Shown in pieces: positions 1 to 53,282 of a stretch of DNA of 53,282 nt. The notes below the pieces were generated by a model, which ran no database searches, had not been told where the DNA came from, and saw nothing but the letters and a program-made list of their open reading frames with translations. Position 1 is the stretch's first letter, and every line of letters begins with the position of its first letter. This stretch comes from Chelativorans sp. (GTDB lineage Bacteria; Pseudomonadota; Alphaproteobacteria; Rhizobiales; Rhizobiaceae), in contig NZ_JAPSLH010000029.1 of NCBI RefSeq assembly GCF_031180965.1, positions 1 to 53,282 of the forward strand. Reading direction: 5' to 3'. The translations under genes and the position numbers were made by a program.

Positions 1-174
1 AAAGAGGTCGGGGATTTAATAAACGCATTTTCTCTCAATGAAGTATTTACGAAGGGATATTGTAGATTTAGAATGTGGGCTAACTATGCTGATAATCATA
101 GAGGTATTTGTTTAGAATTTGATAAAGTCGGGACAGCGGCCGGTGGGGCGCGTGGGACGCGCCACATAAACTAA
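1..174 (+). CDS. DUF2971 protein fragment, incomplete at both ends
   Basis: Frame 1 is open from the first base to TAA at 172-174. The peptide contains RMWANYADNHRGICLEFDK, which resembles the conserved 'MW-x-x-YA-x-x-HxGxCxxF' core of DUF2971 proteins (function unknown; some members lie near defence genes). The 5' end is cut by the window. After about base 128 the GC content jumps from roughly 33% to over 65% and the last ~15 residues (GTAAGGARGTRHIN) look like out-of-context translation, so the 3' end also seems lost. The domain call rests on one motif. This is either a transferred remnant or a chimeric contig end. Confidence 0.5.
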   Translation, partial: KEVGDLINAFSLNEVFTKGYCRFRMWANYADNHRGICLEFDKVGTAAGGARGTRHIN

Positions 175-280
175 CAGAGAGGCACGGACCACGCGCCCCG
201 CTTCCCACCTTCCTCAATGGCCAGACGGCGAAAACCGGGCGTGGCAGCGATGACGCGCGCCTTCCCGGCTACCCGCTTGA

Positions 281-2446
<2,166 letters not shown>

Positions 2447-2499
2447 GCCGGCGATCCATCAACGCGCTTCATCCTTTCCTCAATTGAATTGATATGACC

Positions 2500-2516
2500 G
2501 GTCAGCAGTGCTGACC
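2500..2516. promoter_or_regulatory. 17-bp palindrome upstream of azlC, likely operator
   Basis: GGTCAGCAGTGCTGACC is a perfect inverted repeat (8-bp arms, 1-nt centre) 26 bases before the azlC start. It contains T-N11-A, the core of LysR-type sites. The same outline GGTCA-N7-TGACC recurs upstream of the LysE-family gene at 35600-35616. The symmetry is seen in the sequence; the operator role is inferred. Confidence 0.5.
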
Positions 2517-2542
2517 TATGGTCCGACGCCTGGAGGTTCCCC

Positions 2543-3271
2543 ATGACTGCAGATACCTATGCCGGGCGGCGTCCGTCGAGCGATTTTCTGCGCGGGGCGC
2601 GGCAGAGCGTGCCGATCGTCCTTGCGGTCGTCCCCTTCGGGCTGCTTTTCGGCGCCCTCGCGGTGGAACACGGCCTTTCCACCTTCGAGGCCATTTTGAT
2701 GAGCGCCACGCTCTATGCCGGCGCCAGCCAGATGGTCGGCATCGATCTTTTCAGCTCCAGGATCGCGCCCTGGGTGGTGGTGCTCTCCATCGTCGCGGTC
2801 AATTTTCGCCACGTGCTCTACTCGGCCACGATCGGCCGCTATCTCGACCACTGGACACCGCTGCAGCGCGCCGTCGGCTTCTTCTTCCTCGTCGACCCGC
2901 AATTTGCCGAGGCAGAGCGGCGCATGGAGCGCAGCGAACCGCTCAGCTTCGCCTGGTATATGGGCCTTGCCCTTCCGGTCTATCTTTGCTGGGTAGGCGA
3001 GACCTGGCTCGGGGCCCTCTTCGGCCAGCTCATTCCGGATACCCATACGTTCGGCATCGACTTCATCCTGCCGATCTATTTCCTTGCGCTGGTGATGAGC
3101 TTTCGCAAGCGCCCGCTCTGGCTGCCGGTCGTGGCGATCAGCGCCGTGGCGTCGATCATCGCCTACCGCACGGTCGGCTCGCCCTGGCATGTCTCGATCG
3201 GCGCATTGGCCGGGGTCTTCTTCGGCGCGCTGTTTACGCCCGCCAAGCCGGGCAAGGAGACCGGGATATGA
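2543..3271 (+). CDS. azlC: AzlC family branched-chain amino acid exporter, large subunit
   Basis: Large membrane subunit of an AzlCD-type (YgaZH-like) exporter that removes excess branched-chain amino acids or analogues. The 242-residue product begins with the family signature segment FLRGARQSVPIVLAVVPFGLLFGALA and later has ATLYAGASQMV. Several hydrophobic membrane helices are evident. The ATG at 2543 has a clear GGAGG at 2532-2536. Its stop overlaps the azlD start in ATGA, so the two are translationally coupled. A palindrome at 2500-2516 is a plausible operator. Confidence 0.93.
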   Translation: MTADTYAGRRPSSDFLRGARQSVPIVLAVVPFGLLFGALAVEHGLSTFEAILMSATLYAGASQMVGIDLFSSRIAPWVVVLSIVAVNFRHVLYSATIGRYLDHWTPLQRAVGFFFLVDPQFAEAERRMERSEPLSFAWYMGLALPVYLCWVGETWLGALFGQLIPDTHTFGIDFILPIYFLALVMSFRKRPLWLPVVAISAVASIIAYRTVGSPWHVSIGALAGVFFGALFTPAKPGKETGI

Positions 3272-3567
3272 GCTCCACCTTCTGGATCATCATTGCCGGC
3301 GCGGTGCTCACCTATTTCACACGGGCGGGCGGCCACCTGGTGCTCTCGCGCTTCGAGCGCATCCACCCGCGCGTCGAGGCTGGGCTGAATGCCGTGCCCG
3401 CCGCCGTGCTGACCACGCTCGTGGCGCCGGCGGCCATGGAAGGCGGGCCGGCGGAAATCGCCGCGCTCGTCACAGGCGCGGCCATTTCGCTCCTCGGCGG
3501 CGGCATGATGACGATCTTCTTCGTCTCCGCGGGCGTCCTGATCGCGCTGCGGCAGGTCCTCGGCTAG
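3268..3567 (+). CDS. azlD: AzlD family transporter subunit
   Basis: Small partner subunit of the AzlCD exporter: 99 residues, with several membrane helices and the family-typical TYFTRAGGHLVLSRFERIHPR near the N terminus. The ATG (3268) overlaps the azlC TGA by 4 bases (ATGA), the usual coupling for this pair. Its TAG stop lies in CTAG, which is also the stop of the convergent aminopeptidase gene, so the two stops share the same four bases. Confidence 0.93.
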   Translation: MSSTFWIIIAGAVLTYFTRAGGHLVLSRFERIHPRVEAGLNAVPAAVLTTLVAPAAMEGGPAEIAALVTGAAISLLGGGMMTIFFVSAGVLIALRQVLG

Positions 3568-5390
3568 ACCGGCGCGGTCGCCTGCTCCAGCCACGCGGCA
3601 GTCGGCCCGTCAACGAGCGGGCCGATCTCCTCCAGCACCCGCCGGTGGTAGGCGTTCAGCCAGTCCTTCTCCTCGGGCGCGAGGAGGGCCGGCTCGACCA
3701 GCCGGCGGTCGATCGGCACCAGGGTCAGCGTCTCGAAGCCGTGCATGTCGATGTCGCCGCCCGGGATCAGCTGCGGCGGCGTGACGACGATGAGGTTCTC
3801 GATGCGGATGCCGTAATGCCCCTGGCGGTAGTAGCCGGGCTCGTTGGACAGGATCATGCCGGCAAGCAGCTTCTCCTTGCCGGTCTTGGCGATCCGCTGC
3901 GGCCCCTCATGCACGCCGAGATAGGAGCCGACCCCGTGGCCGGTGCCGTGGCCGTAGTCGAGGCCGGCCTGCCAAAGGGCGTGCCTAGCGAATGCGTCGA
4001 TATCCATGCCGCGGGTCCCCGGCGGGAAGCGCAGGAGCGAAATGGCGATCATGCCCTTCAGCACCAGGGTGAAGCGGTTACGCATTTCGTCGGTGGGGCT
4101 GCCGAGCGCCACGGTGCGCGTGACATCCGTCGTGCCGTCCTCGAACTGTGCGCCGGAATCGACCAGTAGCAATTCGCCCGAGGAAAGCTTGCGGTTGGTC
4201 TCATGCGTGACGCGGTAATGCACCACCGCCCCGTTGGGCCCGGAACCCGAGATCGTGTCGAAGGAGATGTCGCGCAGCGGCATCTGCGTTTCCTCGCCGA
4301 CCACGCGGCGGAATTCCTCGAGCTGCTTTACCACCGTGATCTCGTCGAGGCTTTCCGGCGACCGGGAATCCAGCCAGGCGAGGAAGCGGGCCATTGCCGC
4401 CCCATCGCGCAGATGGGCCGCGCGCGCGCCGTTCAGCTCCGTCTCGTTCTTGGTGGCTCGGGGAAGGGCGGTGGGGTCGGTGAACTCCACGACGTTCCCG
4501 CCGCTGCTCTCGACCAGCAGGCGCAACCGCTCCGCCGCAAGCCCATGGTCGAGCCCGATCTTCGCATTTCCCTTGGCGAGACCGGCAAGCACCGACTCGA
4601 GCTCTGCCGGCGCATGGAGATCGGCAAGCCCGGCAAGGTATGACCTGGCCTCGCCGGACACCTTCTTCGGATCGAGGAAGAGCTTCGGCCGGCCGGAAGC
4701 GGAGAGCATGGCAAAGCCGAGCGCGAGAGGCGTATGCGCCACGTCGGCGCCCCGCATGTTAAAAGCCCAGGCCAGTGAGGGCGCATTGGTGAGCACCGTG
4801 TGGTCGATGCCCTCGTCGCCAAGCATGGCGGATAGCCGCTGCAGTTTCTCCTCCGCCGGCTCTCCGGCGAATTTCAGCGGATGGGCGCGCACCGGCTCCG
4901 CAGGCGGAGCGGGGCGGTCCTCCCAGATCTGATCGATCAGGTTACGCTCAAGTGCAACGAGCTGGATGCCGGCTTTCGCGACGGCCTTGCGCAGGGTGCG
5001 GACGTCCTCGATCGTGTGCAGCCAAGGGTCGAAGCCGATGCGCATGCCCTTCGACCCGTTCGCCCGCAGCCATTCGCGGGGGGGATTGTCGATCAGGCTC
5101 TCGATCTGGAAGAGCGAGGGATCGGTCTGCTCCCGCGCCTGGATCGTGTAGCGGCTGTCGACGAAGAGAATGGCTCGTTCCTTGAGGATGAGCGCAGCAC
5201 CCGCCGACCCGGTAAAGCCGGTGAGCCATGCCAGCCGCTCCGCGGATCGTGGCAGGTACTCGCTCTGATACTCGTCGCTGTGCGGGACGAGGAGACCCTC
5301 AAGTTCCATTTCGGCCATCAGCGCGCGCAGCCTTTCGACGCGTGGCCTTGCCTGGTTTGGGTCAGAGCTGCTTTCGAACGACTGGAACAT
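3564..5390 (-). CDS. M24-family Xaa-Pro aminopeptidase
   Basis: Cytoplasmic two-metal peptidase that removes N-terminal residues preceding proline. The product has 608 residues, the length of the long eukaryote-like form common in alphaproteobacteria. The N-terminal half holds two creatinase/prolidase-like domains (RVERLRALMAEMELEGLLVPHSDEYQSEY). The C-terminal M24 domain shows the metal ligands in order: two Asp (LLVDSGAQFEDGTTDVTRT), His (GHGTGHGVGSYLGVHEGP), Glu (SNEPGYY) and Glu (GIRIENLIVV). The final segment (EKDWLNAYHRRVLEEIGPLV) is the usual C-terminal extension. It converges on azlD with stops sharing CTAG. Confidence 0.95.
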   Translation of the reverse strand: MFQSFESSSDPNQARPRVERLRALMAEMELEGLLVPHSDEYQSEYLPRSAERLAWLTGFTGSAGAALILKERAILFVDSRYTIQAREQTDPSLFQIESLIDNPPREWLRANGSKGMRIGFDPWLHTIEDVRTLRKAVAKAGIQLVALERNLIDQIWEDRPAPPAEPVRAHPLKFAGEPAEEKLQRLSAMLGDEGIDHTVLTNAPSLAWAFNMRGADVAHTPLALGFAMLSASGRPKLFLDPKKVSGEARSYLAGLADLHAPAELESVLAGLAKGNAKIGLDHGLAAERLRLLVESSGGNVVEFTDPTALPRATKNETELNGARAAHLRDGAAMARFLAWLDSRSPESLDEITVVKQLEEFRRVVGEETQMPLRDISFDTISGSGPNGAVVHYRVTHETNRKLSSGELLLVDSGAQFEDGTTDVTRTVALGSPTDEMRNRFTLVLKGMIAISLLRFPPGTRGMDIDAFARHALWQAGLDYGHGTGHGVGSYLGVHEGPQRIAKTGKEKLLAGMILSNEPGYYRQGHYGIRIENLIVVTPPQLIPGGDIDMHGFETLTLVPIDRRLVEPALLAPEEKDWLNAYHRRVLEEIGPLVDGPTAAWLEQATAPV

Positions 5391-5523
5391 GGATCACCCG
5401 GGTTGCAATTCGGCGAGACCCTAAAAGGCCTCTTCGGCGCAGGCAATATCCACCGGACAAGCCGCCTTCATTGTGCGTTGCAGCATTCATTTCGCATATG
5501 CAAAAAGGGATGGCAGGCATGCG

Positions 5524-5543
5524 CATTCCGTGCTAGCGGAATG
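5524..5543. promoter_or_regulatory. Inverted repeat upstream of DUF1127 gene
   Basis: CATTCCG-N6-CGGAATG is a perfect 7-bp inverted repeat about 63 bases before the small gene at 5606, inside the ~215-base divergent region shared with the aminopeptidase gene. It could be a regulator site or a 5'UTR hairpin. No regulator is identified. Confidence 0.35.
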
Positions 5544-5605
5544 GGTCAGCATTTCTTACCTATCTGTGCGTGGAGGATTGGATCCCGGCGAGATGGAGAC
5601 CTCAC

Positions 5606-5788
5606 ATGGCACGGATTGGAAAGCCCGGTTATCTGCGTAGCGCGATGAACGCGCTGATCGCCGCGCGGCAGAAGCAGGCGGCGCGTTATGTAAACGGCGC
5701 GCTTTTGATGCTCGATGACGAGACGCTGAAGGCCAACGGCTACAGCCGCGAGGAACTGCGTCGGCAGGGCGCGGCCTACATGTACTGA
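5606..5788 (+). CDS. DUF1127-family small basic protein
   Basis: 60 residues, starting MARIGKPGYL and ending SREELRRQGAAYMY. The composition and the helix-turn-like end (LDDETLKANGYSREELRRQG) fit the small DUF1127/YjiS-like proteins abundant in rhizobia. Family knowledge: some DUF1127 proteins bind RNA or affect phosphate and carbon metabolism in Agrobacterium; that role is not shown here. The ATG at 5606 was chosen for its GGAGA at 5595-5599. An earlier in-frame ATG at 5570 lacks a ribosome site. A strong terminator follows at 5813. Confidence 0.8.
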   Translation: MARIGKPGYLRSAMNALIAARQKQAARYVNGALLMLDDETLKANGYSREELRRQGAAYMY

Positions 5789-5812
5789 GTTTTTCCCGCA
5801 GATGCGGGAGCG

Positions 5813-5842
5813 AAGGCGGCCGGTTTCGGCCGCCTTTTGTTT
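5813..5842. terminator. Rho-independent terminator, probably bidirectional
   Basis: AAGGCGGCCG pairs perfectly with CGGCCGCCTT around a GTTT loop, followed by TTGTTT on the plus strand. It lies between the convergent DUF1127 gene and prmA and is placed to end both transcripts. Confidence 0.85.
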
Positions 5843-5846
5843 CTGT

Positions 5847-6719
5847 TCAACGCTTCATATGGATGGTCGCCCAGCCTTCCCGGTGAAATGTTGCGACATG
5901 GCGGAAGCCCTGGCCGACATAGGCGGCGATTACCGGGCGCCGCTGATGATCGAGGATGCCAGACAGGATCACGGATCCGCCTGGGCTCAGATGATGCGCC
6001 ATGGCTGGGGCGAGCCGCATCAGCGGCCGGGCGAGGATGTTCGCCACGATCAGGTCGAACGGTTTCCTGCGGGCAAAGGCCGGGTGGTGGAAACCCGGCG
6101 CTGTGACCGCCTCAACCCAAGCGGCTGCCCTATTCAGCCGTACATTCTGCCGAGCCACCCGCACGGCGATCGGATCGATATCCGTGGCCAGCACCGGAAT
6201 GCGCGCCAGCTTCGCGATGGCAATGGCCAATACAGCGCTGCCGGTGCCCAGATCGAGCGCATTTCGCGGCCGCTCTCGCAACGCGACCTCGCCAATCATC
6301 TCCAGGCAGCCCGAGGTCGTGCCGTGATGGCCGGTGCCGAAGGCGAGACTAGCCTCGATCTCTATGGGGATCTCGCCGGCGCGGTGACGCCCCGTTTCAT
6401 GCGACCCATGGACGAAGAACCGGCCGGCGCGGACGGCTTTCAGGCCGGCCAGCGAATGGGCGATCCAGTCGATATCCGGGAGTTCCTCCGTATCGATCCC
6501 GGGCAGGCCAGGCAGGGGGGACAGAGTCCCAACGATACGAGCCTTCACGCCCTCCGGATCATCGGTGGCATAGACCGAGATTTCCTGCAGGTCTTCCGCC
6601 TCGTCAATCTCGACGATGGCCAGTGGGAGCCCATCTTCCTCGAAGGCCGTCTCCAACATGGTGTAAGCGCGCCTTGCCAGCGCGCCATGGCAGCGGAAAA
6701 AGAGACGTGTCTGGGGCAT
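5847..6719 (-). CDS. prmA: Ribosomal protein L11 methyltransferase PrmA
   Basis: SAM-dependent methyltransferase that trimethylates ribosomal protein L11. The 290-residue product has an N-terminal substrate-recognition domain, then the catalytic domain with the PrmA signature [18 protein letters not shown]-binding motif I ([14 protein letters not shown]), the acidic residue of motif II (ATDIDPIAV) and the motif IV region ([12 protein letters not shown], the N-x-L form of this family). It lies 23 bases downstream of the SCO gene on the same strand and may share its transcript. Confidence 0.95.
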
Positions 6720-6742
6720 GAATGGAGAGCAAGGCTGGCCGA

Positions 6743-7321
6743 TCAGCCTTCCCTTATCAGCCGGCGTAGCTTCTCGACAGCCGTTTCGGGGTTCTCCTCA
6801 TAGGAAATCGTGCCGAAGAAATCGCCCTTGCGATCGAGCAGCATCACCGAGGCCGTATGGTCCATGGTGTAGTCGCCGCCTTCGAGCTCTACCTTCTTCG
6901 AATAGATGCGGAACGCCTTGGCCATGGCGGCGACTTTTTCCGGCTCCCCGGTAACCCCCGTGACGCGGTCGGAAAAATTGCTGAGATAGGTCTTCATCAC
7001 CTCGGGGGTGTCGCGCTCGGGGTCGACGGAGACGAAGAAGGCCTGGAGGTCCTTGCCTTCCTCGCCCAGCTGCTCGAGCCAACCCTCCATCTCGAACAGC
7101 GTGGTGGGGCAGACGTCGGGACAATGGGTGAAACCGAAGAAGAGCGCGGTGGGGCGGCCCTGAAGCGCTTTGTCCGTAATTGGCTGGCCGTTGTGATCCA
7201 CGAGCTCGAACGGCGCTCCGAAGGCAACCGCCTGGTCGCCGCCGCGATACCATTCGAAGGTGAGGAGCCCCACGGCGAAGGCGGTCAGGGCGAGGATGCC
7301 GATCAGGATATAGCGCATCAT
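6743..7321 (-). CDS. SCO1/SenC-family copper chaperone
   Basis: Membrane-anchored thioredoxin-fold protein that helps build the CuA site of cytochrome c oxidase. The 192 residues start with one membrane anchor ([19 protein letters not shown]). The copper-binding CxxxC is CPDVC in [14 protein letters not shown], and the distal histidine is in [11 protein letters not shown]. This complete C/C/H set argues for a functional chaperone. A small membrane-protein gene sits 27 bases upstream and prmA 23 bases downstream. Confidence 0.94.
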
Positions 7322-7348
7322 GGGGTCACCGCGTATCGGAAGCTTGGG

Positions 7349-7507
7349 CTAGAAACACCAGGCAAGGCCGGCTTCCGCAAGGGACAAGAAGATGGCCGCG
7401 CCATTCTCCATCCACATGGCGATGCCGAGGCCGCCCAGCCCTGCAAGCAGCATAGCGGCAGCGGCAACTACGAAAAGCGCCTGGTGGTTGGCGGGTGCCG
7501 ATCTCAT
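7349..7507 (-). CDS. Small membrane protein of unknown function
   Basis: 52 residues beginning MRSAPANHQALFVV with two hydrophobic stretches (VVAAAAMLLAGLGGLGIAMW and GAAIFLSLAEAGLAWCF) that could form a helical hairpin. I chose the ATG at 7507; a longer frame from 7549 adds 14 unlikely residues. Its stop is 27 bases before the SCO start on the same strand, suggesting one transcription unit and a possible link to oxidase assembly, but no family is recognised. Confidence 0.6.
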   Translation of the reverse strand: MRSAPANHQALFVVAAAAMLLAGLGGLGIAMWMENGAAIFLSLAEAGLAWCF

Positions 7508-7607
7508 GCGCGAAGCATAGTCTCCGGCGGTCCGCCCGCAAAGATGCAAACTGTCGCAAGCATTAGGCCTGCTTGCGCGTCTCTTAGGGGGCCTCTAGGA
7601 AAAGACC

Positions 7608-8228
7608 ATGGACGATCTGCGCTTCACCGATCCAGAGCCGCGCATCCATCCCACAGCGGATCTCAAGACCTGCCGGCTCGGCCGCTATACGGCGATCGCC
7701 GAGCGGGTGGTCCTGCGCGAGGTCACCGTGGGTGACTTCACCTATTTCGAGCGTCAGGCCGAAGGAATTTATGCAAGCATCGGCAAGTTCTGCTCCATCG
7801 CGGCAAATACGCGCATCAACGCACTGGAACATCCTCTCGAGCGCATAACGACGCATAAGGTCAGCTACCGCCCGAACGAGTATTTCCGCTATCGGGGCAT
7901 TGATGCGGAATTCCTTGAGCGCCGGCGAAGAAAGCATGTGACGGTCGGCAATGATGTGTGGATCGGCCACGGCGCCGTGATCCTGCCCGGTGTGACCGTC
8001 GGCGACGGATCGGTGGTGGGCGCAAATGCAGTCGTCACCCGAGACGTGGCGCCATATACGATCGTCGCCGGCGCACCGGCGCGTGCAATCAGGAGCCGCT
8101 TCGCGCCCGAGGTCGCCGAACGCCTGCGCGCGCTAGAGTGGTGGAACTGGCCACTGGAGCGGCTCTTCGAGGCGGTGCCGGATATGCAGACACTTTCGGC
8201 GGAAGATTTTTTGACAAAATGGGCGTAG
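7608..8228 (+). CDS. Left-handed beta-helix (hexapeptide repeat) acyltransferase
   Basis: 206 residues, closest by recall to the hexapeptide 'phosphonate metabolism' transferase family (phn_thr-fam) related to chloramphenicol acetyltransferases of the xenobiotic type. Hexapeptide repeats run through most of the protein (GRYTAIAERVVLREVTVGDF; IGKFCSIAANTRIN; VGNDVWIGHGAVILPGVTVG; GSVVGANAVVTRDV; YTIVAGAPARAIRSRF). The conserved HP (LEHPLERITTHK) and the catalytic-type His in DVWIGHGA are present. The start has AGGAAAAG upstream. No phn gene lies nearby, so the substrate is unknown. Confidence 0.88.
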   Translation: MDDLRFTDPEPRIHPTADLKTCRLGRYTAIAERVVLREVTVGDFTYFERQAEGIYASIGKFCSIAANTRINALEHPLERITTHKVSYRPNEYFRYRGIDAEFLERRRRKHVTVGNDVWIGHGAVILPGVTVGDGSVVGANAVVTRDVAPYTIVAGAPARAIRSRFAPEVAERLRALEWWNWPLERLFEAVPDMQTLSAEDFLTKWA

Positions 8229-8394
8229 CCCTGCCCACCTCTTGAGGAAACCGCGGTCGGCCGCGCGATCGTTATCCCCGTGCCTTGGCTGTTTAGGAGG
8301 CGGTTATCTTCAACCGCAAGTTTACTTTCGTAGACAAGTTTGGTCTGCCCTGACGCTGGCGTCATCGGAAGCGGAGGTCTTTTGAATACCGTAT

Positions 8395-8416
8395 AGATCG
8401 TGCTTCGACACGATCT
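8395..8416. promoter_or_regulatory. Perfect inverted repeat upstream of hypothetical gene
   Basis: AGATCGTG and CACGATCT form a perfect 8-bp stem around CTTCGA. It sits in the comparatively AT-rich 280-base gap between 8229 and 8508 (which also holds TTTTACAAT at about 8440), ahead of the gene at 8509. It could be an operator or an RNA hairpin. Nothing else is recognised in this gap. Confidence 0.35.
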
Positions 8417-8508
8417 TACTCCGTATTGACTTTCTGCTATTTTACAATGCCATATGCGATTAGGCTGGTCGAGCTATGACGGCACGCCTGCAATGCGGGG
8501 CAATAACA

Positions 8509-8997
8509 ATGCAGAATAGATTCCACGAATTGAAGCGGCAGCTCGCCGAGCTGTCGGAAACCATCAATAAATTCGAGTCCGAGGCGGTGCAGTTGCGCAT
8601 CGTTGAGCTTATTTTCAGCCAGACGGGCGGGTTCAGGAGTTTCGCCGAACCGGACGGCCAGACTTACGAGCCCGGCCCGGCCCGGCCGCAAGCGCCTGCG
8701 CGCGGCGAGCGAGCCCGGGGCGGCAGAAGGGCGCGCGCTGTCTCATCGCCCGCCAAGGCACCCCAGCGCAACGCGCTGCCAAGCGCAAGCGGCGCTGTCG
8801 CGGCGCTCGCCAGGCTGGTCGAGAGCGGTTATTTCAAGGAGAAGCGTACGATCGGCGATGTGGTCAAGCACTGCCGGGACGAATACGACGTGCGCTATAA
8901 GTCCAATGCCTTTTCCGGGCCGCTCTCGCGCCTCGCCAACAAGAGCATACTGAAGCGCGAAAAGAACGCTGAAGGAAACTTTGTTTACTTCGAGTAG
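8509..8997 (+). CDS. Uncharacterised protein with a C-terminal winged-helix-like domain
   Basis: 162 residues from the ATG at 8509; an ATG at 8476 would add MTARLQCGAIT. Neither has a strong ribosome site. Residues 1-35 are predicted coiled coil (NRFHELKRQLAELSETINKFES). The middle is a Pro/Arg/Ala-rich linker. The last ~60 residues (LVESGYFKEKRTIGDVVKHC ... FSGPLSRLANKSILKREKN) resemble the small winged-helix module found at the ends of several TIR-like and defence-associated proteins, where it ends in a 'xxREKNxxGxxVY' strand. I do not recognise a named family; a DNA- or protein-binding role is inferred only. Confidence 0.65.
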   Translation: MQNRFHELKRQLAELSETINKFESEAVQLRIVELIFSQTGGFRSFAEPDGQTYEPGPARPQAPARGERARGGRRARAVSSPAKAPQRNALPSASGAVAALARLVESGYFKEKRTIGDVVKHCRDEYDVRYKSNAFSGPLSRLANKSILKREKNAEGNFVYFE

Positions 8998-9051
8998 CGG
9001 AAACGGCTTCCGCCGATCGCCCTTTGTTAGCGACCCCTCGCAAAGGTGAGG

Positions 9052-11625
9052 CTAAACGCGCTCGACGAAACCGTCGAGCACGCGCTTCTGTCCGGCCTTG
9101 TCGAAGTCGATCGTGAGCTTGTTGCCGTCTATCGCGGCGATATGGCCGTTGCCGAATTTCAGGTGGAACACCCGATCGCCCACTTTGAATTGCGAGGGCG
9201 TGTCAGATACGGACTTGGCCACCAGTTCGCCCTCGATGGTACGCCCTTTCACGGAGCCCCTCCCGGCGCCGTAGCCGGAATCCGGTTCGCCGTAACCGAT
9301 CCGCTCCACCTGGTGGCCCGAGCGCGTGCCCCAGTTGCGCGCCGTCGCCTCGGTGCGGTTTTTCTGCGCGCGCTGCCAGCCGGGCGTCGCATAAGTGTTG
9401 GAAAAGACCTCGCCGACCGTATCGAAGCGCGAGGCGCCATAGGGATTGGGCCGGCCCGGCTGCCGGTCGCCGAGCGGCCGGCCGTAACCGCCATAGGCGC
9501 TGCCGTCCTCCACCACCTCGACATGAGCTTCCGGCAATTCGTCGAGAAAGCGCGAGGGGAGGGTGGACTGCCACAGGCCATGGATGCGGCGGTTCGACGT
9601 AAACCATAGGTGCAGGTTCTTCTTCGCCCGCGTGAGGCCCACATAGGCGAGCCGGCGCTCCTCCTCCAGCCCCGAGCGCCCACCCTCGTCCAGCGACCGC
9701 TGGTGCGGAAAGAGGCCTTCCTCCCAGCCGGGCAGGAAGACCGTGTCGAATTCCAGGCCCTTTGCCGAATGCAGCGTCATGAGGCTGACGGCATCGAGCG
9801 GCTCGTCGCGCTCGGCATCCATCACCAGCGCCACATGCTCCAGGAAGGCGCGCAGACTCTCATACTCCTCCATGGAGCGGATGAGCTCCTTGAGATTCTC
9901 GAGCCGTCCCGGCGCCTCGGCCGAGCGGTCGTTCTTCCACATGTCGGTGTAGCCCGACTCCTCGAGGATGAGCTCGGCGAGTTCCGTATGCTTCATCCGG
10001 TCGAGGAGGCCTTGCCAGCGCTCGAAGCTTTCCACCAGGTTGCGCAGCGAGGCGCCGGGCTTCGGCTTCAACTCCTCCGTGCCGACGAGATCGCGGGCTG
10101 CCTGGAGGAGCGGCACGGCGCGCATGCGCGCCACGTCGTGGATCTGGCGCACGGCGGATTCGCCGAGGCCCCTCTTCGGCACGTTGACAATGCGCTCGAA
10201 GGCGAGGTCGTCGGCGCCTTGCGCCACCACCCGGAAATAGGCGAGCGCATCGCGGATCTCCTGCCGCTCGTAGAATCGCGGGCCGCCGATGACGCGATAG
10301 TTGAGCCCAAGGGTGACGAAGCGATCCTCGAACTCGCGCATCTGGAAGGATGCGCGCACCAGGATCGCCATGTCATTGAGCGCATGGCCCTTGGCCTGCA
10401 GCGCCTCGATCTCCTCGCCCACGGCGCGCGCCTCTTCCTCCGAATCCCAGGCGGCGTGCACCTTCACCTTCGGCGCGTCGGGATCGGCGTGGTCGGTGAA
10501 GAGCGTCTTGCCGAGCCGGCCCTCATTATGGGCTATGAGATGGGATGCGGCCCCGAGGATATGCGCGGTCGAGCGATAGTTGCGCTCCAGCCGGATCACC
10601 TTGGCGCCCGGAAAATCCTTCTCGAAGCGGAGGATGTTGTCCACTTCCGCGCCGCGCCAGCCATAGATGGACTGATCGTCGTCGCCGACGCAGCAGATGT
10701 TGACGGCGGCTCCACCCTCCGCCTCGTGGCGAGGGCCGGCGCTTCGCTTCGCGACTTCCCCCATCGAGGGGGAGGTGGGCTGGTTGCTGCCGGGACGCTG
10801 CGCCAGAAGCCGCAGCCACATATACTGCGCGGTGTTGGTGTCCTGATACTCGTCGACCAGGATGTATTTGAACTTGGCGTGATATTCCCGCAGCACATCC
10901 GGGTGCGCGCGGAAGATGCGGATCGGGTGCAGGAGCAGGTCGCCGAAATCCGTCGCGTTGAGCGTCTTCAGCCGCTCCTGATAGGCCGCATAGAGGGTGC
11001 GGCCCTTGCCGTTGGCGAAGGCGCGGGCGTCGCCCTCCGGGATGTCGGCGGGGCTGAGGCCCTTGTTCTTCCAGCCGTCGATCATCATGGCGAACTGCCG
11101 CGCCGGCCAGCGCTTGTCGTCCAGTCCCTCGGCTTGGATCAACTGCTTTATCAGCCGCACCTGGTCGTCCGTGTCGAGAATGGTGAAGGAGGAGGTGAGG
11201 CCGGCGAGCTCCGCATGGCGGCGCAGGAGTTTTACGCCGATCGAGTGGAACGTGCCGAGCCAGGGCATGCCTTCAATGGCTTCGCCCACCAGGACACCGA
11301 TGCGCGTCTTCATCTCGCGCGCGGCCTTGTTGGTGAAGGTGACAGCGAGGATTTGAGAGGGGAAGGCGCGGCCCGTGGCAAGGATATGGGCGATGCGCGT
11401 GGTGAGCACGCGCGTCTTGCCGGTCCCCGCGCCGGCGAGCACGAGCACCGGACCTTCGGTCGTTTCCACCGCGAGCCGCTGCTCCGGGTTCAGCCCTTCC
11501 AGATAGCGGGGTGCCTGGGCGTGCCGAGCGGCCATGGCGCGCGCGGCGATGCCGCCCGTGCGCGGCGCGGGGCGGGGCGCTTCGTCATCGCCGAAGAACG
11601 GCAGATCGTCCGGAGAACCTGGCAT
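9052..11625 (-). CDS. uvrD: ATP-dependent DNA helicase UvrD/PcrA type
   Basis: Superfamily 1A 3'-5' helicase of mismatch and nucleotide-excision repair. From ATG 11625 (MPGSPDDLPFF) it has 857 residues; the frame stays open upstream to 11769 but that part looks non-coding. Motifs in order: Q motif (LNPEQRLAVE), Walker A (AGAGTGKTRVL), Ia (AVTFTNKAAREMKTRI), II (LVDEYQDTN), III (CVGDDDQSIYGWRGA), IV (LERNYRST), V (SLMTLHSAKGLEFDTVFLPG) and VI (EEERRLAYVGLTRAK). The C terminus has the Tudor-like RNA-polymerase-binding end (VGDRVFHLKFGNGHIAAIDG). Between motifs II and III lies a ~27-residue insert that looks like translated genomic repeat. Confidence 0.96.
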   Translation of the reverse strand: MPGSPDDLPFFGDDEAPRPAPRTGGIAARAMAARHAQAPRYLEGLNPEQRLAVETTEGPVLVLAGAGTGKTRVLTTRIAHILATGRAFPSQILAVTFTNKAAREMKTRIGVLVGEAIEGMPWLGTFHSIGVKLLRRHAELAGLTSSFTILDTDDQVRLIKQLIQAEGLDDKRWPARQFAMMIDGWKNKGLSPADIPEGDARAFANGKGRTLYAAYQERLKTLNATDFGDLLLHPIRIFRAHPDVLREYHAKFKYILVDEYQDTNTAQYMWLRLLAQRPGSNQPTSPSMGEVAKRSAGPRHEAEGGAAVNICCVGDDDQSIYGWRGAEVDNILRFEKDFPGAKVIRLERNYRSTAHILGAASHLIAHNEGRLGKTLFTDHADPDAPKVKVHAAWDSEEEARAVGEEIEALQAKGHALNDMAILVRASFQMREFEDRFVTLGLNYRVIGGPRFYERQEIRDALAYFRVVAQGADDLAFERIVNVPKRGLGESAVRQIHDVARMRAVPLLQAARDLVGTEELKPKPGASLRNLVESFERWQGLLDRMKHTELAELILEESGYTDMWKNDRSAEAPGRLENLKELIRSMEEYESLRAFLEHVALVMDAERDEPLDAVSLMTLHSAKGLEFDTVFLPGWEEGLFPHQRSLDEGGRSGLEEERRLAYVGLTRAKKNLHLWFTSNRRIHGLWQSTLPSRFLDELPEAHVEVVEDGSAYGGYGRPLGDRQPGRPNPYGASRFDTVGEVFSNTYATPGWQRAQKNRTEATARNWGTRSGHQVERIGYGEPDSGYGAGRGSVKGRTIEGELVAKSVSDTPSQFKVGDRVFHLKFGNGHIAAIDGNKLTIDFDKAGQKRVLDGFVERV
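10709..10790 (-). repeat. Rhizobial-type palindromic repeat inserted in frame in uvrD
   Basis: Inside the helicase gene, just before motif III, the minus strand reads CACCTCCCCCTCGATGGGGG and continues through GAAGCGAAGC to GAGGCGGAGGGTGGA. This pattern matches, by recall, dispersed intergenic repeats in Mesorhizobium/Brucella-type genomes. It is translated as about 27 residues (around PTSPSMGEVAKRS and RHEAEGGAA) with no counterpart I know in UvrD relatives, where the text runs directly from LLAQRP to VNICCVGDDDQS. The frame is kept, so the protein is probably still functional. Confidence 0.65.
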
Positions 11626-11885
11626 CAGCTCCGCATATGGTGATTCGGGCCCGGCGGGCCAAGCGTTTTCCTTTTGTACCGGCTCGCGGCGCCTCGGCCA
11701 AGGCCGGCCTGTGGGGAAATAGCGTGTGCGCCCCTTCCGCCAGGACGCGGGCGGTGTTCCAGCGCGCAAAGCTTAAGCGATGCAGCGCGGCCTTTCACGG
11801 CGGTGTGATTGGACGAATTTCGATGTCTCCGCAACTCTGGCAGGGGGAGGCGGGCGCCTTCAGATTCATGCCGGAGCGAGCCACA

Positions 11886-12719
11886 ATGTCGAAACCGCAG
11901 ATCACCCAGGCGATGATCAACGCCTATGACGAATACACGCATCTTACGCTCGACCGCCGCGGCTTCATGGAAAAGCTGACGAAGCTGGCGGGCTCCAGCG
12001 CGGCCGCCGCCGCCATAGCCCCGCTGCTTGCGGCCAATGCCGCCCGCGCGGCAGTCGTGCCGGAGGACGATGCGCGGCTTAACGCCGAGGACATCACCTA
12101 TCCCGGCGCCGATGGCGAGATGAAGGGCTATCTCGTGCGGCCGGCCGACCAGCAGGGCCGGCTCGGCGCGGTCATCGTCATCCATGAGAACCGCGGCCTC
12201 AACGAGCACATCCGCGACGTTGCGCGGCGCATGGCGCTTGACGGCTTCGTCGCTCTCGCGCCGGATTTCCTGTCGCCCCTCGGCGGTACGCCGCAGGACG
12301 AGGACCGCGCCCGCGAAATGATCGGCCAGCTCGATGCGGCGCAGAACATTGCCAATGGGGTGGCCACAGTCACCTTCCTTGAAGGCCATGAGAGCAGCAA
12401 CGGCAAAGTGGGCGCCATCGGCTTCTGCTGGGGCGGCGGCTTGGTCAACAATCTGGCGGTCAGCGCGCCCACGCTCGATGCGGGCGTAGCCTATTACGGT
12501 GCGCAGCCCGATCCGGAGAAGGTGGACGAGATCAGCGCGCCCCTGCTTCTTCACTATCGGAGCGCGCTGGACGCGGCCGGCAAGGAATACACCATCCATA
12601 TCTACCAGGGCGTGAACCACGCCTTCAACAACGACACGTCCGAAGCGCGCTACAACAAGGAGGCGGCGGACCTGGCTTGGCGGCGGACCGTCGATTTCCT
12701 CAAAGAGAAGCTCGCCTGA
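11886..12719 (+). CDS. Dienelactone hydrolase family protein with Tat-like signal; apparently internally deleted
   Basis: 277 residues. The N terminus DRRGFMEKLTKLAG followed by an Ala-rich hydrophobic stretch ending NAARA fits the twin-arginine-type leader of the YghX-like dienelactone hydrolase group. The alpha/beta-hydrolase core has the nucleophile Cys181 (GAIGFCWGGG) and His245 (GVNHAFNND). Between them, family members I recall read 'LLLHYAxLDxRINxGxxAYExAL', which carries the acid residue; here the text goes straight from LLLHY224 to RSALDAAGKEY. About 15 residues including the likely catalytic Asp seem missing. Reading frame is intact. Start chosen for GGAG at 11873. Activity is therefore doubtful. 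Confidence 0.85.
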   Translation: MSKPQITQAMINAYDEYTHLTLDRRGFMEKLTKLAGSSAAAAAIAPLLAANAARAAVVPEDDARLNAEDITYPGADGEMKGYLVRPADQQGRLGAVIVIHENRGLNEHIRDVARRMALDGFVALAPDFLSPLGGTPQDEDRAREMIGQLDAAQNIANGVATVTFLEGHESSNGKVGAIGFCWGGGLVNNLAVSAPTLDAGVAYYGAQPDPEKVDEISAPLLLHYRSALDAAGKEYTIHIYQGVNHAFNNDTSEARYNKEAADLAWRRTVDFLKEKLA

Positions 12720-12738
12720 GAAAGGAGCGCGGGGACTG

Positions 12739-12936
12739 TCATCCCTGCTGGCGGCTCTGGCAGGCGCGCCGCAGGATGGCGCGCGCGAAGATCAGATCGA
12801 TGGGGATCGGCTTGCCCTGGCTGCCGAGTTGGTGAAGCTGACCCTCGATTGTTTGCAGAGCCCTCCAGAAATCGCGTTCGCTGATGCTCGGATCGCGAGC
12901 GATCCTCTCTGACAAACCCTTCACATCGACCTTCAC
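12739..12936 (-). CDS. Small hypothetical protein
   Basis: 65 residues from a GTG at 12936, with AAGGGG seven bases upstream. The sequence (VDVKGLSERIARDPSISERD, then FWRALQTIEGQLHQL) is hydrophilic and helical with no membrane segment or motif I recognise. It is convergent with the hydrolase gene and divergent from the FAD-oxidase gene. The ribosome site and plausible composition support it as real, but the evidence is modest. Confidence 0.5.
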   Translation of the reverse strand: MKVDVKGLSERIARDPSISERDFWRALQTIEGQLHQLGSQGKPIPIDLIFARAILRRACQSRQQG

Positions 12937-13113
12937 GGAAGCCCCTTAAACGTTTGTGGCGCGTTGCGGCGAATCATCGCCGGAGCAAGGGGAATTCTGG
13001 GAGCCGTCGCGATGGGTTCAAAGGCAGGAGGGTGTGCTAAGCTGTGCAAAGGCCCTGATGGTTACGGCGCGGTTAATGCCGAGGCGCCGGGACGGCAAGG
13101 TGCGGAGGACGGC

Positions 13114-14526
13114 ATGAACATCGCTGCATCAATGCGACGCAATGAAAACGGAATCTCGGCAGCGCTCGAAAGGCTCGCCGCGCGATTCGGCGACAGGCTG
13201 CAGACGGGCAGGGCACTGCGCGAGCAGCACGGCCACACCACCACCTACATTCCCAATCAGGCGCCGGACGGCGTGTTCTTTCCGGAAACGCTGGAGGACG
13301 TGCAGGAGGCAGTGCGCATCTGCGCCGAGGCCCGCGCGCCGATCATCCCCTTCGGCACCGGCTCGTCCCTGGAAGGGCATGTGAACGCGCCCGCCGGCGG
13401 CGTCTCCTTCGACATGGGGCGTATGAAGCGCGTGCTTGCAGTCAACCCCGAGGACCTCGACTGCACGGTAGAGGCAGGACTGACGCGCGAGGAGCTGAAC
13501 CAGTATTTGCGCGACACGGGCCTGTTCTTCCCGATCGATCCCGGCGCAAATGCGAGCCTCGGCGGCATGGCGGCAACGCGCGCATCCGGCACGAATGCGG
13601 TGCGCTACGGCACCATGCGCGAGAACGTGCTTTCGCTGACGGCGGTGCTTGCCGACGGCCGCGCGGTGACCACGGCGCGGCGGGCACGAAAATCCGCCGC
13701 CGGATACGATCTCACCCGGCTGCTGATCGGCTCGGAAGGCACGCTCGGCGTCATCACCTCGCTGACGCTGAAGCTCTATGGCATCCCGCCGGCGATTTCT
13801 GGCGGCGTCTGCCCGTTCCCGAGCGTCGAAGCGGCGTGCAACGCCGTAATCATGACCATCCAGATGGGCGTTCCTGTCGCCCGCATCGAACTCGTCAACG
13901 CGCTCGGCATGCGGGCCATCAACCTCTATTCGAAGCTGGACTACCCCGAAACTCCCTGCCTCTTCGTGGAGTTTCACGGCACGGAGACAGGCGTCGAGGA
14001 GCAGGCGAGCATGTTCGGCGAGATCGCCGCCGAATTCTCCGGCGGGCCCTTCGTCTGGGCGACGGCTGCCGAGCAGCGTCAGAAGCTCTGGAAGGCGCGG
14101 CACGATTTCTACTGGGCGGGCTTCACGCTGCGTCCGGGCTCGAAGGCCCTTTCGACCGATGTCTGCGTGCCCATTTCCCGCCTTGCCGAGTGCATTGTGG
14201 AAACCGAAGCGGATATCGCAGAGGCGGGGCTGGTCGCGCCCATTGTCGGTCATGTGGGGGACGGCAATTTCCACGTCGCCGTGCTGATGGACACGGAGGA
14301 TCCGGCCGAGATGGCGCGCGTCGAGGCTTTCGTCGCCCGCCTCAACAGCCGGGCGCTGGCAATGGAGGGCACCTGCACCGGCGAGCATGGCATCGGACAG
14401 GGCAAGATGCGCTTCCTCGAACAGGAGCATGGGCCGGGGCTCGACGTGATGCGCACCATAAAGCAGGCGCTCGACCCGCTCGGCATCATGAATCCCGGAA
14501 AAATCCTGAATCTCACTGGCGGATAG
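13114..14526 (+). CDS. FAD-binding oxidase, D-lactate dehydrogenase/glycolate oxidase GlcD type
   Basis: 470-residue flavoprotein of the FAD_binding_4 / FAD-oxidase_C family that oxidises D-2-hydroxy acids and passes electrons to the quinone pool or cytochrome c. The PCMH-type FAD domain carries PIIPFGTGSSLEGHV, DPGANASLGGMAATRASGTN and LIGSEGTLGVIT. The C-terminal substrate domain has VGHVGDGNFHVA (the catalytic/metal-binding H-x-G-D-G-N-x-H form) and GTCTGEHGIGQGK. The ATG at 13114 has GGAGG at 13104-13108; the frame is open upstream to 12964 but that looks non-coding. Which 2-hydroxy acid it uses cannot be told from sequence. Confidence 0.93.
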   Translation: MNIAASMRRNENGISAALERLAARFGDRLQTGRALREQHGHTTTYIPNQAPDGVFFPETLEDVQEAVRICAEARAPIIPFGTGSSLEGHVNAPAGGVSFDMGRMKRVLAVNPEDLDCTVEAGLTREELNQYLRDTGLFFPIDPGANASLGGMAATRASGTNAVRYGTMRENVLSLTAVLADGRAVTTARRARKSAAGYDLTRLLIGSEGTLGVITSLTLKLYGIPPAISGGVCPFPSVEAACNAVIMTIQMGVPVARIELVNALGMRAINLYSKLDYPETPCLFVEFHGTETGVEEQASMFGEIAAEFSGGPFVWATAAEQRQKLWKARHDFYWAGFTLRPGSKALSTDVCVPISRLAECIVETEADIAEAGLVAPIVGHVGDGNFHVAVLMDTEDPAEMARVEAFVARLNSRALAMEGTCTGEHGIGQGKMRFLEQEHGPGLDVMRTIKQALDPLGIMNPGKILNLTGG

Positions 14527-14596
14527 TGTAAACGCTGCCACTATATGCCCGCAAGGATGGCATTTTCGATCGTCCCGGCGTGAAGCGGAGGCGGAA

Positions 14597-17500
14597 CTGG
14601 CGCGTCTTTTCGTCATCATTGGAAGCCTGCTGATACTGGTGCTGACGGCGGCGCTGGTCGCGCCCTATTTCATCGACTGGACCTCCTATCGCGCCTCATT
14701 CGAGCGGGAAGCGGGGCGCATCCTCGGACGCGAGGTGCGGGTGGGCGGCACGGCGCGCGCGCGGCTTCTGCCCTTTCCCTCCGTCACCTTCACCGATGTG
14801 GTGGTGGCGGGAGCGGAGCCCGGCGATCCCGCCATGACGGTCGATGAGTTCTCCATGGATGCGGAGCTGGCGCCGTTCCTGAGCGGCGAACTCCTCATCT
14901 TCGACATGCGGCTCGTGCGGCCCAGCATGAACATCAATATCGCCCCCAACGGCCGGATCGACTGGGCGGTGCGCCCGTCTTCGCCCTTCGATCCGCGGCA
15001 GGTGACGCTCGAAAGAGTGTCGATCGTCGACGGCACGATCAGGGTGCATCAGCAGGCGAGCGGCCGGGTCGTGACGCTCGCCGATATCGACAGCGAAGTC
15101 TCCGCACGCAGCCTGTCTGGCCCTTGGAGGGTTGCCGGCGATCTGGAAATCGACGGCATTCCAGTGGCCGTCACCGCGTCCACGGGCTCGGTAGATCAGG
15201 AAGGCGTCCTGCGCCTGCGCGTCGCCGCGCAGCCGCGGGACTATCCGATCATCGTAGAGACCGATGGCAGCTCACGTTTCGTCGAGGGAGAGGGAATTTA
15301 TTCCGGGACGTTTCGCGTGAGTTCGGCCCGGCCGGCCGAGCGGGCGGATGCGGAGGGTGACGCCGACACGAATTCTCCCCAGCCGGGCCCTGCCGACCCG
15401 GGCAATCGCGTCATCGGCCGCTTCACCCTTGATCACCAGCGTCTTGCGGTGGAAGAGTTCCGCTTCGAGACCGGGCCCGAAAGCAACCCTTATACGGCGA
15501 GCGGCAAGGCCGCGGTGGAACTTGGCGCCAACCCCTCCTTCTCCGTCACTGCCGAAGGCGCGCAGATCAGGCTGGAAGGGCCGGAGGCGGAAAGCGGCGT
15601 CATGTCCGGCCTTTCGGCCGACGCGCGGCTTTCCGCGCTGATGGCATTCCTGGCCAACCTGCCGAAACAGACCATCCCCGGCACAGTGGCGATAAATCTT
15701 CCGGCCATCGTGGCGGGAGATACGACGATCCGCGATATCCGCGTCCGGGCCGAGCCGTCCGAGGAGGGGTGGAATATCGGCTCCATGGCTGCGACGCTGC
15801 CCGGCCGCACCCGCTTCGAGGGGGAGGGGGTACTCGCCACCGGCGATGCGCTCGCCTTTACGGGAAAAATGCTCCTGGCCATCGCCCAACCGTCGGGCTT
15901 TGCCGCGTGGCTGGCCCGGGACGTGGACGAAGCGATCCGGCGCCTGCCGGCTGCGGGCTTCAGCGCCGATGTCGAGCTGACGCGGGAGCGGCAGCGCTTC
16001 GATAATCTCGAACTGATCCTTGGCGATGCCCGCTTCCGCGGTTCAATCGACCGGCAAAGCCCGCCCGATGCGCGGCCTTCCCTGGCCCTGACGCTCGACG
16101 GCGACAGGCTCGACCTCGAGGGCATGCAGGCATTCGCATCCCTCTTCATCGACGATGCGGGGCGAAACAGGCTGGCTGATCACGATGTCGATCTTGACGT
16201 CGCCGCCGGTCCCGTGGTGGCTCAGGGGCTGACGGCGGAGCGGCTGGATACCGCGCTGCGCCTGCGCGCCGGTACCCTCGAAATCGACCGGCTTACCGTG
16301 ACGGGTCTTGCCGGTGCCAATATCAGTGCCACGGGCACCGTCAGCGGCATCGGCGCAGCGCCGACCGGTAATCTCGACGCCAGCGTGGTGGCGGTAGACC
16401 TTGCCCCCCTCATAGGCCTGCTTGCGCGGCGCCTGCCGGAGAACCGGCTGCTGCAAGCGCTCGACAGGAACGCGTCGGCGTATCCGGGCCTTCTTTCCGA
16501 CAGCCAAATCGAAATCGTCGCGAACACTGCCGAAGGTTCCGCCACGAACGAACTTTCCGTCACGGCCCAGGGGACCGCGGGCGGTACGGATTTCAACTTT
16601 TCCCTTTCCAGTGGCGGCACGCTCGCCGATCTCTCCACCGCGCCGCTAGAGACGCATTTCACCGCCCGCAACGAGGAGCCTGCGGCGCTCTACGCATTGG
16701 TCGGCCTGCCGGCGGTTCCGCTCGCCCTCGCCCCTCCGGCTGAAGCGGAGCTGTCCGCCAGCGGTAGGGTGGCGGACGGCCTTGAGACACGATTCCGTTT
16801 TTCCGGCGACGGCATGGCGGCGAGTTTCGAGGGCAAGCTCTCATCCGGAGCGGCGGGCATGTCAGCGGCCGGAAACGCGCGGCTGGAGAGCAGCGATCTG
16901 GAGCCCTGGCTTGCCGCCGCGGGGATTTCGCTGCCGGGCTTCGGCTACGGTCTGCCGGTGCAGCTTTCCGCCGAGGTTGATCACGGCGGCGAGGGCTTGA
17001 CGGTGCTGAGCAACATCGCCGGCAAGGTCGCCGGCAGTACGGTCAGCGGCGACCTCAATGCGGAGCTTCGCGAGAGCCTGCCGCATCTGACGGGCTCGCT
17101 GGCGCTTGGCGGGCTCGACCTTGGCCTGGCGGCGGAGATGGTGGCGGGGAGCGATGCATTTCAGACGGATGGCGGCGTCTGGCCCCGGGCGCCTTTCAGG
17201 GAAAGCGGCAAAGCGCCGATTTCGGCCGATGTCGAGCTTTCCTCCGACCGGCTATGGTTCGGCGATGCCGCCACGGTCGAGGAGGCGCGGCTGCGCCTGA
17301 AGCTCGACCCTTCCGGACTCGCCCTGTCAGAGCTTACCGGACGCATGATGGGCGGTGCGGTGGAGGGTCTTGCAGAATTCCGCAACGACGCGGGCACGGG
17401 CCTATTCTCCGCTCAGGTCTCGCTTCGCAACGCGCCGCTCGGCACGCTTCTGCCGGGGAGCGGGCTTGCCGGCGCAGCGGATGTCAGCGCCGGTGTGACC

Positions 17501-18592
17501 GCCAGCGGCAAGTCGGTCGAGGCCATGGCGGCCGCCCTCTCGGGCTCCGGATCGGCTTCGCTGCGGGCGATCGAAATCTCCGGCCTGGATCCCGCCGCAT
17601 TGGGGCCGATCATCGCCGAGGCTGACAAGCTCGGCGTCGATATCAATGCCGAAAAAGTTGCCGCTTTCGCGCCTCCGCTCTTGCGTGGAGGACGCTTCGA
17701 GGCGGGCGATGCGCAGCTTGCCTTCACAATTGCCAATGGCGTGGCGCGCGTGCCTCCCGTACAGATGCAGAGCCAGGGCGCGCGCATGAGCGTTGAAGCC
17801 ATGGCCGACCTGCGGGATCGCACGGTCTCGGCATCCGGCAGCATCACCTACGATCCGGGGTTGGAGGCGGTGGAGGGGTCGGAGCCCACGGTGCGGTTTT
17901 CGGCCGAGGGTCGTCTTGGCGAAGCTCCGCTCCAGCTCGACACGGAGCCGCTCGCCCAGTTCCTGACGCAGCGGGCTCTCGAACGCGAGCAAGCGCGGGT
18001 CGAGCATATGCAGGCACTCTTGCTGGAGCGGCAGCGCCTTCGCCGCGAGGCAAACTATTTCCGCGGGCTGGAGGAGAAGCGGGCGGCGGAGGAAGCCGAG
18101 CGCATAAGGCTTGCCCGTGAGGCAGAGCGCATACGTGCGGAGGAAGAGCGGCGGCGGCTGGAAGAGGAGGAGCGGCAGAGACTGCAAGCCGAGGAGGAGC
18201 GCCGCAGGCTCCAGGAGCAAGAGGAGCGGAGGAGGGCACAGGAGGAGGAGTCTCGGCGCGCCCAAGAGGAAGCGGCCCAGCGCGCGCAGGAGGAGGCAGA
18301 GCGCCGCGCCCAGGAGGATGCAGCACGGCGCGCGCGCGAAGAAGAGGCTCGCCGAGCGCGCGAAAGCGCTCCGCCGCCTGTCATCCCGCCGGCCCAGAGC
18401 GCACCTGCGCCGGCCCAGACCATGCCCGCGCCGGGCGAGGAGCGGTTTCCCGGGCTCCCGGGCGTGAACCTCGATGCGCCGCAACTGCCGCAACCCGACG
18501 GTGGCGCAGAGGGATTGCTGGGCAGCCCCTCCACCGCGCCGGCACTTGACGCCGACGGTCTTTCGATCGAAAGGCTGCTCGAACAGTTCTAG
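14597..18592 (+). CDS. AsmA-family protein with long charged C-terminal helix; probable CTG start
   Basis: Very large AsmA-like protein (about 1,331 residues), anchored in the inner membrane by one N-terminal helix, with the rest predicted as periplasmic beta-rich groove; AsmA-like proteins are thought to help move phospholipid to the outer membrane. Internal ATG/GTG codons (GTG at 14639) would cut the anchor in half. Reading upstream in frame gives LARLFVIIGSLLILVLTAALVAPYF, the expected AsmA N terminus, and its first codon CTG (14597) follows GGAGG at 14587-14591. The AsmA core (FEREAGRILGREVRVGG; DMRLVRPSMNINIAPNGRID) and C-terminal AsmA_2 region are clear. Residues ~1128-1256 are a Glu/Arg-rich single helix, then Pro-rich. 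Confidence 0.92.
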   Translation: MARLFVIIGSLLILVLTAALVAPYFIDWTSYRASFEREAGRILGREVRVGGTARARLLPFPSVTFTDVVVAGAEPGDPAMTVDEFSMDAELAPFLSGELLIFDMRLVRPSMNINIAPNGRIDWAVRPSSPFDPRQVTLERVSIVDGTIRVHQQASGRVVTLADIDSEVSARSLSGPWRVAGDLEIDGIPVAVTASTGSVDQEGVLRLRVAAQPRDYPIIVETDGSSRFVEGEGIYSGTFRVSSARPAERADAEGDADTNSPQPGPADPGNRVIGRFTLDHQRLAVEEFRFETGPESNPYTASGKAAVELGANPSFSVTAEGAQIRLEGPEAESGVMSGLSADARLSALMAFLANLPKQTIPGTVAINLPAIVAGDTTIRDIRVRAEPSEEGWNIGSMAATLPGRTRFEGEGVLATGDALAFTGKMLLAIAQPSGFAAWLARDVDEAIRRLPAAGFSADVELTRERQRFDNLELILGDARFRGSIDRQSPPDARPSLALTLDGDRLDLEGMQAFASLFIDDAGRNRLADHDVDLDVAAGPVVAQGLTAERLDTALRLRAGTLEIDRLTVTGLAGANISATGTVSGIGAAPTGNLDASVVAVDLAPLIGLLARRLPENRLLQALDRNASAYPGLLSDSQIEIVANTAEGSATNELSVTAQGTAGGTDFNFSLSSGGTLADLSTAPLETHFTARNEEPAALYALVGLPAVPLALAPPAEAELSASGRVADGLETRFRFSGDGMAASFEGKLSSGAAGMSAAGNARLESSDLEPWLAAAGISLPGFGYGLPVQLSAEVDHGGEGLTVLSNIAGKVAGSTVSGDLNAELRESLPHLTGSLALGGLDLGLAAEMVAGSDAFQTDGGVWPRAPFRESGKAPISADVELSSDRLWFGDAATVEEARLRLKLDPSGLALSELTGRMMGGAVEGLAEFRNDAGTGLFSAQVSLRNAPLGTLLPGSGLAGAADVSAGVTASGKSVEAMAAALSGSGSASLRAIEISGLDPAALGPIIAEADKLGVDINAEKVAAFAPPLLRGGRFEAGDAQLAFTIANGVARVPPVQMQSQGARMSVEAMADLRDRTVSASGSITYDPGLEAVEGSEPTVRFSAEGRLGEAPLQLDTEPLAQFLTQRALEREQARVEHMQALLLERQRLRREANYFRGLEEKRAAEEAERIRLAREAERIRAEEERRRLEEEERQRLQAEEERRRLQEQEERRRAQEEESRRAQEEAAQRAQEEAERRAQEDAARRAREEEARRARESAPPPVIPPAQSAPAPAQTMPAPGEERFPGLPGVNLDAPQLPQPDGGAEGLLGSPSTAPALDADGLSIERLLEQF

Positions 18593-18610
18593 CCTGCCGG
18601 CGAAGCGCGA

Positions 18611-18832
18611 TCAGGTGGGCGCCGATCGTTTCATCTCCCGTAGAACGTGAAGCCGCAGCGCCGAGGAAAGATTGGTGGCGCGCGGGCGGGCGGCGTCTAT
18701 TTCCGCGATGAGCGCGGCGACCGGCATCCCGCGGGCGGCGGCAATCCGTTCCACCTCGGCATAGAAAGCGTCCTCGAGTGAAAAGCTCGTCCGGTGCCCA
18801 TTGATGGTGACCGAGCGCTTTTTGGGGCTCAT
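18611..18832 (-). CDS. Ribbon-helix-helix domain protein (RHH_4-like)
   Basis: 73 residues beginning MSPKKRSVTINGHRTSFSLE, matching the small alphaproteobacterial ribbon-helix-helix group: an N-terminal beta-strand (KRSVTINGHRTSFSL) and two helices (EDAFYAEVERIAAARGM; VAALIAEIDAAR). Such proteins normally dimerise and bind DNA; the target is unknown. Its ATG overlaps the stop of the upstream DUF4169 gene (ATGA, 4 bases), so it is the third gene of an sspB-DUF4169-RHH unit. Confidence 0.85.
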   Translation of the reverse strand: MSPKKRSVTINGHRTSFSLEDAFYAEVERIAAARGMPVAALIAEIDAARPRATNLSSALRLHVLREMKRSAPT

Positions 18833-19023
18833 TGGCCTTCTTTTTCGGAGCCGAGCCGGCGGTGGCCCTCCAGCCGTACGGCTTGCAGGGCCGTTTCGCG
18901 CTCTTGCCCCTGGCGCTCGGCGCGCGTGCGGCCGTGCCGGACGCGATTTTCCTCGGCCAGCTTTTCCTTCTCCGCACGCACCCTGCGCTTGCGCAGGAGA
19001 CGCAGATTGACCACCTCGCCCAT
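18829..19023 (-). CDS. DUF4169 family protein
   Basis: 64 residues, MGEVVNLRLLRKRRVRAEKE followed by EENRVRHGRTRAERQGQERE. The opening 'VVNLRxxRKxxxRxxxE' and the 'NRxxHGRTKAER' block are the DUF4169 signature as I recall it. Highly charged, one or two helices, no known function. It lies 2 bases after sspB and overlaps the RHH gene, an arrangement conserved in many rhizobia, which suggests a shared but unstudied role. Confidence 0.88.
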   Translation of the reverse strand: MGEVVNLRLLRKRRVRAEKEKLAEENRVRHGRTRAERQGQERETALQAVRLEGHRRLGSEKEGQ

Positions 19024-19025
19024 GG

Positions 19026-19559
19026 CTACTTCTTGCGGAAAGCGTCGAGGGAGACCACCTCGGCACCCTTGCCATCCGCCTTCTCCGCTTCCTTTTCCTT
19101 CTTCTGGGCAGGCTCAGCTTCGCCGGCGTTCTTGACCTTTGGCGCGGGCTTGGCCTCTTCCTTGACAGGCACCAGCTGCTTCGGCTCGGCGGCCGCGGCC
19201 TCCGGCTTTACCTCAAACTCCACTTCGAAATTGGCTGACGGATCGTAGAAGCCACGGATGGCGGAGAAGGGGATCTCCAGTTTCTCCGGAATGTCGGAGA
19301 AGGAGAGGACCACCTCAAAGCCCTTCTCGGTTACCTTCAGGTCCCAATACTGATACTGGATGACGATCGTCATCTGCTCCGGATAGCGCTCGCGCAGCCG
19401 GCTGGATATGCGCACGCCCGGCGCGTTCGTCAGGAAGGTGATGAAGAAGTGGTGATTGCCCGGCAGGCCGGCTTGCGCCACCTCCTGAAGCACCTTGCGC
19501 ACCACCCCGCGCAACGCCTCCTGGACGAGAATGTCATAGCGTATGCGGTCCTCGGGCAT
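19026..19559 (-). CDS. sspB: ClpXP protease specificity-enhancing factor SspB, alpha type
   Basis: Adaptor that delivers ssrA-tagged proteins to ClpXP. The 177-residue product has the SspB fold region (IRYDILVQEALRGVVRKVLQ; HHFFITFLTNAPGVRISSRL; MTIVIQYQYWDL; LEIPFSAIRGFYDPSANF), then a long acidic/Lys-rich flexible linker, and ends VVSLDAFRKK, a plausible ClpX-binding tail. The permuted ssrA gene lies only ~2.4 kb away, so tag donor and tag adaptor are close neighbours. First gene of the unit with DUF4169 and RHH. Confidence 0.95.
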   Translation of the reverse strand: MPEDRIRYDILVQEALRGVVRKVLQEVAQAGLPGNHHFFITFLTNAPGVRISSRLRERYPEQMTIVIQYQYWDLKVTEKGFEVVLSFSDIPEKLEIPFSAIRGFYDPSANFEVEFEVKPEAAAAEPKQLVPVKEEAKPAPKVKNAGEAEPAQKKEKEAEKADGKGAEVVSLDAFRKK

Positions 19560-19591
19560 CGGCGGCGTGGCTTCCTAAATCGCAGGCGATC

Positions 19592-19630
19592 TTACGACTA
19601 GCTCTCTAATCAAGCATAGCGCAGTCGTAA
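19592..19630. promoter_or_regulatory. Inverted repeat in the sspB upstream region
   Basis: TTACGAC (19592-19598) and GTCGTAA (19624-19630) form a perfect 7-bp inverted repeat with a 25-base interior, about 33 bases before the sspB start. It may be a regulator site or a 5'UTR stem. No promoter boxes could be assigned with confidence. Confidence 0.3.
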
Positions 19631-19653
19631 ATCAGATAAAGCCGCTGCGAGGC

Positions 19654-19680
19654 AAAAAGCGCCCTCCGAAGCCGCGGAGG
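19654..19680 (-). terminator. Rho-independent terminator of tetR
   Basis: On the minus strand CCTCCG-CGGCTT-CGGAGG forms a stem followed by GCGC and five T residues, immediately after the tetR stop at 19684. Confidence 0.7.
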
Positions 19681-19683
19681 AGC

Positions 19684-20361
19684 TCAGGCTTCCTGGGGCA
19701 GTTCGGCGGGCCGGCTCACCCGGCGTCCGAAAGCGCGCAGGAATGTGCGGACCGCCCGGCGGGCGGCCGCCGCCGTCTCCTCCTCGCTCAGCGACTTGCC
19801 GAACATGGAGGGAAGGTGCAGTTCCGCGTTGTTGAGCGCCATGAACTGGCGCGCGGCGATGTCCGGATCATCGATGTCGAGATAGCCGGCGTGAGCAAGC
19901 CGCGCCAGTCGAGAAGCGAGGGCCGACTCGATCTTTCCCGGACCCTCCCGCCGCCATACCTCGAAGAGCTCGGGATAGCGCTCCCCTTCGGCAAGGAGAA
20001 GCTTGCGCAGGGATTTCCCTTCGCGGCACCAGATGCAGTTCTTGTTGAAGCGCAGCGCGAAGGCGACCAGATCCGCTTCCAGATCGACCGGCTGGTCGGG
20101 GAACGTGTCCAGAATGGCGAAGGCACGAGCGTTGGCACGCTCCGTTATTTCGCGCAGCACAGCGTTGAACAATTTGTCCTTGTCGCCATGGTGGTTATAT
20201 ACGGTCTGGCGGGAGACTCCGGCCTCGGCGGCGATCAGATCGATGTTGGCGCCGGCGAAACCTTCCCGACAAAACACGGCCGCCGCAGCATCGATAATCG
20301 ACTGCCGCTTGGCGGCGTGGCCGCGTGGCGGGAGGATGTCAGGATAGTTGTGCATTTTCAT
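19684..20361 (-). CDS. TetR-family transcriptional regulator, divergent from Bcr/CflA exporter
   Basis: 225 residues from the ATG at 20361 (MKMHNYPDILPP). The N-terminal helix-turn-helix is typical TetR (KRQSIIDAAAAVFCREGFAG; IAAEAGVSRQTVYNHHGDKD). The C-terminal ligand domain resembles the AefR-like type. A TTG further upstream (20397) falls inside the palindromic operator and was rejected. It faces the Bcr/CflA exporter across a perfect palindrome, the usual layout for a drug-responsive repressor of an efflux gene. Confidence 0.92.
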   Translation of the reverse strand: MKMHNYPDILPPRGHAAKRQSIIDAAAAVFCREGFAGANIDLIAAEAGVSRQTVYNHHGDKDKLFNAVLREITERANARAFAILDTFPDQPVDLEADLVAFALRFNKNCIWCREGKSLRKLLLAEGERYPELFEVWRREGPGKIESALASRLARLAHAGYLDIDDPDIAARQFMALNNAELHLPSMFGKSLSEEETAAAARRAVRTFLRAFGRRVSRPAELPQEA

Positions 20362-20381
20362 GTCAGGATATATATAGCCCC

Positions 20382-20410
20382 TTGACGAATTAGACAAGGA
20401 TGTCTAAAAA
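20382..20410 (+). promoter_or_regulatory. Promoter of Bcr/CflA gene overlapping TetR operator
   Basis: TTGACG (20382-20387) with a 17-base spacer to TAAAAA (20405-20410). The operator at 20390-20407 covers the spacer and the start of the -10, so a bound TetR dimer would block polymerase. On the other strand TTGTCT and TATATA, also about 17 apart, could serve tetR through the same site. Confidence 0.5.
20390..20407. promoter_or_regulatory. TetR operator palindrome
   Basis: TTAGACAAGGATGTCTAA is a perfect 7-bp inverted repeat around AGGA, centred between divergent tetR and exporter genes. Confidence 0.75.
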
Positions 20411-20518
20411 AATAGGCGTAAAGGGCTTCCGGCCAGGAGGGTGTCGGAATGGCCCGTGGTCAAACGTCGTTTAGACGGACGCCGCTCAGGCGCCCTCCAT
20501 TTTCGAAAGAGCATTCCA

Positions 20519-21727
20519 ATGTCTGTCGCCTTCTTCCGCACCGCGGTGGTGCTCGGTCTCTTGTCCGCCATCGGGCCCTTTGCCATCGACATGTATCTCC
20601 CCGCTTTGCCGACCATCGGGGCCGACCTGAATGCCGGGACGACGGCCGTTCAGATGAGCCTCCTGGTCTTCTTCCTTTCCATGGGATTTGCACAGCTCAT
20701 CGTCGGCCCGATCTCAGACATGATCGGCCGCAAGGCGCCGCTCTATCTCGGCCTCGTGCTGTTCGTGGTGGGCAGCATCGGCTCGGCGCTGGCGCCGAAT
20801 GTCGAATGGCTGATCGCCTTCCGCTTCCTGCAGGGGCTCGGCGCGTCCGCCGGCATGGTGGTCCCGCGCGCCGTCGTGCGCGACCTCCATACGGGCAACG
20901 AGGCGGCCAAGCTCATGTCCATGCTGATGCTGGTCTTCTCCATCTCGCCCATCCTCGCGCCGCTCACCGGGAGCATCATCATCGAGGCCTTCGGCTGGCG
21001 CGCCGTGTTCTGGGCGGTGACCGTCGCCGCGGCGATCGGTGCCGTTCTCATCGGCACTTCGCTGCCGGAGACACGGCCGGCCGAGCAGCGCATCGGCAGC
21101 TCGCTCGGCACGGCACTGGCCGGCTACCGCTTCCTGATGCGGGACAGGAAGTTCCTCGGCCTGACCTTCATCGGCGGCTTCGGCGTGGCGAGCTTCTTCG
21201 TCTATCTCATGAACTCGCCCTTCGTGCTGATCGACCATTACGGCCTGTCGCCGTCGCTCTACAGCGTGTTCTTCTCCATCAATGCGGTCGCGTTCTTCGC
21301 CATGTCGCAGCTGACCGGAACGCTCGCCGAGCGCTATGGCCTGAAGCGCGTCGTGCGCGTCGCCGTGTCCGGCTATGCGACGGCCATGGTCGTGCTGCTC
21401 GCCGTGATGAGCTCCGGCATCCAGCCGCTCTGGGTGCTCGCGACGCTGCTCTTCGTCGGCTACGGCTTTCTCGGGCTCGTCATCCCCACCACTTCGGTGC
21501 TGGCGATGGACGACCATGGCGAGATAGCCGGCACGGCATCAGCGCTGATGGGCACGCTCCACTTCGCCGCCGGCGCTGGGGCAATGGCGGTGGCCGGGCT
21601 GTTCTTTGACGGCAAGCCGCTCTCGATGGTGACGGCGGTGGCCGCGTGCGCCGTCATCGCCTTCGCCCTGACGCAGCTCACGCTGGGGCGCGGCCGCGAA
21701 CTTGCGCCGCAGCCGGCGGCGGAATAA
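20519..21727 (+). CDS. Bcr/CflA-family multidrug efflux MFS transporter
   Basis: Proton-driven drug exporter of the major facilitator superfamily (DHA1 group). 402 residues with about 12 hydrophobic helices. Signatures: AIDMYLPALPTIGADL in helix 1, the motif A loop GPISDMIGRKAPLYLGL, and RFLQGLGASAGMVVPRAVVRDL, characteristic of Bcr/CflA. ATG 20519 (MSVAFFRTAVV) places helix 1 right at the N terminus; a GTG at 20441 would add 26 residues lying in the promoter region. Controlled by the divergent TetR. Substrate unknown. Confidence 0.93.
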   Translation: MSVAFFRTAVVLGLLSAIGPFAIDMYLPALPTIGADLNAGTTAVQMSLLVFFLSMGFAQLIVGPISDMIGRKAPLYLGLVLFVVGSIGSALAPNVEWLIAFRFLQGLGASAGMVVPRAVVRDLHTGNEAAKLMSMLMLVFSISPILAPLTGSIIIEAFGWRAVFWAVTVAAAIGAVLIGTSLPETRPAEQRIGSSLGTALAGYRFLMRDRKFLGLTFIGGFGVASFFVYLMNSPFVLIDHYGLSPSLYSVFFSINAVAFFAMSQLTGTLAERYGLKRVVRVAVSGYATAMVVLLAVMSSGIQPLWVLATLLFVGYGFLGLVIPTTSVLAMDDHGEIAGTASALMGTLHFAAGAGAMAVAGLFFDGKPLSMVTAVAACAVIAFALTQLTLGRGRELAPQPAAE

Positions 21728-21751
21728 GACTCAACTCTCTGCGCAAGGTAA

Positions 21752-21778
21752 GGGCGCGGCCTCGGCCGCGCCCTTTTT
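21752..21778 (+). terminator. Rho-independent terminator after Bcr/CflA gene
   Basis: GGGCGCGGCC pairs with GGCCGCGCCC around TC and is followed by TTTTT. It is a very GC-rich stem 25 bases after the exporter stop. Confidence 0.85.
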
Positions 21779-21909
21779 CATGGCCGGCCGATCGCATTGC
21801 ACAGGAGATCGCAAGCCCCGCGCGGGGCACTTCACCACGCGCCAGGACCGGCGCAAGCTGGGATCGGCTATGGTTCAGTCGGACGGGCAATTCGGGGGAA
21901 GGGGAAGAA

Positions 21910-22230
21910 AGTGGAGGCTTCTGTTGCCAGGTGCCTCCGGACCCCGCTCAGACCTGCGACGGCCTGAGGCTTGAATTGAAGCTATCGCGCTGCATTAAGC
22001 AGCGAGACGGGCTTCCGCATAGTTGTCGTTGGCAACTATAGGTTCGGTCCGATAACGGTGGTACCATACCGAGCGAAAGTCCGATCTTTACACCCTCGTC
22101 GATCCTATTTCGCCCCCATCAGAAGCCGCCCAATCGGCGGCTTGTGGTGGAGGCGCCGGGTACCGCCCCCGGGTCCGAATGGCTTATTCCATCGGCCGTT
22201 TATCGCCATAGTCGGCCGAAGCCGACAGCC
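21910..22230 (-). ncRNA. ssrA: Transfer-messenger RNA, circularly permuted two-piece form
   Basis: Rescues stalled ribosomes and tags the nascent chain for ClpXP. Reading the minus strand, the acceptor piece comes first and ends GCGCCTCCACCA (near 22144-22155), then an excised hairpin loop (AAGCCGCC/GGGCGGCTT), then the coding piece starting GGGGGCGAAATAGGATCGAC (near 22116). GGGGGCG pairs with CGCCTCC (one G-U) to form the acceptor stem, which proves the permuted order. The tag frame, entered after a GCC resume codon, reads ANDNYAEARLAA then TAA (around 22032-21997); the stop lies in a CGCTGC/GCAGCG hairpin. The 3' end is set at a GGAGGC...GCCTCC stem at 21913-21938. Outer boundaries are approximate. 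Confidence 0.93.
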
Positions 22231-22233
22231 ACC

Positions 22234-22262
22234 AATATAGGCAAGCGGCATGCGTATTGAAA
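22234..22262 (-). promoter_or_regulatory. Candidate ssrA promoter
   Basis: On the minus strand TTTCAA (22262-22257), a 17-base spacer, then TATATT (22239-22234). The -10 matches the sigma-70 consensus at five of six positions and places the start near 22227, just ahead of the acceptor piece. Confidence 0.5.
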
Positions 22263-22386
22263 GGGGATAGGCGGGGAGGCAGGGCTTTTTTCATTGACTT
22301 GGGAGAAGCTTTGCGCGGAAGTTCGCCCGGGGACTTTGCAGTTTGGCTATGCCGCTGGCGGGGGCGCAGCGGGAGAGGAAGAAACC

Positions 22387-22698
22387 ATGACGAACTATCT
22401 AGCGGACGTGCAGAAATACGACGCCGCCGCCGAAGCGGCGACGGTCGACAAAATCGTCAAGCATCTGGGCATTGCCTTGCGCAGCAGGGATGCCTCGCTG
22501 GTGGCGGCGGACGACCCTGAGGAGCTTGCCCGGGTGCGCGAGAAATGGTGCATGAAGAAGCTGGGCGAGAGCGATGCGGCGAGGGCCGATTCGGCCATCG
22601 CAAAGGTGTGCGAGACAATGGCTGCCGACAGGACCAAGAGCCGCGTCACCTTCTACTATCTCGTCGCAAAGCAGCTTGGAAAGCTGCCCGCGGTATAG
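22387..22698 (+). CDS. DUF2853 family protein
   Basis: 103 residues starting MTNYLADVQKYDAAA, with WCMKKLGESDAARADSAIAK and VTFYYLVAKQLGKL, the pattern of DUF2853, a small helical family of unknown function widespread in proteobacteria. The ATG at 22387 follows a purine-rich GAGAGGAAGAAA. The frame extends upstream to 22294 but would run into the tmRNA promoter region, so it was not used. It lies ahead of thyA with an 82-base gap. Confidence 0.88.
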   Translation: MTNYLADVQKYDAAAEAATVDKIVKHLGIALRSRDASLVAADDPEELARVREKWCMKKLGESDAARADSAIAKVCETMAADRTKSRVTFYYLVAKQLGKLPAV

Positions 22699-22780
22699 AG
22701 CATGATGCGGACCGGCGGGCATTTTGGCGTTCGCCGGTCCGGCCTATGCTGGGCAGCAGGAAATTCGATTCGGTTTCGCG

Positions 22781-23575
22781 ATGCGGCAATATCTCGATCT
22801 GCTTGCCCATGTCCTTGAGAACGGCGTCGACCGGGACGACCGCACGGGGACCGGCACGCGCGGTGTCTTCGGCTATCAGATGCGGTTCGACCTCGCCGCC
22901 GGCTTTCCCGCGCTGACGACGAAGAAGCTGCACCTCAAATCGATCATCCACGAATTGCTCTGGTTCCTCCAGGGTGACACGAATATCCGCTATCTGAAGG
23001 AGAACGGCGTCAGCATCTGGGACGAATGGGCCGACGAAAATGGGGATCTAGGGCCCGTCTACGGGGCGCAATGGCGCTCCTGGCCGGCGCCGGACGGGCG
23101 GCATATCGACCAGATGGCGAATCTTCTCAAAGGGCTGAAGCAGAATCCTAATTCGCGGCGTCACATCGTGACGGCCTGGAACCCGGCGCTGATCGACGAG
23201 ATGGCGCTGCCGCCCTGCCACTGCCTCTTCCAGTTCCATGTGGCCGAAGGGCGGCTTTCCTGTCAGCTCTACCAACGCTCGGCTGACATTTTTCTCGGCG
23301 TCCCCTTCAACATCGCCTCCTATGCGCTGCTCACCATGATGATCGCGCAGGTGACGGGCCTGAAACCCGGCGACTTCGTCCATACGTTGGGCGACGCACA
23401 TCTTTACAGGAACCATTTCGACCAGGCGCGGGAGCAGCTGACGCGCCGGCCGAAGCCGCTGCCCAGAATGTGGATCAATCCCGACGTGGATGATCTCTTT
23501 GCCTTCCGCTACGAGGATTTCAGGCTGGAAGGCTATGTGGCCGATCCGACGATCCGCGCCCCGATAGCCGTGTGA
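22781..23575 (+). CDS. thyA: Thymidylate synthase ThyA
   Basis: Makes dTMP from dUMP using 5,10-methylenetetrahydrofolate. Exactly 264 residues, the E. coli length. Phosphate-binding Arg21 lies in [13 protein letters not shown], and the catalytic Cys146 in [13 protein letters not shown] falls at the E. coli position. Also present: [11 protein letters not shown] and the dUMP-contacting [19 protein letters not shown]. The ATG at 22781 was chosen by this length match; upstream in-frame codons to 22724 are not family-like. folA follows 28 bases later, the usual pairing since ThyA produces the dihydrofolate that FolA reduces. Confidence 0.98.
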
Positions 23576-23603
23576 GCCCCAGGCGATGCACGGAGACGAC
23601 GCC

Positions 23604-24119
23604 ATGCAACGTGAGATGAAGCTCGCCCTCGTCGTGGCTGTCGCGCGGAACGGTGTGATCGGTCGAGCGGGCGGGCTGCCATGGCGGCTCTCGACCGACC
23701 TGAAGCGGTTCAAGGCCATCACGATGGGAAAGCCGGTCATCATGGGCCGCAAGACGTGGGAGAGCATCGGCAAGCCGCTACCCGGCCGGCTCAACCTGGT
23801 GGTCTCGCGCGATCCGGCCTTTCGCGTGGAAGGAGCGGTGACCGCCCGCTCGCTCGACGAGGCGATGGCGATCGCCCGGGAGCAGGCGGGGACCGAGGAG
23901 GTCTGCGTCATCGGCGGTGGACACCTTTTTAACGAGACGATCGGCCAGGCCGACACGCTCCATGTAACCCATGTGGAGGCCGAGGTTGAGGGGGACGTGT
24001 TCTTTCCCGAGATAGACGAGACCCTCTGGTCGCCCATCTCCAGCGAGGACGTTCCCGCTGGGGAGAAGGACATCTACCCCACGCGCTATGTCGTCTACCG
24101 GCGGCGGCAGACTGCCTGA
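23604..24119 (+). CDS. folA: Dihydrofolate reductase
   Basis: NADPH-dependent reduction of dihydrofolate. 171 residues from ATG 23604 (MQREMKLALVVAVARNGVIG), which has GGAGA about eight bases upstream; an ATG at 23586 is possible but lacks a site. Signatures: GVIGRAGGLPWRLSTDLKRF with the active-site acidic residue (Asp in the TDLKRF helix), PVIMGRKTWESIG, RLNLVVSRD, and the cofactor loop VCVIGGGHLF. Forms a dTMP-folate pair with thyA. Confidence 0.97.
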   Translation: MQREMKLALVVAVARNGVIGRAGGLPWRLSTDLKRFKAITMGKPVIMGRKTWESIGKPLPGRLNLVVSRDPAFRVEGAVTARSLDEAMAIAREQAGTEEVCVIGGGHLFNETIGQADTLHVTHVEAEVEGDVFFPEIDETLWSPISSEDVPAGEKDIYPTRYVVYRRRQTA

Positions 24120-24275
24120 AGCGTCGCAAGGGAAGGGCGGGGCGGCGCTGGCCGCCTATGGTGCGACGGCAAGACCTTGCGGGTGCGCGTTGAAAGCGCG
24201 CCTCCGTGCACCTATAACAGGCCCACGGCACTGCCGGCTGCCTCACCAGCCGGCGGGACAGGAAAAGGAACAATA

Positions 24276-25409
24276 ATGCCCTGGAACAATCAAGGTGGCG
24301 GCGGCCCATGGGGCGGCGGAGGGAATGGGGGGCCTTGGGACAATGGCCCGCGCGGGCCGAGCGGTCCGCAATCCTCGCCGCCGGATCTCGAGGAAATCAT
24401 CAGGCGCGGCCAGGACCGGCTGCGGCGCGCGCTGCCGGGCGGCGGCGGAGGCGGCGTGAACCCGGCGATGATCGGGCTGATCGTTTTGGCGCTGGTCGGT
24501 TTCTGGCTCTTCAAGTCCATCTATACGGTGCAGCCCGACGAGATCGCCGTGGAGCTGCGCTTCGGCCAGCCGAAGCCCGAGCTTTCCGAGCCGGGCTTGC
24601 ATTTCCACTGGTGGCCGGTTGAAACGGTCGACACTGTGTCCATCGCCGAAAGGCTTGTAGATATTGGGGAGATTCGCGGCGGCAGTTCCTCGGGGCTCAT
24701 GCTTTCGGGCGACCAGAACATCGTCGATGTGAAGTTCTCCGTCGCCTATCAGGTCGCCGATCCGGTGGCTTATCTCTTCAATGTTGACGATCCGGACGGC
24801 ATGGTGCGGCAGGTCGCCGAGAGCGGTATGCGCGAGGTGGTCGGCCGGCGCCCGGCCCAGGACATCTTCCGCGACGACCGCCAGGGTATCGCCGAGGACG
24901 TGCGCAGCATCATCCAGGCCACACTCGACAGCTATGGCGCGGGGCTGCGGCTCAACGCGCTCTCCATCGAGGATGTGGCGCCGCCGCGCGAAGTCGCCGA
25001 TGCCTTCGACGAAGTCCAGCGCGCCGAGCAGGACGAGGATAGGTTCGTCGAGGAATCCAACCAGTATTCCAACCAGCGGCTCGGCCAGGCGCGCGGCGAG
25101 GCGGCGCAGATCCAGGAAGCCGCGGCCGCCTACAAGAACCGGGTCGTGCAGGAGGCGGAAGGCGAGGCACAGCGCTTCATTTCCGTCTATCAGGAATACG
25201 CCAAGGCGCCGGACGTGACGCGCAAGCGTCTTTTCCTCGAAACCATGGAGAACGTGCTGCGCGGGTCCAACAAGGTGATCGTGGAATCGGGCACGGGGCA
25301 GAATGTGCTGCCCTATCTGCCTCTTCCGGAGCTGCGGCGGAACCCGCCGGCCGAAACGCAGAACGCCGCCCCCGCCGTCGGCGCGCAGGCGCAAGGGGGA
25401 AATAACTGA
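24276..25409 (+). CDS. hflK: HflK, subunit of the FtsH-modulating HflKC complex
   Basis: Prohibitin/SPFH-type inner-membrane protein that with HflC surrounds and restrains the FtsH protease. 377 residues: a Gly/Trp/Pro-rich N terminus (MPWNNQGGGGPWGGGGNGGP), one membrane helix (PAMIGLIVLALVGFWLFKSI), then the SPFH domain (YTVQPDEIAVELRFGQP; NIVDVKFSVAYQVADPVAYL) and a coiled-coil rich in Glu/Ala/Arg. Start ATG 24276 follows AGGAAAAGGAA. Stop and hflC start overlap in TGATG. Confidence 0.97.
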   Translation: MPWNNQGGGGPWGGGGNGGPWDNGPRGPSGPQSSPPDLEEIIRRGQDRLRRALPGGGGGGVNPAMIGLIVLALVGFWLFKSIYTVQPDEIAVELRFGQPKPELSEPGLHFHWWPVETVDTVSIAERLVDIGEIRGGSSSGLMLSGDQNIVDVKFSVAYQVADPVAYLFNVDDPDGMVRQVAESGMREVVGRRPAQDIFRDDRQGIAEDVRSIIQATLDSYGAGLRLNALSIEDVAPPREVADAFDEVQRAEQDEDRFVEESNQYSNQRLGQARGEAAQIQEAAAAYKNRVVQEAEGEAQRFISVYQEYAKAPDVTRKRLFLETMENVLRGSNKVIVESGTGQNVLPYLPLPELRRNPPAETQNAAPAVGAQAQGGNN

Positions 25410-26410
25410 TGTCGAACCGTCTTCCCTTCATCGCCATCCTGGCCGCGATCGTCCTTCTCCTGGTCTATTCGTCCGTCTTCGTCGTCAACGAGCGGCAGCA
25501 GGCCATCGTGCTTCGCTTCGGCGAAATCGTCCGCGTGGAGAATGAGCCCGGCCTTTACTTCAAGCTGCCCTTTGCCGTCGCCGGGGCCGACAATGTGCAG
25601 ATCATCGAGGATCGCATCCTGCGGTTCGATCTCGACGACATCCGTGTGCAGGTCTCGGGTGGCAAGTTCTACGAGGTGGACGCGTTCGTCGCCTATTTGA
25701 TTGAAGACCCTAGCCGCTTCCGGCAGGCGGTTTCCGGCAGCATTCAGCTGGCGGAGCAGCGGCTGCGCACGCGCCTGGACGCCGCCCTCCGGCGGGTCTA
25801 CGGCCTGCGCGGCTTCGAGGCGGCCCTTTCGGAGGAGAGGGGCTCGATGATGCGCGAGGTGGCCGAACAGCTTCGCCCGGACGCCGCTTCGCTCGGCATC
25901 GAAATAAAAGACGTGCGCATCCGGCGCACCGATCTGACGGCTGAGGTCTCGCAGCAGACCTATGACCGCATGAAGGCGGAACGCCTCGCCGAGGCGGAAC
26001 GTCTGCGCGCCCGCGGCCGCGAGGCGGCGGCGCGTATCAAGGCGCGGGCCGACCGCGAGGTTGTAGAGATCCTGGCCGCTGCCCAGCGCCAGGCGGAGAT
26101 CCTGCGCGGCGAGGGCGAGGCCCAGCGCAATGCCGTGTTCGCCGAGGCGTTCCAGCGCGATGAGGAGTTCTTTGAATTCTACCGCTCCATGGCGGCTTAC
26201 CGCACGGCGCTCGATCCGTCGGGAACTACGATGCTCCTGTCGCCCGACTCCGAGTTCTTCCGCTTCTTCGGCGCCGCCGACGGCCGGCCGGCGGCGGGCG
26301 GGACCGATGAGCCTGCCGCTCCTCCGGCGGGTCCGCTCACGGGCGCGGTACCTCCCGCGGCCGGGAATCAGGCAGAGACACCCGAGCTTGCTCCCGCGCC
26401 GGCGCAGTAG
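25409..26410 (+). CDS. hflC: HflC, partner subunit of HflKC
   Basis: Second SPFH subunit of the HflKC complex. 333 residues: N-terminal membrane helix (FIAILAAIVLLLVYSSVFVV), then VNERQQAIVLRFGEIVRVEN, KLPFAVAGADNVQIIEDRIL and the coiled-coil region (MKAERLAEAERLRARGREAA). A Pro/Ala-rich tail (about the last 45 residues) extends beyond the E. coli form. Overlaps the hflK stop by one base (TGATG), so translation is coupled. Confidence 0.97.
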   Translation: MSNRLPFIAILAAIVLLLVYSSVFVVNERQQAIVLRFGEIVRVENEPGLYFKLPFAVAGADNVQIIEDRILRFDLDDIRVQVSGGKFYEVDAFVAYLIEDPSRFRQAVSGSIQLAEQRLRTRLDAALRRVYGLRGFEAALSEERGSMMREVAEQLRPDAASLGIEIKDVRIRRTDLTAEVSQQTYDRMKAERLAEAERLRARGREAAARIKARADREVVEILAAAQRQAEILRGEGEAQRNAVFAEAFQRDEEFFEFYRSMAAYRTALDPSGTTMLLSPDSEFFRFFGAADGRPAAGGTDEPAAPPAGPLTGAVPPAAGNQAETPELAPAPAQ

Positions 26411-26458
26411 GGCGGGCCCGCCGATCTTTGTGAGCAGGTCTGCGGCGAGGAGTCGTCA

Positions 26459-26644
26459 GTGAGCGACTTCCTCGCTGCGCTCGGGCTGTTGCTGGTCTTC
26501 GAAGGGCTGCTCTATGGCGGCCTGCCGCGCCTGGCCAAGAAAATGGCCGCCGATGTCGTGGAAATGCCGGAGGGGCTCATGCGCGGCATCGGCCTTGCCG
26601 TCATGGCCGCCGGCGTCTTCATCGTGTGGCTGGTGCGCGGCTGA
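26459..26644 (+). CDS. DUF2065 (YjeT-like) small membrane protein
   Basis: 61 residues with two membrane helices (FLAALGLLLVFEGLLYGGLP and MRGIGLAVMAAGVFIVWLVR), fitting DUF2065, whose E. coli member YjeT also follows hflKC. It starts with GTG at 26459, with GAGGAG upstream. The conserved position after hflC suggests a link to the HflKC-FtsH complex; function is unknown. Confidence 0.9.
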   Translation: MSDFLAALGLLLVFEGLLYGGLPRLAKKMAADVVEMPEGLMRGIGLAVMAAGVFIVWLVRG

Positions 26645-26747
26645 TTGTTGTGCTGGCGCGGCATGCCCGCAAAGCTATATACCAGCCGCAAACACGCCTC
26701 ATTCGCGCCGAATGATGCACGCCCTTGGCCACCGGAGACCTGCCTTT

Positions 26748-28547
26748 ATGTCCGCCAACATGCTTTGCGCCGCTTTCCGAGTCCTGATCGCTAGCGCCTT
26801 GTCGGCAGTGGCTGCGCCGGCGAGCGGGTGGGCGCAGAGCAGCAGTGGCGGAACCATCCTCCTCGCGCCGGCCAATCCCCAGTCCTCCGCCGATCGAGTG
26901 GCCCAGCAGCAGGCGCAGCGCAGCGACGACCGCATGGCGCCGCCGCCCACACAGCCCCAACCGGCCCCCGGGGCGCCCGGCGCCCCCGGCGCGGCGCCTG
27001 AGGAGCCCACCGCCCCCGGCGCTCCGCCTGAGGAACCCGCCGCGCCCGGCGAAACGCCCGGACTGCCGGGTGCCCCGGAGCCCGATACCGAGCTCCTTCC
27101 AGTGCCGGACACCGGGACCCAGCAGATGCGGGCGCCGCAGACCGGATCGGCGGTTCAGGTGGGGCCGGAGTCGGTGGCGGAACTCGCGGAACCGCTGCTC
27201 AACGCTGTCGTGAATATCTCGACCTCGCAGGGGGGCGGGTCCGAGGGCCGGCGCGTGCCGACGCCGCGCCTGCCCGAGGGCTCGCCCTTCGAGGAGTATT
27301 TCGGCGAATTCTTCAACGAGGAGGAGCGCCAGCCGCGCATGCCGGGTCCTGGCTCCTCGCTCGGCTCGGGTTTCGTGATCGACGGCAAGGAAGGCATCAT
27401 CGTCACCAACAACCATGTCATCACGGGCGCAGACGAGATCACTGTCAATTTCGCGGACGGCACCGCGCTGAAGGCGGAACTCATCGGCGTTGATACCAAG
27501 ACGGACCTGGCGGTGCTCAAGGTCGACCCCCAGGGCAAGCAGATGGAGGAGGTCCGCTTCGGCAATTCCGATTCCATGCGTATCGGCGATTGGGTTATGG
27601 CGATTGGCAACCCCTTCGGCTTCGGCGGAACCGTCACGGTCGGGATCGTCTCGGCGCGCAACCGGCAGATCGGTTCCGGCCCCTATGACGACTACATCCA
27701 GACCGATGCGGCCATCAATCGCGGCAATTCGGGTGGGCCGCTTTTCAACATGGCGGGCGAGGTCATCGGCATCAATACGGCGATCATCTCGCCCACGGGC
27801 GGCTCGATCGGCATCGGCTTCGCCATCCCGTCCAACCTGGCGCTCAATGTGGTCGGCCAGCTGCGCGAATTCGGCGAGACGCGGCGCGGCTGGCTGGGCG
27901 TGCGCATCCAGCCGGTCACGGATGAGATCGCCGAAAGCCTCGGCCTGGGCGAGGCCGCGGGCGTGCTGGTCAGCGGCATCGAGAAAGGTGGTCCGGCTGA
28001 CAACGGCGTCCTGCAGGCGGGCGACATCATCGTCGGCTTCAATGGAGCGCCGGTCGTGGACGACCGGCAGCTGCGCCGCGTGGTGGCCGAGAGCGGGGTC
28101 GGCAAGGAAGTCGAGCTGGAAATCCTGCGCAAGGGAACGCGCGAAAAGGTCAAGGTGACATTGGGCAGGCTCGAAGAGGAGGAGACCGCCGAAGCCTCCG
28201 CCGAGACCGACAACGAGGAGGAGGAGAACGGGCAAGCGCCCGTGACCACCGCCAATGTGCTGGGCATGACGATCAAGGAGCTCGATCAGGAGACACGCGG
28301 CCAGTTCGGGCTCCCGGACGATGTGACCGGCGTCGTTGTCACCGAGGTCGAGCCCAACTCCGCCGCTGCAGAGCAGGGCGTCCAGGCAGGCGACGTGATC
28401 GTCGAGATCGCCCTGCAGTCCGTTTCTTCGCCGAAAGAGGTGCTGGACCAGATCGAGGAACTGAAGGAGCAGGGACGAAAGAACGCGCTCCTGATGCTGT
28501 CCTCCAAATCGGGCGAGCTCCGCTTCGTGACGCTGAGGATGAGCTAG
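26748..28547 (+). CDS. degP: DegP/HtrA-type periplasmic serine protease
   Basis: Periplasmic protease-chaperone for misfolded envelope proteins. 599 residues from ATG 26748 (GGAG at 26733); other ATGs at 26712/26715 would lengthen the leader. Signal peptide: MSANMLCAAFRVLIASALSA...SGWAQ. A Pro/Ala/Glu-rich linker (about residues 72-112, repeats of APGxPPEEP) separates it from the protease. Triad His223 (TNNHVITG), Asp253 (KTDLAVLKV), Ser328 (RGNSGGPLF). Two PDZ domains follow (GWLGVRIQPVTDEIAESLGL; and the C-terminal LGMTIKELDQETRGQFGL). Downstream of hflKC as in Brucella and Mesorhizobium. The last base of its TAG stop is the first base of an octamer repeat array. Confidence 0.96.
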   Translation: MSANMLCAAFRVLIASALSAVAAPASGWAQSSSGGTILLAPANPQSSADRVAQQQAQRSDDRMAPPPTQPQPAPGAPGAPGAAPEEPTAPGAPPEEPAAPGETPGLPGAPEPDTELLPVPDTGTQQMRAPQTGSAVQVGPESVAELAEPLLNAVVNISTSQGGGSEGRRVPTPRLPEGSPFEEYFGEFFNEEERQPRMPGPGSSLGSGFVIDGKEGIIVTNNHVITGADEITVNFADGTALKAELIGVDTKTDLAVLKVDPQGKQMEEVRFGNSDSMRIGDWVMAIGNPFGFGGTVTVGIVSARNRQIGSGPYDDYIQTDAAINRGNSGGPLFNMAGEVIGINTAIISPTGGSIGIGFAIPSNLALNVVGQLREFGETRRGWLGVRIQPVTDEIAESLGLGEAAGVLVSGIEKGGPADNGVLQAGDIIVGFNGAPVVDDRQLRRVVAESGVGKEVELEILRKGTREKVKVTLGRLEEEETAEASAETDNEEEENGQAPVTTANVLGMTIKELDQETRGQFGLPDDVTGVVVTEVEPNSAAAEQGVQAGDVIVEIALQSVSSPKEVLDQIEELKEQGRKNALLMLSSKSGELRFVTLRMS

Positions 28548-28578
28548 GGGAATAGGGGAATAGGGGAATAGGGGAATA
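28547..28578 (+). repeat. Octamer tandem array GGGGAATA x4
   Basis: Four perfect GGGGAATA units (28547-28554, 28555-28562, 28563-28570, 28571-28578) followed by the decayed GGGAAGGG. Left end of the repeat element between degP and serB. Confidence 0.95.
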
Positions 28579-28636
28579 GGGAAGGGATATTCCCTGCACT
28601 CAAGCGCCCGGCGACACCCGTGCAACCCAGCTGTCA

Positions 28637-28658
28637 GTTGTCTGGTCGTATAGACAAC
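28637..28658. repeat. Inverted repeat GTTGTCT-N8-AGACAAC
   Basis: Perfect 7-bp arms. Preceded by CA, giving CAGTTGTCT, which also occurs inverted at 28722-28731 inside the same element. Confidence 0.7.
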
Positions 28659-28716
28659 CGACCGGCGCTACTGCGATGCACAGCGATGCACGGCTGCCAG
28701 GTGCGACATTGTCGAA

Positions 28717-28728
28717 TTGTCTAGACAA
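28717..28728. repeat. Palindrome TTGTCTAGACAA
   Basis: Perfect 12-bp palindrome. On the minus strand it reads CAGTTGTCTAGACAATTC, mirroring the left-hand inverted repeat at 28635-28658. Nearby GCGATGCA is directly repeated at 28673 and 28683. Confidence 0.7.
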
Positions 28729-28752
28729 CTGCGCATCGTCGGGTTCTGCAGT

Positions 28753-28821
28753 CCCTACTGCCCTACTGCCCTACTGCCCTACTGCCCTACTGCCCTACTG
28801 CCCTACTGCCCTACTGCCCTA
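28753..28821 (-). repeat. Octamer tandem array CAGTAGGG x8 (VNTR), rotation of AGGGCAGT
   Basis: Eight perfect CCCTACTG units on the plus strand (28753-28816) plus a partial CCCTA. On the minus strand the unit is CAGTAGGG, a rotation of AGGGCAGT, the octamer used for Brucella 'HOOF-print' strain typing. The array runs into the 3' end of serB and supplies its last codons and stop. Confidence 0.95.
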
Positions 28822-29699
28822 AATTCCTCGCGGCGATAGCCTTGCAGATACAGAAGCGCTGTAAGGTCGCCGTGGTCGATGCGAATGCGTGCCTCGGCCG
28901 CCACGGCAGGTTTGGCGTGGATCGCCACGCCCGCGCCGGCCAGATGCAGCATGTCGAGGTCATTGGCGCCGTCTCCCACGGCCATCACCTCGCTCGCATC
29001 GAGCTTCAGCCGTGCCGCAATCTCGGTGAGCGCATCGGCCTTCGCCTTGCGCCCGAGGATCGGCTCGGCCACTTCGCCGACAAGCTTCCCTTCGTTTTCG
29101 ATCAGGCGGTTCGCCCGGTGCTCGCGAAAGCCCAGCATGGCGGCCACGCGGCCCGTGAACAGGTCGAACCCGCCCGAAACAAGCGCCGTATAGGCGCCGG
29201 CAGCGTTCATGGTGGCCACGAGCTCGCGCGCGCCAGGGGCGAGCGTGATGCGGCTTTTGATCACGTGCTCGATCACCTCCAGGTCCAGGCCCTTCAGCAG
29301 CGCGACGCGTTCGCGCAGCGCCGGTTCGAAGGCGATCTCGCCATTCATCGCCCGGGCGGTGATGGCTGCCACATGCTCCTTAATGCCGATCTCGTCGGCC
29401 AGCTCGTCTATGCATTCCTGCTCGATCATGGTGGAATCCATGTCGGCGATGAGCATCTTCTTGCGGCGTCCCTCGGCAGGCTGGACCACGATATCGAGCG
29501 GAAGGCCGGCAAGAGTCTGCCGCAGCGCCTTCTCGGCTTCCTCCCGCGAAAGTCCATCGACCAGCATGACATCGCAGGCGATCTGAGGCGCGAGCCAGCG
29601 GATGCCGCTTGCGCCGACCGCCCGGGCCGCCATATTCGCCACCGGGGGCGTCAGCCCGGCAGCCCGCGGATCGGAGATGAGCGTTGCAACGAGTGTCAT
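28803..29699 (-). CDS. serB: Phosphoserine phosphatase SerB
   Basis: Last step of serine synthesis, O-phosphoserine to serine; HAD superfamily. 298 residues from ATG 29699: an N-terminal ACT-like part, then the catalytic DxDxT motif in [21 protein letters not shown], motif II ([12 protein letters not shown]), the motif III Lys ([10 protein letters not shown]) and motif IV ([14 protein letters not shown]). The end ...EEFRAVGQ-stop is encoded inside the CAGTAGGG octamer array, so the TAG is part of the repeat. Its start codon overlaps the divergent miaA start within CATG, leaving no separate intergenic promoter. Confidence 0.96.
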
Positions 29700-30603
29700 G
29701 GGAATGTCCGCCGGAGCCGGGAAAGCATTGAAGGGCGCGACCCTGATAGCGGGCCCCACTGCCAGCGGCAAGTCGGCGCTGGCCCTGCGCCTTGCGCGCG
29801 AAACCGGCGCCGTGATCGTCAATGCGGATTCCATGCAGGTCTATTCGGTGCTGTCGCTGCTTACCGCCAGGCCGGCGGCGGAGGATCTGGCCGCCGCTCC
29901 GCACAGGCTCTATGGGCACGTGCATCCGAGCCAGGCCTACTCCACGGGAAGGTGGCTCCGCGACGTAGAAAGGCTCATCGAGGCGGAGCGGCTCGATGAG
30001 AAGCCGGTTGTTTTCGTCGGTGGCACCGGCCTTTATTTCCGGGCGTTGACGGAAGGGCTTTCCCCCATGCCCGAGATTCCCGACGCGGTCCGCGACGAAT
30101 GGCGGCGGCGGCTCGCGGATGAGGGCCCGGAGAAGCTCCACGGGCTGCTGGCAGAAGGCGATCCCGCGTCGGCCGCGCGCATCCGCCCTTCGGACGGGCA
30201 GCGCATCGTGCGGGCGCTGGAAGTGGTCGACGCTTCGGGCAAGCCGCTCAGCGCCTGGCAATCGGAGCGGCAGCGCGCTCTGGTCGACAGCGCCACCGCG
30301 CAAAGGATCGTGCTGGAGCCGGGGCGGCCGCTGCTCGCGCGCCGCATCGAGGAGCGCTTCCAGCGCATGCTGGAGGCCGGCGCGCTCGACGAGGTGAGGA
30401 CGCTTCTCCGCCTCAATCTCCCGCCTTCCATGCCGGCCATGAAAGCTATCGGCGTGCGCGAACTTTCCGCCGTCGTTGCTGGCGAATTGAGCCTCGAAGA
30501 GGCCGCCGAGCGCGCCAAGGCCGCCACGCGGCAGTATGCCAAGCGGCAGATGACCTGGTTCCGGCACCAGTTCGGGCCGGAATGGCAGCGGGTTCCGGCC
30601 TAG
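29698..30603 (+). CDS. miaA: tRNA dimethylallyltransferase MiaA
   Basis: Adds a dimethylallyl group to A37 of tRNAs reading codons that start with U. 301 residues with the P-loop [15 protein letters not shown], the Asp of [38 protein letters not shown] and [10 protein letters not shown], all MiaA landmarks. The start is ambiguous: ATG 29698 (MGMSAGAGK) overlaps the serB start codon; ATG 29704 and ATG 29677 are alternatives, and none has a strong ribosome site. Promoters for miaA and serB must lie inside each other's coding regions or be weak. Confidence 0.95.
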
Positions 30604-30628
30604 CCCGCCAGCCGCGCCGACCGGTCGT

Positions 30629-32314
30629 TCACCATCTGCGCCTGCCCGAATTGCGCATCCGCTCCACGATGGGTGCGAGGTCCACATCATCAATTGCGAC
30701 CTGCGTCGTCTCCGCCTCGCTTCCGCCGAGCGTCCGGTCCTTGAGGCCGGGGAGGAGGTGGTCCGGCAGCTGCTCGAATTTCATGCGCATGGTCGTCGCC
30801 ACCCCGTCGCCGAAGGCAATCGCCTCCCGCTGACCCATGGCGGAGAGGAAGCTCAGCATGGATGCGGAGGAATCGGCGATGGCCGAGCGGATGATTGCCT
30901 GGTCCTGCTCGTTGGCAAGCCGCATCGCAAAAACCGTAGAGCATTGCGACAGCACCGTCGGGTCGAGATCGCCGGGGCGTTGCGTGACGACGCCCAGATA
31001 GCAGCCATATTTGCGGCCCTCCTTGGCGATACGCGCCAATGCGTGCCGCGTCGGCGCAAAACCCAGCCGCGGATCGGCGGGCATGTAGCGATGCGCTTCC
31101 TCACAGAGGACGAGCAGATTCAGCTTGCCCTCGCTCCAAAGGGTGAGATCGAAGGCCAGCCGCGCGAGCACCGAGCAGACCGAGTTCACCACCTCGGAAG
31201 GCAGTCCCGCCATCTCGAAGCACGTCACCGGCTTCCCTTCGCTGGGAATGCGGAAGACGCGGCCGATCGTCTCGTGAATGGAATCCTCGATCAGATGCGA
31301 TGAGAACATGAAGCGGTAACGCGGATCGGCAACAGCGGCTTCTATGCGCGCGCGAAGCTGCCGGCAATGCGCGCGGTCGTTCTTCGCATCGAGTTGCCCC
31401 ATGCGGTCGTCGATCCCGCGGATCACATCCGCCATGCGATAGGGCACAGGGGTGTCGGCCGTGACAGAGCCCGCATCCAGCCCGCGCCTCAAAAGGCCGT
31501 TGCCCGGGCTGCGGTAGATGTGCTTGGCGGAGGTGATGAGCTCGCGGAGGATTTCGACTTCCTCGTGGACCGGCTCGCGTCCGCGATAGAGGACCTCGAG
31601 GAGTTCCTCCAGCCGGAAGAGCCAGAAGGGGAGCTCGAGCGAATCGGTGTTGATGCGCACCGCATATTCGGGAAGCGAGGACGCAAACTCGTTATGCGGG
31701 TCGAGGATCAGCACGCGCAGATCCGGACGTGAGCCGAGCGCCTTGCGAAGGAGCAGGGAGACAGCCGTCGACTTGCCGACGCCGGTGGTGCCGACCACGG
31801 CGAAATGGCGGTTGAGCACGTCATCCACCGCCATGCATGCCTCAATCGATCCGTCCTGCGACAGATGTCCGATCCCGACGGACCGGCGCCCTCCAAGATC
31901 GTAGATGGCGCGAAGGTCATGCGCGCGGATGCGGTGGGCGATCGCGCCGATATGCGGGTATTCGGTTATGCCCCGGTCGAATACGGGAAGGGAGCCCTGA
32001 TCGCGCACCTCGCCGATCAGTTCGACGAAGATCATGAGCGGATTGCTGCCCTCGCCATCCCAGCGGCGCTGCGGGCGCTCGATCGAATAGACGAGGCCGA
32101 CCGTGCGCGTGCTGCCCAGATTGATGGAGATGAGCTTGCCCACCGTCCAGGCGCTGGCGAGCGCCGTCTCCTCGCTGTCGATGGTCGCGGAAATCACCGC
32201 GCGGGCGCCGTCGCACTGGACCACATGGCCCAGCATGCGCCGCGGCGGCTGGCCTTCAGCACGGCGCTCCTGCGATGTCGCTTCACCCGGACGGCCGGTC
32301 CCTCCGAAATACAT
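30629..32314 (-). CDS. HerA-like (DUF87) ATPase
   Basis: 561-residue FtsK/HerA-superfamily ATPase. An N-terminal HAS-barrel-like domain (GHVVQCDGARAVISATIDSE ... GKLISINLGSTRTVGLVYSI) precedes Walker A (VVGTTGVGKSTAVSLLL) and Walker B with the HerA-type Glu-Glu (LNLLVLCEEAHRYM), then VVTQRPGDLDPTVLSQCSTV as the sensor segment. HerA ATPases usually pump DNA with a NurA nuclease; no nuclease gene is adjacent here. This stand-alone form is common in rhizobia and its role is unknown. Lies convergent with miaA. Confidence 0.9.
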   Translation of the reverse strand: MYFGGTGRPGEATSQERRAEGQPPRRMLGHVVQCDGARAVISATIDSEETALASAWTVGKLISINLGSTRTVGLVYSIERPQRRWDGEGSNPLMIFVELIGEVRDQGSLPVFDRGITEYPHIGAIAHRIRAHDLRAIYDLGGRRSVGIGHLSQDGSIEACMAVDDVLNRHFAVVGTTGVGKSTAVSLLLRKALGSRPDLRVLILDPHNEFASSLPEYAVRINTDSLELPFWLFRLEELLEVLYRGREPVHEEVEILRELITSAKHIYRSPGNGLLRRGLDAGSVTADTPVPYRMADVIRGIDDRMGQLDAKNDRAHCRQLRARIEAAVADPRYRFMFSSHLIEDSIHETIGRVFRIPSEGKPVTCFEMAGLPSEVVNSVCSVLARLAFDLTLWSEGKLNLLVLCEEAHRYMPADPRLGFAPTRHALARIAKEGRKYGCYLGVVTQRPGDLDPTVLSQCSTVFAMRLANEQDQAIIRSAIADSSASMLSFLSAMGQREAIAFGDGVATTMRMKFEQLPDHLLPGLKDRTLGGSEAETTQVAIDDVDLAPIVERMRNSGRRRW

Positions 32315-32549
32315 GCTTCACCCCTTTTGCCCCGAAGAGATCTAGCGGCGGCGGGTTAAGGCCGCATGAGGGGGACTGGTTGAGGGGCGGTTAACGCGAT
32401 GGGCAGGCAGGTCACTGGCCACATTGGATGGCGCGGCGCCCCGCCGGCTGGCAGCATCGGTGCTTGACGTGTTCTGTAGGAGTCGTACCAATCGCCTGGT
32501 CTGGATCCGGAATCGCTCGCCCATGAAAATGCTGGATTGAATACTCTGC

Positions 32550-32885
32550 GTGCTCCTCGCCCTTGCCGGCCTCGGACATCTGGCCGGAACCATCACCTTC
32601 TACCAACCCGGAACCGAGATCTTCGTCTGGTCGCTGGCCGCGGCCGCCCTGGTTTTCCTGCTCGTCTTCCTCCACGCTGTGCGCATCCTGCGGCCGGGTG
32701 ACCGGCTCATCGCCGGCGGCGCGGCCGTCGGGACACTGGTCTGGATCGGGCTTGCCGTTGCTTTCGGGGCGTCCGGCGTCGGCGTGACGGACTTCCGCGT
32801 TCTGTTCCACGTCATCGTGTCGGCGGCGCTCGTGGTCACCTCCATCGTGGGATGGCGCGTGGTCCGCAGGCCGGTTGCTGTGTGA
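32550..32885 (+). CDS. Small multi-spanning membrane protein of unknown function
   Basis: 111 residues from a GTG at 32550, with about four hydrophobic segments (LLALAGLGHLAGTITF; WSLAAAALVFLLVFLHAVRI; LIAGGAAVGTLVWIGLAVAF; LFHVIVSAALVVTSIVGWRV). No family recognised. The ribosome site is weak and the frame is closed by a TGA at 32538, so this is the only plausible start. It ends just before the ilvIH promoter. The 235 bases before it show nothing certain beyond a possible TTGACG at 32466. Confidence 0.6.
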   Translation: MLLALAGLGHLAGTITFYQPGTEIFVWSLAAAALVFLLVFLHAVRILRPGDRLIAGGAAVGTLVWIGLAVAFGASGVGVTDFRVLFHVIVSAALVVTSIVGWRVVRRPVAV

Positions 32886-32895
32886 GACTTTGCCG

Positions 32896-32925
32896 TTGAC
32901 ACCGGCAGCGGTTGCGCCTTATTGT
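32896..32925 (+). promoter_or_regulatory. ilvIH promoter
   Basis: TTGACA (perfect -35, 32896-32901), 18-base spacer, TATTGT (32920-32925). The predicted start (about 32932) nearly coincides with the leader-peptide ATG at 32934, so the leader transcript may be almost leaderless. Confidence 0.65.
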
Positions 32926-32933
32926 CCGCGCCC

Positions 32934-32987
32934 ATGATGACCAGGATCATTCTCGTAGTAGGACGGCACATGGGCAGGGCGGCGTAG
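32934..32987 (+). CDS. ilvIH leader peptide
   Basis: 17-codon frame MMTRIILVVGRHMGRAA then TAG. The run Ile-Ile-Leu-Val-Val is exactly the set of amino acids made by the pathway, so ribosome stalling here reports branched-chain aminoacyl-tRNA supply. It is followed by a GGCGGC-GTA-GCCGCC hairpin over its stop codon and a terminator at 33022, the classical attenuation layout. Confidence 0.85.
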   Translation: MMTRIILVVGRHMGRAA

Positions 32988-33021
32988 CCGCCGGGCGATA
33001 GCCACTCATGTGCGAAAGACA

Positions 33022-33043
33022 GGCTCCCTCGGGGGCCTTTTTT
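33022..33043 (+). terminator. ilvIH attenuator terminator
   Basis: GGCTCCC-TC-GGGGGCC stem (one G-U pair) followed by TTTTTT, located between the leader peptide and ilvI. Premature termination here when charged Ile/Leu/Val tRNAs are plentiful is inferred from the layout. Confidence 0.85.
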
Positions 33044-33079
33044 ATTGGCCGAAAAATCGATCAGCACGGGACAAGAGCG

Positions 33080-34867
33080 ATGGAACAGCGGGCGCCGGAA
33101 GCGGGCAGGCAGGAAATGACGGGCGCGGAAATGGTGGTGCAGGCGCTGAAGGACAACGGCGTGAAGCATATTTTCGGCTATCCGGGCGGCGCGGTACTTC
33201 CCATCTATGACGAGCTGTTCCAGCAGGAGGAGGTGCAGCACATCCTCGTGCGCCACGAGCAGGGCGCCGGCCATGCCGCGGAAGGCTATGCGCGCTCCAC
33301 CGGCAAGGCAGGCGTGATGCTCGTCACCTCGGGCCCCGGCGCGACCAATGCCGTCACGCCGCTGCAGGACGCGCTCATGGATTCCATTCCGCTCGTCTGC
33401 ATCACCGGCCAGGTACCGACCACGCTCATCGGTTCCGACGCCTTCCAGGAATGCGACACGGTCGGCATCACCCGGCCCTGCACGAAGCACAACTGGCTGG
33501 TGCGCGACGTCAACGATCTGGCGGCGGTCCTGCACGAGGCGTTCCATGTCGCCCAGACGGGACGGCCAGGGCCTGTGGTTGTCGACATCCCGAAGGATGT
33601 GCAGTTCGCGCGCGGCATCTATACGCCGCCGCAGACGGCGCCGCGCACCAGCTACAATCCGCCGCTTTCCGGCGACCAGGAGAAGATCCGCGCCGCCATC
33701 GGCCTCATGGCAGGCGCGCGGCGCCCCATCTTCTATACGGGCGGCGGCGTGGTTAATTCGGGCCCTGAGGCGAGCCACCTGCTGCGTGAACTCGTCGAGC
33801 TCACCGGGTTTCCGGTCACCTCCACGCTCATGGGGCTCGGCGCCTATCCGGCTTCGGGCAAGAACTGGCTGGGCATGCTGGGCATGCACGGCACCTATGA
33901 AGCCAATATGGCCATGCATGACTGCGACGTGATGGTCTGCATCGGTGCGCGCTTCGACGACCGCATCACCGGCAGACTCGACGCCTTCTCGCCCAATTCG
34001 CGCAAGATCCACATCGATGTGGATCCGTCCTCGATCAACAAGAACGTGCCCGTCGACATTCCGATCATCGGCGACGCGGGACGCGTGCTGGAAGACATGG
34101 TTCGGCTGTGGCGGGCCAGCGCCAGGACCGACAAGGCGGCGCTGAAACCCTGGTGGGAGCAGATCGACAAGTGGCGCGCGCGCCAGTCGCTCGCCTACAA
34201 GCCGAGCAGCGATGTCATCATGCCGCAATATGCCGTCCAGCGGCTCTACGAGCTCACCAAGGGGCGCGACGTCTACATCACGACGGAAGTGGGGCAGCAC
34301 CAGATGTGGGCGGCGCAGCATTTCGGTTTCGAGCAGCCCAACCGCTGGATGACTTCGGGCGGCCTTGGCACGATGGGCTACGGCCTGCCGGCGGCGCTCG
34401 GCGTGCAGATCGCCCACCCGGAAGCGCTGGTCATCGACATCGCCGGCGACGCGTCGGTGCTGATGACCATGCAGGAGATGAGCTCGGCGGTGCAGCACCG
34501 GGCGCCGATCAAGATCTTCATCCTCAACAACCAGTATATGGGCATGGTGCGCCAATGGCAGCAGCTGCTGCACGGCAACCGGCTCTCGCACTCCTATACG
34601 GAGGCGCTGCCCGATTTCGTGAAGCTGGCGGAGGCCTATGGCTGCCACGGCATACGCTGCGAGAAGCCCGGCGATCTCGACGATGCAATCCGCCAGATGA
34701 TCGAGGTGAAGGAGCCGGTCATCTTCGACTGCCGCGTGGCCAACCTCGCCAACTGCTTCCCCATGATTCCCTCGGGCAAGGCGCATAACGAGATGCTGCT
34801 GCCCGACGAGGCGACGGACGAGGCGGTGGCGAACGCCATCGACGCGAAGGGCAGGGCGCTCGTCTAG
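33080..34867 (+). CDS. ilvI: Acetolactate synthase large (catalytic) subunit
   Basis: ThDP-dependent enzyme that condenses pyruvate with pyruvate or 2-oxobutyrate, first common step of Val/Leu/Ile synthesis. 595 residues: the ThDP-activating Glu is in RHEQGAGHAAEGYARSTGK, FAD/central-domain signatures follow (MLGMHGTYEANMAMHDCDVM, GARFDDRITG), and the ThDP-Mg motif begins GDASVLMTMQEM and ends NNQYMGMVRQWQ. ATG 33080 (MEQRAPEAG) gives the usual N terminus; earlier codons from 33008 overlap the attenuator. Expression is predicted to depend on attenuation at 33022. ilvH follows 50 bases later. Confidence 0.97.
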   Translation: MEQRAPEAGRQEMTGAEMVVQALKDNGVKHIFGYPGGAVLPIYDELFQQEEVQHILVRHEQGAGHAAEGYARSTGKAGVMLVTSGPGATNAVTPLQDALMDSIPLVCITGQVPTTLIGSDAFQECDTVGITRPCTKHNWLVRDVNDLAAVLHEAFHVAQTGRPGPVVVDIPKDVQFARGIYTPPQTAPRTSYNPPLSGDQEKIRAAIGLMAGARRPIFYTGGGVVNSGPEASHLLRELVELTGFPVTSTLMGLGAYPASGKNWLGMLGMHGTYEANMAMHDCDVMVCIGARFDDRITGRLDAFSPNSRKIHIDVDPSSINKNVPVDIPIIGDAGRVLEDMVRLWRASARTDKAALKPWWEQIDKWRARQSLAYKPSSDVIMPQYAVQRLYELTKGRDVYITTEVGQHQMWAAQHFGFEQPNRWMTSGGLGTMGYGLPAALGVQIAHPEALVIDIAGDASVLMTMQEMSSAVQHRAPIKIFILNNQYMGMVRQWQQLLHGNRLSHSYTEALPDFVKLAEAYGCHGIRCEKPGDLDDAIRQMIEVKEPVIFDCRVANLANCFPMIPSGKAHNEMLLPDEATDEAVANAIDAKGRALV

Positions 34868-34917
34868 GAGTGGGAGCCGACCGCGACTAAGTCACACCTT
34901 CAGAAAGAGATTGGTTC

Positions 34918-35490
34918 ATGAACGCCCAGCTTCAGCCGGCCGGGTCGGCCTATTTCATCACCAAGGAGACGGAGAAGGCGGAAGCCCGCACGCTTGCCGT
35001 GCTCGTCGACAACGAGCCCGGCGTGCTCGCCCGGGTCATCGGCCTGTTCTCCGGCCGCGGCTATAATATCGACAGTCTCACGGTCTCCGAAACGGAGCAC
35101 GAAAAGCACCTTTCGCGCATAACCATCGTGACGCGGGGTACGCCGCATGTGTTGGAGCAGATCAAGCACCAGCTGGAGCGGATCGTACCGGTGCATCGGG
35201 TGGTAGACCTATCCGTCACCGCCCAGGAGCGCGGCCAGGAGCGGCCGCTGGAGCGGGAACTCGCCATGGTCAAGGTTCGCGGGACGGGCGAGGATCGCGT
35301 GGAGGCGCTGCGGCTGGCGGATGCCTTCCGGGCCCAGGTGATCGACGCCAACACCGAGCATTTCATCTTTGAGATCACCGGCCGCGTCTCAAAGATCGAG
35401 CAGTTCATCGCCATCATGAAGCCGCTCGGCCTCGTGGAGGTATGCCGTACCGGCGTCGCCGCGATGAACCGCGGACCGGAGGGGATGTAA
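34918..35490 (+). CDS. ilvH: Acetolactate synthase small (regulatory) subunit
   Basis: 190-residue partner that raises the activity of the large subunit and confers valine feedback. An N-terminal ACT domain (ARTLAVLVDNEPGVLARVIG, GRGYNIDSLTVSETE) is followed by the C-terminal ALS small-subunit domain (RELAMVKVRGTGEDRVEALR; FIFEITGRVSKIEQFIAIMK). The rhizobial N-terminal extension (MNAQLQPAGSAYFITKETEK) is present. Same operon as ilvI. Confidence 0.97.
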   Translation: MNAQLQPAGSAYFITKETEKAEARTLAVLVDNEPGVLARVIGLFSGRGYNIDSLTVSETEHEKHLSRITIVTRGTPHVLEQIKHQLERIVPVHRVVDLSVTAQERGQERPLERELAMVKVRGTGEDRVEALRLADAFRAQVIDANTEHFIFEITGRVSKIEQFIAIMKPLGLVEVCRTGVAAMNRGPEGM

Positions 35491-35599
35491 GGATCGCCTT
35501 GGAACTCTCTTGAGGGGCGCCGGGTCATCTTTGCCAACCTCGCCGGAGATCGGCTGAGCCAGCCACCGGAGCATGCTGGCCCTTTCACGGGGAGAAGTG

Positions 35600-35616
35600 G
35601 GTCAATAACGTTGACC
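35600..35616. promoter_or_regulatory. 17-bp palindrome upstream of LysE-family gene
   Basis: GGTCAATAACGTTGACC: GGTCAA and TTGACC around TAACG. It shares the outline GGTCA-N7-TGACC with the site before azlC (2500-2516), and contains T-N11-A as in LysR-type sites. A possible -10 TAGATT follows directly. Confidence 0.5.
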
Positions 35617-35643
35617 TAGATTGCAAACTTCTTGGAGCCGCGT

Positions 35644-36240
35644 GTGTCATTCGACGTCTTCCTTGCGCTCCTAGTCTTTTCTTTTGTGTCCTCGGTGACG
35701 CCGGGGCCAAACAATTTCATGCTCTTGGCTTCGGGCGTGAATTTCGGATTTCTCCGCACGATCCCGCATATGCTGGGGATCGCTGCGGGATTCTGCTCCC
35801 TCCTGCTGGCGGTAGGCTTCGGGCTCGGAGCGCTGCTTACCGCCTATCCGCAGCTTCACCTGCTGCTGAAGGCCGCGGGCGGCGCATACCTGCTCTATCT
35901 TGCCTGGAAAATCGCCACGTCACGGGCTCTCGCGCAAAAGGGCGAGGGCGGAGCGAGCCCGATGAGCTTCACGCAGGCTGCCCTGTTCCAGTGGGTCAAT
36001 CCGAAGGCCTGGGTGATGGCGGTCACAGCCATGGCCGTCTATGCCAATCCGGACGCGCCCTTCATTTCCGTTCTGCTCATCGCCTTTGCTTTCACCGTGG
36101 TCAATTTCCCGAGTGTGTCCGTCTGGGCCGGCTTCGGCGTCGCGCTGCGCGGCTTTCTCGCCGACCCGGCGCGGCTCAAATGGTTCAACATCGCCATGGG
36201 CCTTGCCCTCGCGGCGACGCTCTGGCCGATGCTGGGATAG
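35644..36240 (+). CDS. LysE/RhtB-family amino-acid exporter
   Basis: 198 residues from a GTG at 35644, which has GGAG six bases upstream; a TTG at 35632 is an alternative. Five to six membrane helices with the family signature SSVTPGPNNFMLLASGVNFG near the N terminus, then AAGGAYLLYLAWKIATS and FQWVNPKAWVMAVTAMAVY. Exports amino acids (lysine, homoserine, threonine or others; substrate cannot be told). A palindrome 28 bases upstream matches that of azlC, suggesting common control of two amino-acid exporters. Confidence 0.93.
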   Translation: MSFDVFLALLVFSFVSSVTPGPNNFMLLASGVNFGFLRTIPHMLGIAAGFCSLLLAVGFGLGALLTAYPQLHLLLKAAGGAYLLYLAWKIATSRALAQKGEGGASPMSFTQAALFQWVNPKAWVMAVTAMAVYANPDAPFISVLLIAFAFTVVNFPSVSVWAGFGVALRGFLADPARLKWFNIAMGLALAATLWPMLG

Positions 36241-36315
36241 GTTTCGCCTCCGACAATCACCGCGGCGCGGCGTTCCGGCTCTGTTCAGGCCGGCCAGAAT
36301 CTGGTTTCTGGAGGC

Positions 36316-37443
36316 ATGGAATTTTCGCCGCAACAGGACGAGGCGCTGAAGGCGGTCGCACGCTGGCTGAAGAGCGGAAGCTCGCAGCTTTTCCGCCTTT
36401 TCGGCTATGCCGGAACGGGCAAGACCACGCTTGCCCGCCATTTCGCCGAGCATGTCGATGGGGACGTGCAATTTGCCGCCTTCACCGGAAAGGCCGCACA
36501 GGTGCTGCGCTCGAAAGGCGCCACCAACGCCCGTACCATCCATTCCCTGATCTATCGCCCGCGCGGCGAGGAGCAGGTGGAGGACGAGGCGACGGGAAAA
36601 AAGCTCATCTCCCCCACCTTCGCAGTGAACCGGCAGAGCCCGGTCGCCAAGGCAAAGCTCGTCGTGATCGACGAATGCTCGATGGTGGACGAGGAACTCG
36701 GCCGGGACCTCATGTCCTTCGGCACGCCCATCCTCGTCCTCGGCGATCCGGGGCAGCTGCCGCCTATTTCCGGCGGCGGCTACTTCACCGAGCACGAGCC
36801 CGACTTCCTGCTCACCGAGATCCATCGCCAGGCGCGCGACAATCCGATCATCCGGCTGGCACTCGATGTACGTGAGGGCCGCGAGTTCATGTATGGCGAT
36901 TATGGCATGGCGCAGGTGATCCCGAAGACGGAGGTCAACAGCGAGATGGTGCTCGCGGCTGACCAGGTCCTGGTCGGCGTGAACCGCACGCGGCGCCGCT
37001 ACAATCAGCGCCTGCGCGAACTCAAGGGGTTCGAGGCGCTCTATCCGCAGGCCGGCGACAAGCTGGTCTGCCTGCGCAATGAGCCGGCCAAAGGCCTGCT
37101 CAACGGCTCGCTCTGGAAGGTGATGACCTCCTCCCGCGAGACGGTGAAGCCCGGCATCAATCTCCTCGTCTCGCCCGAGGAGGACGACCCCGATCGCGGC
37201 GTCGCCAAGATCAAGCTGTTGAAGGCGGCCTTCGAGGATCCGGATACCGAGATCCCCTGGCAGACGAAAAAGCGCTATGATGATTTCGATTTCGGCTACG
37301 CGCTCACGGTCCACAAGGCGCAGGGCTCGCAATGGAACAATATGGTCCTGTTCGACGAGAGCTTTGCCTTCCGCGACACGCGCCAGCGCTGGCTCTACAC
37401 CGCCATCACGCGCGCGGCGGAGCGGCTGACCGTGGTACGATAG
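36316..37443 (+). CDS. RecD-like/UvrD-type ATP-dependent helicase, short form
   Basis: 375-residue superfamily 1B helicase-like ATPase. Walker A: FGYAGTGKTTLARHF; Ia region AAFTGKAAQVLRSKG; Walker B: LVVIDECSMVDEELG; motif III: LVLGDPGQLPPISGG; motif IV: LTEIHRQA; and the C-terminal UvrD_C_2 motif VI region GYALTVHKAQGSQWNNMVLF ... LYTAITRAAERLTVV. It lacks the RecBCD-interaction and N-terminal HhH regions of RecD2, so it is a compact form frequent in rhizobia and phages. Good GGAGG before ATG 36316. The specific role (repair or end processing) is inferred. Confidence 0.88.
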   Translation: MEFSPQQDEALKAVARWLKSGSSQLFRLFGYAGTGKTTLARHFAEHVDGDVQFAAFTGKAAQVLRSKGATNARTIHSLIYRPRGEEQVEDEATGKKLISPTFAVNRQSPVAKAKLVVIDECSMVDEELGRDLMSFGTPILVLGDPGQLPPISGGGYFTEHEPDFLLTEIHRQARDNPIIRLALDVREGREFMYGDYGMAQVIPKTEVNSEMVLAADQVLVGVNRTRRRYNQRLRELKGFEALYPQAGDKLVCLRNEPAKGLLNGSLWKVMTSSRETVKPGINLLVSPEEDDPDRGVAKIKLLKAAFEDPDTEIPWQTKKRYDDFDFGYALTVHKAQGSQWNNMVLFDESFAFRDTRQRWLYTAITRAAERLTVVR

Positions 37444-37461
37444 CCTGTCGACCGCCCGAAT

Positions 37462-37869
37462 TCAGGCGGGGCCGGGCAGCGGCCGCGCTCCGATCCAGTC
37501 CCAGGCCCTCTCCACCTCTTCGAGATCGAAATGCTTCAACTCGATGGAGGAGAAGGGCTTGGCAAGCCCAATCATGGCCTGAATCCATGTGGGGCCGCCC
37601 ACGACCGCGTATTTGCGGACATGCTTCAGCGCCCTTGCCTTCTCCGAGAGGGTCTCGTTGCTCAAGGCGGCGCTCCAGTCGATGCCCTCGTAGTCGTGGA
37701 TTATGACGATCACGTCGATCTGATCGTGCAGCTGATAGGCGCCCCGCAGCAGCCCATACATGTTCTCCATGTCGGCCGCTTCGAGATGACCGGTGACCTC
37801 GAAGGCAAAGGCGTCGGCCCGATCAGTGTCTATCCGGCGGACGCTGGGCGGAGTCTGGTTGATGAGCAT
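37462..37869 (-). CDS. SpoIIAA-like (STAS-fold) protein, probable general-stress gene
   Basis: 135 residues matching the SpoIIAA-like family (PF11964 type): AFEVTGHLEAADMENMYGLL, IDVIVIIHDYEGIDWSAALS, KHVRKYAVVGGPTWIQAMIG and SSIELKHFDLEEVERAWDWI. STAS-like fold, ligand unknown. Upstream on the minus strand GGAAC-N16-TGTT (37925-37901) fits the EcfG general stress promoter, consistent with reports that such proteins respond to stress. Convergent with the helicase gene and divergent from pdxJ. Confidence 0.87.
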   Translation of the reverse strand: MLINQTPPSVRRIDTDRADAFAFEVTGHLEAADMENMYGLLRGAYQLHDQIDVIVIIHDYEGIDWSAALSNETLSEKARALKHVRKYAVVGGPTWIQAMIGLAKPFSSIELKHFDLEEVERAWDWIGARPLPGPA

Positions 37870-37900
37870 CTTGCCTGCCTGTACTGCCTGTCATCGCGAC

Positions 37901-37925
37901 AACACCGACTGGCCCTGTCGGTTCC
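37901..37925 (-). promoter_or_regulatory. EcfG-type stress promoter for the SpoIIAA-like gene
   Basis: Minus strand: GGAAC (37925-37921), 16-base spacer, TGTT (37904-37901). It sits 32 bases before the ATG at 37869. The rhizobial EcfG/RpoE2 consensus is GGAAC-N16/17-CGTT; one -10 base differs. Confidence 0.6.
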
Positions 37926-37977
37926 CGCACCACGCGTATAGGCTGGTCAAAGACGAACCGCCGACGGATCTTTGACC

Positions 37978-38724
37978 ATGCCGGCCAAGCTTTCAGTGAA
38001 CCTCAATGCTGTCGCCCTGCTGCGCAACCGGCGCGACCTGCCATGGCCGAGCGTCACCGGGCTGGGGCGCATTGCCCTTGCGGCGGGCGCGCACGGGCTT
38101 ACCGTTCACCCGCGTCCCGATCAGCGGCATATCCGCTTCGCCGACCTGCCGGCGCTGCGGGCCCTCATCGACGACGAGTTTCCCGGATGCGAGTTCAACA
38201 TGGAGGGCTACCCGTCGGAGGAGTTCCTGCAGCTCGTCGAGAAAAACCAGCCGGAGCAGGTGACGCTCGTCCCCGACAATCCTGCGCAGGCCACCTCCGA
38301 CCATGGCTGGGATCTTGAGAACGACCTCGATTTCCTCAAACCCATGGTGGGGCGGCTCAAGCGCGGCGGTTTTCGTGTGTCCCTATTCTGCGAGCCCGAC
38401 GCGGACGAGGCGGCGCTTGCGGTGGCAAAAGCCACTGGCGCCGACCGTATCGAGCTCTACACCGGTCCTTACGGCGCTTGCTACGATGATTCCGAAAAGG
38501 CCGCCAAGGAGCTGGAAAAGCTTGGAAAAACAGCCGAGAGGGCGGCGGTGCTCGGCCTCGCAGTAAATGCGGGGCACGACCTCACCGTCGCCAACCTTCC
38601 TGCGTTGGCAAGACGCATTCCCATGCTGGCTGAGGTCTCCATCGGCCACGCGCTGACCGCCGATGCGCTGGAGTTCGGGATGGCGGAGGCGGTTCGGCGG
38701 TTTCTCAGGGCCTGCCGAGGATAA
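37978..38724 (+). CDS. pdxJ: Pyridoxine 5'-phosphate synthase PdxJ
   Basis: Condenses 3-amino-2-oxopropyl phosphate with deoxyxylulose 5-phosphate to form pyridoxine 5'-phosphate. 248-residue TIM barrel: [15 protein letters not shown] at the start, then [81 protein letters not shown] and [17 protein letters not shown], all landmark PdxJ segments; the alphaproteobacterial form has [11 protein letters not shown] in the first loop. ATG 37978 is preferred over a TTG two codons earlier. Confidence 0.96.
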
Positions 38725-38873
38725 GGCCCGCACCTTCTTGGAGTGGAGCGCCTTCTTCCCGTCCGCATCGCGCGGTTCTACGCGATTGATCTTGCGTGTT
38801 CTGCTCCTGGTGGCCTGAACCGGAAGGTCATTGACCGATACCGGTTGAAATGCCCCTCCGCTTGTGACAGAAC

Positions 38874-38889
38874 CGTACCGTACGGTACG
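38874..38889. promoter_or_regulatory. 16-bp perfect palindrome, likely TetR operator
   Basis: CGTACCGTACGGTACG, perfectly self-complementary, 9 bases before the tetR start at 38899. The position fits autoregulation by TetR. A second small repeat GGTCATTGACC lies upstream at about 38826. Confidence 0.65.
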
Positions 38890-38898
38890 CACACGAGG

Positions 38899-39552
38899 AT
38901 GAACTTGGCCGGAGAGCGGCAGCAGGAATTTACGCCGAGGCAGCACGCCGTTCTGGAGCGCGCGTTGGAGCTGCTCGTCGCCGGCGGCGAGAAGGCCTTG
39001 ACGACGGCCGGCGTCGCCCGCGCGGCGAACTGCTCCAAGGAGAGCCTCTACAAGTGGTTTGGCGACCGTGACGGCCTGCTTGCCGCCATGATCGCGCACC
39101 AGGCGAGCAAGGTGCGGGCCTTTTCCGACGACGGGGCGCCGATGGACCACGACCGGTTCCGCGCCCATCTCACTGGCTTCGCGCAGGATCTTCTCGAGGT
39201 GCTTGCAAGCGACGTTTCGCTCGCCCTCAACCGCCTCGCCATCGGACAGGCGAGCCGCGAGGAAAGCCGCCTCGGCCAGCTTCTCGTCGAACAAGGGCGT
39301 CGGCGCATCGATCAGAGCGCCGGAGCCCTTCTGGATGCCGGACGGCGGCGGGGCCTTGTTGCTTTCGAGGACGGTGACGAAGCCTATCGCACGCTCTACG
39401 GGCTTGTCGTGCGCGACCTGCATGTGCGCATGCTTCTGGGCGAAGAGGGCGCGCGCCAGCGGGAAACATTCGCTGCCCGCGCGGAACAGGCGGTGGAAAA
39501 ATTCTTCGCGCTCTATGGAGTGTGGGAAATGAAAGGGCGGGCCCTCGCGTAA
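38899..39552 (+). CDS. TetR/AcrR-family transcriptional regulator upstream of ilvC
   Basis: 217 residues from ATG 38899. The N-terminal TetR helix-turn-helix is clear (AVLERALELLVAGGEKALTT; VARAANCSKESLYKWFGDRD). The C-terminal domain is of the AefR-like TetR_C_7 kind (DLLEVLASDVSLALNRLAIG). The perfect palindrome 9 bases upstream is a likely self-operator. It lies 29 bases ahead of ilvC on the same strand, so readthrough into ilvC is possible; whether it controls ilvC is unknown. Confidence 0.92.
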   Translation: MNLAGERQQEFTPRQHAVLERALELLVAGGEKALTTAGVARAANCSKESLYKWFGDRDGLLAAMIAHQASKVRAFSDDGAPMDHDRFRAHLTGFAQDLLEVLASDVSLALNRLAIGQASREESRLGQLLVEQGRRRIDQSAGALLDAGRRRGLVAFEDGDEAYRTLYGLVVRDLHVRMLLGEEGARQRETFAARAEQAVEKFFALYGVWEMKGRALA

Positions 39553-39563
39553 GGGCCGTGTAG

Positions 39564-40601
<1,038 letters not shown>

Positions 40602-40657
40602 ACCGCTTTCGGCTCCCGCGTTCGCGAGGATCGCCAGGGGCAAGCCGCCGACAACGC

Positions 40658-40690
40658 AAAAGGGGCGCCGAACGGCACCCCTTTTCTTTT
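40658..40690. terminator. Bidirectional Rho-independent terminator between ilvC and BA14K gene
   Basis: AAAAGGGGCGCCG pairs with CGGCACCCCTTTT (one mismatch) around AA, with T-rich sequence on both sides of the stem depending on strand. It sits between two convergent genes. Confidence 0.85.
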
Positions 40691-40694
40691 GCCC

Positions 40695-41177
40695 TTACAT
40701 GTAGGGCGAAATGCAAGCCCTGCGCGGGCCGTTATAGGGCTGGAACGAATTGTCGTAGGGCCGGTAGGAGCGGTAGCGGGCATAGCACCAGTTCACATGG
40801 GCCTGTGAGAGCCCATAGGCCGGACGCGGAACCACGTAGCGGGGGCGATAGTAGTAGGGCGGCCGCACATGGTAGGACGGGCCGTAACGGAAGCTGCCCG
40901 TGCCGAACTCGAAGAAGAAGCCAGCCCGCGGCCCGCGATGCCGCCAATAGCGGTGCCGATCCCAATCGCGATGGCGGTGCCAGCGATGGTGGCCGTCCCA
41001 GTGGCGGCGGCGGTGCGATACTTCGACGAGATCGCTCGCGGCCGCCTGCTCGGCCGCAACGGGATTGGCGGCGGCATTTGCGGTGGAGAAGGCGGAAGCC
41101 TGTGCGGGCGGCGAGACGAAGGTCAGGCCAAGTGCCACAAGGCCGGAATAGGCGAGGGTGGTCAGTGCTCGTTTCAT
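40695..41177 (-). CDS. BA14K-family secreted protein
   Basis: 160 residues from ATG 41177: a signal peptide ([20 protein letters not shown] ... AQASA), a His/Arg/Trp/Tyr-rich middle ([20 protein letters not shown]), aromatic repeats ([17 protein letters not shown]) and the C-terminal BA14K module ([20 protein letters not shown], with RRACISPY). BA14K was described in Brucella as an immunoreactive, lectin-like protein; family members are limited to Hyphomicrobiales, which supports the taxonomic call. Role here not known. Confidence 0.93.
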
Positions 41178-41343
41178 GGGTGGAACTCCAATTCCAGCAA
41201 GCGAAGCCGGAGCTCGACGCTCTGATGCCACAACTATGCTTGCTGTTCCATGAATGCCGCATGAACGCATTGGTTGCTCCGTAACGGCACAAGCCTTACC
41301 TGATATGCTTGTGTTTCCTCCCGCCTCGCGGCAAAAGGACGCC

Positions 41344-42456
41344 ATGTCGGTCCGGATCGCCACCTTCAACGTCGAAAACCTCATGAACCGGTTCGACTTT
41401 TCCGGCTTCCGCAACCAATTGCATCAGGATCGCACCCTGGCGCTCTTCGAGATCGCCGGCGAGGCGGAATATCAGGAACTCGAACGGGCGCGCACAATCG
41501 CCCATACGGACGACATGCGGCAGCTCACGGCGCTGTCGATCGCCGCCACCCGCGCCGACATTCTCTGCCTGCAGGAGGTGGACAACCAGGCGGCGCTCGA
41601 CGCGTTCGAATACGGCTATCTCTTCAAGATGATCGGTGCCGGGTATCGGGAGAAATATTCCTCGGCGGGTAACGATGTCCGCGGCATCGACGTGGCCGTG
41701 ATGATGCGGCGGGAAACAGCGGATGGCGAGCCGATCGAATTCCGGCGCATGACCACCCATGCGCACCGGACGTTTCAGGATTTTGGTCTGATGACCGCGG
41801 AGCTTGCAGCGCAGGGAGTAGGCCCCAACGAGCGCATCTTCCGGCGCGACTGCCTGGAGGTCGATCTGCTGGTGGGCGGCAAGCCTCTCACACTCTACAT
41901 CGTGCACTTCAAAGCCATGGGCCCGCCGCGCGACGGCCACGACGGCCGGCTCGCCTCCATGCCCATCCGCATGGCCGAAGCCTCCGCCGTGCGCCGCATT
42001 ATCCTCGACCGGTTCGGACCGGAAGGGGCGCCGCGGAAGAACTGGATCATCGCCGGCGACCTCAACGACTACCGCGAGCGGGTTCTCATCAGCGGCGATG
42101 CCCATGCGGGCTACCGTTTCGAGGCCACGCGCGAGGCCCAATCGAGCGTGAACCTTCTGACGGAGGGCGGCTTCAGCGAGAATGTGGCGGAACGCCGGCC
42201 GGAACTCGACCGCTGGACGCTCTATCACACGCGAGGACCGCAGGAGCGCCATCTTTGCCAGCTCGACTATCTCCTGCTTTCCCCGGCGCTGGCAGGCAGG
42301 AACCCCGATGCCGTGCCGGACATCGTGCGCGGCGGGCAGCCCTGGCGGACCATCTTTCCGCCCGGCCAGGAGGTCGAGCGCTTTCCCCGGACGGGATGGG
42401 ACCGGCCCAAGGCTTCCGATCATTGCCCGGTGGCGATCTCGCTCGAGCTTTCGTGA
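41344..42456 (+). CDS. Endonuclease/exonuclease/phosphatase family protein
   Basis: 370 residues of the DNase I/AP-endonuclease-like phosphodiesterase fold: opening strand [16 protein letters not shown] (metal-binding Asn), [14 protein letters not shown] (catalytic Glu), [18 protein letters not shown] (His), [13 protein letters not shown] (Asp-x-Asn) and [12 protein letters not shown] (Asp-His). All catalytic positions are present. ATG 41344 follows AAAAGGA. Substrate (nucleic acid, lipid phosphate or other) cannot be told; no signal peptide, so probably cytoplasmic. Confidence 0.92.
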
Positions 42457-42528
42457 GGGGAAGCTGGTCGCAATGCAACAGATGATTTGGCAGTGACGAA
42501 CGAGTACGAGACCAGGGAGAGATCGAAG

Positions 42529-43446
42529 GTGAGCGGACGGCGATATCTAGTCTATGACGTCTTCACCCATGAGCGGCTCGCGGGCAATCCGCTCGCCGTC
42601 GTGCTCGACGCGGAGGGCCTTGACGACGCGCGCATGCAAGAGATCGCCGGCGAGTTCAACCTCTCCGAAACCGTCTTCGTCTTCCCACCGGAACAGGCCG
42701 TGCATACGGCACGCATCCGCATCTTCACGCCACGACACGAGCTTCCCTTCGCTGGCCACCCGACGGTCGGTACGGCGATCGCCCTCGCGGAGCAGGTGGG
42801 GGAGATCGGCTCCGGCGCCCGCACGTCCATCATCGTCCTGGAGGAGAATGTCGGAACTGTCCGTTGCGCGGTGTCGACCGGCGACGGTCCGTCTTTCGCG
42901 GAATTCGACCTGCCGCGCCTGCCCGAGCGCATCCCCTTGCCCGCATCGCGAGAGGTTGTGGCGGCTGCCCTCGGCCTCGCGCATCATGAGATCGGCTTCG
43001 AGAACCACCTGGTCAGCGCCTGGTCGGCGGGGGTGCCCTATACCTGCGTTCCCGTCGCCAATCTCAAGGCGGCCGCGAAGGCCCGGCTCGATCCCGGCCT
43101 CTGGGAGGAGATCGCTTCCGGCAGCGGCGCGCCGATCGGCAATCCCTATATCTACTGTCGCGAGACGGTGAATCACGATTGCGCTTTCCACACGCGCATG
43201 TTCGCGCCGGGCGCCGGGATCGCCGAGGACCCCGCCACCGGCTCGGCGGCGGCCGCCTTTGCCGGCGCCATCCTCACCTATGACGAGCCGGTCAATGGCG
43301 AACATCGCTACTGGCTCGAGCAGGGGATCGAAATGGGCCGGCCCTCGCGCATCCGGCTGGAGATCGAGGTGGCGGGCGGCGCCATCGATGCCGCGCGCAT
43401 CGGCGGTTCCGCCGTGAAGATGGCTGAGGGAAAGCTCTTCCTTTGA
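42529..43446 (+). CDS. PhzF-family isomerase/epimerase-like protein
   Basis: 305 residues from GTG 42529 (GGGAGA at 42515); a TTG at 42487 would add 14 residues. Two-lobed diaminopimelate-epimerase-like fold: YLVYDVFTHERLAGNPLAVV, catalytic Glu in EFNLSETVFVFPP, FTPRHELPFAGHPTVGTAIA, and EDPATGSAAAAFAGAILTYD in the second lobe. PhzF makes phenazine precursors in pseudomonads, but most members, like this one, lie outside phenazine clusters and have unknown substrates. Confidence 0.92.
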   Translation: MSGRRYLVYDVFTHERLAGNPLAVVLDAEGLDDARMQEIAGEFNLSETVFVFPPEQAVHTARIRIFTPRHELPFAGHPTVGTAIALAEQVGEIGSGARTSIIVLEENVGTVRCAVSTGDGPSFAEFDLPRLPERIPLPASREVVAAALGLAHHEIGFENHLVSAWSAGVPYTCVPVANLKAAAKARLDPGLWEEIASGSGAPIGNPYIYCRETVNHDCAFHTRMFAPGAGIAEDPATGSAAAAFAGAILTYDEPVNGEHRYWLEQGIEMGRPSRIRLEIEVAGGAIDAARIGGSAVKMAEGKLFL

Positions 43447-43639
43447 AAAAGGAAGCACGCCACGTTATCTAAAGCTTCGGATCGAGCTGCGGCAACGCAG
43501 CATTCGATCCTGACGTCCTGGGAACGGGGTTGCGCGCCTGCTTCAAACAGGCTAATGAGCCCCGCATTCCCTGGGCGGTTGCCGGTGGATCGGCTGTGCA
43601 TGGCGGCGCAGACGGACCGCGGAGGTCGCCCACCCGGTC

Positions 43640-43715
<76 letters not shown>

Positions 43716-43847
43716 ATTTCTCTAGGCAGTTGTGAGACGCTGAACAGAGCGATCGCCCGGCGACTCTTGCTGCGTTCGCTGCCGTTTTGCTGCGCTCGCT
43801 GCGCGAGCCGCCTGGGCACGGAGGAGCTTGAAGGGCCGGAGCCTCGT

Positions 43848-44180
43848 TCAGTCGCCGCCGTGCTTGACCGGATCGGGGCGTGTCAGACCGCTCAGGACCG
43901 TGCGCGGACCCTCGCGGGGAAAGGCGCCGCTGTCGTCCTCCGCCACCCGGTAAAGCCTCTGGTCCCGGAAAGCACTGGCGAAACTCGTCGACACGCCTTC
44001 GGCTGGCTTTGCAGGCGTGTCGAGGAAGTCGACTTCCGCTTCGGCGGCGACGATTCTGGCGTCAGCCGCCGAACGAGCGCGCACCACCACCTCACCGGCT
44101 GGCTTGGCCAGGTCCCAGTTGCGATCGTCTTCCCCCGCGTCGGGTATGAGTCGATAAATCCTGAGTTCCTCGTGAGCCAT
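43848..44180 (-). CDS. Hypothetical protein with a candidate EcfG-type promoter
   Basis: 110 residues, MAHEELRIYRLIPDAGEDDR onward, with RNWDLAKPAGEVVVRARSAA and a Pro/Arg-rich C-terminal part. No signal peptide, membrane segment or known family. The ATG at 44180 has GGAGG seven bases upstream. Further upstream GGAAC-N16-TGTT (44233-44209) fits the EcfG pattern, so it is probably a small general-stress gene of rhizobia. The start region of the candidate sRNA lies divergently ~140 bases away. Confidence 0.72.
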   Translation of the reverse strand: MAHEELRIYRLIPDAGEDDRNWDLAKPAGEVVVRARSAADARIVAAEAEVDFLDTPAKPAEGVSTSFASAFRDQRLYRVAEDDSGAFPREGPRTVLSGLTRPDPVKHGGD

Positions 44181-44208
44181 ATGGCGCCTCCTGTCCTCTA
44201 TCCGGAGG

Positions 44209-44233
44209 AACACAGGGCGGGCAGGGCGGTTCC
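44209..44233 (-). promoter_or_regulatory. EcfG-type stress promoter for hypothetical gene
   Basis: Minus strand: GGAAC (44233-44229), 16-base spacer, TGTT (44212-44209); 29 bases from -10 end to ATG 44180, a sensible 5' leader. Confidence 0.6.
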
Positions 44234-44285
44234 GAAGCGCTGGGGATGAATTTTTCCATTCCGTGGAGATTTTTTTCCGCCCGGT

Positions 44286-44310
44286 GGAACTTTCGGGTGT
44301 GCCGGGCATT
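44286..44310 (+). promoter_or_regulatory. EcfG-like promoter for candidate small RNA
   Basis: GGAAC (44286-44290), 16-base spacer, CATT (44307-44310). One mismatch to CGTT. Predicted start about 44316-44320, exactly where the RNA stem begins. Confidence 0.5.
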
Positions 44311-44317
44311 TGGCTAT

Positions 44318-44395
44318 CGACGACACGCACTCCCCCCGCCCCCCAACCCCACAATTGCGTGTCGTTTGCCGGCGTTAAGCGCCGGCATTTTTTTT
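44318..44395 (+). ncRNA. Candidate trans-acting small RNA with C-rich loop
   Basis: No protein is encoded here, yet the plus strand has a full transcription unit: an EcfG-like promoter at 44286, a perfect stem CGACACGCA (44321-44329) / TGCGTGTCG (44356-44364) holding a 26-base loop rich in C (with runs CCCCCC, CCCCCC and CCCC), then a perfect terminator TGCCGGCG-TTAAG-CGCCGGCA followed by eight T. C-rich single-stranded loops that pair with Shine-Dalgarno sequences are the known active part of several alphaproteobacterial sRNAs. Ends are estimates. No name assigned. Confidence 0.62.
44367..44395 (+). terminator. Strong Rho-independent terminator of the candidate sRNA
   Basis: 8-bp perfect stem TGCCGGCG/CGCCGGCA, loop TTAAG, then TTTTTTTT (44388-44395). 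It is oriented plus; the neighbouring protein genes are minus-strand, so it can only serve a plus-strand RNA. Confidence 0.85.
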
Positions 44396-44438
44396 GCCCG
44401 TTTTCCAGGCGGGGGCGTAATACTCCGCAGAAAGCGGC

Positions 44439-47400
44439 TCAGTAATCCCGCTCGTAGAAGATGCCGAGATCGGATTCGCCGCCCGTGCCGACGGAACCCC
44501 GCACCCGCAGATTATCGGTCACGTCCAGATTGATGGTGCCGCGCGTCGTGCCGCCCGCGCCCGCCTCCACGCCAAGATAGACGTTTTCCTGGATGTAGCG
44601 ACCGGCGCGCACTGCGGCGTTGCCTTCCTCGTCAGTCACGATATCGAGCTCGTCCAGGCCCGTGGCTTCCCGTATCCCGCCCAGGAGCGACATGTTGGAA
44701 CCGCCGGCCAGCTCGGCCGCGGCAGCCGCCAGCTGGGCGAGCTGGAAAGGCGAGAGCTGGTCCACGCCGCGATCGAAAATGAGCCGGGAAAGAACCTCAT
44801 CCTGGGGGAGCTCAGGATCCGACGAGAAGGTGATCGCCGGGTCCGACACCCGTCCCCGCACCGTTATGAACACAGTGATATCGCGGCCGGGAGAGCGGGC
44901 GATGAAGTCAAGGAACGGGTCAAGGTCGCCGACAAGCGTCACCGTGCCCTCCTCGAAGGTGATGCGGCGACCGAGAATGGCAAGCCGGCCGCGCACCAGC
45001 CGGAAGCCGCCCACCGGCTCGACGGCGCTTACCGGTCCGGTCAGGCGAACGGAACCGCCGAGCTCCGCGTCGAGGCCGCGGCCGCGCACGAAGATACGGG
45101 CCGGAGCGTTGATGTTCACGTCAAGCCGCATGACGCTCGGCCGCTGGCTTGGCATGGGCGTGCCGTCATTCGCGCGGGCGCGCGCCAGCGTTTGAACCAC
45201 TGCGCGCGGCGGGTCGACATGCCGCACGTCGAGCTGCGCCGCCGACCCCCCGAAATTCTCCGGCACCAGGATCTCAGCACGGCTGACTTCGAGGTTGCCC
45301 GAAAGGAGGGGATCGCGGGTGAGGGGGCCGGAAAGACGCAGGGCGCCGCTCAAGGTGGCGGTCAGGAGCTCCCCATCCGCATAGCGCGCTTCGTCGAGGC
45401 GCAGCGCCAAATCCGCCGGAAATCCCGCGGCAGCGCTTGTGGAGATCGTGCCGGAGGCGGAGAGCGAGCCGCCGGCCGCCAGGCTGGCCGCGCCCGAGCG
45501 GATGGTCACAGTGTCCCCGGAAATCCCGCCATTGATAGCGATGCCGGTCAGCCGCAGGTTCGATGCGGGATCGACGGCGGTGGCACCGGCCGTCGAGAAT
45601 GTCCCGGATATGGCCGGGCTGGCGAGGCTCCCGCCTATGGTGAGATCCGCAGTCGCCGTGCCGGAAAATTGTGTGCCGCGTTCGGCGAGGAAGCGGTTTG
45701 CCAGCGACAGAGGCGCGCTGCCGCGCACCTGGACGGCCAATCCGCTTCCCGCCAGCGGCACCCGGCCGCTCGCCGCGATGGACAGACCGGAGGGGCCGGT
45801 TGCGTTGAGCGAGCGGAGGGTGAGGCTGCGGCCCGCATAGTCCCCGGATGCGCTGACGCTGAGCGGCGCAATGCCGAAGGAGGCGAGGGGACGCGCGGTA
45901 AGGCCTGCCACCTGCGCGGTGAAGGTCGCATTCGGGTTGGCAAGGCTGCCAGTCACGCGCGCCGAGCCCGTCAGCGTGCCGCCGAGGTCCTGGCCGGGTA
46001 TGCGCGCGTTGAGCAGCGACAGCGGGAAAGAGCGCAGGCCGACGTCGAGCGCCATCCGGCCCTGGCCGAGGGGGACATCGCCCGAAACGGTCGCATTGAG
46101 GCCGTTCGGGCTGGTCATGCTGGCATTGAGGCCGAGCATCTGGCCGCGGGTGGTCCCGCTCGCCTCGACGCCAAGCGAAGGGATACCCGCCTGGCGAAGT
46201 GCCGCCGCCGCGATCCCGCGCCCGGTCACCCGGAAGGAGGCCTGCGGCGCCTCGCGGGTGCCGGAGATAGTCGCCTGGCCATCCAGAGTGCCGGCGAGCG
46301 CCAGGTCGGGGCGGATGGCGTTGACGATGGAAAGCGGCACGCGCTCCAGCCCAAGCGCCACGTTCAGCGCCTGGCCGATCTCGCCTTGCGCTGTCACGCG
46401 CCCGCCGGCGACGTCAAGCTGCACGGGCTCGAAGCGGACCGTCTCGCCGCGCACGGTGAGGCTTGCCGGGCGAAGGAGGCGCGCGGAGACGCCGGCCTGA
46501 TCGAGCGCGGCTTCCTGGAGCGTCACGACATAGCCGCCATCCTGCGGCGCCAGCCCGCCGCGCGCGGAGACATTGGTGCCGTTTGCAAGCCTGGCTCCGG
46601 CGGAAAACTCGGTCGCACTCCCGTTCGTCTGCGCGTTGGCGCTGAGTGTCGCCACATCGATCCCTGCCGCCCCGAGATTGGCGGCCTCAAGGGTCCCCTG
46701 GACGGCGGGCACGCCGAAAAGATCGGAGACGGTCGCCTGGACTTCGCCGGTGCCCAACGAGAGCTGCTCGGTGGCGAGGTTTCGCATCGTGGCGTTTACG
46801 GCGGCATGCTGCCCGCCCTCGCGCGGCTCCAGCGCGAGCTCGGCATTGATCGCACCCTCGGCTTGCACGAGGAACAGTGCGGCGGCAGTCGAGATGTCGG
46901 AAGCATCAAGGGCGACCTCGCCGGCAAGTAATCCCTGCCCGTCCTGGGCGATGTCTCCCGTCAATCGAGCGCCTTGCGTCGTGAACTCGATGCCCCTCAG
47001 CCTCCTCTCGTCCTCCGCCAGGGTGAGGTCGGTGGCAAGGCTCGCACGCGTTCCGTCGAGGAATCCTTCGCCGGTCACCCGCCCGGCGAGCACCTCATCC
47101 TGCAGCGTGCCTTCAAAGCCGATGCGGGCTTGCGTGAGCTGTTTTTCCAGGACGCGCCCGCGCGGCACCTCGGCAACGAAGGAAAGGCTGAGATCACCGG
47201 CAGTGCCTGAGGCGCGGCCGCTCGCCGTCAGCCGGCCCTGGGCGCGGTCTGTTATGAGCCCCAGGTCATCAAGCACCGTGTCGAAGCGGAAATCGGCCGC
47301 TTCGCTGGAGAAAGTGCCATCGGCGGTGAATTCCATCTGCTCGCTGGCGATACGGAAATTGTCAGCTGAAAAGCCTTCTTCGCCGCGCGCAAGGCGACCG

Positions 47401-49049
47401 GAAAGCCGCGTTGCGCCGGCAAGCAGCGGGTCAAGGGCGGCCATGCCTATCCGAAGCTCCTCGGCCGTGCCGTCCAGCGTCAGGTCGAAGGCGCCGCTGA
47501 TGGGCCGGACCTCACCATTGGCCTGCAGGTCCACGCTGCCGCCCAGATCCCGGTTCGCAAGGGCTGAGAAAGGCGCGATGCTGGCGGCCCTCAGGCCGAG
47601 ATCCCCGCGGAAAGCATAGTCGAGGACAGTGCCCGAAAGCGTGGCGGCAAGGTGGCTGCCGGCAAGTTCCGCCCGGTTCAGGGAGAGCGGCTCGCCGGCG
47701 CGCCATGCGCCGTCCGCGCTGAACCGGATCGTCTCGCCCAGTGCTTCCGCGATCTCGGCGCGCGCAGCGGTGATGCCGGACAGCGCGCCCTCGCCGCTGA
47801 AGGTGATTCGGCGCTGGTCCGGCACTGCGAGATCCGCAGCTATGCCATCGAAGGCGAGCGTCATGGCATCGGCGGCGACGGTACCGGTCTGCAGGTTGCG
47901 CACATCTAGCGAGGCGGTCCAGTTGTCGCCGCCCGCCTCGCCAAACCGGGCGGTAAGCCCGGCCGTTCGCACCGAGGTTTCGCCGCCCCCGGGAAGCAGG
48001 ACCTGCTGTCCCGTGGGATCCGCTATATTGGCGTCGAGCGAAAGCGAATTCAAAAAGCCGTCGGCCGCCGTCTCGGCGCTTGCCTGAAGCCTCAGCGCGG
48101 CGCTCGTCAGGTCCAAGGTTTCGAGCCGCAGCCCGCCGCCGGTCTTTGCCACGCCGGCGGCCTGGAGGGTGGTCTCGGCGCCGAAGAAGGGGCGGTACCG
48201 CGCGGGGATCAGCCGGGCGATCGGGCCACCGACATTGGCGGTGAAGCCCAGGCCTTCCGGCTGCTGGCGGAACCGGGCGGTGCCTGAAAGCGCCGGTTCG
48301 CCGGCCGCCGCCAATGTCAGCGCGAGGTCGAGATTTTCCACCGGGCCGGAGCCAGCCAGCGTCAAGGCCAAAGGGGGGCGGCCTTCGATGTTGAGCAGAT
48401 TGGCCACGACGCCGTCCTGCGGCTCTGTGAGGGCGAAATCGAGATCGAGCCGGTCCGCGGCGTTGTCGTAGACTGCCTCGAGCGATAGTTCGCCGCCCGG
48501 TCCGTCCAGTCGGACGATCTGCAGGGCGGTATCGAGCGAGCCGCCCTCCAGCCGCAGTCGGCCCTCGACGGAAAGATTCGCCTGCAGGCCGAACACGTCC
48601 TCGCCGAAGGAAACGGAGGGAACCTCGAGCCGCCCCAGATTCATCGCGAGAGGCAATTCCGGCACGGCAAAGGACCGGGCTTCCGGTGAGGGCAGGGCAC
48701 CTTCCGGCGGCAACGGCCGGCGGAGCACCTCGATGGAGTCAGCCGCCAGGCGCGAGATTTCCAGCCGCCTTTGCAGGAGCAGCGTCGAGCGACTCCAGTC
48801 GATGGTTGCACCCGTGATGCGCAGCCAGACGCCCGCGCGGTCGGCAACCGTGATCTCGGTGATGGCGGCTTCGGAGGAGAGCACCCCCTGGATGCCGTTG
48901 ATGCGGATCTGCCGGTTGGGCGTGGAGAGCCGGTTCTCGATGAAGGAAATGAAGACCGAGCGCTCCTCTTCCGGAGTTTCCGGCGTCGGATCCTGGGCAA
49001 GGGCCGGGCCGGCCGACAGGAAGAGAAGGAGAGCGAGCAGGAAACGCAT
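44439..49049 (-). CDS. tamB: TamB, inner-membrane component of the TAM complex
   Basis: 1,536-residue AsmA/TamB-superfamily protein that spans the periplasm with TamA and helps insert outer-membrane proteins or move lipid. N-terminal signal/anchor MRFLLALLLFLSAGPALA, then NRQIRINGIQGVLSSEAAIT and a very long repetitive beta-rich body. The C-terminal TamB (DUF490) domain is clear: LRLTGIAINGGISGDTVTIR, GGFRLVRGRLAILGRRITFE, DEVLSRLIFDRGVDQLSPFQ, and the beta-barrel-like end DNLRVRGSVGTGGESDLGIF finishing YERDY. Its ATG follows tamA by 10 bases; the tamA stop TAG overlaps the tamB ribosome site AGGAG. Confidence 0.95.
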   Translation of the reverse strand: MRFLLALLLFLSAGPALAQDPTPETPEEERSVFISFIENRLSTPNRQIRINGIQGVLSSEAAITEITVADRAGVWLRITGATIDWSRSTLLLQRRLEISRLAADSIEVLRRPLPPEGALPSPEARSFAVPELPLAMNLGRLEVPSVSFGEDVFGLQANLSVEGRLRLEGGSLDTALQIVRLDGPGGELSLEAVYDNAADRLDLDFALTEPQDGVVANLLNIEGRPPLALTLAGSGPVENLDLALTLAAAGEPALSGTARFRQQPEGLGFTANVGGPIARLIPARYRPFFGAETTLQAAGVAKTGGGLRLETLDLTSAALRLQASAETAADGFLNSLSLDANIADPTGQQVLLPGGGETSVRTAGLTARFGEAGGDNWTASLDVRNLQTGTVAADAMTLAFDGIAADLAVPDQRRITFSGEGALSGITAARAEIAEALGETIRFSADGAWRAGEPLSLNRAELAGSHLAATLSGTVLDYAFRGDLGLRAASIAPFSALANRDLGGSVDLQANGEVRPISGAFDLTLDGTAEELRIGMAALDPLLAGATRLSGRLARGEEGFSADNFRIASEQMEFTADGTFSSEAADFRFDTVLDDLGLITDRAQGRLTASGRASGTAGDLSLSFVAEVPRGRVLEKQLTQARIGFEGTLQDEVLAGRVTGEGFLDGTRASLATDLTLAEDERRLRGIEFTTQGARLTGDIAQDGQGLLAGEVALDASDISTAAALFLVQAEGAINAELALEPREGGQHAAVNATMRNLATEQLSLGTGEVQATVSDLFGVPAVQGTLEAANLGAAGIDVATLSANAQTNGSATEFSAGARLANGTNVSARGGLAPQDGGYVVTLQEAALDQAGVSARLLRPASLTVRGETVRFEPVQLDVAGGRVTAQGEIGQALNVALGLERVPLSIVNAIRPDLALAGTLDGQATISGTREAPQASFRVTGRGIAAAALRQAGIPSLGVEASGTTRGQMLGLNASMTSPNGLNATVSGDVPLGQGRMALDVGLRSFPLSLLNARIPGQDLGGTLTGSARVTGSLANPNATFTAQVAGLTARPLASFGIAPLSVSASGDYAGRSLTLRSLNATGPSGLSIAASGRVPLAGSGLAVQVRGSAPLSLANRFLAERGTQFSGTATADLTIGGSLASPAISGTFSTAGATAVDPASNLRLTGIAINGGISGDTVTIRSGAASLAAGGSLSASGTISTSAAAGFPADLALRLDEARYADGELLTATLSGALRLSGPLTRDPLLSGNLEVSRAEILVPENFGGSAAQLDVRHVDPPRAVVQTLARARANDGTPMPSQRPSVMRLDVNINAPARIFVRGRGLDAELGGSVRLTGPVSAVEPVGGFRLVRGRLAILGRRITFEEGTVTLVGDLDPFLDFIARSPGRDITVFITVRGRVSDPAITFSSDPELPQDEVLSRLIFDRGVDQLSPFQLAQLAAAAAELAGGSNMSLLGGIREATGLDELDIVTDEEGNAAVRAGRYIQENVYLGVEAGAGGTTRGTINLDVTDNLRVRGSVGTGGESDLGIFYERDY

Positions 49050-49059
49050 TGGGCCGCTC

Positions 49060-50991
49060 CTAAAAGGCCTGACCTATGCCGACATAGAAGGCGACGGCCG
49101 GATCGTCTTCGCGCGGGTCGAGGGGGACCGCCACATCAAGGCGGATCGGCCCGAAGCCGGTGAGATAGCGCAAGCCCGCTCCCACGCCGATGCGCAGGTC
49201 CTCGGAAAAATCGGGAACGGCGCTTTCGCCGACATAACCGGCATCGGCAAAGGCAACGAGCCCGATGGACCGAGTCACGCGCACTCGCAGCTCTGCCGAA
49301 GCTTCGATGAGAGAGCGTCCTCCAACCGTGCCAAGCGGCGTCTCCACGCCTATGCTGCGATATTCGTAGCCGCGCACGGAGCCCCCGCCGCCGGCCAGGA
49401 ATAGCCTGTCGGGCGGGGTCTCCTCGATGGGCGGGTCGACCACCGCCCCGAGCCGCACGCGGCCTGCCACGACGAAGCGGTCCTCCTCGTCGAAACTGTA
49501 GTAGGCGCGGCCGTCGGCGACCATGCGCACCGCGGCGTTGCCGTAGTTGAATTCGTAGAACGGCTCCACCGTAAGCTCGGTAAAGATGCCTTCGGTGGCA
49601 TCGGCAGCATTGTCCCGAGAGTCATAGGCGATGCCGCCCAGGAAACCCACGGTCACGAAATCGCGAATGCCGAATACATCATCCTCGAATTCGGCATAGC
49701 CGCCGCGAAGCACGAACCTGCCGGTCAGTTCGTCCGTGAAGCCGTGAGTTATGCCGAGCTCGGCGGTCACCCCCGTTCGCGTGTAGATGTCTAGCACCTC
49801 GCGATCCCCGAAGAGGGAGGCGACAAGATCGGTCTTGGGCGTGTAGATGCCGGGCTTGGTGAAGGTGACGCCGGTCCTGTAGGTGAAGTCCTCGGGGTCG
49901 ATTGTGGCGCCGATGCCCGCCACCTTCCCCTCTATGCGCAGCCTTTCGGCGCGCCCGAACAGGTTGCGATGCAGCCAGAAGGCTTCGAGCCCGAGTCCAT
50001 CGACGGTCGAGAACGAGCCGCCGGCACCGAAGCGGCGAGGCAGCCGCTCCTGCAGGATCACCTGGATAGGCAGGGTTCCGTCCGGCCCGATCGTCTCCGC
50101 TTCCTGCACGCGGGCGGAACGGAACACGTCGAGCCGGGTAAGATTGTCACGCGCCTCCCTCAGATCGTCCGGATCATATTCCTTGCCGGGCTGAATGCCG
50201 GTCTGGCGGGCGACGAATCCTGGATCCATGCGCTCGGTGCCGGTGACGCTGACGGGGCCGAAGACGGCATAGCGCCCTGGATCGACGACAAGCTCTGCAT
50301 CGATCGTGTTGCTTGGGTGCTCCGCTGTAACGCGCCGCTCAACGACAGTGGCCTTGGCATGACCTTGTTGCCGCCACGCCTCCTCGGCAAGCTGGCCAGC
50401 CCCGATGATGACGCCGCTGCGCGCCGGTTCGCCTATGCGAAAGCCCTCGTCGACGGGATTTTCGACGCGGTCGCGACGGTTTCTGGCGGGCGGCGCCTGG
50501 TTGACGATGCCGGCTTCGGCGAAGTGGAAGAGGGGACCGGGATCGATCGACACGCGCACGGCCGCAGGGCTTGCCAGCTCCGCATCCGGTGGAAGATCGG
50601 CGGCCTCGCGGCCATCGATGGTAATCGAAATCGTGCCGCCGTAGCGTGCATCGGCATAGAGCGCGTTGAGCAGGCGCCGATAGTCGCCGCGCGCCGTGGC
50701 GATTAGCCCGGCCGCGCCCGAAGCCGGTTCGTCGCGGCCGCCCCAGAGGCGGGAGGCACGGCGCAAGGTCCGTTCGATACCGTCTTCCTCGCCCTGCACC
50801 ACGAAATCGACGGTGTAAGGCTGCGGGGTGCCGATCACCTCGTCTTCGGGCCGGTCCCGCTCAAAAAGGCGGAGCCCAAAAATCTCCAGCGCCAGGGCGG
50901 GCGCCGGCGCAACAAGGCTGGCGGCGCAAAGTACAGCCACAACTTTCAGGCGTAGGGGCTTTCGCCAGGAACCGGCACTGCAGTAACTCAA
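49060..50991 (-). CDS. tamA: TamA, outer-membrane Omp85-family component of the TAM complex
   Basis: 643 residues from a TTG at 50991 preceded by GGGAGGG; the frame is open to an ATG at 51105 but that stretch is not signal-like. Signal peptide KVVAVLCAASLVAPAPALA. Three POTRA-like modules (YTVDFVVQGEEDGIERTLRR; ITIDGREAADLPPDAELASP; AVFGPVSVTGTERMDPGFVA) and a 16-strand-type barrel (QVILQERLPRRFGAGGSFST; FLAGGGGSVRGYEYRSIGVE with the conserved VRGY; VGAGLRYLTGFGPIRLDVAV), ending FYVGIGQAF with a terminal Phe. Partner TamB is directly downstream. Confidence 0.95.
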   Translation of the reverse strand: MSYCSAGSWRKPLRLKVVAVLCAASLVAPAPALALEIFGLRLFERDRPEDEVIGTPQPYTVDFVVQGEEDGIERTLRRASRLWGGRDEPASGAAGLIATARGDYRRLLNALYADARYGGTISITIDGREAADLPPDAELASPAAVRVSIDPGPLFHFAEAGIVNQAPPARNRRDRVENPVDEGFRIGEPARSGVIIGAGQLAEEAWRQQGHAKATVVERRVTAEHPSNTIDAELVVDPGRYAVFGPVSVTGTERMDPGFVARQTGIQPGKEYDPDDLREARDNLTRLDVFRSARVQEAETIGPDGTLPIQVILQERLPRRFGAGGSFSTVDGLGLEAFWLHRNLFGRAERLRIEGKVAGIGATIDPEDFTYRTGVTFTKPGIYTPKTDLVASLFGDREVLDIYTRTGVTAELGITHGFTDELTGRFVLRGGYAEFEDDVFGIRDFVTVGFLGGIAYDSRDNAADATEGIFTELTVEPFYEFNYGNAAVRMVADGRAYYSFDEEDRFVVAGRVRLGAVVDPPIEETPPDRLFLAGGGGSVRGYEYRSIGVETPLGTVGGRSLIEASAELRVRVTRSIGLVAFADAGYVGESAVPDFSEDLRIGVGAGLRYLTGFGPIRLDVAVPLDPREDDPAVAFYVGIGQAF

Positions 50992-51213
50992 AGTCCCTCC
51001 CGGCCACACGAAACGCTGCGCCGCCCAAAGTTTCCCGATGTCCCCGCCCTGCCGCGCCGATGCCGCGACAGCCGAAAGGCTGGCGGTAAACGGCGGACAG
51101 GGCAAGCACTACCCTACTATGCATAAACCCCACAAGAACTTCCTAATGCGCCGACCCCCGTCGCGGCCCCTACCGCCCGAGGGAGGGGCGGACTGGTGCA
51201 AGCCGGCAACAGC

Positions 51214-51705
51214 CTATTGGGCTGCCTGACAGCGCGTCAGCGAGACGTTGTTCTGCTGTCCTTCTGTCTGGAAGGCGAGCGAAAGCGTATCTTCGCCCGT
51301 GATTTCGACGCCGATGGTGCGTTCGCGGCGAACACTATCCTCCGTGCAGAGTGCCCGAAGCGTGGCACTCTGCTCTTCCGCATCGACGTCGCGGATGCTG
51401 CAGGTTGTGCCTTGCCAGCGCAGGAGCGTATCGGTGAGATAAAGGCCGGTATCGCCGCCCTCCGGTTGCATGTCGGCGCAAGCCGCCTTGTCGGCCGCCC
51501 AAGTGCCGCGAATCTGCACCAAATCCTCGAATTCCGTGCGGATGTTGTTCGGATTCTCCCGTTGCCCGCCCCTCTGGTCGGGGGTAACGATGGCAGGAGC
51601 GCTTCCGCGCGTATTGTTGGGACCCGTGTCCGTCTGGGCGAAAGCGGCCGGCGCGACAAGAAGGCCCGCGACAACCAACGCAGCCGGCATGTTCAAAGGC
51701 CTCAT
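51214..51705 (-). CDS. Small secreted protein, possibly Inh/Omp19-like
   Basis: 163 residues with a signal peptide (MRPLNMPAALVVAGLLVAPA AFAQ). Mature part: a disordered Asn/Gly/Pro-rich segment, then about 100 residues with four cysteines (KAACADM, GTTCSIRD, RALCTED, LTRCQAAQ) that could form two disulfides in a small beta barrel (VQIRGTWAADKAACADMQPE; LYLTDTLLRWQGTTCSI; TIGVEITGEDTLSLAF). This loosely recalls alkaline protease inhibitor/Omp19 proteins, but the match is weak. AGGAG supports ATG 51705; it overlaps the previous gene's stop in ATGA. Confidence 0.7.
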   Translation of the reverse strand: MRPLNMPAALVVAGLLVAPAAFAQTDTGPNNTRGSAPAIVTPDQRGGQRENPNNIRTEFEDLVQIRGTWAADKAACADMQPEGGDTGLYLTDTLLRWQGTTCSIRDVDAEEQSATLRALCTEDSVRRERTIGVEITGEDTLSLAFQTEGQQNNVSLTRCQAAQ

Positions 51706-51962
51706 TTGCCGCTCCTGTTGCCCTTGCCGAGATCCCGGCGTGCGCGCACCTCCTTGTCCATCTTGGCAAAACTTTCCATCACGTCGTCGGCTTCAAGCCG
51801 CGCATTCGCCTGCTCCTGGCGCTCGTTGCGGACGCTCGTCTGGTCGTCGCCCTGCAGGCTGTTCTTGCCCATCCGGTCGTCGGCGAGGTCTGCCTGGCCT
51901 ATCCGGCGGTTCATTCCGCGTGCATCGTTGGTCTTGTCGTCCGGGGATTTGTCGTCCGGCAT
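51702..51962 (-). CDS. Small hydrophilic hypothetical protein
   Basis: 86 residues from ATG 51962 (AAGGAGA upstream): MPDDKSPDDKTNDARGMNRR, then ADLADDRMGKNSLQGDDQTS and ADDVMESFAKMDKEVRARRD. Rich in Asp, Arg, Asn and Gln, no hydrophobic core, so probably disordered; composition resembles small stress or desiccation proteins of rhizobia. Its stop overlaps the start of the secreted-protein gene (ATGA), so the two are coupled although one product is cytoplasmic and the other exported. Confidence 0.65.
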   Translation of the reverse strand: MPDDKSPDDKTNDARGMNRRIGQADLADDRMGKNSLQGDDQTSVRNERQEQANARLEADDVMESFAKMDKEVRARRDLGKGNRSGK

Positions 51963-52043
51963 ATCCGTCTCCTTTGAGGGTTTTCCTGCCGAACTCCCCG
52001 CGGCCAGCGGTGTTTCGTTGGCCGACAAATTTCCCGACCGGGA

Positions 52044-52069
52044 GGAACGAACAAACATTCGGCGACGTT
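52044..52069 (+). promoter_or_regulatory. EcfG-type promoter upstream of thiolase
   Basis: GGAAC (52044-52048), 17-base spacer, CGTT (52066-52069): a full match to the rhizobial general-stress sigma consensus, plus orientation, about 78 bases before the ATG at 52148. Confidence 0.55.
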
Positions 52070-52147
52070 GCGGCTCTGGCGAAAGCCGCACAGCCGACTA
52101 CTCTCCAGGGCAGGGCGCCTGGCGGAAGGCGAGGGAGGCAGGATTTG

Positions 52148-53282
52148 ATGTCGGAGGCAGCCGGAACGGCGATCAGAACAGGTTCGCGGCCCCGCCGGGC
52201 GACAAGCACGGCCACCACCGGTAGCGCCGCTTCGCAAACGCCCGGTCGGCCGGTCTATGTCGTCGATGGCGCGCGCACGCCGTTCCTGCGGGCGAGGGGA
52301 AAGCCCGGTCCCTTCACGCCGGTGGACCTTGCCGTCCAGGCGGGGCGGCCGCTCCTGGCGCGGCTGCCGGTGGCCCCGGAGGAATTCGACCTCGTCATCC
52401 TGGGCTGCGTGAACGTCATCGCCGACGAGATGAACCCGGCAAGGGTGGCTGCGCTCCGACTCGGCATGGGCGAGGCCATGCGTGCCTTCACCGTGCAGAT
52501 CAATTGCGGCTCGGGCATGCAGTCGATCGACACCGGCTTTCGGCTGATCGAGGGCGGCCAGGCAGACCTCATCCTCGCCGGCGGGGCAGAGGCGCTCTCG
52601 CATGCGCCGCTGGTGCTGTCGAGCAACGCTGCGGGCTGGTTCGCCCGCTTCGCCACCGCGAAGACCGCCTGGGAGCGGGCGGCGGCCATCGGTGCCTTCC
52701 GGCCGGAGATGGCCAAGCCCATCATCGGCCTAGAGCGCGGGCTTACCGACCCGGTGACAGATCTCAGCATGGGGCAAACGGCCGAGATCATCGGCCATGC
52801 CTTCGGCATCACGCGCGAGGCGGCGGACGCCTATGCGCTGGAAAGCCATCGCCGGCTCGCCCGCGCCCAGGCCGAGGGGTTCCTGAAGGGCGAGGTGATC
52901 GCCTCGGTGGCGCGCGACGGCACGCTCTACGATCACGATGACGGGGTGCGGCCCGATTCCTCGATGGAGAAGCTGGAAAAGCTCAAGCCGGTCTTCGAGC
53001 GGCCGCATGGGCGCGTGACGCCCGGCAATTCCTCGCAGATCACCGATGGCGCGAGCTGGGTCGTGATCGCCTCGGAGGAGGCGGTCGAGAAGCATGGCCT
53101 CAAGCCGATGGCCCGCCTTGTGGACAGCGAATGGGCCGCGCTCGATCCGTCGGTCATGGGGCTCGGCCCCACCATCTGCTCGACGGAACTGATTAAGCGC
53201 CGCGGGCTCGCCCGAGAAGACATCGAGCTCTGGGAGATCAATGAAGCCTTCGCGGCGCAGATCCTCGCCTGCCTCGCGGCCT
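52148..53282 (+). CDS. Thiolase (acetyl-CoA C-acyltransferase, FadI-like), 3' end beyond window
   Basis: Cleaves 3-ketoacyl-CoA with CoA, or the reverse condensation. 378 codons are visible and the frame is still open at the window end. Thiolase N domain: VYVVDGARTPFLRARGKPGP, FDLVILGCVNVIADEMNPAR, and the nucleophile Cys in FTVQINCGSGMQSIDTGFRL, with LILAGGAEALSHAPLVLSSN. Thiolase C domain begins MARLVDSEWAALDPSVMGLG and includes WEINEAFAAQILACLA, the Asn-Glu-Ala-Phe motif; the later GGxxAxGHP and CxGG motifs lie outside. An unusual ~30-residue Ser/Thr/Arg-rich N-terminal extension precedes the fold. Ribosome site GGGAGG at 52133. The insert around GWFARFATAKTAWERAAAIG is typical of FadI-like enzymes. 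Confidence 0.93.
   Translation, partial: MSEAAGTAIRTGSRPRRATSTATTGSAASQTPGRPVYVVDGARTPFLRARGKPGPFTPVDLAVQAGRPLLARLPVAPEEFDLVILGCVNVIADEMNPARVAALRLGMGEAMRAFTVQINCGSGMQSIDTGFRLIEGGQADLILAGGAEALSHAPLVLSSNAAGWFARFATAKTAWERAAAIGAFRPEMAKPIIGLERGLTDPVTDLSMGQTAEIIGHAFGITREAADAYALESHRRLARAQAEGFLKGEVIASVARDGTLYDHDDGVRPDSSMEKLEKLKPVFERPHGRVTPGNSSQITDGASWVVIASEEAVEKHGLKPMARLVDSEWAALDPSVMGLGPTICSTELIKRRGLAREDIELWEINEAFAAQILACLAA

Follow-up and report, generated by a model that had tools for sequence, protein, structure and literature searches.

Among the small RNAs (sRNAs) of the alphaproteobacterial general stress response, the best worked-out one that we found is GsrN of Caulobacter crescentus. PMC5869019 describes it as a SigT-dependent RNA whose 5' loop contains six C and whose partners are G-rich mRNAs, katG being the proven target; it is processed to a stable 5' form, and it has a second exposed region. 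According to the same source, GsrN genes usually lie near ecfG-nepR-phyR, but not in C. crescentus, BLASTn matches to GsrN were obtained only in Caulobacteraceae, and homologues beyond this family were sought mainly adjoining ecfG-phyR. In Rhizobium etli ReC64 is described as an EcfG1-dependent RNA of 88 nt which adjoins phyR-tcrY (PMC3892343, PMC2881028). For S. meliloti, seven sRNAs have been reported as RpoE2-activated, and a GGAAC-N16-CATT promoter responsive to RpoE2, that of rpoE5, is listed (PMC6180224).

In this study we have focused on a predicted sRNA on the plus strand of a Chelativorans sp. contig (NZ_JAPSLH010000029.1); the whole stretch of 53,282 nt that was analysed is called the window, and the predicted RNA the window RNA. 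It resembles GsrN in its likely EcfG-family control, judged here by the promoter sequence, and in an exposed 5' C-rich loop with a six-C run. The G-rich partners of GsrN are reported ones, whereas those of the window RNA are predicted from its loop, and katG, the target of GsrN, has no match in the genome of the window. ReC64 and the predicted Rhizobiaceae homologues of GsrN are likewise EcfG-controlled, of similar size and predicted to have a C-rich 5' loop, but their place is the phyR-ecfG locus while the window RNA stands at tamB, the comparison being one of published descriptions (PMC3892343 and PMC5869019). By its anatomy the window RNA may work like GsrN; since the likeness is anatomical and the katG feature was not found, we did not file it as GsrN. 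The window RNA and its relatives present a GsrN-like design at different loci, and the genome of the window combines it with the lack of a katG match, therefore a post-transcriptional arm of the stress response may be more general. Conserved and without a name in Rfam, the window RNA appears to be under the control of the general stress sigma factor.

The explanation that we favour, with a probability of roughly 0.65, is that the window RNA is a single-copy, trans-acting sRNA gene of the general stress response, made by EcfG, and that its C-rich loop pairs with G-runs. Under stress, PhyR would free the sigma factor EcfG from the anti-sigma factor NepR, and EcfG would read the GGAAC-N16-CATT promoter to give an RNA of about 79 nt. 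In this RNA the 5' hairpin would hold the 26-nt loop open, and the terminator would provide a U8 tail, a kind that Hfq can bind. Several mRNAs might then pair with the loop through G-runs such as GGGGGG or GUUGGGGGG, with a change in how they are translated or how stable they are, as is the case for GsrN in Caulobacter. The promoter sequence suggests the EcfG control, while the anatomy, read together with the GsrN literature, points to Hfq binding and to G-run targets. Three observations stand against this explanation: the -10 element is CATT, which is rarer than the CGTT type, katG is unmatched in the same genome, and the tamB locus of another Chelativorans record (see below) has no match to the RNA.

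The features of the locus are collected in Table 1, where the 5' end of the RNA follows from the promoter spacing and the 3' end from the T run.

Table 1. Features of the window RNA locus, with coordinates in the window and the evidence for each
Feature	Coordinates	Strand	Evidence
EcfG-type promoter, GGAAC-N16-CATT	44286..44310	+	GGAAC in 17/17 relatives; among the 20 sites of this type found in the genome
Predicted small RNA, about 79 nt	44317..44395	+	fold z -6.49; identity 79.6%; covariance model R1
5' hairpin, 10-bp stem	44320..44365	+	compensatory changes in 3/10 pairs; 98.2% of cells paired
26-nt C-rich loop, proposed G-run seed	44330..44355	+	81.7% mean identity; duplex energies
Intrinsic terminator, 9-bp stem and T8	44367..44395	+	aligned in 17/17 relatives
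tamB, convergent neighbour	44439..49049	-	PF04357, E 6.6e-58; tamB end in the loci of 17/17 relatives
110-aa gene, family not assigned (no Pfam family matched), divergent neighbour	43848..44180	-	seen in 15/17 loci

Sequence inspection divides the promoter into GGAAC (44286-44290), 16 nt and CATT (44307-44310), and nine nt separate CATT from the stem. The 5' end would fall at about 44317, two to three nt ahead of the stem, because this is the spacing in the S. meliloti rpoE5 promoter of the same form (PMC6180224, the lower-case letter printed there being taken as the start site). An earlier note on this DNA had claimed a promoter, a stem with its loop, and a terminator; all of these were found in their place, and the relatives keep every element. 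The stem is perfect as claimed, however it is longer than the nine base pairs given: its arms ACGACACGCA and TGCGTGTCGT (44320-44329 and 44356-44365) form 10 perfect pairs and an outer G-U. The C-rich loop of 26 bases was described correctly; its sequence is CTCCCCCCGCCCCCCAACCCCACAAT, with 18 C (69%) and two runs of six C. The same applies to the perfect terminator, in which nine pairs (44367-44387) are followed by T8 (44388-44395). The segment 44317-44395 folds with -32.7 kcal/mol, none of 200 shuffles being as good, and this fold, like the promoter counts given below, exceeds chance. The RNA is a single copy in its genome: the next-best match of R1, the covariance model of the window RNA lineage built without the promoter, had an E of 0.069, which is no convincing candidate for a second copy. 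The statement that no named RNA is known at this site held as well, since none of the Rfam 15 families scored above its gathering threshold at 44286-44395 (best sub-threshold E 0.024). Nine Rfam matches at a permissive threshold were all at chance level and were rejected. Furthermore, no published account of the window RNA was found among the matches listed, a search of titles and abstract starts with most subscription journals outside its scope.

BLASTN in 101 genomes gave a match in 19, the genome of the window included. Seventeen of them comprise every genome available for the genus Chelativorans/Nitratireductor, 16 in number, and G050 from another genus; the match in the last two (G038, G055) covers only 24-26 nt of the 3' part of the RNA. 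The end of tamB is convergent with the RNA in all 17 loci, less than 130 nt away in 15; in L043 and L049 the distance is about 1.0 kb. Compared with the identities of the RNA and its loop in Table 1, which are mean pairwise values of the 17 relatives, the flanks are poorly kept, with 28.3% in the 120 nt upstream and 29.4% in the 80 nt downstream. Upstream of the RNA, GGAAC is accompanied in every relative by [AG]TT at -10, in the form CATT in six and CGTT in five. In the alignment of these 17 rows 97.9% of the pair cells hold standard pairs, and five pairs are changed on both sides against 1.0 expected by shuffling (0/500 shuffles as high), covariation counts that kinship among the sequences may inflate. 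When the partners were slid as a control, pairing fell to at most 46.9%.

The direction of the gene can also be read from these rows: on the minus strand the G-U cells of the 5' stem (six) and of the terminator (one) would become A-C, thus selection acts on the plus strand. The loops of L044 and L048 have gained or lost single C residues, which speaks against a coded peptide. The earlier note had named absence of compensatory changes and of a conserved promoter as evidence against its claim; both were looked for, and both the changes and the promoter are present. From the sequence comparison it is very likely that the window RNA is a real RNA gene, and reading it as a stand-alone plus-strand sRNA of the EcfG type, with promoter, stem, loop and terminator conserved, is well supported.

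Among named records R1 matches the RNA in 9 of 36 tamB loci; no RNA was matched in the other 27, including most records of Mesorhizobium, Aquamicrobium, Pseudaminobacter and Devosia, and L035 stops inside tamB. Also among the 27 is the record of Chelativorans sp. ZYF759 (L020), where R1 has no match in the 6.7-kb tamB locus. In the relative L045 the tamB stop is directly followed by a run of 17 C, within the same downstream gap.

In the genome of the window the pattern GGAACYTT-N13-15-RTT occurs at 20 sites, and its reversed form, taken as a control, at 2. Among the 20 is an outward-facing pair beside nepR (PF18557), the neighbours of which, phyR and ecfG, were identified by eye. A simple terminator scan of our own behind the 20 sites showed that an intrinsic terminator follows, at a distance of up to 260 nt, at the site of the window RNA alone; since the pattern is narrower than the whole range of EcfG promoters, other EcfG RNAs may have escaped it. 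The nepR gene is on contig C21 and the window RNA on contig C47, so that the proximity to ecfG-nepR-phyR typical of GsrN was not found here.

RNAs of the anti-Shine-Dalgarno 'cuckoo' type reportedly carry CCUCC-type loops. One loop of this kind is TTCCTCCTAA, that of BbsR14 (PMC7717549). The window RNA shares with them the C-rich loop of an alphaproteobacterial sRNA, and the earlier note had proposed for it the same action on GGAGG leaders. This proposal was not supported: in contrast to theirs, the loop lacks CCUCC, as does the whole window RNA, and its computed duplexes with AGGAGG and GGAGGA leaders (-6.2 and -6.7 kcal/mol) are weaker than that of a true anti-Shine-Dalgarno piece with AGGAGG (-10.3 kcal/mol). 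The duplex with a G6 leader reaches -16.7 kcal/mol, and that with GUUGGGGGG, which Table 1 of PMC5869019 lists as the interacting segment of a transcript bound by GsrN, reaches -19.9 kcal/mol. CCTCC does occur in the loops of some distant relatives (genus g92), nevertheless a true anti-Shine-Dalgarno seed which blocks many GGAGG-led mRNAs is quite improbable for the window RNA. Since its loop is without CCUCC, pairs weakly with AGGAGG and strongly with G6 and GUUGGGGGG, pairing with G-runs is held to be the most likely function of the loop, on the computed duplexes and the analogy with GsrN. The main alternative is that the RNA is real, but its loop is no mRNA seed and instead, as a decoy, captures a protein with affinity for C-rich single strands. 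Rho, which prefers C-rich RNA, would be the obvious candidate. The loop is indeed long, open and mostly C, and its relatives share C-runs rather than one fixed sequence; on the other hand, its identity in the genus (Table 1) is above what the C content alone needs, and the precedent of GsrN, as far as PMC5869019 describes it, favours base pairing, so we regard the decoy as unlikely.

Two further alternatives concern the origin of the transcript. The sRNA may be real but read by a different sigma factor, such as another ECF factor, or be constitutive. Its CATT at -10 would allow this, and in S. meliloti the targets of RpoE6 are reported to overlap with the RpoE2 regulon (PMC6180224); however, the CGTT of five relatives and the recurrence of the motif at both outward-facing promoters beside nepR in the same genome make this rather improbable. 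It is very improbable that there is no independent gene, only a conserved hairpin and terminator which end tamB or shield the converging transcripts. Although the element sits in a convergent gap just past the tamB stop and has tamB beside it at 17 of 17 loci, only the plus strand accounts for the T run and the G-U pairs, the conserved GGAAC stands at a constant distance, and relatives of the second lineage described below (L071-L074, L076) keep the design without tamB nearby.

As the proven target of GsrN, katG deserves separate consideration. No match to katG (TIGR00198) was found in the genome of the window (G000, 95% complete), while the gene is present in 6 of the 16 genus genomes. In the 260 nt upstream of these six genes there is one GGGG, at -234, and no other run of four G. 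As a target of the window RNA, katG has therefore no support, having no match in the same genome and no nearby upstream G-runs in the genus.

Beyond the genus, R1 was run on 297 genomes of the family and gave 11 matches outside its training set at E<=7.8e-4. GGAAC stands 31-39 nt upstream of the match in 10 of them and is absent in L075; since R1 was built without the promoter, this is an independent check on the matches. At E 0.0009-0.01 the matches are mostly chance terminators, GGAAC being at that distance in 0 of 29 inspected loci (L089 and L104 were not placed in this check, and 22 weak rows without a locus fall outside it); consequently, the R1 tally of 49/297 does not mean 49 homologues. 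One of these 22 rows, that of G279 (E 0.004), is nevertheless a genuine RNA of the second lineage. Four further relatives at tamB (L065, L067-L069) carry the window RNA lineage into the genera g90 and g41, with tamB about 1.3 kb from the RNA in L065.

The second lineage has the same type of promoter as the window RNA, a 5' stem with a C-run loop and a GCCGG-type terminator, but it differs in the stem itself (GACGGGC/GCCCGTC), in a linker ahead of the terminator and in its loci. In its nine rows 99.3% of the cells pair, and three pairs are changed on both sides against 1.2 expected; 15 of 500 shuffles were as high, a weaker covariation than in the first lineage. R2, a covariance model of this lineage which includes the promoter and contains no member of the window RNA lineage, gave matches at E<=0.001 in 73 of 394 family genomes and 30 of 109 genera, counts which include the window RNA lineage and the weakest of which may be chance. 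Its match to the window RNA has an E of 7.1e-6, is 110 nt long and covers exactly 44286-44395. Promoter and terminator carry part of this score, and common descent of the two lineages is not proven by it. Among the matches listed 30 R2 loci were inspected, with GGAAC in 29 and GCAAC in one, which is not independent evidence because R2 contains the promoter. Rfam gave tRNAs only on 19 loci of both lineages.

The addresses of the second lineage are varied. In genomes of g115 (L070, L258) the RNA is divergent from tamA, named by eye, and is thus found at the opposite end of tamAB; the loop piece CCCCGCCCCCAACCCCA of L070 is nearly identical to that of the window RNA. Other loci, L071-L074 and L076 for example, have no tamB nearby, and in all seven genomes compared (G141, G219, G641, G122, G205, G271, G248) nepR and the best second-lineage RNA are either on different contigs or separated by megabases. 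The shared seed CCC-AA(A)-CCC predominates in 6 of 15 genera, where shuffling would give 0.26; this is no more than suggestive, as there are close relatives among these genera and several lineages are without the seed. A loose pattern of promoter, C-run and GCCGG in 394 genomes was discarded as evidence, being no better than its reversed control, although a few RNAs of the second lineage were first recognized among the matches listed for it. In five genomes (G141, G219, G162, G232, G341) there are two or three R2 matches each, and the RNA class may have duplicated.

Our reading of these comparisons, tentative and held at somewhat less than even odds, is that the window RNA is a member of a single class of RNAs of the general stress response, undescribed but widespread in the family and perhaps in the order, with an EcfG promoter, a stem, a poly-C loop and a terminator, in which the promoter and the C-run seed would be constant while the stem and the address would be exchanged. 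The addresses would be the end of tamB, the start of tamA, other loci and the nepR locus, and the class would be the counterpart of GsrN in genomes without such an RNA at the nepR locus. At nepR loci themselves, two genomes of the genus g30 (L223, L224) have RNAs on the minus strand, at about 10380-10530, which are preceded by an EcfG-type promoter and not matched by R2 up to E 1. Their loop piece CGCCCCCAACCCA resembles CGCCCCCCAACCCCA of the window RNA. In g88, an EcfG-type promoter followed by a C-loop RNA was recognized near nepR (L227, 5538-5640; R2 E 0.004). The g30 and g88 RNAs may be the Rhizobiaceae homologues predicted in PMC5869019. In five genomes (G000, the genome of the window, and G002, G011, G012 and G035) a scan to about 10 kb from nepR detected no RNA with GGAAC and a terminator; the scan is imperfect, having reported none in L227 either. 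A C-rich scan of 35 nepR loci returned four weak candidates, which were read as coding or chance, and on five of the scanned neighbourhoods R2 gave only E 0.61, in L145.

Outside the family R1 found nothing convincing, and R2 had matches at E<=0.001 in 14 of 397 genomes, 12 of which were inspected. Among these loci (L276-L287), chiefly in f31 (L277, L278, L280, L281) and f34 (L276, L287), there are R2 stretches led by GGAAC and ended by a terminator; several have GTT at -10 and weaker C-rich loops.

Two named RNAs were also recognized elsewhere in the window by Rfam: the Atu_C8 sRNA (RF02502) at 32933-33054 on the plus strand, in full length with 111.6 bits, and the alphaproteobacterial two-piece tmRNA (RF01849) at 21910-22266 on the minus strand, with 306.6 bits.
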